Shown: piece after piece, positions 1-64,000 of the stretch | Numbering within the stretch: the stretch's first letter is position 1 | Layout of the letters: each line of letters opens with the position of its first letter | Assembly (NCBI GenBank): GCA_030737835.1 | Contig: CM060850.1 | Location: 2,755,788-2,819,787, forward strand | Length of the DNA stretch: 64,000 nt | Direction: 5' to 3' | Origin: Acorus gramineus | Lineage: Eukaryota; Streptophyta; Magnoliopsida; Acorales; Acoraceae | The notes under the pieces: model-generated | What the model was told of the DNA's origin: nothing | The model's database searches: none | The model's input: the letters and a program-made list of their open reading frames with translations, nothing else | Position numbers and translations under genes: made by a program

Positions 1-94
1 TTATGGGCTTATTGGAATGTTGGCTGGCCTGAGCCTACCAATCCATAATGGGCACACATACATAATGTAGAATGATACCTTGTTCACATGTCAG

Positions 95-1010
95 GTAATG
101 GTGTGATGAATGGCGATTATGGAGATGGAGGTTGGGACAGGGGTCATGGATATGCTAGGGGTTCGGGACGTGGGAGAGGCCGTGCTTTTCGTGGCCATGC
201 GAGGGGAGGCTTTGCTGCCCCTGCTGTGCCACAGCAAGATGCAGGTGGCTACAATGATGAAGCACCGCCACCTAATAGAGGCAGAGGTATAAAATGGCCT
301 ATCATTTTTCATATCAATCCTTTAGTCGTTCTTAGTTAAAACAGTTTTATGTGGTCATCTGAATACACAGTCTGAAAGACTGTGCATTAGCATTGACAAT
401 TATATTCCTCTACATTTGGTCATCAATTTTATATTCTTGATCCAAAATTTATGATAACCTGACTTTAGAGTGTTATCACGCACATTTCACGTAGGTAAGA
501 TTGGTTTTAAGTTTTAACCTAGAGATCAGGCAAAGTGAAGTGGTTTATACAACAAGACTAACTTATTAAGTGGGTCAAGTTCATATGTATTACAGTATCT
601 TACATTTGTGGTATACTTGGCCAAAAATCTTAACCCGCTGCCAAAATGGACCCAAATGTTTAAGAAAATTGTTAGATAGTCGGTTATGGACCTGTATCTT
701 GTGATCATTTCAGCTTACCCAGACTTCCATTCCAACTGGAGGTTAGTTTTTGCATGTGTATGATTATCATAACAAAAATGCTCTTGACTGCCTTTTCATA
801 CGGACTTCATTATTATAGTGTCCGATAATACATTATATGCTTTATATACAAAGTAAATGGCACTTCTTTTTAATGATTTTCTCTGATATCAAACGTATCG
901 GTTGTGCTGTTGCAGGGAGGGGTCGTGGGAGTGGGAGGGGGCAATACCGTGGTCGGGGCCGTGACTACAAGTCCAATGGTGTGGTCCATGTTGCCAATGG
1001 CAGTACATGA
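95..1010 (+). CDS. Alba-type RNA/DNA-binding protein, C-terminal RGG exons (partial)
   Basis: Two exons are visible: 95-286 and 916-1010, ending in TGA. The acceptor is TCAG before 95, the donor GTATAA at 287, and the next acceptor TGCAG before 916. The joined frame reads NGDYGDGGWDRGHGY, then RGRGRG repeats, a QQDAGGYNDEAPPP linker, GRGRGSGRGQYRGRGRD and a tail ending VHVANGST. This low-complexity arginine/glycine tail, with its DGGWDRG and QQD..GYN landmarks, is characteristic of the longer plant Alba proteins. Those have an N-terminal Alba domain and bind nucleic acid or RNA-DNA hybrids through it and the RGG tail. The Alba domain itself would lie upstream of the window, so the family call rests on the tail alone. 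Another RGG-rich RNA-binding protein is possible but less likely. The 3' untranslated region follows 1010. Confidence 0.72.
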
Positions 1011-2230
1011 TCTGCTCAATCTGTTTCTGCATTCAAAGATGTAGTTTTTGTTGTTCTGTCTGTTTTTTTTAGATCAGTCTTGGTTGTATCATTTGTAGGT
1101 GAGTAGGTCATAACCCTAATCTGTGTAAAGCTGTTGTGCTGTGGCAGTAGTGAAATGTCGTGGCCGGGTTTTTGCAGGTAGGCCAGTGTCCATTCTAGGG
1201 TTGGAACATCAGAAACTAATTTGTAGCATTCACAAACAGGGCAGTGTATTCATTCAATTATTAATTTATGGTTGTGTGATTGAAGAAACATCTTTTTATT
1301 TACCTAACTTCTATTTGAATCTGGAGTTCAACAGTGGAATAGAAGATAATATGAATATGGGTAAATTTTGATCTGAGGGAAATTTTACACAAAAAAAAAG
1401 TTACAATAAGCAAGTTGAAAAATATATTATTTTGTGCACATTTTGTATGAATATCTTGGTTACAGTCACCAGGGTGCAAATTTTTGAAATTTTTTTTTTT
1501 TTGATCAAATCTTCCTGGTGTGGCCTTTAAACTCACTTCGGTCTTTGTTAGCTATATGAGTGGAGCTGCGCTCAACAACTCAACTCCATACAGTCATTGC
1601 TTCGCACCTCCTTTCCTTATTCTTCCAAACTCTTTTGACTTAGTCTCTTTTGTTTCTATACCCAAACTCTGGCTTATGATGGGCTAAAGAGGGGTACCTT
1701 TTCCATTCTATTAAAAAGAGTATCGATAAACTTAAACTGTTGTTAACCATCTCATTCTTTTTTAAGAACTTTAACATCAAACGTTAAATTTTAAATCCTA
1801 TTTAAACTTTATTACATTTACACAGTTCTTACTCTTGTGTGACTGTCAAATATATGTTTTCCTAAATAAAACATGTATTTTATTTATAATAAGAAGAAGA
1901 TTGTAGTCAGTTAGGTGAGATTTTTTTTATTTTTACATAAAATATATTTATTTATTTATTTATTTTTTTTGAGAAAAAAATACATTTGTTTTTATTAAAA
2001 ATATATATTTTATTTATAAAAAAAAAATATAATATCTAGTAAAATCGGTTTAGTAGGTAACCCAACTCTCCAAGACTCCTCCAAGAAGAGAAAAGCAAGA
2101 AGACGTCGAGAAAAAAAAATAAAAATAAAAGTGAATTAAAGCGAGCCCCTTCTGAGCCCGTCCGTCTCTCTTTATTTTGATATTAAAAACCCTTATTTTA
2201 CGGTCTCTCTCTCTTCACCTCATCTCGACA
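1011..2230. other. Alba 3' UTR, spacer and RPN3 promoter
   Basis: No gene is seen here. The first few hundred bases are probably the 3' UTR of the RGG gene. From about 1730 the sequence is very AT-rich, with A/T homopolymers at 1920-2030. The CT-rich stretch at 2160-2225, just before the RPN3 ATG, looks like a short pyrimidine-rich 5' UTR. Confidence 0.5.
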
Positions 2231-5200
2231 ATGGCGTCTCAAGACGTGGAGATGAAGGAGAGCCAACCGGCCGCCGCCCCCTCCGCCGCCGTCCCCTCCA
2301 ACTCCGCCGTCTCCACCGCTCCCTCGGTCCTCCAGCGTACGCTTGAAACCCTAGCTTTTCATCTACCCCTGCTTTGCTCTTCATCTACCCCTTATTCTTC
2401 CCGGATCTCTTTCCGTTCGCTTGTGTTTTTGTAGTTCTGAAGGAGATCGGGTCGCTGATCGAGACGGGGGCGTACACGAAGGAGGTCCGTCGGATCGTGA
2501 GGGCCGTGCGCCTCACGATCGTCCTGCGGCGGAAGCTGACCGCCGTCGCCATCTCCGCCTTCCTCAACCAGACCCTCGTCGCTGGGTCCGAGGCGCACTC
2601 CCGTCTCTCCTCCTATCTCCCCAAGGTCAGTTGGTTTTTTTTTTCTTCCGTTTTTGGGATCTTGAATGGTTAGGTTTTGTGTTTTGTGGTGAATTTGAGT
2701 GCAGTTAAGGGTTTCTGAGAGATTATAAAGATCATCCTGTTCAGTGAAAAGTTTTGTGGTTCCTTGGTCGATATGATCCTACAATTAAGGGTTTCTGGGT
2801 TCTTCGTGGTAAGTGGTTGTTGGATTTTGTTATAGAAAAATGGTTGTTCTACCATTGTTGAGGTAAATGACTGCCTCACTGGGACATGTGATGACTGAAT
2901 CTCTTGTTTATACGGTGCGCAGTTAGCAACGTTTTTCTTCCCTTTGCATTGGGTTTTTGTTTTATTGGTGTTGCAATGGGCTCAAGTAGGGATCTTGTAC
3001 CTTATGGTGTGGTGCACAAAACTTGTTTAAAAGGTCAAAAAGTTGCTTAGGTTGAGTTGCTGAGATCAACAGTGTTCGATATCTTACATGGTAAATTAAT
3101 GGGAACTTTAATATCAAATATACCAAAAGAAAGTTGAATGGCTGCAGAATCATAAACCCGTCAGTGCCTCGATTTTGGAGAGTGATAGAATCCTCCAATT
3201 CAATCCAGCTCATGTTCAGTTATTGGCATGCGGTACATTGTCTCGCCCCAAGACTATGTTATCAGCTATTTTGATTTTCTCTGTTCTTCGTGCACCAGCT
3301 CTTTGATCATGATTTATCTATGACGTTGCACATATCCCATATGATATGCATTGGTTTGGAAATTATAAGTAACTTTCTTTTGTTTCATTATTTTGCTCTA
3401 TATTTCTTTTAAAAATTGTGTTGATTTGAAGTGAGGATGTCACATGGCATGGGTCAAAATTTGGAAGAGTTGGGTTATGACTATAAATGAGGTCAGTTGA
3501 GACAGTTTGCAGTAGTTTCGATCTTGTGGGATCAAAGTTTGGATCGATGTCAGCAGTGCATGTTGGAGTTGAAAGGGCCTTGTAGGGAAAAGATTAAGGG
3601 GAGTTCTAAAGAGCTAGTGGTAGCGTGCTTCCACTGAATTGTGTAAAGAATGGATGCTTTAAACCTTTAATCTAGGTTTGACATATGGCATTAGAAATGT
3701 GATTTTTTTTTTAATATTCAGCCATGTTATTGGTGGATAACACCCAGGGGCTATTGGTGTCATTTAATGGGTATGCTGTTTTCAAAGCTTTGTGTCCATC
3801 CTAGGTTGGAGAGTCGATTGTTAGTCGATACCTTGGTGTCATCTTAGTACTGCAAAACATGTGACAAGCTGGGTGGAAAATATACCTCATTATCTTGGAT
3901 TTAACCTTAAACAAATGTTTTAAATCATAGCCGCCTACAGCCTACAGATATGGGGACGTGGGTACTTGTATTTACATTAAGCTTAAAAGTGGTTTAGGGT
4001 ATGTCTCACAAATTACAACCTTAGATAACAATCAATAATTATGAAGCCATACGATATCAGTACACTATAGACACTCTTCATATATGGTGAGTGTTAAAAG
4101 CCGCAATCAGATTAAATCTCATCTGCATATATTGCGAAGAGCAAATTTGTTGCTTAGTTCATTCTTCAGCCATTGCCAGGTCACTGCGCAGTTGGTGAAT
4201 GTATAAAACTAAAAACATGTGTTGGGATGGGTCGGATGGCTATCAATAAAAGATATAATAATAGCATAAAGGTGTTTTTTTAAGACAGAGCGAAGAGTAT
4301 TTCATGACAAAGGATGATCTTTCATCCTAATTATTAGAGTTATCTTAGTCACCCTGCTTCGCCTTCTTTTGGGCTGCTGAATTTATCTGCAAAAGATAGA
4401 TTAAAGACACTGACTTTGGGAAGATATATTTCCTAAAACTCTTTTCTTTGAGAAATTATTCTACAGAGTGAAGAAAATCATTTCCTGTAGATGGGAAACT
4501 TGTATCTTTGTAGTGTTTTTTTTGAAGAAAAGATAGATATTGCCACCGTGATTTCATTACTAAATTTGAAGTAAAATTCTATGAGAGGAAGAGATAAGTA
4601 CGTTTAAGAACAAAACAAGCAAAAAAAACAAAGGGGAGTTTCGACGACGTCTTGCCGGTTAGAAGAGACATCTAATCGAACAAGCTCGTGTACAAACCAT
4701 CCTCATTCCTCGATTGTTAATGTCCTGTGGAGAATTACCACCTCCCTCGCCTCCGCAATGCCACATCCCCAATCCCGAATGTGCCTATATTTGTAGTGTT
4801 AAGTTGATAAAACCAACAGTTTGTATTTCTTAAATTCTTTTAGAATTTTTCATCTTGTACGTTACATTTGTTCAGATGTAGGCCATATTTGTAGAGTTTT
4901 ATATTTCTAAATCAGTAAAAAAAATTTTTTTTGGTAAATTCGTAAAGTTACTAGAGTAGAATTCAAATTTTAAACTGATGAAATACGAATAATAAGATAA
5001 GAGTACTTTTTTTTATTAGTGTTTTCTATCTTGCATTCCTTAAATAACCTCACATGGAAAATGTAGTACTATAGGAATTTTTTGTGGAATTTCCTAGCTA
5101 TACCCATTCCCATTTCTGATACTGGTGTGAAAAATTAGATCAACCTGGAAGCAGAATCCTGGAACTAGTTTAAGATAAGTCAACAATATAGCCAGCTCAA

Positions 5201-7170
5201 CATATTCTACATTACACATCTTTAGGTCACATCCTTCTCATTATTGAAAGGCGTGTATCTGTTATTTGGTTGCAGGAGGATGAACATGATATGGATGTTG
5301 ATACTGCAACATCAGCAGTTCAAGTGTCTACCAAGCACACTTTTCCAGAGCTCGAGATTTATTGTTACCTGCTTGTTTTGATATTTCTGATTGATCAGAA
5401 GAAATATGAAGAGGTACTTATTTCCAGATCTTTGCTTTCATATTTTCAGTTGTGGAATTTGAAATTACATAATTCCTTACAATTAGGTCTGTCTTTGAGT
5501 CTTTATTTCAGGCTAAGGCATGCTCCTCTTTAAGCATTGCTCGCCTCAAGAACCTCAATAGAAGGACAATTGATGTTCTAGCATCAAGGCTGTACTTCTA
5601 TTACTCATACAGCTATGAACTCACAAATAGTCTTGCTGAAATCCGAAGGTGAGTTTGAGAGAAATCCACAGACCTCCACGGATCCTTCTCATCATCTAAA
5701 ATTGAGTTTATTATTCGATATATGGTAGGCTGTTAAATTTAAGCATCTGTTTGTGTGCCAGGAATCTTCTTTCCTTGCACCGGATGGCCACGTTGCGACG
5801 TGATGAGCTGGGACAGGTTTGTCACCGATAAGCACATCATTCTTTTTATCAAGGATATGTTAAATATGCTCAATAATTTTGCATGTCGCAGGAAACGCTT
5901 CTCAACCTCTTACTCCGCAATTACCTACATTACAACCTGTATGATCAGGCAGAGAAGCTAAGATCAAAAGCACCGCGGTTTGAAGCACATTCAAACCAAC
6001 AGGTACCAATTTTTTGTTCGTTGTTGAATAATCATCATTGAATTTTAACTGTTTCTTTTTATATGAACATGTCACATGCCATATCATCTGCTTGAAGGCA
6101 TGGTTTATCAAGTTGAAATAGGAGCTTTTTAAAAGAATTGCTAATTGGATGTGCCATGCCATATCATCTGCTTGAAGGCATAGTTTATCATATTAAATGC
6201 TTGGAGTGAACAATGGTTGTGATAGAAATAAGTAATCAGTTGGATAATATGAATGAGTAACCCTTAAATTGGCTGTTAATCTAGTATTACAATATGGTTA
6301 ACCTAATTAAATAAATTCTAACATCAGAGATTGTGCAGTTTTGTAGGTATTTGTTCTACCTCGGAAAGATAAGGACAATCCAACTGGAATACACAGATGC
6401 AAAGGAGAGCCTCCTCCAGGCTGCTAGGAAGGCCCCCGTTACAGCTCGAGGTTTTCGTATCCAATGCAACAAGTGGGCCGTGATCGTCCGTTTGCTTCTT
6501 GGAGAGATCCCAGAGCGGACTGTTTTCATGCAGAAGGGCATGAAGAAGGCTTTGGAGCCCTATTTTGAGCTAACCAATGTGAGTCTTTTTTCATAAAGCA
6601 CCACTGCCATCTGCCTTCAGAGTTCACTTCCTACATTCATTATCTCATCTGCAGGCGGTTCGAATTGGAGATCTGGAGCTGTTCCGATCCGTGGCAGATA
6701 AATTCTCAGATATCTTCAATTCGGACCGAACCCACAACCTGATAGTCAGGCTGCGCCACAACGTGATAAGGACCGGCCTTCGCAACATCAGCATTGCCTA
6801 TTCACGGATCTCTCTCGTGGATGTCGCGAAGAAACTAAGGATGGACTCACCAAACCCGGTTGCGGATGCAGAGAGCATAGTCGCTAAGGCCATCCGGGAC
6901 GGTGCGATCGATGCCACGATCGACCATGCCAATGGTTGGATGGTTTCGAAGGAGACTGGGGACGTGTACTCCACAAATGATCCCCAATCGGCTTTTGATT
7001 CGAGGATTGCTTTCTGTTTGAACATGCACAACGAGGCGGTGAAGGCTCTGCGTTTCCCTCCTACTTCGCATAAGAAGGAGAAGGAAAGCGCGGAGAAGAG
7101 GAGGGAAAGGCAGCAGCAGGAGCAGGAGCTCGCAAAGCATATCGCTGAGGATGATGATGATGATTTCTGA
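2231..7170 (+). CDS. RPN3: 26S proteasome non-ATPase regulatory subunit 3 (RPN3/PSMD3)
   Basis: RPN3 is a lid subunit of the 19S regulatory particle; its C-terminal PCI domain helps build the horseshoe that positions the RPN11 deubiquitinase. Eight exons: 2231-2336, 2435-2625, 5276-5413, 5512-5648, 5762-5816, 5892-6002, 6339-6578 and 6655-7170. All have GT-AG introns and consistent phase, giving 497 residues against about 490 in plant homologues. The frame starts [11 protein letters not shown] and has an Ala/Pro/Ser-rich N-terminus. Family landmarks are [60 protein letters not shown] and [20 protein letters not shown]. The PCI region runs from about residue 280 to 440 ([56 protein letters not shown]). 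The tail is [20 protein letters not shown] and then acidic. Intron 2 is 2.65 kb, the largest in the gene. Confidence 0.97.
2626..5275 (+). other. Long intron 2 of RPN3
   Basis: This 2.65-kb intron lies between the SSYLPK and EDEHDMDV exons. It is AT-rich and I found no coding signal in it. A compositionally different GC-richer patch at about 4620-4790 could be the remnant of an old insertion, but I cannot name it. Confidence 0.6.
6069..6192 (+). repeat. Short direct repeat in RPN3 intron 6
   Basis: A unit of about 36 bp beginning near CATGCCATATCATCTGC occurs twice, at about 6074-6110 and 6155-6190, inside the intron between exons 6 and 7. The copies differ at one or two bases. Confidence 0.7.
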
Positions 7171-7499
7171 TTTACGGGCCGTGTATTCAGGCTAGGGTTT
7201 CTGTTTCTTTGATGGATTTTGCAATTACTGATCCAGATTGCTTTCATATTTTTGAGTTGTTATTGATTCTGTGAACTATGATATCCAAATCATTCCTTCC
7301 ATGTTTTTTCTTATACTTTCAAATGTGTGTTATTTATAGAATTATTTTTCTCTATGAGATTTATAGCTCAAATTATCTGGGAAATTTGGAGGGCATGCCG
7401 TGTTATGCTCATTTTATGTGGGTTGTTAAGATCGTTAGTCATATCACCTATGGGTATAGTAATGTTATTATAATTACAATTACGTCTTAAAGAAGACAA

Positions 7500-7572
7500 T
7501 CCGTTGTAGTCTAGCTGGTTAGGATACTCGGCTCTCACCCGAGAGACCCGGGTTCGAGTCCCGGCAACGGAA
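7500..7572 (+). tRNA. tRNA-Glu (anticodon CUC)
   Basis: This 73-nt sequence folds as a complete tRNA. The acceptor arm TCCGTTG (7500-7506) pairs with CAACGGA (7565-7571). The D-arm region is GTCTAGCTGGTTAGGAT. The anticodon stem CTCGG/CCGAG encloses the loop CTCTCAC, so the anticodon is CTC. The T arm CCGGG-TTCGAGT-CCCGG and a discriminator A complete it. The internal A and B boxes are intact, there is no intron and no encoded CCA, and a T-run at about 7580 can serve as the RNA polymerase III terminator. It lies 329 bp downstream of RPN3 on the same strand. Confidence 0.97.
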
Positions 7573-8327
7573 AGGAATTGTTTTTTTTTTCTCAAAGAAT
7601 TAACTCATTTTTCATTTATGTATGCTGGACTTTATACTGTTTTTTAGGCTCACATTTTGAAACTCTTTTCTGCGTTTAGTTTTGTTATTGGCTTATCACT
7701 CTTTTTACATAGATAATTGGATATTTTTAAAAATTAACTTTAGATTCAGTTAGGTTTGACTTTAGTTAGTCCATCAATATTGAATTGCACAATCTATGAA
7801 TCGAATTGCTCACCAATTATTTGGTATATGTGTCACTCTCCTTGATGCTGATAGTATTGACCGAGAGTGATAACAATCGACTGTGCAATTCGATTAATAA
7901 ACTGTAATATTTTGATATCAAGGTTGTGCAGTTCGAATATTTATCAGACTGACGAAGCTAGTTCTACCGAGACTCGGACCTGGAAATTTTTAGTTGGAGT
8001 CTCATTCCATTCAAAATTCATTTTCATTTTTTAAGGGTGACGAGGAGGCGGTTAAGGGAGGTGGCACATGGAGGATGTAGGAGGGTGACACTTTCGTCGT
8101 CCTCTGGCCTCCGCTCACGGCTCACCGCTGCAGCCCTCCCCCGATGGCATTGTCGCCCTCCCGTCCTCTCTATTTTTCTCTCTTTCTCTTTCCCCCTCCG
8201 ACCTCCTCCAACGTCCACTGCCCACCGCCACCCTCTCTGCCAACCGTTGGTCGTTCTCTCTCTTTCTTCCTCTATTTCTGTCTCTTTCTCTTTATTTAAT
8301 CTTCTTTTTTCCCTGCCATTCACTCCA

Positions 8328-8360
<33 letters not shown>

Positions 8361-9405
8361 CTGGGTGGGGAGGATATTTGGAGGGGTGGTAGGAAAAGGT
8401 CCCCAATATGGAATCATTTGCACATGGGGACCCTTCATTTGATCATCCCATAACTATTTGAACCCATTTAAACGCCAACTTCATATGAAAGTTCTTATAA
8501 AACTATGAAGGAAAAGATGACCCTTGCATTCTAAGTTAGTCTCATCTGAAGCCTAGTTTCCATACCTTTTTGACTGGATGCCCTAACCCTTGAAGCCTAC
8601 TGCATCACGTTTTCTTTTTGTCCTTCACTTTTGACTAAAAAAAATTAAAAAAACAGGAAGTAAAAAAGATTGACTTAACCAAACTATCAAACACTATTAA
8701 AATCAGACTAAAAAAAAGAGGTTGGTTATTGTGTATATCAGTATATGCACTGCCCAAAATATATGTTAATGCTAAAGCAACTGCGACTTGTAAATTAATC
8801 TATATTTGTGCAAGTAAAATCATGTGCAACTAAGTGGTTGCTTCATGTATAATTTTATACATTCTTCATGGTCAATGTGTTTTGTGAGAGCAATAACAAT
8901 GTCAAGATTTCATGTTCAGTCTGCTAGGGGAAACTAATTTAAAAAAGAGTTCTTCACTTAAAACTGCATGTTTTGATATTAGATTGTCAGGAAACATGAT
9001 TTTTTTAGATTGTTTTTCAACTCAATTTTCTTAGAAATATTTGTGGCAGTTTATCACCAACAAATCCGAAATCACAAGAGATATAGCACATCACACAAGA
9101 AAATACAATTTGTATGTGGTTCAATCTAAACGTACATTATATTTATGAATTATAATGTAAAAATCCATTATATAATGTTAGATATAAGACTTATAAAAGG
9201 CTCACAATCATGGATTTCACCACTCTTAGCTACCCCTCTCAACCTTTCACTGGATCTCCTTATGAATCCATTGCCATGTAATACCCAAATCTCTGTAAGG
9301 ATACATATAGAGAGAAATATCCACACCTTCCCAATACATTCTTAACAAACTTGTGAACAAACAAATTTGTTTAAAATATGCACTTTATCAAATTAGTTAT
9401 AACTT
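7573..9405. other. Intergenic spacer after tRNA-Glu
   Basis: No gene is supported. A pyrimidine-rich block at about 8090-8325, followed by an A-homopolymer of about 27 bases at 8332-8358, gives a long but low-complexity open frame that I do not accept as coding. The remainder is AT-rich. Confidence 0.5.
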
Positions 9406-9678
9406 TGTTACACACAATATCTTTTTCAGTCTCAATTCTTGTCCTATATGCTTTGTTAACATTATATACTTACATTAACGAGATATATGCTTCATTATAA
9501 TTTTTTAATTTTTTTTTAAAATGTATCAATGCAATTCATTGGAGTATATATATGCTTTATTTTTTTTTAATTTTTATAAAAGCATGGATATCGGTTGATG
9601 ATATATATCATTCTTTAAAAAATCAAACACGTATGGAATGGACTGAAAATGATGCTGAAAAAAAGACTGTATGTAACA
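9406..9678 (+). mobile_element. MITE, TGTTACA family, copy 1
   Basis: A 273-bp AT-rich element has imperfect terminal inverted repeats: TGTTACA at the left and TGTAACA at the right. The subterminal motifs CTTTTTCAGTC and CTGAAAAAAAG are mirrored. The core contains the motif AATGCAATTCATT, which it shares with two other copies in this window (57240-57504 and 59858-60126). It has no coding capacity. The superfamily is not clear to me. Confidence 0.6.
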
Positions 9679-10251
9679 TTTTCCAGTTAGTTTAGATCAA
9701 CTTTTGACTCAAATCAGTTAGGTACTTAGGTCTCCACTATAAATAACTTCATCATGATCGTCCAATGTAAGTACACAAGATCATAGATATAATCCCAACA
9801 AGTTTTTTTTTTTTATATTTTCTTCAAAAACTCATCACTAGAACCTTTAAAAATACATCTGAGTTAAGTATGCCTTCTACAAAAGTAGATTCGTCCAAAA
9901 GTAAAACACATCCCACAGCACCCATTAACATAGCTTCCAAGCAACATATTGGCATCTCATTGTCATATGGAAAAAATAAAAAAAACTGGGTAATCTTTGC
10001 TGTATAAAATCAGTGGTCACATGCAATTGGAAGAGACAAAGACACCAATAATCCTAAGTTGCAGAAACGCATCTCCATGCATGTGCATCCCACGTGCCAT
10101 CCTCCACCGACGTACTCTTCATGTAACAGCAAAGACAAATTAAACTGATCTACCCATCCGAAGGTCCAAATTGAGGAATCCATGGACAGGGCCACCGGAG
10201 AACTACTTGCTTGGACCTCCTGTGGATCAAGGGCAAAAATATTGAATTATA

Positions 10252-10747
10252 GGGAAAAATCTATATAACCCCCTGTAAACTCTCCAAAATTCATATAACC
10301 TTTTGACTTTTCTTGAAGTTTGTATAACCCCCTGAAAACATCTATGTAAATCCAAATAGCCATTTGAATTAAATTGTTGTTGACAGATGATGAATATTCT
10401 GTTTGATTAATCTTGTCTGAAAACATGGTATATCAAAAAAACATCTACAATGTGTTAAAAACACAAACAAAACTTCTGTAAATGATGATTTTATTCATCC
10501 GAATACGATTTTATAATCCATTCGGAATGATAAAATTATCATTGTAGGGGTTTTATTTGTAGTGTTTTCAGCGAGGATTAATTAAACAGAATATTCACAT
10601 AATTTTCCTCATCTGTCAATAAAAAATTATCTTAAGGGGTTATTTGGATTTACATATGTGTTTTCAGGAGACTATATTGATTTCATGAAAAGTTAGAGGG
10701 TTACACGGATATCAGATAGTTTGTAGGGGTTTATTTGGATTTTTCCC
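10252..10747 (+). mobile_element. MULE-type non-autonomous element with ~200-bp inverted ends
   Basis: The left end begins GGGAAAAATCTATATAACCC and the right end is its imperfect inverse, closing ...GGATTTTTCCC. The inverted similarity extends about 200 bp inward on both sides (for example GTAAATCCAAATA, TTGACAG and GAATATTCTGTTT occur in mirrored order). The flanks TGAATTATA (left) and TGTATTATA (right) agree at 8 of 9 positions, fitting the 9-bp target duplication typical of Mutator-like elements. No transposase is encoded. In transcription-linked terms, the two arms could form a long hairpin RNA. Confidence 0.7.
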
Positions 10748-11138
10748 TGTATTATATTATGATAAAGTAAATCTATGTAGCCAACCAAATTACCAACCAG
10801 CTTGTGGGATGGGTACATGTGACTGTGTGAGATGACAGACCAATTAATTCTTTCTTAATTTCATGTTTTCAAAGATACTCAACGTACTACTCGACCATGT
10901 GATATCTTGTAAGAAATTATGCAGAGGAAAAGCAATATCTTAAACACACATTTGCAAAGAAAAATTTGTATGTACACTAACATGAGAATGATTGACTGAT
11001 CAGCAGAGAAAAGACCAGGCTTCAATGCTTTCGTTGGAAACCATAAACAATGAAATTGGACCGCAAGTTATGGGAAGAAAGAATCAAATCCACATGTGAA
11101 GTCTCACTCCAAAATAACATATAAACTGTGGCTCTTCC

Positions 11139-11147
11139 TATTTAAGG
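11139..11147 (+). promoter_or_regulatory. Candidate TATA box of the expansin gene
   Basis: TATTTAAGG lies 54 bp upstream of the expansin ATG, a suitable distance for a TATA box with a short 5' UTR. The call rests on sequence and position only. Confidence 0.4.
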
Positions 11148-11192
11148 CTATTATTTGTCACACAAAAAAAACATTGTACAGCACATCTAGAG

Positions 11193-12497
11193 ATGGAGGG
11201 CTCAGTCTTTCTCTTATTGGTGATCACAACAATGTTAGGACTGGTCGAGGCATTCGCTCCTTCTGGGTGGACCAAGGCGCACGCCACGTTTTACGGTGGC
11301 AGCGACGCCTCGGGAACTATGGGTACGTATTACGAATATGTGCGATGAGGAGCTGGATCTCCTGTCTTGTTTAAGTTATAACGAATCTGTGCGACAAGGA
11401 ACTGGATCAGAATAAAAATTGCTTATGAATTATAGGGGGGGCGTGTGGGTACGGGGATCTGTACTCTACAGGCTACGGTACTAGGACGGCGGCCCTGAGC
11501 ACAGCGTTGTTCAACAATGGGGCTTCGTGCGGGCAGTGTTTCAAGATCATGTGTGACTACAAGACGGACCCCCGATGGTGCGTGAAGGGGACGTCGGTCA
11601 CGATCACCGCCACCAACTTTTGCCCACCGAACTTCGCGCAGGCAAACGATGATGGCGGGTGGTGCAACCCTCCCCTCCGGCACTTCGACATGGCACAACC
11701 CGCGTGGGAGAAGATCGGCATCTACCGTGGGGGGATCGTGCCTGTGCTCTACCAGAGGTAAAGATCTGATTCAGTTTAGTTTGGATTCTTTATGATTTAA
11801 AAAGCTAATCTCAATCATCATTGTTGTATTAATGACGAAATACATCCATAAAATAGTTTAAATATATTTATATTTTTACTGTATCAAACTATACACATTC
11901 TGATCAAATCACGTAAACTTTTGTCACTGTGGTCATAGCATTAACATGTATAATTCTATTTATGGGCACGGTTATGCACACAGTGTCTGCAATCTAATCA
12001 TATATGTTATTAGAAATTTTTCATATTTTATGTAAGTGGGTCAATACAATATGTTAGAGTATGTTCTTCATTTTTTTTTATTAAAATATACAACTAAGTA
12101 GATGAGGTAAAAAAATCAAAATTATTATGGAGTAGCATTATTTGTTGGAAAATGTGAATGACATGTAGTGTGTTAATTTGCATGGCGAAGGGTGCCTTGC
12201 AAGAAACATGGAGGGGTGAGGTTCACAATCAACGGCCGGGACCACTTTGAGCTCGTGCTCATCACCAACGTTGCTGGGGCCGGAGAGATTCAGTCGATGT
12301 CGATCAAGGGCGCGAACACGGGTTGGTTCGAGATGTCGAGGAATTGGGGGTCGAATTGGCAGTCCAACTCGTACCTTAATGGGCAATCGCTCTCTTTTAA
12401 GGTCACTACCGCTGACGGTCAAACTCTGCTCTTTCCCGATATAGCCCCTTCAAACTGGCAATTCGGCCAAACCTTCTCGAGCCATGTTCAATTCTGA
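11193..12497 (+). CDS. EXPA: Alpha-expansin (EXPA)
   Basis: Alpha-expansins are secreted wall-loosening proteins that disrupt cellulose-matrix contacts at acidic pH without hydrolysis. Three exons: 11193-11322, 11436-11757 and 12191-12497. The intron phases are consistent and the product has 252 residues, the usual family length. The first ~20 residues ([20 protein letters not shown]) are a hydrophobic signal peptide. The GH45-like domain follows, with [47 protein letters not shown] and paired cysteines. The family HFD motif is present in [13 protein letters not shown]. The C-terminal CBM63-like domain runs from about residue 150, with conserved tryptophans in [19 protein letters not shown] and the end [14 protein letters not shown]. 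It stands alone on the + strand. Which EXPA member it is cannot be told without alignment. Confidence 0.95.
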
Positions 12498-13194
12498 ATC
12501 GGGTTTAAAGTTCAGGGTTTATGGTTTTTTTGAAACAGTTGGTCTGAGGCGTGCTTGTGATTTTATTGAGATGCAGCCCGCCAACTCGATTATAGTTATT
12601 ACCTATGTGAGATGAGATGGTCACTGCTTAGACACACATAAGTGTGTTTTGGTGATGAGTGCCATTGATCTTTCATGAAAGGAAAATAAGCCCCCCCCCC
12701 CCATCCCCTTCCCTTTGAATGTGATGCATGTTGTAGGCATGTTTTTGGAACTTGGATCTGGTCTGTTATATTGATGTATAAATGCTTCAAGAATCAATAA
12801 TAATAAGACCACCATATTCAGTTTGTAGTTGATTGAGTGTTTTGGGTGATTTTTATTATAGTAAACTTATCATGAAAAGGTGTTTGTGAAGCATTATTCA
12901 ATCATTGAGCATGTTCAACTGTTTTAAATGAACATGATAGTGTTTAGATGTGAGATTGAAAAACTGTGATTTTTATAATTTAATATTTCAAACTCAATTT
13001 TTAAAAAATTTAGTTTGCATTTTCAAGGTTTTTTTTTTTTTTTTTTTATATTGAAAAATAGATGTGTGAATTTGGTACAGAACTACAAGATGTGTGTTTG
13101 GATCCACGTAAATTTTTTTCTAAGATTTTAAAATACAGAATCAACCTAAGCATGGATTTAAACACTACCTATCTCACTCTGCCTTAGTCACAAT
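12498..13194. other. Expansin 3' UTR and spacer
   Basis: No gene is seen. The sequence holds the expansin 3' UTR, a C-homopolymer at about 12691-12701, a T-homopolymer at 13027-13047 and otherwise AT-rich unique sequence. Confidence 0.5.
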
Positions 13195-13620
13195 TAGAGG
13201 TGTCATACGGACGGTCCGACCTGACACGGCCCGCCGCACAGCACGAACCGGGCCGTGTCGTGGGCCGGCCCGTTTGGGTGGCGGCTGGGGCTGGGGGCCG
13301 TTTGTGTGGCCGCGCAGACTGGGCCTGCCCCTCAGCCTGTCGTGCCGAGCCTGCTAGGCCCGCGACACAGTTTGTTTTTATTGAAAATAATATTTGTATT
13401 ATTAATTCTTTTTAATTTTTATGAATGATTTATGTGTGTTTTTTTATTTTTCAACTTAAAGGAATTAATAAATTAAATTTTAATAATTAAATATGAAATT
13501 AAATATTAAACTTTTAAAAATTTTAAAAACACGGACCATTTAAATGGCTGGCCCCTTTGACCCGCTGGGCTAGCACGGCATGACATGACCCGTTGGACTG
13601 GCACAGAAGGCCGTGCTCTA
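13195..13620. mobile_element. Candidate hAT-like MITE with GGCC-rich ends
   Basis: A 426-bp block starts TAGAGGTGTCATACGG and ends ...GGCCGTGCTCTA, so its outermost five bases are inverted (TAGAG/CTCTA). The outer 200 bp on the left and 100 bp on the right are rich in CGGGCC and GGCCCG words. The core is extremely AT-rich. This layout is shared by many plant non-autonomous elements. I could not find a convincing target-site duplication, so the boundaries are tentative. Confidence 0.4.
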
Positions 13621-13928
13621 ATTAATTCTCTCATAAAATTATAGGGACTTAAAAATAATAAACAGACGGCCACAAAGAACTCAAATTAATTCCCCCGTAA
13701 AGTTACACGTTTCATTACCGAAACTCACTATTTGTTCACGAAAAGAAACAAAAAGAAACAAATAAACGAGGAAACAAATAACCTAAGCACGACGCATTTT
13801 AGTTCGTCTGAACGACCACCGCCGTTGGATCAAAGCAATCTTGTTCCAACACGTGCTCCGCGAATCACCGGAACCGAAATCCCCCCTTCTTTGACACTTC
13901 CACAATTACTCCATCACCACCACCACCG

Positions 13929-15464
13929 ATGGAGGTCGGCGGAGACGGTTCGCCGTCCAATAAATCGGTGATCCGGCGGAACATGATAACAGTCTCCAAT
14001 CATCATTTCGGCGACGGTCACTCCGACGGGTTCAGTATTGAGATCGTGGAGGCGAGTCTCTTTTTTTTTTTTTAATTTTGTTTTGATACAGTGATTCAAT
14101 CGATCGATTCGATTCAAAAGGGGTGGCTGATGATGGTAAGTTGTGTCGGCAGAACATGAAAGAGGAGTACGGGATGTTCGTTTGGCCGTGCAGCGTCGCC
14201 CTCGCCGAGTACGTTTGGCAGCAGAGGTCACGTTTTGAAGGGAAGACCGTGGTCGAGGTAATTACAGCAATGCCATTCAAACACCCGAATAGCTTATTCG
14301 GAATTGTTTTTTTTTATTCCGAATTTGATGAATAGTTAGGGGCAGGGACGTCCTTGCCTGGATTAGTGGCTTCCAAGGTGGGTGCAAATGTGGTATTGAC
14401 TGACAATGCAGATCGTTTAGAGGTATAAGTCTTTCTTATTATTCTTATTATTATTATTATTATTTATTTTTAATAAAACTCTGTTATAAATAATGGCATC
14501 TCCTAAGGTTTTTATTGGAGTTGTAGGTGTTGGACAACATGCGGAAGACATGCGAACTCAATAAACTCGACTGTAGAGTAAGATAAAACATATTTTTGTT
14601 TTTATTTACAATTTATTTGAATATATATGTATATAATATATATTTTGTTACACAAAACATACACCTTAAAAAATCAGATCATAATGGGACTGTATTTGAG
14701 ATTCTCTGACTTATCCACCCTTGTAAAAACATGCAATTTTTTTTTTTTTTTTGCGTAGAGTACAATTTTTTGGAATACATATTTTTATTTTTTATTATGA
14801 AAATATGTGTATTGTTACATAAATATTCACCTTTAAAAATTTTTTTTTTAAAACAAAGCATGTGAGAAATGCATGCAAGACTGTTACTAACATTTTTCAT
14901 GTCTTTTTTTATTTGTTGAAATATTGGTTATGCCTCTGCAAGATTTTGGCGGTCACCTGGGGAGAATGGGATGAACCTTTGTTCACTTTGGTCCCACACA
15001 TAGTGCTTGGTGCCGATGTGCTGTATGATTCTAATGGTAACACAAACCATACCATCACTTAGATTATACATTGTTTCTGCTTGTTTAAAATTTCCTATTT
15101 GTTCTAAATTTCATGTATTTCATGGTATTGTGAGAAGACTTTGACAATCTCTTCGCAACTGTGGCATTCATGCTGCAAAGCTCTCCAGGGTCTGTTTTCA
15201 TCACCACTTATCATGACCGAAGGTGTCTATTACTTGATTCTACTTTAAATGGATGCATGAACTGGGTAGTGTGTTTTTATTTGTTGATTAATTTGTATAA
15301 AAATCTTGATTTGCAGTGGACACCATCTCATCGAGTTGTTGATGGTGAAGTGGGGATTGAAATGCGCAAAGCTTCTCGATGCGTTCTCGTTCATGCCATC
15401 ACCCAAGGCTGCTAACATGCAGGGGAACATTCAACTGGTAGAGATTGCATTGAAGGATCAATGA
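13929..15464 (+). CDS. METTL23: METTL23-like S-adenosylmethionine-dependent methyltransferase
   Basis: METTL23 proteins belong to the seven-beta-strand methyltransferase family 16; the mammalian member methylates histone H3 arginine 17, and the plant substrate is not known to me. Seven exons: 13929-14051, 14153-14257, 14336-14422, 14527-14577, 14943-15036, 15138-15222 and 15317-15464, giving 230 residues. SAM motif I, VVELGAGTSLPGLVASKVGA, spans exons 2 and 3 at about residues 74-93. It is preceded by YGMFVWPCSVALAEYVWQQ and followed by VVLTDN, LAVTWGEWD, PHIVLGADVLYD and SVFITTYHDRSGHHLIELL. Intron 1 appears to use a GC donor (GAG|GCGAGT), because only this join gives the family sequence IVENMKEEYG. 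The other introns are GT-AG. The gene is convergent with the following ABITRAM gene. Confidence 0.9.
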
Positions 15465-16399
15465 TTCATCACTGATGGCTCTGAAGAGGTAGAAAAGTTG
15501 TGGAGATGTTTCTGCTGACATTAGTACTTACACTTAAGATAGAAAGTTATCCAGAGAGGCAGAATTCCTTCCTACATACATTTGTTTCATTTGATATATA
15601 TGATAAGTGATGAAAGGTTAGCCTTGAATATGTGTGAATGAACTGCAGTTTTTTATGTCAAAAAACATAATACTAATTCATTCATTGCGTATGAATATAT
15701 CATGACTACTAACACTCTGAAAACAAGTCTATGAGCCTCACATTTCCTATAAACTAATTGCAGTGATGTTGATCACTTATAAACCCTTGATCAGAATGGC
15801 ATGAGTCCAGACATGAAGCACAAGATCAGAACCTCTTTTAAGAAAGAGTTTTACTTATTGAGCACATCCAAAATTTATTCCGAGATGAGAAACATTAGGA
15901 TCACAAATCATGTAACATAAATATTTTCTGTGTATGGGATGATGCAAGCACAGGCACATTCAGTAACACAAAAGTATCTCCTATGAATTCCAAAATTTCC
16001 AGCTTGTTTTAACATAGTATTCTCGAAAAGAGCGACTTCAAGACTTTCACGCACTGTCACTCTTCACTCTGGTAACTGGAGCTTTCCCAAAGAAAGTTAC
16101 AGCTGCAGATCTGCAAGGAATATACTTAAATGTGTTAAAAGATTGTTGAGATATCATAGATTGCAAATATAAATAAGCTTCTCACAGTAGGTTGAATCTT
16201 ATATAACATTACCATGAGCCCAATCCATCATCTATCGTTCCCAGTGTTGGAATAGAATGTTATTATCCTGAAGTAGGCAAAGAAATACTTACTGCCTGTA
16301 TAGAAATTTTGAGGCTTTAAAGAAACCATATATTGTTCACTACAAAGACATATCTTTGACCACAATTGTTTTCTACATAAATTATTACTTTGTAATGAA
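15465..16399. other. Convergent 3' UTR interval
   Basis: This 0.9-kb stretch lies between the stop codons of the convergent METTL23-like and ABITRAM genes. It should hold both 3' UTRs. I see no further gene. Confidence 0.5.
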
Positions 16400-18886
16400 T
16401 CATGGGAAGCCTTTTAGCTTCTTGTAGTCCTCACGGTTTAAGAACCCATCCTTGATCTTGAGTGAATCTGCTGGTTTCGGCATAATAATTGCAATGTAAC
16501 CTTCTCTATCTGCCTGCAATCCACGCACACACACATTTCTGGGTTAAAGAACTTTTAGGAGAGATATGAAGAGGGAGCTGATACTTAATGGTGCAGTCAA
16601 GAAAGAAAAGCAATCAAAGATATAAAGTGGAGTTTGCTTGACATAGCCACTGTGATCAGCCACCTTAGGCAGAGCATTCTTGCATCTTTAAGAACCAAAG
16701 CCCAGCATTTGACAATGAATATTATCATAGCAAGGAATTCATAAAAGAAAACAGTATAATTGACATACAAACTAAAAGTGCTTGCAATCATTGTTGACAT
16801 TACAAGATTGATATTCCTTACTTACTTCTATGTGATATTTCTTTCTAGGATACTAATATATTATGCAGCAATGCAATTCTATCAACTACCCAATATGATA
16901 AATGTAGTCATTGTTTGTGCTCCTAAATGCCTTTACTTTTACTTTTATATGTTTCTTCCCAGCTCATATAAAAAATTTTAAATCATACTTGCAAGTTGCA
17001 ATTTGTGTCCAAATATTGGTTAGTCATTTAATTCAAAGTAAATATACCTATCCAATAGAATCGCAGATGTCAAGCAGGGAACAAAATAATGATGCATCAA
17101 GGATGTGGGAGATTTTAACAGGGCGGCAAGGACTACCTCAAGGGAATCCAGAATTTCACATGCCTCACCCACCCAAAAATCATCCATTATTTGACTGCTT
17201 GAGGTGGAATATCAATGTGAACTAGTGTCAAAGTAGCATTACATTGAAGATCAACATGAAAGGTCGATATGCAGTGAAATAGAATTAAGATACGATGGAT
17301 ATCCATGGCGTAAGGTGATTATGACATTAAAGGGGGGAGTATAAGAAATGGATGGTTTCTGTAGATAATGAGTACAACTTTTCAATGCAGTTCTAAACTA
17401 TGACATATAACCCAGACTCTAGCCTAATTTTCTGTATGAAGCTTGTCTGTATTATTGGAGTTATCATAGTTAAATAGGGCCTATTCCCGAGGGCCCGGAG
17501 GTCAACGTTTGGTCCTGTGCTGCCCCCGACCAGATTTTTTTCATGGTTTTTTTGGTCTTTTTCTATTTCTAGGGGTTTTTTTTTTTGTTTTTTTTTTATT
17601 ATCTATATAAGAGTCCTTTTGGTCTCCATCATTGTATAAGACAATATTTCATTAGTTTCTTCTTGTATTACACAGTTCTATTAGACATTAGGTTATTTCC
17701 AACTCATATAGACTCCAAATCAAGATTGAGGATTTTATTTAACTAGAACAAAAGATTCACTCAAAATATGGTGGTTTGTAGCCTAGCTAAAATACAGCAC
17801 TGGCAGTCTACATTGCAAGACAAACTCATCATAAACATACCAGAGCTTAAAGGCCTCCCACAAATTCTGTCTTGCAGAGAAACAGAAAAAATAAGAACAA
17901 TTCCCCCATATAACTCCCTTTCCCACCTACCCATCTCTCATCATTCCAAACCAAAACTAATGCTGTCATTCCACACCAAAACCCCTTTATGCACTTCCAT
18001 CCCTAAAAATGTTATCCATGACAATCAATTAAAGGCAACAAAAACAAAACTTAGCGATTCAAACTCCAAAAGAAAGAGAACCCACCGACAAATTCAGCAA
18101 TTCAGGTTGTTTGATCAGCCTGCCATTCACTTCTAGCAGTGTTCCTTTCACACAGCACCTACACAATTAACAAGACGAAAAAAATCACCCTCTGATGCAA
18201 CAATAGAAACTAATGCCCAACAAAGCAGGATTCACAAACCTCACAACATAAGAATTATCTTTAGTGATAACTTTACACAAAGCCGAATTGGGTTCCAAAA
18301 CCCGCGCATTCTGCATTGCATCAAATCACATCAGCAACACAAATCTCTACATAAACCCCAAACAAAAGCAAAACATCAAGGAATTAGTACCCTTTTGTGC
18401 TTCCCGGTCGCCTTCATCTCGCTCCGATCAGACTTCCCGACATTAAAATCGACACTCTTCACCCCTCCTTCCTCCGTAAATGCAACATGCGTGGGTGCCA
18501 ATCCCACCACGCACAAACTACCATGAAAAAAAAAAAATGATTTTGAACACTTATTAAAAAAATCCCCAAAATTCAAAACAGAAACCGATTTTTACCCGTT
18601 CGCGTGCCTATATATGTACTGATCATGCCCAGGTTTCATAAAATCTGCAATTCAAACACACCCCCTTAAATAAAAACATCAACTGATTGAGTTCGCGCTT
18701 TCAAGAAATCTAGGGTTTTTGTTAAGCAGTACCTGCAGCGAAGTAAGAACCGAAGTTGGTTTCGACGGCGGAAGGAGGAGAGAGTGGGAGACTGAGGGGG
18801 ACGAGAAGCCGTCGAAGCTCTTCTTCTTCTTCTTCTTCAATCGCGGTGCGTTTAAGATGAGTCACCTCCGGTTCTTCAGTTTCCAT
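16400..18886 (-). CDS. ABITRAM: ABITRAM (FAM206A/Simiate) homologue
   Basis: ABITRAM in animals is an actin-binding nuclear protein with a GcvH-like fold linked to transcription; the plant role is not established as far as I know. Six exons on the minus strand, in transcript order: 18886-18733, 18644-18596, 18517-18391, 18310-18240, 18158-18086 and 16513-16400. They give 195 residues in a continuous frame. The N-terminus (METEEPEVTHLKRTAI, a seven-glutamate run, then Pro/Leu-rich) is variable. Conserved blocks are DFMKPGHDQYIYRHANG, LCVVGLAPTHVAF, VDFNVGKSDRSEMKATGKHK, NSALCKVIT, CCVKGTLLEVN, LIKQPELLN and DREGYIAIIMPKPADSLKIK. The start was taken at the methionine of METEEP; the frame stays open upstream to 19000. 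Intron 5 is 1.57 kb and holds a probable LTR remnant. The gene is head-to-head with the DUF1279 gene. Confidence 0.9.
17330..17680 (+). mobile_element. Possible LTR-retroelement remnant in ABITRAM intron 5
   Basis: A purine tract (AAAGGGGGGAG, about 17329-17339) is followed by about 340 bp that contains GC-rich and T-rich patches, a TATATAAG box near 17607 and a run ending TTGTATTACACA. This resembles a polypurine tract followed by an LTR with a promoter. No second LTR was found, so it would be a broken, isolated relic. The family cannot be assigned. Confidence 0.3.
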
Positions 18887-19053
18887 GGCTGCCGACGGAG
18901 GTGGTGACGAAAGGTTTTTGCTTATCAATCGAAATGACGGGCCGGGCCTGGACGGGCCGGGTCGGGCCAATTTAAATGGACCGATTGATTGAGAACTCAT
19001 AAAAGGCCGACTTTCGTCTCTGACTCACCATCTCGAGAAACCCTAATTTGGAG
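18887..19053. promoter_or_regulatory. Shared divergent promoter of ABITRAM and the DUF1279 gene
   Basis: Only 167 bp separate the two start codons, so both transcripts must start within it or overlap. It contains repeated GGGCC words (about 18937-18966), a CCAAT box at about 18967-18971 and AAAGGCC at about 19001-19007. GGGCC/GGCC words of this kind resemble TCP-bound site II elements found in plant housekeeping promoters. No TATA box is evident. Confidence 0.6.
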
Positions 19054-19482
19054 ATGGCGTTTGGGGGTCGCCTCCGGGAACTGGCGAAGAAGTACGGGAG
19101 GGTAGCGATCGGCGTCCACCTATCCGTCTCCGGCGCCTCCATCGCCGGCCTATACGTCGCCATCAAGAACAACGTCGACGTCGAGTCCGTGCTGAGCAAG
19201 GTCGGCATCTCCTCCGGGAAGGAGCCCCACGCCGCCTCCGGCGGAGATAGTGACGGAGACGCCGGGGTTGTGGTCTTCCGAGAAGGTGGAGAGCTCGCCG
19301 GACTCCCGCCGGCCGAGCGGAACAAGACGGCGGAGCTGGTGAAGGGGGGAACGGGAGCGCTGGCTCTGGCGTTGCTGTTGAACAAGGCGCTTTTCCCCGT
19401 GCGGGTTCCGATCACGATCGCGCTCACGCCGCCCATAGCGAGGTTCCTCGCTCGGCGGAGGATCGTCAAGTTCCCTGTATAA
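19054..19482 (+). CDS. DUF1279 (FAM210-like) small protein
   Basis: A single uninterrupted frame of 142 residues encodes a plant DUF1279 protein, related to animal FAM210A/B, which are mitochondrial membrane proteins; function in plants is not known to me. The start is the ATG in GGAGATGGCG. Conserved features are MAFGGRLRELAKKYGRVAIGVHL at the start, a first hydrophobic stretch (VSGASIAGLYVAI), NNVDVESVLSKVGIS, and a variable Gly/Asp-rich loop at residues 63-100. A second hydrophobic stretch follows (GALALALLLNKALFPV), then the strongly conserved VPITIALTPPIARFLARRR near the end. The two hydrophobic segments suggest a membrane hairpin. It is GC-rich, intronless and divergent from ABITRAM. 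Confidence 0.9.
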   Translation: MAFGGRLRELAKKYGRVAIGVHLSVSGASIAGLYVAIKNNVDVESVLSKVGISSGKEPHAASGGDSDGDAGVVVFREGGELAGLPPAERNKTAELVKGGTGALALALLLNKALFPVRVPITIALTPPIARFLARRRIVKFPV

Positions 19483-20984
19483 TTCTCTCTCTCTCTCACA
19501 CACACACTCGCTTTGTTTTGATGGATGGATTGATAGGGAAATTGAAAATTTTGGTCCCTTTATGTATAATAATTGATGATTTGGTTCTCTCTATGTTTGT
19601 TTGTTTTTTGTTTATTGTTATTTTAGCTAGTCATGGATGCTTGTATTTTAGGCTTTAGTATTTCTTCAAGAAAGAGAGAAAAAAATTATCATATAGAGCA
19701 CAAGACGAGACTGAATTGGTTAACCCATTTTTGTGGTGGTGTGCATGATTGTGTCATTAAAAATACAGAATTATAGAAATTCAGAGAGGATTGAGTGTGA
19801 AAGCCCCATAGTTTCTTATGATAAGTTGTCTGAGATTGTCACAATGTTTTGTTACTAACTCATAGATTTTACATTTCAAAATTTGGGCATGATTCATCGT
19901 TGTAGATAGAAGTTCCTCATCAACAAGCTCAATGAGATTCCAAGCTATAGTTGGTGTGTTTCATGTCATTGAAAAGAGTGGTTGAGCCGTCTGTGGGATT
20001 TTATGTCACTGAAGCATGTTTTTGCATGTCAAAAATGCATTTTGAAGTTTGAACTATATTTGAAAGTTTTAAATGAAAAATTAACCTATGATACATTGCC
20101 CATGAATGTACATTGGAGAATGTATGCTAAAGATATTTGCCCACTGATTTTTGAGGAGACCAGCTTCTTAACATTAGCTTTTAGTTGGAATTGAAGATCG
20201 CGGCATTATAATAAGGGTGACAGAGCTTTCTTTGTTTGGCAGGGGGGTCATTCGCAGTAGAGATGGATTTAGTCTCAACTCTAGATGAACATTAGTGTCC
20301 GGCTGCAGTTCTGCCTCGCAAGGAATGTCAAGTTAAAAATGATCCAACTTCTAGGGGACAGTTGATGGTAGCGGTCCTAACAGCAAATTGATTCATGATT
20401 ACAGAATTCTTTCGGATACCCTGAGCTTTGCGAAATCTGTGGTGTTTTCATCATTGGAGAACAAAGAATGGATAGATTCAATCTTTCTTCATGAACCCTT
20501 ACTGTAACTTTTCATGTTACATCTGGTTTATTGCAATTTTGTTTAAAGCTTTGTGTGGAATTGAGTTTTTTCTTCAGAAATTTTATGAATATATTTGATA
20601 TCATCATATGCATTTTCTTGGCAATATGTCCTATATCCATTTTTGTTGGAATTTTAACTCAGGAATCTAGATAAATCAGAGTTGTTATGAAGGGACTCAA
20701 GGGGCAGACGTGTGGCTGAATACAAATGATATTCCAGTGTGTTGGAGTAATCTAGTCATGGAATAAATTATGAAATTTTTTTATTGTGAAGCTTGTTAGA
20801 GGGAATCAATTGTGGCTTGTGTGTAAACCATTTGAAATATGCTTAAAGCCTTGAGAAGATTGTTATACTCACAAATAATTTGCACAAGGAAAATGATACG
20901 TCCAGTTTCAATTGCAGCTTAGTCCATATCATTTTTCTTTTCTTTATAAAAAAAAATTATTCATCCTTTCACTGAAATACATGT
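19483..20984. other. Spacer downstream of DUF1279 gene
   Basis: The first few hundred bases are probably 3' UTR and begin with a short CT/CA microsatellite at 19485-19508. No gene is recognisable in the remainder. A 70-codon open frame at 19982-20194 matches nothing I know. Confidence 0.45.
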
Positions 20985-21578
20985 TGTTAGGGGCGCAATT
21001 AGATCGGTTAGGATCGGTTTTTTACAAGCCCAAATTGAATCAAATTATATTCACATGTAATTCGAAAATCGAATCGAACTTGAATAAAAAATCTAAAACC
21101 GAAACGAATCAATTTTTGTTTAGTTAACCTGAACTAAACCGAACCGAATTGTGAAAGATTGATGGGTTCGTTAAGAGTTTTTTGGGGGTTGATTTACAAC
21201 TTTACATAAATATCAAGATACTATAATTGATTATTGTATAGATTAGTATATTCATTCTTATGAATATTAATGGTGTGTGTAATGGGGTGTGTCAGCCAGT
21301 GGTATAAAAACAATATAGTTTATAATTTTAAAAGAATAATCAAAATGAATGTTGATTATGAATAATTATGCGTTTAAATTTTAATTCGGTTTGGTTCGGT
21401 TAATCTTGTTTTTTTTTTTAAGTAAAACCAAACCTAAATCAATACAAATCAGTTTATTAATTTTTCAATCCATACTCAAACCAAACCATAAAACTATTGA
21501 CCCAAACCTGAAAAAAATAGGTTTGGATCAGTTCGGATTCAGTTTAATTAACCAAAATTGCACCTCATATTGTTATAT
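20985..21578. mobile_element. Candidate MITE rich in CGGTT/AACCG words
   Basis: The block starts near AGGGGCGCAATTAGATCGGTT and ends near AACCAAAATTGCACCTCAT, so the ends GGGGCGCAATT and AATTGCACCTC are imperfect inverted repeats. Both outer parts carry repeated CGGTT or AACCGAA words, and the core (about 21170-21370) is AT-rich. It has no coding capacity. Target-site duplication is not evident. Confidence 0.45.
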
Positions 21579-21699
21579 GAAATGAAATATATATTGAGAT
21601 CCAATAATGTATTTATTTTCGCTTTGAAAAAATAATTTTTTTTGTATGATACACTATGATAGAACCCCATACACTATGATAGGACAGCAAAACCCCAAG

Positions 21700-21746
21700 C
21701 ACTATGATAACGCAGTATATACAATATATACTGCGTTATCATAGTG
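21700..21746. repeat. Perfect 22-bp inverted repeat with 3-nt loop
   Basis: Arms at 21700-21721 and 21725-21746 are exact reverse complements separated by CAA, making a near-continuous palindrome. The word ACACTATGATA also occurs just upstream at 21650-21660 and 21671-21681. Related words occur at about 53445-53470 and 60217-60250. Confidence 0.85.
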
Positions 21747-22601
21747 TATGTGATTACAAACGAGATTACAAAATAGACTAAGTGTATCGACACTCTTCTT
21801 ATAAACCATTGTTTATTTATATTAAACAAATATCTTTTCTCTAGGATTAATTCTAGAAAAATATTATGATACATCCCCATTTATGGTCTTGCCCGTGTTC
21901 TAATTTTCCTAAACCAGTATATTTCTGATATTTCTGATTGTGCATATATATAACTATTCTTTAAACACAAGCGTTTACAAAACACCAAAATAGCGACCAA
22001 ACAATTTTTGTTTCTTTAAATCCAATGTTATAAAAAGTGATAGCATTAATTTTATAAAAATAAAATACATATTTTAATGAATTATATGGATCCTTGAAAA
22101 TTTATGATGATGAAGTATATACCCTATTACAACAAATATAGTTTACACAATGCAACATTATGCAGTGACACTTAATCCCAATTTTATTCAATGAATTTGT
22201 GCGTCCTAACTGCGTTAAAGAAAAGAAGTAAATTGTGAACATTTTCATTTCAAATGAAAACTTTTAAGAATAGAGTAAAAAAAATAAAACAATTAAGAAA
22301 AAATCAAATATAAGAATAACATTATAAAAAAAAACATTCCGTTGGGCGTTATTTTTTACCCAGATTGCTCCAATCTCTCTGAAAAACGAAGATAGAATTA
22401 ACATTTCAGATAGGGATAAATCATCGACTCAGATGTGTGTGTATTGATTTTAGATATTTGTCACTTTTCCTTTGGATGGTCTATGCTAAAGAATTGTCTA
22501 ATAGACGGATTGGCATCGAATGACTTATTCAGTTATGCAGTCTCCTTATATAAAATTGGGTCGGGTCTAGATCCAACCCGCTCCGATTCTATGGATCTTA
22601 G

Positions 22602-22687
22602 CTTTGACTGTTTTATATATAAGCCCATACTTGTAAGAACCCAACTTTGACTGTTTTATATATAAGCCCATACTTGCAAGAACTTGA
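22602..22687 (+). repeat. Tandem duplication, 43-bp period
   Basis: Two adjacent units begin CTTTGACTGTTTTATATATA, at 22602 and 22645. They differ at one or a few bases. Confidence 0.85.
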
Positions 22688-22852
22688 TTGTTTAATATGT
22701 AGTAAACTTAGTAATGCAATGTGTTCGTATAATTTTGATTAACTTACATTAATTTTAGAGTTTGTAATATATTGTTTGATCTAAGCTTGTCAATGGTTCA
22801 GGCATATACTTGTTATTACCATTTGCATCTCTCGAACTCTCCAAATCCAATC

Positions 22853-22966
22853 TAGGCCTATCAATGAGTCAACCCAAATATGACCCGGACATGATAAAAA
22901 TAGTAAAATACTTGTCTTAAAAGACCCACAATGAAAATGGGTCAGGTCCATCGGTTGATAGGCCTA
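22853..22966. mobile_element. Small hAT-like MITE with TAGGCCTATC ends
   Basis: A 114-bp element begins TAGGCCTATCAATGAGTC and ends GGTTGATAGGCCTA, so the outer 12 bp are near-perfect inverted repeats. Inner words (CAACCC, GACCC, GGGTCAGG) recall the ends of the large element at 46794-53199. The flanking 8-mers do not match, so no target duplication is confirmed. Confidence 0.6.
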
Positions 22967-22987
22967 CTTATATATTGATATTGTACT

Positions 22988-23159
22988 GTCGTACACCATT
23001 TCTCCTACCTTATATGTTCATCGTTTCATAACCATTCAAATGAAGTTCATTAAATCGGATAGTTATAAGATGAGTCGTACACCATTTCTCCTACCTTATA
23101 TGGTCATCATTTCATAACCATTCAAATGAAGTTCATTAAATCGGATAGTTATAAGATGA
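22988..23159 (+). repeat. Tandem duplication, 86-bp period
   Basis: Two head-to-tail units beginning GTCGTACACCATTTCTCC lie at 22988-23073 and 23074-23159, with only two or three differences. The duplication lies 22 bp beyond the small hAT-like MITE. Confidence 0.9.
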
Positions 23160-25096
23160 TCTTGATGACGACCACTATATACTTCATTCAAGCCTTTCAA
23201 ACCGGTTTGGTGGTAATTCATTTTCCAGCCTCATTTGCAATCCGTAGGCATTTTGATTGTTTTTTAAATATATATTTAATTAATAAAATATATACCTTTA
23301 TGGATTAAAATACATATTGTCATACATTTTTTATAATGAAATGTAGGAAAAATCCATATAGTTCTCCAAAAACTTATGAAAATCAGAAAGTCACTGTAAA
23401 ATTAGTAAATCTCATCAAGTCTCTATCTTATTAAACAATATTTATTTTAGTCCCTATGACTAACTAGATGTGTAATTAACCCTAACGATGCACGATAAGT
23501 TACTATTATGCCCTTTTAAAATTTATTCCCACAAAAAGTCACATTGATTATTTAAAAGTATATACTGATTTATTTAAATTTTATTACACAAATTATAGTT
23601 TATAATCAATGTGCTATGCTATTGATAAAGCTATATATTTTTTTGTTCGGTCTCTAATGAGATTGAAGAGGTAAAAATGTTGAAAAAAGACTCGATTTTG
23701 TATATCAAATGAGATTTGATGGCTATTTTTTTCACAGTTGAGGATGACATTTCATAAGATACGAATATTGAAAAATGATAAGGATATTTTTGTCTTACAA
23801 AAGGATTAAATCTAATTTTATAAGTTTATAAAAACTTATTTCGATATACTTTTGATCGAAAAATTAAATTTGTTAACCATATACATTTCATGGGGACCCA
23901 GAACAATTTTTTGATTTTAGAGGAATTTTTTATGATTTTAAGAAGATTTAAGTGAGTTATAAAATTATTTTTCAAAAATATAAGCTGAGATAATAATGTA
24001 TTGTGTTAACCATTTAGGAAGTGATTTCGTACATTACATGATTTGTGAATGCTAAAATATTTCATGGATTGAGTGTATCAATGTTAAAATATTTGTGAAT
24101 TTGACCAGATTCTCTAAACCACTTACGGTCTATCTAGAAACACATTTAAAAAATAAAATTTTGAATAAAATAATTTAAATAGACCTTGATTTTTAAAAAT
24201 TACATTTTATACGTTTTTTAAAAAGTAATATTTTTACACTAAAAGCTATAAGTAACTTTTTAATTAAACTGACTTCTTGAAACCCCGTTTGTTAACACGT
24301 TTAAGCTTTCTATTTAATTAAAATGGGCCCTAAACCTGATTCATACATTAATCAACATAAAACATTTTCCTCATTCAGGATCTGGTAAACCATAAATTGA
24401 TTCAACACATCGTGCAAGCATATAAGCTAGTTGATTCGCATGCTTTCAAATGAACCATTTTAATCCTTCAATTGACCATTTTCTTATCAGTTATAGTAAC
24501 AAATAACTTCTGAAAAAAATCAATTGCCCCAGCAGCAATGCAGGGTAGCACTCAAAATAATAATAGAACTTCCGAGCTATAGTGATTTGTGGTAAAGATG
24601 ATCCAGAAAGCTTCAACCTTGAAATCTACTATGGGGACATAGTGATCAAACTGCTGCCATTATGTAATGCAACAGAGGTGAATTATAATCTTAGAAGCAG
24701 TGTTTAGGCTTCATAACATGAATAATAGATAAAACATTAGGAACTCACTCACCAATCCTGAAAGAAAGCAATGGCATCTGATGCGGAACTTCAAGCAACA
24801 TTTCTATTCACCATGGTTGAATCTTTCCTGTGTTTATCTACTGAACAGGAGCCCCTGCAGTTTTTCTACAAAGGTAACTCTTCTCATCAGCAAATAAGAA
24901 TGAATATGGACATTCAATGTAGGACACAGAGGAGGGGAAAAAAAATGGAGAGCGAAAGAATGACAGCTTTAGTTTCGTTAAAAGCCAAACATAAGGTTGA
25001 CAACGGAATACGCACATTCCAGAGCAGTGACAGACAGAAGATAGGGAGACCTACCTTCAAGAGTTTGATAGATGGACTAGATACAGTAATCTATGG
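23160..25096. other. AT-rich spacer and UBC23 downstream region
   Basis: No gene is supported. A stretch from about 23343 (GGAAAAATCCATATAG) resembles one end of the MULE-type element at 10252, but I found no matching second end. An open frame at 24771-25220 on the plus strand overlaps the last UBC23 exon in antisense and is not accepted. Confidence 0.45.
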
Positions 25097-28000
25097 CTAT
25101 TTTAGATGCTCAAATTCACTGCAGTCAGCACCGACTTCATGGAACGCTGAGTATAACTTAGGTAGAATCTTGGCCAGCATAAGCCGGAAACCAACTGAGC
25201 TTGAATGCTCATTGCTTTGATCGGTCATGCAAGCATCTTTTGTTAAGGAACCCACTAAGCATCCTTTCATGTATGCATCACATGCTTTAAGAATGAAAGG
25301 TCCACACCTCCTGAAATGATCCTTTACAAAGCCTTCAAAATGCTGCAAGTGTCACATGTGATAATCAACCAAGATTAGTGATAACATCAAAATTCAGCTA
25401 AAGGAAAGTGAGTGTTCTTTTAGATACGGGTACTAAACAAGCACATGAGGATCAACATTTTTTTAGAAAGATAATAGAGTTTTAAAATGGACAAAAGTGT
25501 GAAACTTCCTAACCCACACGGTGATTGCTATGGTAAATCCAGGAAAGCATTCAAACAAATTCATTCTGTGCACGTTTCCATCCAGTTATGGTGGTGATAT
25601 CTTATGAAGATCACAGTTTAATGAACATCATTTTCTTACGTCATCTAATCATCATTTGCCTATACAATTTCGTATTTCCATTCAGGATGGAAAAACCAAC
25701 AAAAATGACATTAAAAATCTAATAAAAAAGGACCATACAATTTTGCCATTCATAAGCAAATGCTTAGCAGGAAACAAGTCCATTAAAATTATTGCCTAAT
25801 GCTCCAAATTATTGATTAATTCACGCATTAAATGAGCATTTCTTATTGAAATTGTAATTTCTGTTTAAATTGTATCTTATTAGACATCACATGCAATATT
25901 CTATAAATAGCATATTAAGTAGAGGAAACACGTATTAAACGATACTTGTGCAACAGAAATAAAAACCGAGGGAAAAAAACGCTCAACTAGGTATTGCTAC
26001 TAGAGTTCAATGTTAATTATTAATAATTTTGCCAGAACTCAAATGTTATAACTTGAATTCTCAAGTTTTTGTAATGTTTTAGTGTTATGATATCATTGGA
26101 AGATCATAAATTTGATTTAATAGCGGTGTGATTTGGCATGTCAAATTTAAATTTTTGTTTTCCGAACTATGCCCAAACTTTACCTGAATAACACTGAACT
26201 GAAAAATTTCCCCTGCCGAATTATTCTTGAATCATAAACACGTGAAAGGGATCAACTACAGAGGATTAGGCTGTATCTACCAGCCATCTGTGACATGCTC
26301 CCTATATTTTACAGTATACTAACACACGTGAGAGGTAAATTGAAGAAACATGAACAAGTATTGTATCAATAGTATATGAAGGAAACAACAGAAACATCAT
26401 AGTGAGAGGTAAATCGAAGAAACATGAACAAGTATTGTATCAATAGTATATGAAGGAAACAACAGAAACATCATAGCAACATAAACAAGATGGATAGGAA
26501 AACGGAACTGATTAAGTAAATTATACTGAAATCTGTTTACCATTGGAGGCCTTCTCAACAGATACATCATTGACTTGCAGTTAAGTAAGTAAGTATTCTC
26601 ATTGTACGGCAATGCATTCTTCCCTCCTTCTACGGTCCCAACCTGCTTCTCATACCCTGCTTCATTGAAGTATGGATGAGCATTGAGCACCAAACCCTGA
26701 ATTGAAACCAAGACCTGAAGGATACTAGAAGACGAGGGGTCCCAAACTTCATTTCCTTTTCCGTTCCATGTATTCAAAAGGCTCAGACACACCTTTCCCT
26801 CCTCATACAAGTTTGGATTTATTCGCAAACCACCAGAGTGGTAATATGTAGTCTGCGAAGTAAGATAAACCGCACGATTGAACAAGTTCCGACCACCAAA
26901 AATTTAATCATATATGGAATAAAGTGAAACTACGAATGCAATAGTAGAACATGAATTGTGATTTAAAAAAAAAAGGCATTGTTTTTACCGGTGGAACTTG
27001 AGGGTACTCTGGTGGCAAGTGAAAGTCAAAAAAGAATAGACCATCCTGGTAAGGAGTTCCACATGCTCCAATTATTACAGCTCTAAGAAGATCCATCCGA
27101 TCCTCAAAAACTCTGACGTAAATAGCATCTACAAATAAAATAGGAGGTTCCAATTATACATAGGCAAAGCCGCTTACATAAAGAGAGTCATGGATGATCT
27201 GAATTAAATGGTTACCAGGTAGGTTCTTCTCCAGGATGGACCATTCTTGTTGAACTTTTTTGGCCCACTTCCTTCCACTAAAATCCTGCTCAATTTAAAT
27301 TTCTTTAGAATGCAAACACTTGATGCAATTTTTAATATATGGAAAAGAAAAAAAATGTACATGCACCATGCAAATAAAGAGTTGTGGTAAACCTAGCAGT
27401 AAAAACAGGGAAAAAGAGTGACCAATGATACCTGTCCGTTACTAACAAGAAAATGATGATCCAGAGGGTCTTTTGCAACATCAAAGTGTTTGAAGCTAAA
27501 AGGATCATCGACACCATGTGCCATCCCAGCATCCAGGTCTTCAGACAGTGGGCTGCTTGACTTCTCTGTGCTCTCTACTTCAATAAATGTCATGGAAGAC
27601 ACTGGACCACATTCCTCTACAGCTGTGCAGGTCATTTCTGCAGTATGATTATCTTCTTGTACTCCACATTCTGCATCTGCACCTCCTGTCTTAGAACCCT
27701 CAGATATCTCTTGTTCTACGGATTCAGTTACATCTCTGCTCTCTGAGCCTAGGATATCTATTTGTTTCCTTGCCTGGGATAGCAGCCCAGTGGCCAGTCT
27801 AGTAACAAACCCAAAGGCAGCCGCTGTAAGTGACAAGGGTCCATTACTTCTTGAATTATGGTCTTCTGCGTGGGCTACAATGTTTGTTGGCTTACCAGCC
27901 TCACTGGCTGTGGGACTTCGCAAGCTAGATCCCTGAAAATGATGGACTAATGTTAAGATTCATCTAAATAACCAACCAGAAGAGCACTAGTGTAATTTCT

Positions 28001-30526
28001 GTATCACGATCCATAGCAAGGATATTATTTGTAAGAAAAAACAAGTACCAACCTCTTGAGTGTCATCAACGTCATTCGTTTCATTGTCATCGACTGTTTC
28101 CCAACTAGCAGCATCATCACTAACTTCACTTCCTTCTCCAAAAGATTCTCCTTCATCATCTCGAGCAACTGCATAGATAGCTTGTGGACCAACCTGTGAG
28201 AGAGAAAAATAGAGGTGAATTAACAAAGGAATGGTAAACTGCTCTTCACAGAAAAAGAGAAAAATAATTCAACTACATAAATGTCAACTGAAAACATGTG
28301 CTCATCAAGCAAGGAGTTTTACTCGCTTTTGATCTTTTGAATTTGCAAACCACCAGGAAACCTCCCATCACATTCGCAGGTTTCATAAAGGTGGTAGAGT
28401 TCAATAAATTCTACTCTGGGGATCTAAATGTTTGGAGTCATCAGAATTTACCCTAGGAATCCGAATATTTAAAATCATAGGGATCATGCTTATACCTTTG
28501 AAACCATACCATCAGCCCATGTAACTTCGATATCACCACCTCCAAGACCCGTTACATGCCCAATCCAAGAAAGGTCAGGGAAACCCACATCATTACCATC
28601 CTTGAACGCCTCCTCCACCTCAACATCTCCTGCATGGTTATTGCTTCTTACATCAAGATGTTCTTGTACAAAATTAACCTGCCCATCCTCTTCCATGACT
28701 TGATTCTTTGAGCTGCCTGAATCAGCAGAAACTGTAGCCGGGAACAACCGAATAACTACATCTCCATAGCAATAATCATAATCAGGATGGTCATCAAGTT
28801 CATACAAACTGACAACTTCCTCTCCATCAAACTCACGTGGATCTTCTGGCCTAGAAACAGCCTTTAACCATGTGACACGTGCAGTGCGCTCCTTTGCATC
28901 CACAGTTTTCACGACCCCTATGCGCTTCACTTCTGTGGCATCGGCGACTTCGTCCAAGGCCTTCTCCACAACATACTGTTCTGGGAAAAAATCTTGGTCT
29001 CCTGGAGTGCGAATTGGAATTAAACTTGTTGAATCCAGTCCAAATTCCCTTGTACCATCTTGCCAAGCTATATCAATTTTTGTCCTAGCATTTACAATTT
29101 GAAGGGCTCTTTCATAAATCTCCTCTTTCTTACGACGACTCTTGTCTCTCTTCACAAGAATTTTACGGATCTTTTTCCTAGAGGCAGGCAAATTGTCATG
29201 TGTTATTTCCTTTGAAACTGACAATGGGTTACTACAAGAACCCGAGTCATGCAAGCCATTATTTCCAGCAGTATTTCTATCTCCATCCAGGCAAGATTTA
29301 CAAACAATATTATTGTGATCACCACTTTGCACAAACTGTGTTTTTTTATCTGATCTCGTTGTGGCATGTGAAACTATGTGGTGCTCTGTGCTTATTAGAT
29401 GACTATATTTTTCTGCTTTGTCCTCTGTCGTAAAAAACAAACACCAGTCACCCAATTGCCAATTTGCATGAGAAAAACAAGATAGCACGGTCAAATTCTT
29501 TGGGTTCTGCTCCTCAGGAGGCGACATTGCTGAATGATTTGCTGAGGCTATCCAATAGACATACACTGCTCCCACTTGTACTTTGATAACGGTGCCTTCA
29601 AGACGGCTAGGTTTCCACAAGCCAGAAAGCCACCTAGAGCTCTTGAAGACTGATGAAGAAACTGCCCTAACACGCTGGCCAGGGTAGTATGGGAAACTTG
29701 AATCATCAAGAATATTTTTTGAAGCCGACTTAAGTCGCACAGGGTCAGCCTTCAAAACTTTACATATTGACCCATCATCAAATAGCACGGTAACATTGTC
29801 TAGTATTTCATCTACTCTTCCCAGCCAAGGTCCGTGTCCATGGACCACATAGTCACCTACAGCAAAATGTCTTACACGTTGCAAATCTTTAGAGGAGATA
29901 TTAGATATAATTGCTCCGCTGGCAGCACGTAAATCGACTGATATGTTGACATCTACCACAAGACCAAGTTGTCCTGTAGGATCCAAAGCAGCTGCAACAA
30001 TATCACCATGCAGAAAACCACGATCAACAACTGCCAAATCATGAAGGCTATTAATTGTCTCAGTATTATTTGTCCAGATTACTCTGACTTGACCATCTGA
30101 AAGCGAGTCATCATTTTTATGGTCCCCATGTTTCTGAACATGTCTGTGACTGTGATTACTGCGCTCTCCTTCAACATTGTGATTTTCATCCTCATCAACA
30201 GCATCACCACCATCATCACTACCATCATCATCACTACTTTCAGAGTATTCTCCTTCTGAGTCAAAGTCACCGGCAACCTCTGTTACAATCCCAACCAAAC
30301 CATCATACTTACTGCTCCTCACAATATCATGCCTATAGACACATGGGCCACTTGCATTGTGAAGGTTTTCTGGAACCTTCTGCAGCGGGTTCAATTCCAT
30401 GTTTGTTTCAGATATAGGAGCAAATCCATTGTTTTCACATTCATTAGTGTTCACTGTCTTCAGCTCTTTGTTGAATCCAGTAGAGGTAGGATCGCTAGCA
30501 TCAGAAACGCCTTGCCCATTCTCCAT
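25097..30526 (-). CDS. UBC23: Large ubiquitin-conjugating enzyme, UBC23/UBE2O-like
   Basis: UBE2O-class enzymes are large E2s that can also act as E3s; plant relatives are UBC23 and PHO2/UBC24. Exons in transcript order: 30526-28496, 28193-28053, 27932-27432, 27285-27216, 27128-26989, 26852-26541 and 25342-25097, giving 1146 residues. The first 677 residues lie in one exon. They hold an acidic stretch near residue 90-120, then SH3-like blocks (VYRHDIVRSSKYDGLVGIV, DRGFLHGDIV, FAVGDYVVHGHGPWLGRVDEI, YYPGQRVRAV, SHANWQLGDWCLFF) and a lysine-rich segment (ASRKKIRKILVKRDKSRRKK). The UBC domain occupies about residues 894-1080: FEDRMDLLRAVIIGACGTPYQDGLFFF, then LPPEYPQVPP, then INPNLYEEGKVCLSLLNTW, with the catalytic Cys at about residue 983. 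The length favours UBC23 over the shorter PHO2. The ATG sits at an acceptor, implying a 5' UTR intron. Confidence 0.94.
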
Positions 30527-32050
30527 CTGCAAATGCAAAAAGCATAATAATAACAGATATTTCATTAAATAAATAAGTTATCCTATTCCATCCCATCCTA
30601 ATATACACTCTCCACTAATATTACATCAGAAAAAACAAAATTAAAATAACACAAATTAAAAGTGTAAAACAAAGGGGCAGGATATCGTCAATATCATAGT
30701 TGAAATCAATTATCAAAACGTCTGTTCAGTCCGAAGCAATAGCCATACACATGATATAGTCTAGAAAGAGCAGTTTCCTTATCTACTCTTAAAAGATGTT
30801 GTGAGGGCATGTCCAAATGACTAGCATTCTCCTTTTATATAGGAGCATATTGGTCAATCTTTGTTAACTGGTGGTGAGAGAGTTCTCTTTTTTTTTGGAG
30901 ATCCCTTGTCTCCCTTGTTCAAGGGGCATTTTTTCGTCCATAAAATGCTCCAATTTTTGCTAAAAAAATAAACAAGTGATGAGAGAGTGAAGTGTTGATT
31001 CCTCAATCCTCATCCTCCTCCCCACGTGTCTAGTTTATTATTAAATAGATGTAGAAGACAATTAACACGTACTAATGACTTGTGTTTGTGTGTGTGGATC
31101 ATGGAATCATGGCCGAATCTCTCAGGTTTAGGTTAAATGTAATGGGTTTAGTCAAAAGAATCTCCGAATGTTGAAGTTTGAACACCAAAAACATCTTGAA
31201 ATGTAAACTTCAAAGCATGCATGGGTGTCACGAATACACAAACAAAGCAACTCAACCAGTGGATAAAGGCTGACTGAATACAATATTTGTGTGGACAAAC
31301 AAAACTATATTTCTCTGAAGTTCCAAACATCCACCGGATCTTTTTATTAAGCATAAATAGTTTATCTGTTCTATATCCCTCACCCACATTTATAAACCAC
31401 ACTATCATAGCAAGACCGCAAGAGGACCTTCTGCCAGAAAATGTGTCTTGTTTGCATCAGAAAAGTCCTTCTAATTGCCCAAATCTTGGAAGTCTTACCA
31501 CCTAAGGACTTCAGCAACCCATGCATGCTTGATATTTGGGAGTCACCCTTCCTTGGTTGAATGAACCAACGCCTGGGATAACAAAAGCTTCATCAAATAT
31601 TCACTACCAATTATCTTATTAAGCTTATTTTACTCAGCAACATGACAATCGGTAAAGCTCATAACAATGGTAAGGTCTCCATTCATGGTTTGAACTTTAA
31701 ATTGGTGATATGGGACTCAATTAGGGAATATCTGACGAGCACATGCCCTTCATTGAGTGAAATGGAAGGTTTCCTTACATGTCAGTGTGTTCTATGATCC
31801 TAAAAATTATTGCTTTACTGATTTTTAAGGCTCCCTTGCATGCCAATGTGTCTTATAATCTTAAAAACCATTGCTTCACCTATCATTTAATAAGTTCCAT
31901 ATCCATTTCCAAATACATGGTTTTAATCGTTTCAATCAATAAGCACTTAAAGCTATCAAAGGTGATATAAATCCATAATTTGAATGCCTCGGGAGAAAAA
32001 TTATCACAAAACAGAATTAATGAAAGTCAGGATTTCATGTTTTGATGAGG

Positions 32051-32090
<40 letters not shown>

Positions 32091-32398
32091 CATAAATTCA
32101 AATCAACCACATAAGTTTCACATAAATTTGATAGAGTGAGATCAGATCGCAACACTGAATGAAAGAGAATCAACAGCTGCAAAACTCACATAATCCAATC
32201 TCAAACGCCTTACCGAAACCTTATAAAAATGAAAATCTTCTCAATATATGAGCCTCCACATGTATGATAAAAAAAAAAAAGTTCTTTCGAGCTAAAAAAC
32301 CACTTCAAAAAAACATAATCAAAAGCTCCACAACAAAATTAAGAATTAAAGAAAACAAATCCCCCAAACAAATAGATCAAAATTTTCCCCTCTTTTTA
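30527..32398 (-). other. Probable 5' UTR intron of the UBC23-like gene
   Basis: The start codon immediately follows the acceptor ...GCATTTGCAG. Upstream on the minus strand the first good donor is CGAGAG|GTAAAAAG at about 32399, just inside the upstream GC-richer region. This implies a 1.9-kb leader intron. It holds a (GA)n microsatellite at 32056-32083 and an imperfect repeat around 31770-31880, with no other gene seen. Confidence 0.5.
32056..32083. repeat. (GA)n microsatellite
   Basis: About 14 uninterrupted GA units lie in the proposed leader intron of the UBC23-like gene. Confidence 0.9.
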
Positions 32399-33379
32399 CC
32401 TCTCGATCAAGCGAGTCGCCGATTCGAAAGCCACCTCGTGAAGAACAGAATCCTGACCTGATGAGCTGCAGATTTTCTTGCGGTCTCTTCTTTCGTTCTT
32501 GATCGAACGGCAATTCTTTTTCGGATTTTTTTAATAAGAATTTTTGAGAGAGAGATTTATACCGGCTTTAGGACAAAAGACGAAATTAAAACGACGGAGG
32601 AAAAAAAAAATTTATATAAAGAAATAGAATATTATTCATTTATTTTTCATGAACCCTTTTTATAGGCTTGGATTAGAAAAACGTGAAGGAACACCGATTT
32701 TTGGAGATACGAGTCATCATGACCGTCCAATGGAAGATAATACCTAATGAACGAATAGGATCTTATTCCATGAGATCGTCAAAAGATCGTTTGATCTCCC
32801 AACGTTCCCGTTCGGGTATAGACCTAAGATATTTCAATAAAATAACCATTCTGATATACATAAAAAAAAAAATTATTTTTTTTATTTGAAAGATGTTTTT
32901 AGTTTTAAATAAAGATTTATAAAATGTTAAAAATAGTTGATAAAAAAACTCCTCATTTATCAAAAGTGATGAGTTGATAAAAAAACTCCTCATTTTATCA
33001 AAAGTTGATAAAAAAAATTCCTCATTTATTTATGTGTTTATAATATTTTAATAAATTAAATAAAATAATATAATTTTAAAGAGACCTGAAATACTAATAT
33101 TAATTTATTCAAACTTATTATAAATGTAAATAAACGACGTGTGATGAAAATAATACCATCCGAACGGCTACGGTGAAAAATACAGGGAACTCGTTGTAAT
33201 TTAAATTTGTAAAGTAGGTGGTGAAAATTAGAGGGACTTTTTTGCAATTTAAATTTATAAAGAGGGTTGTATACAATTTCTTAATTCCATAGCAATCCAA
33301 GTTGAACAGCGATTTCATAATGACAAGAGAACTTTCAAGTTGAACAGAGAAAGCTTCGTGCCTTCATTAATTAAAACAT
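32399..33379. other. UBC23 5' UTR, promoter and AT-rich spacer
   Basis: The proposed leader exon lies at about 32399-32560, with the promoter beyond it. From about 32860 the sequence is very AT-rich, with short tandem copies of GATAAAAAAACTCCTCATTTA between 32937 and 33026 (three imperfect units). No gene is seen. Confidence 0.45.
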
Positions 33380-35239
33380 GATTTTTTTTTTTGAGGAAAT
33401 GATAGACTATATAACTTTTAAGCAAAAGTTACAATAGGCCGAATACTTGTCTCAAAGCAAGGAAAGGAAGAGAGAAGAAAATAAAAAGAAATTCGAGCGA
33501 GTTCACACGAGAGAAACCATATAAGGTGTGTGATACCCTCCCCATCCAAACAGCCCGAAAGAAAGGAAGAAAGAAAGGAAATTACACCCGAATAAAGGAC
33601 TGCCCAGCCAAAAAAAGCTCAAGCGAGACCCCCTCCAAGAACCCATACGATACCGCCCCCGACTAGCCCGGATCAAAATGGAGCACACCTCTCACCTGCC
33701 GCACTCCTCTCATCCCCCAGAGCCTGCATCCCCATGCGGAAAGCAACCTCACTGTCTCCTCCCAAACATTTTCTACATAAAACCGCTGCCCTGTAAATAA
33801 CAGCTTGTTTCTCCCCAACCAGGCCGCCCAAAGGGCCGCAGGGATGACGAGCTAGAGCACCCCGGCTTGAGAGCTAGAATCCCCAGGTCTAGAGTAACCC
33901 TTCAGAAGTTGCCACAACTCCTCCCTGTTGCAAAAGCACGTGTGAATGCCGGTGGCCTGCCCAACCATACGCCAAAGAGGAGCCATGGTGGAGCACTACC
34001 CAAGCAGATGGTCCGTCGACTCGGGGCAGCGTTGCAGAGATCGCATGTCGTCGAAACTGACGGGCACCCGCGAGCTCTATACTCTTTCGTTAATAAACGA
34101 CCTTGAAAGGCCATCCACATTAATATCTTCACTTTGAGGGGCATCTTCCTCTTCCACAGCCATCTGGTTTGGTTAACCATGTTTAGGACCTCTGGAGTCC
34201 CACGTCTCCACCACGAATAACAAGCGTTGACCGTGAACTTTGAAGAGGAGCTAGGAGCCCAAACCAGAACGCCCTCCCTCATTGGATGAAACTCTGTCCC
34301 ATGCAGCCTATCCAACAACTGCGCTATCTCTGCGACCTCAGGTTCTGACATGAGGTGCAGTGTGCATCGGGAGATGCCATTCCTTGCCCCCCGCACCGTC
34401 GATCAACATTGTTGAACAGTGCAATCTTTGTTCTCCGCCAGTCTGAATACCCAGGGGAACTCGAGCCGGAGTGGAACCTCCCTGCACCATCAATCACACC
34501 AGAATAAGGTCCGATCTCCCTTACCTATCTGCCATCTGAGTGACGGCGCAAAAGACTCTGCTAATGCGAACCAACCCCTGCATAAGAAGGACATCCTGGC
34601 GGATGGCAATGGGAACAACGTCCCCGCCTGGCTGACTCCATAACGTTCCCTAAACAGCCTTACCCACAGGAGGTCTGACTGGTCCACCCACCTCCATAGC
34701 CATTTTGCCAATAGGGCCCCTATTCATGGCCTCTAAGTCCAAAACACCCAAGCCTCCTTGTTATTCTGATTGACAAATGGACTCTCATGCCACTAAATGT
34801 GGCTTGTTTGAGGTCCTATTTGAGCCATTTCAAAAGAAGTGCCTACGGATTACTTCAATCTTCTGGAAGACCGTGTGGGGTATCCGATAAATGGATAGGA
34901 AAAACAGTGGCATACTTGACAGCACGGACTTGAGCAACGTTAATTTTCCCCTGGAGCTAAGGGATCGGTTCTACCAGCCACCAAGCTTCTTGATGAAACG
35001 CTCCACCAACGGGGACCAATCATGCCGAAGCACCCTGCGTTGCACGCACTAACAGCAGCCCCAAATGAGCTGAAGGAGCCTGTTGAATGATGCACCCAAA
35101 AATGTCCGCCATCCCCTCAGCCCTGCGAGGTTCCACATTGATCGCCCATATAGAACTTTTAGACCAATTAATACACAGACCAACTAAAACTTGACATTGG
35201 GTACAAGCAATGCTGTCCCACAAAAAAGGTGACCCACTT
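33380..35239 (-). mobile_element. 5'-truncated L1-type LINE
   Basis: The minus strand carries the 3' part of a plant L1-type non-LTR retrotransposon: the end of the reverse-transcriptase region and the C-terminal zf-RVT domain. Recognisable pieces are WLWRWVDQSDLLWVRLFRERYG (about 34700-34630), FTVNACYSWWRRG, TRWLWKRKMPLKVKILMWMAF and CDLCNAAP (about 34250-34030). The domain is interrupted by stops and frame changes. The poly(A) tail appears as a T-run at 33381-33391. The words AAAACATGA before the tail and AAACATGA at 35240 may be remains of a target duplication, which would make the copy about 1.86 kb. A related short fragment lies at 58340-58480. Confidence 0.8.
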
Positions 35240-35553
35240 AAACATGAAAACTAAAACAATATATAATAAAATGAAAAAAATATGAATTGTCCTCTACTAA
35301 TGAAAGAATATTATTTTCTTATAACATCTACATCATAGTATAACCATCAAATCATCCAGTATCACTAAAAAAGAATGTTTGATTAGCTCTTATAATCCAT
35401 GCAAACAACATTACATTGCATCTCCCATGATTTGCCAGACAATTTGCAAATACAGTTTTCAAGAATGGGAGGGACATGGGCACCATTTTTCAAAAAAAAC
35501 CTTTCTGGCGGCCAATATCCTCAGGTAAGCTGTGAGTATATCATGTGTTTTTT
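35240..35553. other. Spacer and FMP32-like 3' UTR
   Basis: Short AT-rich interval between the LINE and the stop codon of the FMP32-like gene. Its right part is presumably the 3' UTR. No other feature is seen. Confidence 0.5.
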
Positions 35554-38500
35554 TTACATCATAATTCGAAGCACAGCAATGCCAGCAGAAGAGAGGGCAA
35601 CGAGTGTGGCCACGCACCATTTTACGATGTCGTATTTCGTAGTTTCTAGGTGGGCTCTCAGAGTATGAATTTCCTGCACTCAAAGAAGATTGATGATCAG
35701 TACAAACTTGAATTACATGTTCATTCTTTTTTCCTTCACAAACTGGAAACTCACCTTGTCAAGCTTGTTGGTTAGATTGGTGGTTTCTGCATTCTGATTA
35801 GCTAGTTCATCACGCATTCGCCTGCAATAATGCATTTACAGAATTCATCATATGGTAATGGAAAAACAGATAATTATATTACAACCATGCGAAAGAAATG
35901 ATGACTTATAACAAGTCCTGCAATGATGGAAATAGCTACAGCATGTCCTCTCATCTAGAGTATACTAAAAGCTGATGCATCTAATATTCCATATCAAAAC
36001 AAGCATAAGTTAACAATACTATTTTATTTCAAAATTCAGTTCCCCATAAATCAATAGGGAGTGGATTATTTGATAGGGAGTTAAAAGCTTCATCTGATGA
36101 TGATAATTATGTTGGGTGCTAAATACATTCTATGGACAAAAAAAAATTAAATCGGTGATGCAGAACATTAATGTGTTGTCAACTGCCATCAACAACGCAA
36201 AACAACAGTGGCAAAGCAAAAAAATCATCGCAAGATGGCCCCAAAAAAAATTATAAAATATAACAAAACAAATTTGCAACTGCTCCCTTACCCTCTCTCA
36301 AGGTTTAGATCCAAACGCTGACCAGCTGTAACCTTGTCAATCTCATATCTGTCTACGGAAAAAAAAGGCATCATGAAAGAGCTCAATTAACAATAAACAG
36401 ACATGCTTTTAAAGAAACCAATATCATATAGCAATTGAATTTTGACCTCGATTCACTCCGCAACTTATCAAGGTCAACACGGAATTTTTCAGTCTCACGC
36501 TGCAGTAGAGACCTCAATTCACTTTGCAACTTATCAATGTCAACTCGGAGTTTTTCAGTCTCACGCTGTAGTAGAGAAAAATGGTGTTCCTACATCCAGA
36601 ATACAACTCCGCTAATAAGAATCATTTGAAAGTTGTATAAAAACAGTATTCAGTTATCCATCGTCAAGTATATCTATCACTGCATCAAATATTGTTTGAA
36701 AAATAATATTAGCATGCAAAACACAACATTTATGTACATCGCACAACGATTTCATAATGAGAGGTGATCTATGGTTACATGTAAACAAAAGTCTCTGGCA
36801 CCCAAAATTGAAAGAGGCTACCAAAGACTAGATGAATGATTTGCGTAAATTAGAAGCAAGTGAACCATACATAACCACATAAAGGCACACAAGGCCAGGC
36901 TATGTCTACGGAAATTCACAATATGCGAAGAAAATAAGGCAATTTATGAATCCAGCAATCTCATAATATATAGTCGGTTAATTTAGCAATTCCACTATAA
37001 TGTTACAATTGTATGAGAATTTTTTTTTAAAATATGCATCAGGAGCACTGTGGAAGGCACTAAGTTCAATTTCATACTGAGACAGTACATGATTGCACCA
37101 AATTAAAACCAAAAACTCTATTCATTTTGAAGCAACTCCAAAAACTCTATGCGTGTAAGGGAGTATGCATTAAATGCTAGTTCATACTTTAGGTTGCTAT
37201 TTCAGTCTTTATCCACGTTACCTAGATATGGGAGAAGGTAGTGGCTAGGGTTTTTGAGACATCTGGGTTTTTGTTATTCTTATCAGAATGAACTTATACA
37301 TACTAGATTCTAGTTTACTTTTAGGAACATCTAAGTTTTTCAATCTTATCATACAAAACAAAAAGAAGTCCTAAATTACCTCTTTCTGGATCTTACCTAA
37401 GAAAGGAAAACAATCTCCCTCTCCTTAAAAATTTATCCGGTTAGTACAGATGCTTCGCGGTTTTAGAGGAATGAGAGAGAGATGAAATACAGTCAATGCT
37501 GGATACCACCAGTGAATGTTAGGGGATTAATGAATCCTAGTTGAAGCAAGGTTATTTGAATCCAAGTCAACTAGGACTCAGAGATACCCAACTACCATCC
37601 CATATGCATGACACATGCATGACTAGATTCCACAATCAACTCTTTACCAACCTTAAAGAAAGAAAAAAATATTCGCATGGCTAAAAACAGAATAAATCAA
37701 CTAGAAAGCTCTAACTGTGATCCATCATTATCTTCCCAGACTTTTTCAAATCTCCCTGGTTGTTGCACTACATAAAAAAAAATAACTTGTTGAACGTGAA
37801 GAGCTTTTGCACCATTTTGTAAAGGCAGTAATGGGTGCTTCAACAGGACATTTGACAAGTACATATCAAATGAGATCTGGATTCTTGTGCTATGGATCAG
37901 ATCCATGGCCCAATCAATGACTGACAAGTGTTTGGCAATTTGCCGCCAAGAGATTAAGTATAAACCAAACCGTACACAGTATGCAAAAAAACCCAACCTC
38001 CTCCTTCCCCCCCCCCCCCCCCCCCTTCCCAAGAATAGAAAAAAAAAAAAAAACATATGACAACCAGAATTAGGGGAAAGCCAAAGTATGAATGGAAAAA
38101 AAAAAGTAAAAGGATAAGAGGTGGATTTGAACCCATGACTTCATGGTTGCAAATTCAAATTCTATTGCCAAATGCCAACCATTGAGTTATGAATCCAACC
38201 CCGCACATGGAAGATATTACTCTTTCCTAGAAGGCTATAACAGTAATTGAGTGCTTGTTTCTGCAGCAAAGAAAAATTCATCCTCTTTCAATTTCTTTCA
38301 GTGAACAATGGCATGGAATCCAATGCCCTGGCTCTGCTTTATGGAGGCATAACTCTATACATGTAGATTTTACCTTTTGAAAAAAAAAGTTCAGATGGAT
38401 AAAAGGCTTGTAACATGCATAATACCTAAATAAACTAGATATTTATTTACCTAATATCAGAATATGAGTTTTTTTTTTCCTGCAAACTTATCCCAAAAAA

Positions 38501-40081
38501 ATATTGGAATATTAAACTGTCATTACATGTGAACATCCAGAACGAAATCTCAACAGTTGACAAGTTAATTTGCAGGCAAATGGTACTGGGTTTGAGCACC
38601 AACTTTGATTACCTACCATTTCATTTTGTGAAAAAAAAGTAATAGCCATACATATAAAGAAAAAAAAATTTGACACATATATAAAAGTTAAAGCATGTGT
38701 CCAATTGTGTCATATCCACAATAAAAAAAGGCATCATTTTTTGTTAAGAGTTGTAAGATGCACGGCATTAAATCATACATTTAAACAGACCCATGCATTT
38801 GTAAGTTCTCATAATGCACATTGAAAACAACAGTGCTTTCTGACTTCTGTCGTGGTAAATATTTTTGCTGAAGTATCAAGGTTGCACAGAAAAATTACAT
38901 ACATGTATGAAATAACATTTAGTTTAGAAGAATTTTACAAGTAGCTAGATCATTGTTGTCTTACTATTTTATAACATTTTTTGTTATAAAATGGCAAAAT
39001 GCCTGTTCAAAAAACCCATTACTATAACAGATATTGTTCCATTTTCATTCAATAAAAGTACTTTGTTGCATTGATTCATTGACCCTACATATGCTCAACT
39101 CTTTAGCCCCAAAATTTGGTAAACACTGAAAACCTCAACTCAAATTACAATGCCAATCACCGAGTTACAGACTGGATTTCATAGTGCCATCCACAGTTGA
39201 ATTTCAAAAACAATGATATCAAACAGATTTCATTCAACATAAAAAGTACAGGACGGGCAACAAAATGCAATACATCAATTAAGACAAATTGGCATTCGAA
39301 TCTTCTTTACGACAATTATTAAAATAACACAAACCCTTCAGATGTATCAAAGCAATACCTGAGAGTTCTTCACTTCAGATTTGAATTTTCCGAAATTAGC
39401 CTCTTGCACCATTTCAGCCTGCACCAAAAACAACAATAGATAAACCAATCAGCAAAAATCAATAAATATGAACACCAAAAACAATCCCAAAAAGAAATAA
39501 TTCTCAGTCATTCTATGCATCTCTCGAGCACACCTTCTGCATCTCCACCCTGGAGACGAACGACTGGGATCCGATATCCAGGCTATCATTCAAGACTTCA
39601 GCGATGGCCGCCGTGATCGCCTCCGCCTGTTTCGACGGCAATCCCTGCCCTTCCAATCTCCTCACCTGAACCCCCCCCCCCCCAAAAAAAAAAAAAAACA
39701 TCACAGTCAACACAAAATCCTTTGTGGTTTCTTCCGGCGATTCGATTCCCCCAAAAAACGAAAATCCCTCACCAGGGCGAGTGTGTCCAGGTGGCAAGCG
39801 CGCCTGCCCTTGGGCTTCGCCGAGAGGAACGCAGCCGCCGAAACCGCCGCCGACGAGTCCCCGGATGCGAGGCAGCCCTTGGGCTTCGACGAGAGGAATT
39901 CGCGGCTCTCCACCTGGATCTGGGGCTGGACGGACGAAGAAGAGGAAGTCGAGAAGGCCAGCCGAGCCGCCGAAACCGCCGCCGACGAGTCCCCGGATGC
40001 GAGGCAGTCGAGGAGAGTCAGTGACGACGAGCGAGTCGCGCAACTCCGGCTAAACAGAATCGCCGATCGTCTGGCAGCCAT
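35554..40081 (-). CDS. FMP32: FMP32/CCDC90-type mitochondrial coiled-coil protein (DUF1640)
   Basis: DUF1640 proteins (yeast FMP32, animal MCUR1/CCDC90) are coiled-coil proteins of the inner mitochondrial membrane, linked to calcium-uniporter regulation and respiratory-complex assembly in other eukaryotes. Exons in transcript order: 40081-39773, 39665-39534, 39418-39359, 36589-36447, 36348-36292, 35821-35755 and 35673-35554, giving 295 residues. The N-terminal ~100 residues are rich in Arg, Ser and Ala with almost no acidic residues at the start (MAARRSAILFSRSCATRSSS), as in a transit peptide. DUF1640 follows: RRLEGQGLPSKQAEAITAAI, SLDIGSQSFVSRVEMQK and the coiled coil EHHFSLLQRETEKLRVDIDK. 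It continues with YEIDKVTAGQRLDLNLERGR, NAETTNLTNKLDKEIHTLRA and a C-terminal membrane segment VKWCVATLVALSSAGIAVLR. Two internal duplications make it longer than usual. Intron 3 is 2.8 kb. Confidence 0.93.
36447..36577 (-). repeat. In-frame 66-bp tandem duplication in the FMP32-like coiled coil
   Basis: Within exon 4, two adjacent 22-codon units (36577-36512 and 36511-36447) both start SLLQRETEK and read on through RVD.DKL.SE. Homologues known to me have one such unit before YEIDKVTAGQR. Because 22 residues is close to three heptads plus one, the coiled coil should stay continuous with a phase shift. Confidence 0.9.
36590..39358 (-). other. Long intron 3 of the FMP32-like gene
   Basis: This 2.8-kb AT-rich intron separates the KNSQ and EHHFSLL exons. 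It holds a C-homopolymer at about 38008-38024 followed by an A-run, and a tRNA-like sequence in antisense near 38127-38210. No exon-like sequence was found in it. Confidence 0.6.
38115..38212 (-). repeat. tRNA-derived (SINE-like) sequence in FMP32 intron 3
   Basis: On the minus strand the sequence carries a tRNA-like A box (TAACTCAATGGTTGG) and, about 50 nt further on, a canonical B box in CATGGGTTCAAATCCACC. A T-rich tract follows. The cloverleaf is not convincing, so it is a SINE or tRNA relic rather than a working tRNA gene. Confidence 0.5.
39837..40007 (-). repeat. Repeated 39-bp unit in the FMP32-like transit-peptide exon
   Basis: A 39-bp sequence occurs twice in exon 1, at 39837-39875 and 39969-40007, exactly 132 bp (44 codons) apart, so both copies encode CLASGDSSAAVSAA. 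A second word, read on the plus strand as CCCTTGGGCTTCG followed by CGAGAGGAA, is also repeated (about 39807 and 39876) and encodes the two SKPKG/AKPKG motifs. Confidence 0.9.
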
Positions 40082-41310
40082 GGAACAGAGAGAGAGAGAG
40101 AGAGATTCAAAAAAAATTGGGGAAATTATTGAAGCCCTGAACGTTTTACGGGGAGTTTCTTGCGGGAGAGGAGGACCTTTTTATGGGCCGGGCCGGGCCG
40201 GGGGAGGAACGTAACTTCGCTGGTCTATACGCGGTTAACTTAAAAGACGGGCCGAAGATGGGTTGACAATTCAAATTTCAAAGTCATTACCGATATACGT
40301 GAAATGAAAAAAGAAGCAACGCATAGTGTTATCTATCGCTTAAAATAAAAAAATGACCGTTTTTTAACAACTAATCGCGTGGTGTGCCAGCTGTGCATCT
40401 TGTTGGTGGTGCGTGTAGTCTAGGACAAGTGGGATTAATTAAAAGTTTCTTATTTTGTAAAAGTAACAGATAAGCTCGTTAGGTCAATCACATGAAATGA
40501 TATAAAAGGGCCGATTTGTTTCAAGTGGAAAAATATTTGTTACGTGTGTAAGTGTGTTTTACGTATGTGATCATTGAGATTTGAGAAGCGTATATATTTT
40601 TACGAGAAATATTTATTAATAATTTTTCACAGTTTTAAATTTGGATTAGATGATGAAATTAAATATATATTTTATAAAGAAATATATATGTTATTGTAAG
40701 AGTTATTTTTCTGAGTTCAATGACAATGCACTGTGTGTCCACAGTCCATGACTCGATTAACAAGAGTCAACGATCCACAAGTCTGAAAAATTTCAAGTTA
40801 AATTAAATCCAAACAAGGATGACTCTATTTCAGTCTCACTAAAACTCCCTTACAAGCAAGTCTTCCATATTTTGATGACCTAATTTATGAGCTCTCATTT
40901 ATAAATCTTAATTCTACATAATTTCTACACCCCTCTCACATCAACCACATTTATCTCTCTCACACCTATTGGAACGTGACACCTCAAAAAGCTCAAAGAG
41001 AGCATAAATCCGCAAATTCGAAGATAAGGATCCAACTCGTCAAAGAAGGAAATGTTCCTCCAGTAGTAGGCTTTTATTGTCGAGATCAACACTCTGCATT
41101 AGATTGTGTGATTCAGAACAACATGAAAGACAGAAAGACCATGACAAAAAAAAAAAAATTCCATGACAACAAATATATCTCAGTGACAGAATACAATGGT
41201 AAAATTTTGATTTTGCCATCTAAAAATAAGAGGGAGCGAACACTCAGCAGCGTATTAAATTGTGTTACAACTTACAAGTACCTGAGCCTGAGAGGGACAG
41301 TACCAACTAG
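40082..41310. other. FMP32-like promoter and spacer
   Basis: The promoter side starts with a (GA)n run at 40086-40104 and a GGGCCGGGCCGGGCCGG motif at about 40186-40202. Beyond that is AT-rich spacer. An open frame at 40976-41389 has no recognisable similarity and I do not call it a gene. Confidence 0.45.
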
Positions 41311-41500
41311 AAGGAAGATAATGGGCCTTGAGCTGCACCTGGTCTGCGTAATTATCCCGGGTTCAAATCCCGGTGCACCCCTCCTGTGAAAGTATTTGCC
41401 CTAGTGGGCCTGTTGAAATAGGCCTTCAGCCCAATTATGTTATGTATGTCATTTGTTGGCCTTTCGAACAAAAAATAAAAAAAAATAAAAACAAACAGGA
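41311..41500 (+). mobile_element. Candidate tRNA-derived SINE
   Basis: A tRNA-like 3' half (CCCGGGTTCAAATCCCGG, with a clear B box, at about 41357-41374) is followed by about 90 bp of unrelated body and an A-rich tail at 41467-41498. This order matches a tRNA-headed SINE. The A box and target duplication are not clear, so the left edge is approximate. Confidence 0.45.
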
Positions 41501-42996
41501 ATCAACATATAGGAATTTATGCTGATGCTCATTCCCAGCAAGTGCATGTCTACTTTTCACTTTTAAATGTATCTCTATGTTTGAAAGAATGACCTATCCG
41601 TTGCTATTTGTTTAATATCAGCTTATCACATGAATATAAAGGGCTCATTGTTTTGAACTCAGAGTAAGAGCAGGAAGTCCTAACTGAGAGTGGTTACTTT
41701 GTATTAATAAAAAAAATGCAAAGGTTAGTACCATATTGTGAACGGCCTGGGATTAAGCGGGGAGGGAGGGGTAGTCCTCCATCAGAATTCGGGGAGGGTT
41801 TCGTCGTCTCCTTTTCTACAACGAACACGGCGGAGGAGATGCAATCATCCTCATTTGAGAGATTCTCGTGGGGGGCATACTTACTAGAAACAGCTAAATA
41901 GATCTTTAGGAGCAAAATCCATTTAAGGGGGCTTACTTACAAATTAGATGGGTGCAAATAGATATGTGAGGGGGAGAGCCGGAGAGAGAACCAAATGTGA
42001 GGGGAGAAAAAGAGGCGGAGAGAAAACAAAAAATTGGGGGTTTTAATTTTAGGGTTTGAATGAAAGGGGTGTGCAGTTGATACAGAATGAGTGGCCGACG
42101 CGATCCTGGAGCAATAAATTATGAACCCGGAAAAATTCACTTGTGAGATTTTCAAGTAATTATAGAAAAATCGGCTAGTAGAAATCAAAGGCGAATCAAA
42201 GGCACCCAGAAGTCAGAATTGCATGAAATTTTTACTGGAGTTAGATATTGATGAGATCTTCAAGAGTTATCGCTGCGCCACATCAATGCGCGCTTATTTT
42301 TTCATTTTTCCTATTTTTAGGCCCTCAAAATAGTCATTTTGTTATTTTTAGTAACTTTTTAGATTTTGAATATATTTATCATAACAACTCGGATTTGATC
42401 TCTATCAATTTCAAGGATCTCCTAGGATCCCGTAGATTTATTTACAACAAATTAACTTTTGTTTTTATTATTTTTAGTAATCTTTAATTACTATAAAAGG
42501 AAAGACTTGTGATACAGGGTGGCTTTGTGGGTTTCTCTTTTGAGAATTGTGGGTTTGTTTAAGGATCTTTACTTTAGTTTTTTTGTTGTGTTAACAGTGA
42601 AAAACCAAAGCTAAATAAATACCGGGGTGTGTACAGAATCCAAGTTGTTTGGGTGAGGTGTAGATAAACATGAGGTGTGCAAAGTAATATGAGGGGTGCA
42701 TTTAGCCAGACCCTTTCTCTTTTCCATTATGTCTTAATCATGAACTAAATGAGATAACCAACAAATAATGTTGTTTTAGTGACAGGACGATGACATGTAA
42801 AAGTGTGTTAGGAAGGGGTCGGGGTGTGTGTCAACTGCCATTTAAATAGCATAAATATAATGTAATCATCTCACTAGTGAAGATAAGTGTGATAGTGAAA
42901 AACTGTGACAAAAAATGAAAAAAGAAGCTGAACATGATTATCAGAAGTTATACATCTAGCCAACACCACAAATTCAACAGAGGGAGACCAAATGTT
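41501..42996. other. Spacer before the PRX64-type gene
   Basis: No gene is supported. The interval contains a purine-rich patch at about 41755-41880, which has an open frame without recognisable similarity, and otherwise AT-rich sequence. Confidence 0.45.
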
Positions 42997-43346
42997 CAAT
43001 ACTAATAAAAGAGGCATGGGACAATGTACTTTCTGTACATCCAATTTTTGTCACATGCAACTCACACACGTCCTCAGAATAAAAACACGCACATAGAAAC
43101 ATCTCCAATTGCTTGATACACCCCCACACACACCACACAACACAAATGAAAACCTCTTAGAAACAAATATTCAATACTAATAAAAGAGGCATGGGACAAT
43201 GTACTTTCTGTACATCCAATTTTTGTCACATGCAACTCACACACATCCTCAAAATAAAAACACACACATAGAAACCTCTCCAATTGCTTGATACACCCCA
43301 CACACACCACAAAACACAAATAAAAACCTCTTTTAGAAACAAACAC
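42997..43346 (+). repeat. Tandem duplication, 175-bp period, at the peroxidase 3' end
   Basis: Two head-to-tail units starting CAATACTAATAAAAGAGGC lie at 42997-43171 and 43172-43346, with only a few differences. The second unit ends about 35 bp from the peroxidase stop codon, so both lie in or just beyond its 3' UTR. Confidence 0.9.
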
Positions 43347-43380
43347 TACAATGCAACAACTCTACCACCAGCCTCTCCTT

Positions 43381-46200
<2,820 letters not shown>

Positions 46201-46260
46201 GTTATGTTTTTTTTTTTGCTTTAATGATGATGATGGGTTGAAGGGGGAGAGAACATGCAT

Positions 46261-46267
46261 TTTTATA
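46261..46267 (-). promoter_or_regulatory. Candidate TATA box of the PRX64-like gene
   Basis: On the minus strand TATAAAA lies about 61 bp upstream of the first ATG. The position suits a TATA box with a short leader. Confidence 0.45.
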
Positions 46268-46785
46268 GTAGAGTAGGAAAGCTAGACAATGGAGTTGTTG
46301 TGAGGGGGAAAGGAATTGTAAGTCGAGCCCACCATTGTAGTATAGTAAGCATTTGGTGAGAGCAGGAATCTTTGTGATAATATAATGGAGTAGTGTCATT
46401 GAAGAAATCTTTTGTGGGGGGGACAGACTAGGTGAGGGTCCTTTGTTGTCTTGCACAAGGGACATATGCATGGCTCATGGTTTTATTTTATCAGATTTTG
46501 AGTTATATATAACTCTGTTGTGATACAGCTAGTGATGATTTTAATGTGTAATCAACTTTTTTTTTTTTTTTTTTTTAATATTGATGTCCCAGGATTTGAT
46601 CATTGATCATCTCTTAATGGAGAGAGGCAAGGGTGTTAGTTGACTTTTCTAAAACTCGATTTAATTTTAACACTGATGAAAAACATGGCAAAATTTATCT
46701 ATATATATGTATACTACTTGCACTTTATATGGATGCTACCTGATTGTAGGATCGATCGGTTTTTAGCTAGGGCAAGGCCCCCCTC

Positions 46786-46793
46786 CTTATACA
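46786..46793. repeat. 8-bp target-site duplication, left copy
   Basis: CTTATACA directly precedes the left terminal repeat TAGGCCTGTC. The identical word directly follows the right terminal repeat at 53200-53207. Confidence 0.85.
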
Positions 46794-46982
46794 TAGGCCT
46801 GTCAACAGGTCGTGGGTCGACCAGGACTCAACCCGATAAAAGACGTAACATATCCGATATGAACCCGATCCAAAGAACTCGATCCTCCAGACGGGACCCG
46901 ATCCGATCTCATAAACCCATTGAACCCGATACTATTTTAAACCTTGACAAAGAATCCTAATAATCAATCAAATAAATAAATA

Positions 46983-47073
46983 ACCCTTTCCTTTTTTATT
47001 TATATATAACCAAACCCAATTTTCCACTACGTAACACAAGTATTCCCTGTCAAAGTCAACCCAAGCTCACTGT
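46983..47073 (+). repeat. 91-bp duplicated flank of the Copia insertion, left copy
   Basis: This segment begins ACCCTTTCCTTTTTTATTT and ends AGCTCACTGT. It recurs at 52348-52438 directly outside the right LTR, with three mismatches by eye. It belongs to the hAT-type element, not to the Copia element. Confidence 0.9.
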
Positions 47074-47277
47074 CCCAACTATCTCCCCCTCACCTCTATA
47101 AACTTGTAATTCTCCACCTTTGGGATTCCTCTATGCACCCTATAAATAAAGGGGTTCTCTTTTTGTATTCAACCAAAAAAACAAATAGTGAATAAAAATC
47201 TCTCCCTACTTCTCTTCTCTATATGCTTGTGTGCTTTGTTTATATACCCTTATATATCATATTCTATTTAGTTTACA
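47074..47277 (+). repeat. Left LTR of the Copia element
   Basis: It matches the corresponding part of the right LTR, including CTATAAATAAAGGGG and the end ATTCTATTTAGTTTACA. It is shorter than the right LTR. Its inner edge leads into the primer-binding-site-like sequence. Confidence 0.88.
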
Positions 47278-47490
47278 ACACGTTATCAGCACGAGAAGCT
47301 CTTTGTTAAAGAGAAAGGTTTGTATCGATGGGTTCTTAATGATCTATATCAAAAAAAATATACTCTCCTTTGATGTTATGTATTTTTATGTAAATCATCT
47401 ACTACATGCATATGATTAAATTTTTTTTTCAATATGCATGGAACCGTATGAAAATTATCAAAATTTTTCATACATATGTTATGATATGAT

Positions 47491-47885
47491 TACATGGATC
47501 CTTGAAGAATCATGTAAAAGATATGATTAAAAATGTCCCTGAAGGACTATGATTATATTGTAAGGATCATACAAATTTTATTTTATTTTATTCCTGAAGG
47601 ACTGTACAAAAATTATGATTATATGAATCTTTGAAGGATCATGTAAAATTTTATTTTGTTCTATCCTTGAAGGACTACAAAAATTATTACATGGATCCTT
47701 GAAGAATCATGTAAAAGATATGATTAAAAATGTCCCTGAAAGGACTATGATTATATTGTAAGGATCATACAAATTTTATTTTATTTTATCCCTGAAGGAC
47801 TGTACAAAAATTATGATTATATGAATCTTTGAAGGATTATGTAAAATTTTATTTTGTTCTATCCTTGAAGGACTATACAAAAATC
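47491..47885 (+). repeat. Tandem repeats in the Copia leader
   Basis: Two units of about 197 bp beginning TACATGGATCCTTGAAGAA start at 47491 and 47688. Each is itself built from shorter motifs containing CCTTGAAGGA or CCCTGAAGGA. They lie in the leader and have no coding signal. Confidence 0.8.
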
Positions 47886-49820
47886 ATGATTGTTCGTGTC
47901 CCTGTAGGACCAAACAAAAGTTATATGATATATTTTTCAGGTCCTTGAAGGACCAAATAATAATAAAAAAAGGATCCATGTATCCCAGCAGGAACATGTA
48001 AATTATGATTAGATTTCACCACCATCATCATCATAATGAAGATGATTTAAAGATTAATACCTCATTTACAAAGGTCCACCGGCCATTATGCCTCAAATAT
48101 GCTCCAGTTGTAGCAATATTGAGAGCACCAATTTTATATATTCTCGTTGCCGAACAACGATTTTTTTAAATATCATATAACTCAACTCAATGGCATAGCA
48201 TCATTACCCGAAGTAAATGCATTTTATTTTATGTTCGCCATGGAAGTTGTGGTCATGAATGATGAGATCATGATTTATATAGTTGAGAAAGCACAACAAT
48301 CATAAAGTTTGTAAAATATCTCAAATCACTAGAAGTGATTTCCTATTAAACAAAAGCATAATTGAAGGGAAAGGGTTGCAGAACAAACCCCTAACACAAG
48401 GAAAATGATTGTTATGTATTTGGTGCTTTAAAAATATGGTCACGTACCTGATGTACGATCAGACTTTTATAATTTTTATAATTATAATTTTTCTTTGTTA
48501 TCTAAAATCCATTTTTCTTATTTTCATATTTATCTTATTTTTTGAGTTTAACATTAATTAATGCAAATGATAATATTATTTTTGGTATTATAAACTTGGT
48601 CAAAGGCTCCAGAAGGGCAGATATCATGTTATCAAGAGATACAAAATTTTGTATCAACGATGCATTGTATTCATGTAGATCCAGAAGAAGTCTACTGAAG
48701 ATACCTATCTCAACATATGCCATTTTAAAATTATGGAGTATCTATGCATTAATAATGTCTCATGCCAGAAGCATACATTAGAAAAGCTTTATGCTCTCTC
48801 CTAAGAGTTATTATAAATATCCATATTTACTCATATAAACTAGAAGTTCTATGATCTTTATGATTTGACATGACCATCTCGGATATCCATGGTACACGAT
48901 GATGCGTTGAACTATTCATTTGGGCATATACTAAAGAACTAGAAGATTCTTTTGCTCGATGATAGTTTTTACCGCATGATTTGTGGATTTCCATTTTAAT
49001 GAGACAATATTCCAGCCGTTAGGGGGAGGGAACGTACCTGAAGTACGATATGTTCCTGAAGAACAACGAGAATTATCATGGAATACATCCACTCTGTCTT
49101 ATCTAGACTCACGTACCGCTCAACGTGAAAATCAAATTCCTAATGCACGCCAGATGCGTGATAGACCTATAGGTTCAAAAAAAAAAAAATTCAGCTCCCC
49201 AGAAGTGGAGATCAAATGTAAAATCATGCTCTAATAATGCTCCAGAAGAAGTTATACATAATGTTCCAGAAGAGATTATGAACAATAGATCCACTTTCTC
49301 TAAAACTCTAGAAGAGTATAATGTCCATGAAGAGAAACGAGTTCCAGAAGTGACTACACAAACTCTTGAAGAGGAAAAGGTACCTAATAATATTAAGATC
49401 TCTATATTTTATATGCATATAAGAGAAATGTGGAATCGCAAATAAATGATCATCGATGACATATTTATCATACAAAGTAGATTCTCCTTCTATTATAAGA
49501 TATCTTGAACCATTGACAGGTGATGTTTTTACCGCTCGATTTGCGGATTGTCATTTTGATGAGACAATATTCCCGTCGTTAGGGGGAGAAAATCCGTCGC
49601 CAGAAGAACGACGTGAACTTACATGGAAAACTCCATCTTTGTCTCATCTTGATCCTCGCACTAATCAATGTGAAACTGAAGTGCAAAGAATCACTCATCT
49701 TCAAAGAATTGCGCATCAATTGCCAGATGCATTCAATGATGCAGCAAAAGTGATGAAATCACATATTCCAGCTGCTAATACTCCAGCTCGAATTAATGTT
49801 CCAATAGGAAAACTGTTAAT

Positions 49821-51791
49821 ATGCCGGCTAATGAATCAACAAAAACACGCCTGAAGCGTGGAAGACCTATAGGCTCAAAAGATTCAGCTCCCCGAAGGAG
49901 AAAAACAATGAAGAATAATTCTCTAGAAGAGTATGAAACACTTGAAAGACCCACAATAATAACTCCTACAGAGGAAGAAGTCCCTGAAGTGACACAAGTC
50001 CCTGAAGAGACTGACGTCCCTGAAGTGACGCCCGTGCATGAAGAACAAGTACATGGAAATGAAGAAATTTCCATAAATTATGCAAATTCACAAATATTGT
50101 GGGATCGAAAGCAAGTGCTTGTTGATGATATATTCTCATTTGCAGTAGCTACAGAAATCATTTCAGATAATGATTTAGAACCACGTTCAGTGGATGAATG
50201 CAGACGAAAAAATTGTTGGCCACAATGGAAAGCTGCTATTCAAACAGAATTGGATTCACTTGCAAAACACCAAGTATTTGGACCAGTAGTCCTAACCCCT
50301 GAAGGTGTTAAACCAGTAGGATGTAAATGGGTGTTTGCGAGAAAACGAAATGAAAGAAACGAGATTGTTAGATACAAAGCTCGTCTTGTGGCACAGGGTT
50401 TCCTGCAGAGACCTGGGATAGATTTTGAAGAGACATATTCTCCTGTGATGGACACAATCACATTTCGGTATTTAATTAGTCTTGTAGTCTCAGAAGGACT
50501 TGACATGCAGCTAATGGATGTGGTTACTGCATATTTATATGGAAAATTAGATACCGACATTTATATGAAAGTTCCTGAAGGACTAAAATTGCCTGAAGCA
50601 AAACCACGAAACATGTACTCAATCAAGCTAAGACGATCCTTGTATGGGTTAAAGCAATCTGGACGAATGTGGTATAACCGTCTTAGTGAGTACTTAATAA
50701 AAGAAGGATATGTCAATGATCCAATATGCCCCTGTATATTTATTAAGAAAACGGAACTCGGATTTACCATTATTGCAGTATATGTTGATGATATTAATCT
50801 AATTGGGACTCCTGAAGAGCTCGAAAAGGCTTCCGAATATCTGAAAAAGGAGTTTGAAATGAAAGATCTTGGAAAAACAAGATATTGTCTCGGCTTGCAA
50901 ATTGAGCAAAGTTCAAATGGGATACTTGTTCATCAAACAACATATGTTGAAAAAATCCTGAAGCGTTTTAATATGGACAAATGTCATCCATTAAGTACTC
51001 CAATGGTAGTAAGGTTACTTGACCCAAAGAAGGACCCTTTTCGTCCAAAAGAAGATACTGAAAATCTTCTTGGTCCTGAAGTACCATATCTTAGTGCAAT
51101 TGGTGCCTTATTATATTTGGCCCAATGCACTAGACCTGACATTGCATTTTCAGTTAATTTATTGGCCAGATTTAGCTCTGCACCAACTCGAAGGCATTGG
51201 AATGGTGTGAAGCACATTTTTCGTTATCTTCGTGGAACGTCAGACATGGGTCTATTCTATGCAAAGGATTCCAATAATGGTGCACAACTAAAGGGTTATG
51301 CAGATTCAGGATATCTTTCAGATCCTCACAAGGCTCGCTCACAAACAGGCTATGTATTCACTTGCGGTGGCACAGCAATCTCTTGGCGATCTACGAAACA
51401 GACTTTGGTCGCCACGTCTTCTAACCACTCTGAGATTCTTGCACTCCACGAAGCAAGCCGGGAATGCGTGTGGATAAGGTCTTTGGTTCATCATATTCGT
51501 ACTGCATGCGGACTATCTCTCATTACAGATGTTCCAACAACTATATATGAAGACAATGCAGCATGCATTGCTCAAATCAAAGGGGGATATATCAAGGGTG
51601 ATAGAACAAAGCATATTTCTCCAAAATTCTTTTACACTCATGAGCTCCAGCAGAGACATGAAATTGATGTTCAACAAATTCAGTCAAAGGACAATCTTGC
51701 AGATTTGTTTACTAAAGCTTTGTCGACATCAACATTCAAGAAGCTGGTGTATGAAATCGGGATGCGACGAGTTTGCGACCAAAATTCTTGA
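49821..51791 (+). CDS. Copia reverse transcriptase and RNase H frame (fossil element)
   Basis: A 656-codon frame covers the C-terminal part of a Copia polyprotein. Reverse-transcriptase landmarks are NCWPQWKAAIQTELDSL, GCKWVFARKR, RYKARLVAQGF, MDVVTAYLYGKL, RRSLYGLKQSGRMWY and YVDDINLIG (the YVDD catalytic box). RNase H landmarks are GYADSGYLSDP, GTAISWRSTKQTLVATSS, YEDNAACIAQIKGG and RTKHISPKFF. It is the only long intact stretch of the element, and it has no role in the host that I can see. Confidence 0.92.
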   Translation: MPANESTKTRLKRGRPIGSKDSAPRRRKTMKNNSLEEYETLERPTIITPTEEEVPEVTQVPEETDVPEVTPVHEEQVHGNEEISINYANSQILWDRKQVLVDDIFSFAVATEIISDNDLEPRSVDECRRKNCWPQWKAAIQTELDSLAKHQVFGPVVLTPEGVKPVGCKWVFARKRNERNEIVRYKARLVAQGFLQRPGIDFEETYSPVMDTITFRYLISLVVSEGLDMQLMDVVTAYLYGKLDTDIYMKVPEGLKLPEAKPRNMYSIKLRRSLYGLKQSGRMWYNRLSEYLIKEGYVNDPICPCIFIKKTELGFTIIAVYVDDINLIGTPEELEKASEYLKKEFEMKDLGKTRYCLGLQIEQSSNGILVHQTTYVEKILKRFNMDKCHPLSTPMVVRLLDPKKDPFRPKEDTENLLGPEVPYLSAIGALLYLAQCTRPDIAFSVNLLARFSSAPTRRHWNGVKHIFRYLRGTSDMGLFYAKDSNNGAQLKGYADSGYLSDPHKARSQTGYVFTCGGTAISWRSTKQTLVATSSNHSEILALHEASRECVWIRSLVHHIRTACGLSLITDVPTTIYEDNAACIAQIKGGYIKGDRTKHISPKFFYTHELQQRHEIDVQQIQSKDNLADLFTKALSTSTFKKLVYEIGMRRVCDQNS

Positions 51792-52041
51792 AATCTTGTA
51801 CTTATGAGGGGGAGTAATTTTTATGACATTTTGCGAACTGTACTCTTTTTCCTTCGCCTAGGTTTTGTCCCATTGGGTTTTCCTGGCAAGGTTTTAATGA
51901 GGCAGTGTCAAACGCATACACTATTATACGATTAAGTTACATTGTACTCTTTTTCCTTCGCTTTGGTTTTTTCCCATTGGGTTTTCCAAGCAAGGTTTTA
52001 ATGAGGCAATTTTCTTAGCGTGGTGGTCATCCAAGGGGGAG

Positions 52042-52345
52042 TGTTGTGAATATGGTGGATAACCACCACTTCTCTAACCCATAACCTCCCCCACTCTTCA
52101 ACTCCATAACCTCCCCACTCTTCTATTCCATAACACTCCCATTATTGTCCCACTATCTCCCCCTCACCTCTATAACTTGTAATCTCCACCTTTGGGATTC
52201 CTCTATGCACCCTATAAATAAAGGGGTTCTCTTTTTGTATTGAACCAACAAAATAGTGAATAACAATCTCTCTCTACTTCTCTTCTCTATATGCTTGTGT
52301 GCTTTGTTTATATACTCTTATATATCATATTCTATTTAGTTTACA
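52042..52345 (+). repeat. Right LTR of the Copia element
   Basis: Begins TGTTGTGAATATGG after a purine tract and ends GTTTACA, with CTATAAATAAAGGGG as a likely promoter box. It is immediately followed by CC and the right 91-bp repeat. Confidence 0.9.
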
Positions 52346-52347
52346 CC

Positions 52348-52438
52348 ACCCTTTCCTTTTTTATTTATATATAACCCAACCCAATTTTCCACTACGTAAC
52401 ACAAGTATTCACTATCAAAGTCAACCCAAGCTCACTGT
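52348..52438 (+). repeat. 91-bp duplicated flank of the Copia insertion, right copy
   Basis: It is the partner of 46983-47073 and continues into the right arm of the hAT-type element (ATAAACAACC). Confidence 0.9.
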
Positions 52439-52602
52439 ATAAACAACCATTTAACCCAACCACTCAAAAAAAATATTTTGTTTTTCTTTTTTTTTTAAAT
52501 GTAGACAGGGAGGGGGGCGTTAATGGGTGTGGTACATTCAGTAGAGAGTAGCATTTAATTCTTTCCCTCTCTTTTCCCCTCTGCAAGCAAAATTCACACG
52601 GG

Positions 52603-53103
52603 GTGTCTCTTATCAAAATCGGGAGGAGATCCGGGTGTGAGTGTGTAATAGTTGTGTTGATATTTTATTTGTTCGTTTCACTCTTATGTTCATCTTCTTT
52701 GAATATGGTCGGAGTAAAAGAGGGGAATGGGAAGAACTCTGTGTCATATAAAGAGGGACTGAAGAGGGGGCCGTGGACGACTGAAGAAGACAAAATCCTC
52801 GTCGACTTCATCAACAAAAATGGCCATGGCAGCTGGAGGTCTATTCCTAAACAAGGAGGAGGAGGAGGAGGTCTCATCAAGCTCTGGCAGCCCGAGGAGA
52901 ACCTCGACTCCCTAAAGCGCGAGGTCTTCCACCTATGTTCGGCCTTCCTCACCGTCCACCTGACCCTCCTCTTCACCTTCTCCCACCGCAAGATCTTTGC
53001 CCGCGGCCTCTCCCCGGACTCCATCTCCGACGACGCTGTGTATACCTGGGTCAACCCGGACCCGACCCGGGTCCGCCGGGTCCGGACCCGGATTCTCATT
53101 TGA
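52603..53103 (+). pseudogene. Chimeric frame inside the hAT-type element: MYB R2 fragment plus second segment
   Basis: A frame of 166 codons with an internal ATG at 52705 contains LKRGPWTTEEDKILVDFINK followed by NGHGSWRSIPKQ, the first part of an R2R3-MYB DNA-binding repeat. This is roughly what exon 1 of such genes encodes. After a six-glycine run the frame joins LIKLWQPEENLDSLKREVFH and a hydrophobic stretch that ends near LLFTFSHRK. That second segment recalls plant membrane proteins of unknown function, but I cannot name the family. The frame then runs into the GGGTC-rich subterminal repeats of the transposon and stops. The MYB domain is incomplete, so DNA-binding is unlikely. Most likely it is captured gene sequence; whether it is transcribed is unknown. 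Confidence 0.7.
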
Positions 53104-53199
53104 CTGGGTCCACCGGGTCTCACCGAGGACCCGGGTCCGATAGACCCAAGTCCGGGTGGGGATCCCGACCGATCAGAACTCAACCCGTAGACAGGCCTA

Positions 53200-53207
53200 C
53201 TTATACA
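53200..53207. repeat. 8-bp target-site duplication, right copy
   Basis: CTTATACA, identical to 46786-46793, directly follows the right end AGACAGGCCTA. Confidence 0.85.
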
Positions 53208-56200
53208 AGTCAATTATTAAACTTTTGGGACAACGATACCTTGCCCAACTTATGCAATATTGTATTGTGCATATACATATAACTTTTTGGCATGGAAAAT
53301 GTTGTCCCTCGTGCAATTCCGTCCGCAGGTTTCAAAAATTTTATTTTTTAAAAATGCTCGCTCATTACATAGTTTTAAAAAAAAATAAAGTATATGCTAA
53401 TATATTTTTTTAAAAATTTAAATTATTTTATTTTCATATAATGCGATAACGTAATATATACTGCGATATTGCTGTAAAATGAACTGAGTGTATCAATACT
53501 AAATTTTAGTTCCCAATGAATTGAATAGAATTGAAAAATTGAATCACTGGATACATCAATTTATCAAATATAAAAAGCAAAAATAGTCTGTCTTCCTTAA
53601 TCCTTCGCCACTGCCCCTTTCCTCACAAAACATAACCACAAGACCATCTTTTAAAAATTAGATGAAGATAATCTCTCTTGATTTTAATAAGAAACTAAAA
53701 GCACCAAAGAAATATGAATACAAACGATCGAACTTTTTATGAGTGCAGTAAAACCTAGAAGTATAAACGCAAAATTATAATGTTCCATGCATGTTAGCTA
53801 CGAGTCTAGAAGCCTTGGATGATAGCATTTTATATATATATATATCAAGAACTACCAGACGACTGAGACATTTTAACAAACCTTCCACAGACAGCATGCA
53901 TGATTTGAGTGATTTGTCTCTACGTGTTGCACCATCTCTCACCAACTAGGGGGAATGGGGGACCACCAACATCCAGTGAAGACCATATATTATAACAAGT
54001 AAAAGTTTAAAAACACCATTACATGTCCACACTCTTGAATTACATTGAATCAAGGCTAATTTTCATGACATTTTTAATTGACCCCTAAAGCATAGTTTTT
54101 TTCACTGTGGGCTTTGAACTCCTGTATTTCTAGAACGTGGTGGGTGTCCTCCAAAGTGGACCTATGAAATAAAAATTGCCAAGGAAGAAAACTAGGTATA
54201 CTTGGAAAAGAGAACACAGTGGCTTTCAACTTAATTTGGATGAACATGACACGAGTATAGCAATCCAATGATAGATAATCCTACCTATATACGTCGATTT
54301 GTATCAATATGTACTTTTGACCAACCTTTCAAATTTGACTCTCCTGAAATCTAGTCGTCATTAGTCATTACGTATAATGATGGATCAGAAACTGCATGGA
54401 CTGTCTCATTCATGGAGAGGATTTTGATACCCTCTCCATTACAAAGTTGTTGCCACGCGCTCGTCCTTACCCAAAACTTTGTTTAAGGTAACATTTTGTT
54501 GCATGATTGTAAAACTGATTTTTCTACAAACGCTGGATTTAAAATTGATTCTGCAAGAAGCTACTCCTTCCCCCAAATTTTGGAAAACGCAGGAAGCGGC
54601 CCCGCTCCTCCCCAGCCTTTGAAAAACTGAACTTTTGGATACTATTTATCTGAAATCTGTTTGCACGAAACTGCCCGGTCCAATTTTTATGTTTGGTTGC
54701 ATAATCATAACGTCTACAAACACATAAGTTATCCAATCACGCAACTAAACACTGCCAAAATGTATTAGAAATTTCAAAATCATATATAGTAGCTTTTCCC
54801 ATTTCCATGAAGGAGGTCAAGGTATCAAACTTAGGGAAGATTCATTTTCAAAAACATAAAAAAAGATGAGAATAAAATAAACTTAATTTGTGCAATAAAA
54901 TCAAGCTTAACAATTTATTGAAAGAGGTCTTGTATTGAATTAGGTTTAAAATATAAGTCTTAAAATAAAATTGAATCATCCATAATCGAACTTAGCACCA
55001 CATGAAATGAATCGAATTGAATTTTTCAAGAATCACCTCTGCCAACAAGGGAATTAACTAACCAACTTTGAAGAATCTAGTGTTTATTGGATCCAATTAA
55101 ACCAGTACTTTTGGGGTAATTCCATGTCGATGCAGAATTGCAAGAACTGCAAGGGTATAATTTTAGTCATATTGAAATACATGAACATATATTCCAAATC
55201 AGTGATGGTTGAAAGAGGTCTTCGTATCCATTAGGAAACTCGTTTGAAAAGTGTAGTTATGGATAAAATAGTTTAATAAAATTCAATTCTTAAAAAACTC
55301 ACATTAATCAAACATGTTTTTTTTTATAATCTTTTGAAAACATATTTGAATTCTTTTGTTTATATGAAAGAGAGAAAAAAAAAAAAAACTCACTTGAACA
55401 GTTAAATGTGTTTAATTAGCACGTGAAACATATTCATTTTGATGGAATATATATGTTCTAGCTTAACCAAACTTCTATCCCAAGTCAGACATTCATGAGA
55501 GAATAATTGGTAGTTAGTCTAGGATATATATTAAAAGACAGACACGGGTCCAAAAAGGCTTTTCTCTTTTTTTATAGTTATGAGCCTCCCCCCACCCAAT
55601 CTTTTCTTTATTTCACTGTTTTCTTTTTGATGTCTGGTGGCATGTTCTATTGGGTAGTTCTTTTAAAAACAATGGTTGTTTCTTTTTTTTTTTTATTTTA
55701 AGCAGTGTAATGGTTGGAGCAGGAGTGGACCGAGTGCCAACCGCCGTGTCCTGGCTCGTTTGACTTTTTTCATGCCGAAATCACTTCTTTTTTCTTTAAA
55801 AGTTGGGTGTGTTTAATTGTACGATTATAAAACTAAACTGATTACGCAAAAATTTAGATTTTAAAATTGATTCTAATGAAAGCTCACCCTTTTAATTTTT
55901 TAAGATTGTAATTTTTGAACACTATTTGTGTGCAATCTACATACAGATTGCACAACTGAATAAGTAATTTTCTGTAATCGTAAAAACTACGCAATTACGC
56001 GACTAAACTCACATTTAATTAGTCAATCATAATCATAATATTTAAAAGGGTTAAAAACATCTATGTTCTCGCAAACATGGATAATATGGTATTGTTGAAG
56101 TTGGAACAGGCATATGAGTCTTTGAAACTCATAAAAACCCATTACATCATTGATGTTAATAGAGGTTAACTCTAACCCAACCAATCCTAGTTAACTCTAG

Positions 56201-57239
56201 CCTATATAATGAAATGATTAAAATACCCTTACACTTTCCAAACAGTATCTCTATGAGAATGAAGAAACATAAAAATTTTACAAGGGTAATTTGGTCTTTC
56301 CAAGGATTAATTTGTCTTTATATTTGTTTATAGAGACTATAAAGTTCATACAATTTCATGGTCAAATCTAGACGAAAATTTAACCCAAGAATGATAATTA
56401 AATTTTTGTGAGTTTTCACAGATTTGTACGTCTGTCTCAACTTTAATAAAGACTTGTATGAAATTATTCATATGTTTGCAGAAACATAGATTTTATTAAC
56501 CTTATTTTTTAAAAAAATTAAAGACACAATCTTGCGTATAGTTTTGAACGTTTTTTCATTTTGTTCAAGATATATATTTGACTGATTAAGAAGTATATAT
56601 ATCTTTATATAAAATATACATAAATAAGTTGGTTAATAAAGTGAATACATACATTTTATATTTTTCTAATTTAATATATATACAGGTTATAGAAAAGATG
56701 GACTGCACTCTTATTTGGTAAAGCAAACCCCTGTTTGGAAATTGAATAAAGAGGGAATAAGGAGGCATAAACATAAAAACATGCTTGTTAGTGAGAAATA
56801 CATGAGTATAATTATATTAGAATATATGTAAATAAATTGTTATTACCCACAAGTATGTATTTCATTTTTTTTCTGTGAAAGAATGTAATTCATTAGTCAA
56901 CTGTATATATTTAAAAAACAAATAAAATTAAAATATGTCCGGGTCGAGGACTGAGTATTACCTTTTCCTTTAATAGTATACTCATCTAGAAAACAGTAAT
57001 CCAAATCCAAAAACAAAGTAACAAATAGATCCCACTCTCCTCCTCCGCCACCCGAAACCGCCATCACTGCTGGCCGTAGGAGGTGCCACGCCTAAAGTAA
57101 AGTTGGCTTTTAAAATTAAAAAATAATTTTTAGTTATAAAAACTGTTTTTCAGAGATTTAATAAAAGCGTGTTTCTTATAAAGGTGATTTTTTCAAAAAA
57201 AAATGCAAACATGTTGTTAAGACATATTTAATAGGATAA
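53208..57239. other. AT-rich spacer
   Basis: Four kilobases without a recognisable gene. At about 53445-53470 there are words (GCGATAAC, ATATATACTGCG) related to the palindrome at 21700. The rest is AT-rich and has no long coherent frames. Confidence 0.5.
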
Positions 57240-57504
57240 TGTTACATCCAACCCTATTTTCAGCTTTAATTTCAGTCTACATGTGTTTTGAATTTTTTAA
57301 AAATTTTATACTTCATCTAATGAGGTAAATGTTTTTATAAAAAATGAAGCATATACTCTAATGAATTGCATGGATACATTTATTGAAAATGTAAAAAAAT
57401 TCTTTCAAAACATATGACTTGTTAATGTGAGCATATGCGTCAATAGAAATCTATCGACACATATAAAACTGTAATTGGGGCTGAAAATGATTCTGGGTGT
57501 AACA
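57240..57504 (-). mobile_element. MITE, TGTTACA family, copy 2
   Basis: A 265-bp element begins TGTTACATCCAACCCTATTT and ends with its imperfect inverse (GGGTGTAACA). The inverted repeats are about 45 bp and include CAGCTTTAATTTCAGT and its mirror. The core matches the reverse complement of copy 3 at 59858-60126, including AATGAATTGCAT. Confidence 0.72.
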
Positions 57505-58339
57505 ACACCCTATTTAATATCACCTGATGAAAGGGCTACAACTCCGTATTCAGTAACTCAACCTAAATTTGGAGGTGAACAATCAAAATTCAACTCAACT
57601 CAACTCTCAAATTCGAAGAGGTTGAGATCATAACACAACCAAATTAATTGTGCATCACAATGTGGGACTTGATATACTCAATTTATTTTGCAATTAAAAT
57701 GTTATGAATGCCATATATAAAAAACACATAAGGAAATATATACTATATCCAATGAAAAACATAAAAACATGTGCGATCAATTCATACACACGTCTAATTC
57801 ATTTTTATTATTATGAGAAAAAAAAAAACTTTGTTGTTCAATTGTGATTTTTATTTTATGTGAGAGTGAGCATGAAAGTGGGGACTAGAGAAGGGCTCAT
57901 AGACTTGGAGTCCTTCATCAAACATTAAGCCCATGTTGAGATTGGGAATAGAATGTGACATAAATGATTATAATGTGAAATAAGAGGTTTAAGGTTATTT
58001 GGATTGCAGGAATAAATGAGAATTTATATGCGAGAATAAACTGATATAGAGTGGTATATGAATTCCAGCCAACTTGGAATTAAGTTATTCTAGGTTATTC
58101 AATATAAAAGAATGTGTGAGCCCACTGTCAAATCACATGTCACAACCTCTTATAAATCAACTATCAAATCAACTATCATCATTTTTTTCACCTTTTATAA
58201 ATCTTTATCTATGCTTTATTCACGTTTTATCTAAACAATAAAAACTTTATTATTACATTTTTCAATAAAAATAATTCAAAACACTATTAAACACAAAATT
58301 ATTTTATCATTATTTATACTAGAATAATCATAAACCTCA
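57505..58339. other. AT-rich spacer
   Basis: No gene or clear repeat is visible in this interval. Confidence 0.45.
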
Positions 58340-58480
58340 TTAAACCCTAGGATGAGGATCAACGTCAGCGCCTCCTCCGAAACATTTTTCACATAGAAGT
58401 GTTGACCTGCAAAGATACATTTGTTTCTTCCCAACCAAATTGCCCAAAGCACTGCTGGGATGACTATTTTCAACACTTGG
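58340..58480 (-). mobile_element. Short LINE fragment
   Basis: The minus strand encodes LKIVIPAVLWAIWLGRNKCIFAGQ, the tail of a plant L1-type zf-RVT region. It parallels the sequence at about 33720-33850 in the larger LINE (CCCAACCA..CGCCCAAAG..GC.GGGATGAC). It is a small relic with no further LINE sequence recognised next to it. Confidence 0.6.
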
Positions 58481-59857
58481 GCCTTTTACCTCCTTAGAAT
58501 TTATTTTACACTCTTATACATAAGCACACACAATTCATTAGAACATATATTTTATTTTTAAAAAAATTTATATATTTCAATTGATTATAAGAAGATATAT
58601 TATTTTAAAAAAAATTAAAAGGATGGAGACTGCATTAAAAGAACTGGAAAAGAATGAATCTAACATTTTTCTTATATTTTTTAATCAAATATATATATAC
58701 TCAATTAGAACTGCCGAAATAACTGAGTTTCTCGATCAAGAAAAATGTTACGCTTAGTCTTCTTCATTGTCCCTAATGAAATAATATTTTATTAAAAAAA
58801 ATTGAAGTATATAAATATATATTAACTGAATGCATATTTTATTATATATTTTTAATAGAGTATTATATTGAAAAATGTATTTCAATTTTTAATGTCCACT
58901 AGCACCCTCAGGCCATGCTTTTAGAAAGTTTGGAACGGGTTTGATTAATCTCAATCTCAAACCCACTAACAAAATCCCGTTCAAACAGTTTGATTTTTCC
59001 GTCCCATACCCATTTTTGAAAGGACCCAAATTTCGTCCAGTTCCATCTCATTTTGAAGGGAACAAATTTAAGAATCTCAATTCATCAAATATTTTTTAAT
59101 ATTTTTTTAATTTTTTAGATTAAAAACTAAATAAATATATTTACACATTATTTTATATAATATTACTTAATACATGCTTAGATATTTTATAAATTGTAAT
59201 AATAGTAATATATGATAGATTAGTTTTATTATATATCATATCATATTATTTTAAAAAGATATAAGTGATTTAAACAAGTAATAAGACCATCTTCAATGCA
59301 AGCCTCCATATTGGATGACAATCTTTTTCTGGAGGGGGTTGAACTCCAACTATCTCCCTCCATTTTTTTCATGTCATTAATATTGTTTTTAATATTATAT
59401 TAAAACTCATTAATAAATGTTATTAATATTAATTTATTTTTATTAAAAATTATACCATTGAAAAGGTGAGACCTTTAATGAGTATAATATTAAATGGTTT
59501 ATGAGTTATTTTTAAATTAGTAATTTTTTAATTAAATAAAATAAACATATCTGGAATAATCAAACATATGAAGATTTATTTAAGCCATTCAAAAAGGAAA
59601 TTTGAAGGCCACGGTGAGACATTTCTAATAATACTATTTTTGTTAAAAACGGATTAGCGGATCTAATTAGTATATAAAATAATAAAAAGACATAAAGGAA
59701 TTCTAAATGATCTTCCATATTTTAAAAAATAAAATACTGATAGGTGGCCTTCAAATTTAGAGGCTAAAATAACAAAAATAACATAAAAGGAATTGGGTGG
59801 GCCGGATTCGATTTTTGACATTTTAGATGATAAACTCAATCCTAATAGGCAATGAGT
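58481..59857. other. AT-rich spacer
   Basis: Very AT-rich sequence without a recognisable gene. Words such as CAATTCATTAGAACATAT recall the TGTTACA MITE family, but no ends were found. Confidence 0.4.
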
Positions 59858-60126
59858 GATGCTCCATACTTTCTTTTTTTTTTTCAGCCATAATTTCAGT
59901 CTCATGTGTCAATAGAAAATTATCGAAACATATACTCACATTAATGATGTATATGTTTCAATAATTTTTTTTTATATTTTTCATAAATGTATCTATGCAA
60001 TTCATTAAAATATATGTTTTATTTTTTATAAAAACATATACATTATTAAATGAGGTATACTATGTTTAAAAAATTTAAAACACATGTAGACTAAAATTAG
60101 GACTGAAAAAGGGGTTATACGTAACA
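59858..60126 (+). mobile_element. MITE, TGTTACA family, copy 3
   Basis: A 269-bp element ends GGTTATACGTAACA and begins near TGATGCTCCATACTTTC, an eroded inverse. Its inner words TCAGCCATAATTTCAGTCT, AATGCAATTCATT(inverted in copy 2) and CATGTAGACTAAAATT match the other two copies. Confidence 0.65.
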
Positions 60127-60613
60127 TTATCCATATGCAATAGAATTGGATTGGGGCAGATTTTTCATTTGGGGCTGATACACTCCGTTTTGCAGCCACA
60201 TACACCATGATCACGTGATATATACTAAGTTATCATAATGTATGTGATTCTATCATATATATGGCACAAAATATTTTATCATTTTTTCAATTTAAAAAAA
60301 AAAAATACTAATATATCTCAATATATACTTCATTTTATATAACACATTCCCTTCATTTCGAGAGTATGATTTTTTTTTTTTTTTAAATTGTAATCAAGGT
60401 GTATCATTTTCCTTTCATTCTTGTCATAACGAGCTTGCACATGACAGGTTGGTCTGCCCCGCTCACACCAGGCCCAGCCCATCTATAGAAAGCGATCCTA
60501 ACGGGCCCATTAATTCCTTCCTGCGCTGGCTGCTGAGTGGCTCTGAGACAAAAGCAAAAATCTCTCTCGCACGTGCGAGCAAGACCGAAGCATCAGATCC
60601 GAAGGCGGCCGAA
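60127..60613. other. Spacer and TRAPPC2L promoter
   Basis: At about 60217-60250 the sequence ATATATACTAAGTTATCAT resembles one arm of the palindrome at 21700. The GC-richer part from about 60450 is presumably the TRAPPC2L promoter and 5' UTR. Confidence 0.45.
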
Positions 60614-60825
60614 ATGATCGTGTGCGTCGCCGTCGTCGGGCACCAGGTGGGCGAGTCGTTCCACCGTCCATCTCATCCTGTCCCCCATCGAATTCGACGG
60701 CTCTGATCGGTTTTCTTGGCTTGTACGCAGAACAACCCGCTCTACCTTCAGAGCTTCACCGACTCCGACGATGACCTAAAACTGCATCACATCGTCCACT
60801 GCTCCCTCGACGTCATCGACGAAAG

Positions 60826-60871
<46 letters not shown>

Positions 60872-61183
60872 ATATATATAGAGAGAGAGAGATTTCATTA
60901 TTGGATGTTTGGATCTGAAGTTTTTGGATTCTGTGACGCAGTGAACAACCCGAAGAAGACCGGGCCGACGTTGAGCGAGACGTTTCTAGGTCTCCTCTAT
61001 CCGTCTGAGAATTACAGAGTGTATGTTTGTTTTCGGATCTTGTTTTGTTATGATTTTCTTTTTTGTGAAGGCATTTATTGTGTGATGTGGTGAAAACGCA
61101 GGTATGGATACTTGACTAACACAAAGGTGAAGTTCATAATGGTGACGACGGATCTGGATGTCAGAGACGTGGATGTGAGGAGT
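60614..61183 (+). CDS. TRAPPC2L: TRAPP complex subunit 2-like (TRAPPC2L), 5' exons (partial)
   Basis: TRAPPC2L is a longin-fold (SNARE-like) subunit of the TRAPP complexes, which activate Rab GTPases at the Golgi and in autophagy. Four exons: 60614-60646, 60731-60827, 60942-61020 and 61102-61183, with consistent phase. They encode about 97 residues: MIVCVAVVGHQNNPLYLQSF, DDLKLHHIVHCSLDVIDERV, NNPKKTGPTLSETFLGLLYP and YRVYGYLTNTKVKFIMVTTD, then LDVRDVDVRS. The family's C-terminal part (about 40 residues, starting FFRKFH in homologues) was not found before the window ends, so the last intron exceeds 2.8 kb. Intron 2 is 114 bp, a multiple of three without a stop, and consists largely of a microsatellite. 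Confidence 0.92.
60828..60893 (+). repeat. (CT)n-(TA)n-(GA)n microsatellite in TRAPPC2L intron 2
   Basis: The CT run begins at the 5' splice site itself (G|GTCTCTCT) and is followed by TATC/TA repeats and then a GA run. The CT and GA parts are complementary, so the intron RNA can fold on itself beside the donor site. Confidence 0.9.
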
Positions 61184-61693
61184 GTAAGTTCTCTTCTTAG
61201 CTTTCCAATTGGTTTGGGTTTTGATGTTTTGGTTGCTCTTCAAGTTTGTTGACATGTTGTTTGAATTTCATGTTATATGTAAAGTTTTGATGTGTGCATT
61301 TAGGGCTCATTTAGAACCAATTTGTCAAACTGATTCTGTTTCCATAAAATAAGTTTTCAGATAATTGGTTCCATTATTTTAGGGTGTTTTATGTGTTTAA
61401 AGTCATTATAACATTTTTTTATGAGAAACTGGTTAAAATCATAGTAACAAAGTTCGTGTACGGTAGATATTCGGCTAGTGTAATGTTCGGTACAGTATGT
61501 GTACATTCATAAATCATACAGAATAAATACGGAAAATTCATTATGTGTTTAAACTTTAAAGTCATTGTAACATTTTTATGAGAAACTGGTTAACTATTAT
61601 GGAAAAAATTGATAGCGGCTTTTATGATAAATCTGTTTTTGAAAACTAGTTCCAAACAAAGTGGTGGTTGCGGCAAATGTAATAGTTTTTAAT

Positions 61694-61961
61694 AATGTTC
61701 TCTCTTCTTTGGATGGCGCGGAGGGGGTTGGATCACATTGAACATGGGTTTGGGAAATGCTTGAATGATTGTTTTACTGATTAAGCAAAATTGCTCTGTA
61801 TAAAGTTACTATATCAGATTTAACCAAATCGAAAACAATGTTCTCTCTTCTTTTGATGGCATGGAGGGGGTTGGATCGCATTGAACATAGGTTGGGGAAA
61901 TGCCTGAATGTTTGTTTTATTGATTAAGCAAAATTGCTCTGTATAAAGTTACTATATCAGA
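61694..61961 (+). repeat. Direct repeat, 143-bp period, in TRAPPC2L intron 4
   Basis: Two units of about 126 bp starting AATGTTCTCTCTTCTTT lie at 61694-61819 and 61837-61961, about 90% alike by eye. They share GATTAAGCAAAATTGCTCTG and the TATCAGA end. Confidence 0.85.
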
Positions 61962-62029
61962 AATCTAGCACAATAAATGTATGGCTGTCAGCCAGACTAG
62001 AGTTAACTATTTATTTTTGGGCAATCCGA

Positions 62030-62133
62030 GTTTGGGGTTAGCCGGCTAGTACTCACCCCCCCCCCCACCCCATCCAATAAGGAGGTCAGGGATCAAATCC
62101 TGGGGGGCACCGATTTAAAAAAAAAAAAAAAGC
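62030..62133 (+). repeat. Possible SINE-like patch with B box and A tail
   Basis: GGAGGTCAGGGATCAAATCC contains a B-box-like word and is followed within 20 bp by an A-run of about 15 bases. The A box is not clear. It could be a degraded tRNA-derived SINE. Confidence 0.3.
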
Positions 62134-64000
62134 ACTATTTTATTTTGGTAACTTTGATCATTTGTGGCCTTGATCTTCCCTTTGAGATTTCTGAGGGATC
62201 TTTTTGAAATTTGAAGCTTTTTGAGGGGTTTGAGATGGATGTCCGCTATCGCTATTCTTTTTTTCCTTTTTTGGATTAAGCTTCAAATTTGTTTATGGAG
62301 AGAATATTGGCGTTCACTGTGTTTTTTGGTATTTCAAATGGGGGAAATAAGCGACAAGATTGGAGATACGAGTTGCTGCTACTCGTTTTTTTTTCCCAAT
62401 CTGGTGAATTTTCATAATATTTTTGGTTTTGATGAGGACAAAATTTAGCACCTTAAGAGCTTGACCATGGTCTAAGGTATCCCTATTGATCAATGCAACA
62501 TTTCCACTGGCTGAACAAACTCTGAAGAATTGATAAAAGGTTGCCTTTGGATGTTTGAAAGCTAAATAAGGGTGCATCAAATGCAGTACCCAAAATTAAT
62601 CTTCGTTGGTCTCTATTTTGGGGGAGATAAATTTGGTATAATATTTCTGTTCATAAGTTATGTTCCCTGTTATCAATGCAGTCAAGAAGATGCAATCTTT
62701 TGACTTTTGGCGAGGAGCATCATTGATAGAGCCAAATGTAGGGATCATGGTTAGAATTTTTGTGGGCAAGAAGAGCAAAAGATGGTAATCTGGTCATTTA
62801 CCATGTACGGAGACTACGAATGTATGTTTTGGGTATTTGTTCGAAACTGCTTGATATGGGGATTTAAGAATTTTTTATATTATATTGCTAGCTTTCCCTT
62901 GAATTCATTTACTTGAGCAATATCTTTTAATATTTCTTAGTATTTAAAGGAAAACCCCCGAGACTAAAACTCTTTCTCACTTTTGTTATGTAATACATTG
63001 TTCCGTGTTTCTTCAAAATTTGCAAATCATACAAGGCAGTGATATCAACAAATATAAGATCACCTCCTCGGATATTGTCGAGATATGACAATAAATTTTT
63101 CGAGTATCATCTTTGGGCACATCTGTTGTTTATATTTTTTAAATATGAATTTAATTTTTAATTGCTTGTGTTGTTTGGATTGAGGTGCCAATAGGAGAGA
63201 ACTGAGGAATCTCAGAAATCCATTCAATTGTTCTTGAGTCCCACCTTTGCCATTTTTTAATCTTCTGAAGTGAAACAGGGACTGTGAATGTGGGAAGAGT
63301 GTCTTAAAACCCCTACAAGATAGGGGAAAAAAATATAATAAGAAGGCCTTTCATTCATGCTCCTCTTTTTTTTTTCCGTTGTTCTCTGAAATCAGGTTGT
63401 GGAATTTTGATTGAAATTTTTGCAGAAGAGAAACTGGTAAAATTTCTGATAAGTGATGGTAAAATTTGAAATAGTAATTTCTTTGTCAAAATGTAACCAA
63501 GACCAAGAAGCACATGACATGGTGGAAATGAAGCGAACAAGAGCTGTTCTGTGGCAATATGATTTGACCGCCAGGACATCTGATGGCAGGAAATCATCTT
63601 TAATGTTAAAAAATTCTTTCTAGTTTTGAGATTTTCCATTTAAAATATGCATGAAATCTGTTTTTATGTATGCATTTTTATTTCGGTTTTGACCTAATGG
63701 GTTTATTTAGAAAAAGTGCATTAAGTTTATCTGTTCACTTTTTCATCATCTCAGATTCAATGTCAGTTTAGGATGGGAATTGCAATTCTTAATCTCCCAT
63801 CGATTCATCTCTGAATTAATTCTCCAGTTAGATTCATATCCTTCTCCAGAAACGCCTCCAGACCCTTCACTTTAATCTGCCATCCACTTTGGTTGCTTTG
63901 TATATGGTTCTAGCGTATTAGTATTTTCCATATTCATTCTCCTTCTGCCTGTTTCCCAGTGGTTTATATGTTAGCTTCTCAAGTTTATATGTTTCCCAGT

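Follow-up and report, generated by a model that had tools for sequence, protein, structure and literature searches.

A hAT-type transposon of Acorus gramineus with pieces of three host genes between its ends: a probable Pack-hAT

Background

As gene capturers, MULEs and Helitrons are better documented than hAT elements. For one locus of Acorus gramineus, we ask to which superfamily a transposon with a host gene fragment inside belongs, from which genes its interior stems, how the pieces may have been joined, and whether the open reading frame that runs across them is a selected gene. The window, i.e. the whole stretch of DNA that was analysed, is 64 kb long and lies on contig C4 of the 399-Mb genome (assembly GCA_030737835.1, CM060850.1:2,755,788-2,819,787, forward strand). 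Positions given without a contig refer to the window.

Results

A preliminary description of the locus had reported inverted ends at 46794 and 53199 and identical 8-bp flanks, and both were found as described. The terminal features are:

46786..46793, no strand: left target-site duplication CTTATACA, 8/8 identical to the right copy
46794..46803, plus strand: left terminal inverted repeat TAGGCCTGTC, 10-base perfect, used for the family count
46794..46983, plus strand: left terminal part of the hAT element, alignable with the corresponding region of sister copies
53035..53199, plus strand: right terminal module, rich in ACCCGG/GGGTC repeats
53190..53199, minus strand: right terminal inverted repeat TAGGCCTGTC, 10-base perfect
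53200..53207, no strand: right target-site duplication CTTATACA, 8/8

Past the 10 bases, the two ends are merely alike, with 83 percent identity in a 23-nt comparison that takes in some of the duplication. The first 77 bp of the left terminal part also align with an element carrying only the membrane-gene piece described below (L028), and the right module is common to membrane-gene, RRM and three-gene relatives. The search for genomic copies with the same ends, which had been recommended beforehand, was productive: the 10-base end TAGGCCTGTC occurs 1201 + 1202 times in the genome, compared with 156 + 150 for the reversed pattern, and the 18-base end GACCCGTTGACAGGCCTA occurs 694 + 642 times, compared with 0 + 0 for the reversed control. 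The TAGGCCTGTC end is the signature of an abundant family; judging by titles and the beginnings of abstracts, no transposon report is apparent among 18 papers retrieved for it. The GGGTC-rich subterminal repeats named in the preliminary description are real, and they are far stronger on the right side: the outermost 200 bp contain GGGTC/GACCC twice on the left and 11 times on the right, the whole-window mean being 0.22 per 200 bp.

The first eight listed end sites, which represent seven distinct places, were examined for a partner end within 3 kb, allowing at most two mismatches per end. At four of the seven (L002, L003, L006, and L007, which is the same place as L008), a partner end and a perfect 8-bp duplication enclose an element of 861-1145 bp; at L001, L004 and L005 no partner end was found within the 3 kb read. 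The window element measures 1041 bp if the Copia insert and a 90-bp duplication are left out, in agreement with the length of about 1 kb proposed earlier. For its empty site the reading CCTCCTTATACAAGTC is predicted. When the flanks were joined and searched in the same genome, no unfilled copy was detected; the matches were the window locus itself and three short ones of 79-81 percent identity, which cover one end of the query.

An element at C63:401520-405677 (4158 bp) has the family ends TAGGCCTGTCAACGGG and an 8/8 identical 8-bp duplication GTTAGGAG, and encodes a BED zinc finger (PF02892), the hAT RNase-H fold (PF14372) and the hAT dimerisation domain (PF05699). As this element shares its ends with the window element and combines an 8-bp duplication with hAT domains, membership of the window element in the hAT superfamily, as proposed before, is well supported by sequence comparison. 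The genome was searched for PF05699, 150 of 554 candidates were scored, and 1.0-1.2 kb downstream were fetched for 35 of them; 200 bp more were read at three of these, picked by their GGGTC content. Of the 35 sampled transposase sites, four (on C63, C4, C5 and C10) show the family end without mismatch, about 1 kb beyond the dimerisation domain. Four others have a near form of it, TAAGCCTGTC at three sites and TAAGCCTGTT at one (L103, L106, L107, L077). Matches with two mismatches at six sites (L082, L088, L094, L095, L102, L109) were taken as chance or as another family, and at the other 21 sites nothing resembling the end was seen within the stretch read. The upstream side was examined at two transposase sites: C63 is a complete element, and at C4 a search of 4 kb that tolerated one mismatch revealed no left end. 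We had considered that the C63 end might belong to a neighbouring insertion, given that L086 diverges before it; the ends at C4, C5 and C10 and the left end of C63 with its target-site duplication overturned this view.

Pack-MULEs and Helitrons are the best-known gene capturers of plants, and Pack-MULEs are likewise non-autonomous and contain fused gene fragments. Pack-MULEs belong to another superfamily, with 9-bp duplications and mostly longer terminal inverted repeats. An assignment of the window element to Pack-MULEs or Helitrons would have to explain why its perfect inverted repeats are as short as 10 bases at both ends, why duplications of 8 bp rather than 9 bp occur in the window, at C63 and in the C8 sister (8/8 each) as well as at the four of seven listed places, and why a hAT instead of a MULE transposase lies between the same ends at C63. 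We regard this assignment as next to impossible.

The preliminary description had noticed a captured MYB fragment. The fragment is confirmed by Pfam, which detects PF00249 in the chimera frame (E 1.3e-8), yet it is only one of three captured pieces. A search of the genome with 52439-53199 and its two peptide parts, followed by donor alignment, assigned the interior to three unrelated host genes in the order MYB, membrane, RRM:

52538..52859, plus strand: captured segment 1, from an R2R3-MYB gene of C7: exon 1, which encodes the N-terminal part of R2, together with the upstream region
52876..52982, plus strand: captured segment 2, fragment of a C6 gene whose predicted product is a membrane protein
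52979..53034, plus strand: captured segment 3, fragment of an RRM gene of C2; its first four bases are common to segment 2
52705..53103, plus strand: open frame of 132 codons plus stop, which runs through the three captured segments and reads every one of them in its native frame

The MYB donor, which was to be sought by alignment within the same genome, lies at C7:18085726-18086153 and is 89 percent identical over 176 bp, comprising exon 1 and 42 bp before the ATG. The match extends into non-coding upstream sequence (for sister L013, 442 aligned bases at 78 percent), whereas the C11 paralogue matches the exon and one upstream piece of 60-64 bp only. Farther along, the C7 gene encodes the remainder of R2 as well as R3. 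Segment 2 corresponds to C6:15582446-15582600, in a gene with a 302-aa open frame, which gave no Pfam hit; a hydrophobic stretch leads us to predict a membrane protein. Segment 3 is 94.6 percent identical over 56 bp to C2:11602211-11602294, where the donor has an RRM_1 domain with E 8.5e-28. The donor loci (L014, L030, L035) carry larger gene structure, and no paired ends were found in the 3 kb fetched around them; the interior is thus host gene sequence that exists elsewhere in the genome free of such ends, as is typical of Pack-TYPE elements.

These elements also lack a transposase of their own, and the same holds here, in keeping with the non-autonomous state claimed earlier. At a minimum length of 110 aa, the hAT sequence of the window contains the chimera frame and two more open frames, of which one overlaps it and the other is antisense to it. 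Pfam reported MYB domains and two weak matches below cut-off in the chimera frame, and no transposase.

The three-gene chimera occurs at six places originating from five insertions, the window copy included. Gene order and the MYB-membrane and membrane-RRM junctions are common to the window and the following sisters:

C32:10651203-10652386: 1184 bp, duplication 7/8
C7:2402.5-2404.1 kb: no clean end pair
C8, left end 17859545 and right end 17844701: interrupted by an LTR-type nested insertion of about 13.6 kb, which has CCACC at its flanks; duplication CCCATGAT 8/8
C2:8984 kb: flanks match in 5/8 bases only

The flanks of the window, C32, C7, C8 and C2 copies are mutually unrelated. At C2:9295 kb, all three genes are represented, the MYB exon and its junction are lost, and the right flank is that of C2:8984 kb; by their sequence, the two C2 places are one insertion that was segmentally duplicated. 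An initial count of seven places was corrected, as C8:17844 and C8:17858 are the halves of the single split copy. Because the four sisters covering the MYB exon share changes, among them a stop, that are absent from the window, the window copy probably branches first.

Partial relatives exist as well. The C2:23353-kb element (L028; 1017 bp, duplication GGTATAGT 8/8), the elements on C10 and C9 with interiors 92-93 percent identical to it, and an element on C66 match the membrane gene and neither the MYB nor the RRM donor; relatives on C10 and C77 have a match to the RRM gene only. No left end was present within the 3 kb read for the elements at C10:3290, C77 and C66.

The retroelement said to have been received later is of Copia type and nested in the window copy:

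47071..52348, plus strand: Copia-type LTR retroelement, its first three bases (TGT) common to the hAT piece
52042..52348, plus strand: Copia 3' LTR (TGTTGTGAA...CACCA), bounds set by eye
49821..51791, plus strand: 656-aa open frame that encodes a reverse transcriptase (PF07727, E 2.9e-61)
46984..47073, plus strand: 90-bp hAT piece, copy 1, with 3 differences in 90 from copy 2
52349..52438, plus strand: 90-bp hAT piece, copy 2

Sister L010 can be aligned on both sides of the insertion site and has no Copia element between, which agrees with the proposed order of events. The 5' LTR lacks about its first 104 bp. Comparison of the LTRs gave 6 substitutions in 202 aligned positions, plus 8 gap positions; with a substitution rate of 1.3e-8 per site and year, the insertion would therefore be about 1.2 million years old. 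Target duplications of retroelements usually measure 4-6 bp, and 90 bp is far longer. The simplest reading is that the Copia element integrated normally at one end and that end-joining attached the other.

Is the chimeric frame a gene? It could be argued that the window copy is a young chimeric gene, whose frame is held by selection and which is possibly transcribed from the Copia 3' LTR lying upstream in the same orientation. Its 132 codons remain open across three genes in their native frames, the indels of the frame relative to the donors or to sister L010 (36, 9 and 3 bases) are all multiples of three, the stop of the four sisters is absent, and the pooled dN/dS value against the donors is 0.19, with 10 replacement changes where neutral simulations gave a mean of 16.7 (P 0.002). 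However, the value of 0.19 includes the constrained evolution of the donors themselves. When the window-only changes of the MYB part were polarised by means of the sisters and the paralogue, 3 replacement and 2 silent changes remained, which is near neutral; no signal of selection is seen in these changes, the count being confined to the MYB part while the membrane and RRM parts were aligned. Consequently, purifying selection on the chimeric frame, which we had considered, was dropped: the low dN/dS comes from the donor side. Moreover, 48 percent of the neutral simulations with the observed number of changes stay free of stops, and the start codon of the frame is new, as a 1-nt deletion has put the original start codon of the MYB gene out of frame and an upstream ATG (52705) is in frame with the rest. 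A selected gene is thus very improbable; most likely, the open frame would be a by-product of the in-frame joining of coding exons.

Discussion

Taken as a whole, the window element is best read as a non-autonomous Pack-hAT with a three-gene interior on fixed ends, which spread and later received a Copia insertion; we assign this reading a probability of about 0.9. As the ends are shared, the element may have been moved in trans by the BED/hAT transposase of a TAGGCCTGTCAACGGG-ended element. The terminal modules would have stayed fixed, and the interior would have been put together from the three host genes. The RRM-to-terminus junction of the RRM-only relatives is recognisable in the three-gene elements, which makes an RRM element the probable base of the chimera. 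Having been finished, it would have reached the six places via five insertions, and the arrival of Copia in the window copy would afterwards have produced the truncated 5' LTR and the 90-bp hAT duplication.

The junctions, whose microhomologies were read by eye, bear on how the pieces were joined. At the membrane-RRM switch point, TCTC is common to both donors. Where the membrane gene meets the terminus, CACCCGGGCAGACCC stands in the donor and ACCCGGGTTGACCC in the terminal module; ACCCGGG, which the membrane donor gene and the subterminal repeats have in common, is the point at which the C66 relative switches, and in the C2:23353-kb relative this word is altered at the junction. Next to the captured membrane segment stands CCTCCTCCT, and its reverse complement, GGAGGAGG, forms a filler at the MYB-membrane junction. 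These features point to microhomology-guided template switching during repair inside the element as the most likely mechanism, which may have included the exchange of interiors between family members.

According to a proposal made for Pack-TYPE elements (Gisby and Catoni 2022, PMC8903248), neighbouring insertions may instead fuse and be re-mobilised as one element. Section 9 of that article describes AB and BB elements and a stepwise acquisition of two genes, and relatives with the membrane-gene piece only or the RRM piece only do exist in Acorus. Yet fusion would leave terminal repeats at the MYB-membrane and membrane-RRM junctions unless these were deleted, and no remnants are visible at either of them. 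We consider fusion unlikely, while taking it seriously as a competitor of template switching.

More speculatively, the GGGTC/ACCCGG subterminal repeats might act as recombination hooks, which pull GC-rich exons bearing ACCCGGG into hAT ends; exchange of interiors within the family would then generate combinatorial in-frame chimeras, occasionally downstream of an LTR promoter. This generalisation is decidedly doubtful at present.

Pack-hAT elements are already known, and the window element adds a well-resolved example. In the sections of PMC8903248 compared here, plant Pack-hATs are named and counted for maize and rice; stepwise capture of two gene pieces is shown for a PIF family, and like events are stated for hAT. 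The window element resembles those Pack-hATs in being non-autonomous, in its hAT ends and 8-bp duplication, in its host coding fragments, and in multicopy clusters and stepwise acquisition. It differs from the Pack-hATs of those sections in having three donor genes with a frame open across all of them, in belonging to a family with its own transposase-bearing member, and in junctions free of visible internal terminal repeats. For animal Pack-TIRs, 208 of 370 of which are hAT in the corresponding parts of PMC8277862, the likeness consists in host fragments between TIR ends, short breakpoint microhomology and multicopy spread, and we also count the gap-filling and FoSTeST models among it. With respect to these parts, the plant host, the three-gene chimera and the GGGTC-rich subterminal repeats as likely switch points set the window element apart. 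Beyond these two articles, no further Pack-hAT studies were found by title or beginning of abstract in a search that left most of the subscription literature outside.

Conclusion

One and the same genome contains the donors, relatives with a single captured gene, copies of the chimera from independent insertions, and an element that encodes a transposase. This set allows the order of assembly and the role of the subterminal repeats as switch points to be tested directly, and makes the element a rich example of a known route by which plants shuffle parts of genes.

Captured gene pieces

In the window's Pack-hAT element as well as in its sisters, i.e. the other genomic copies of the three-gene chimera, the captured MYB sequence breaks off almost exactly where exon 1 of the donor locus on C7 probably meets intron 1 (L014, 1675-1676), a few bases at most separating the two points. 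For this piece, spliced RNA may have been the source that was copied. The alignment of the membrane-gene part (52876-52982) revealed a 9-bp deletion, which is common to the window copy and the C66 relative (L036) and is absent from the window's sisters. Either a recurrent deletion between repeats or an exchange between elements may account for this distribution. An RRM-carrying relative on C77 (L017, 332836-333004 and upstream) possesses an additional frame upstream, which we take to resemble the start of a papain-type protease; a Pfam search of this frame gave no match. It is perhaps a further captured gene.

The nested Copia element

The integration of Copia into the hAT element is unusual: the target duplication comprises 90 bp (46984-47073 and 52349-52438), and the 5' LTR, which is joined at TGT, lacks about 104 bp. 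The sister on C2 (L012, 8984 kb) contains a related Copia LTR (about 91% over 246 bp) at a different position.

Neighbouring features

Two further features of the window were considered:
22853-22966, 114-bp sequence with inverted ends TAGGCCTATC
43381-46260, minus strand, peroxidase-like exons (PF00141)

The 114-bp sequence is probably a tiny relative of the element's own family; an inspection of its flanks detected no 8-bp duplication. For the peroxidase-like exons, the Pfam domain search matched PF00141 at 43381-43827 (E = 1e-22) and at 45766-46257 (E = 2.1e-5, under the curated cut-off). As these minus-strand exons start about 530 bp from the hAT element, the latter lies within the upstream region of the peroxidase-like gene.
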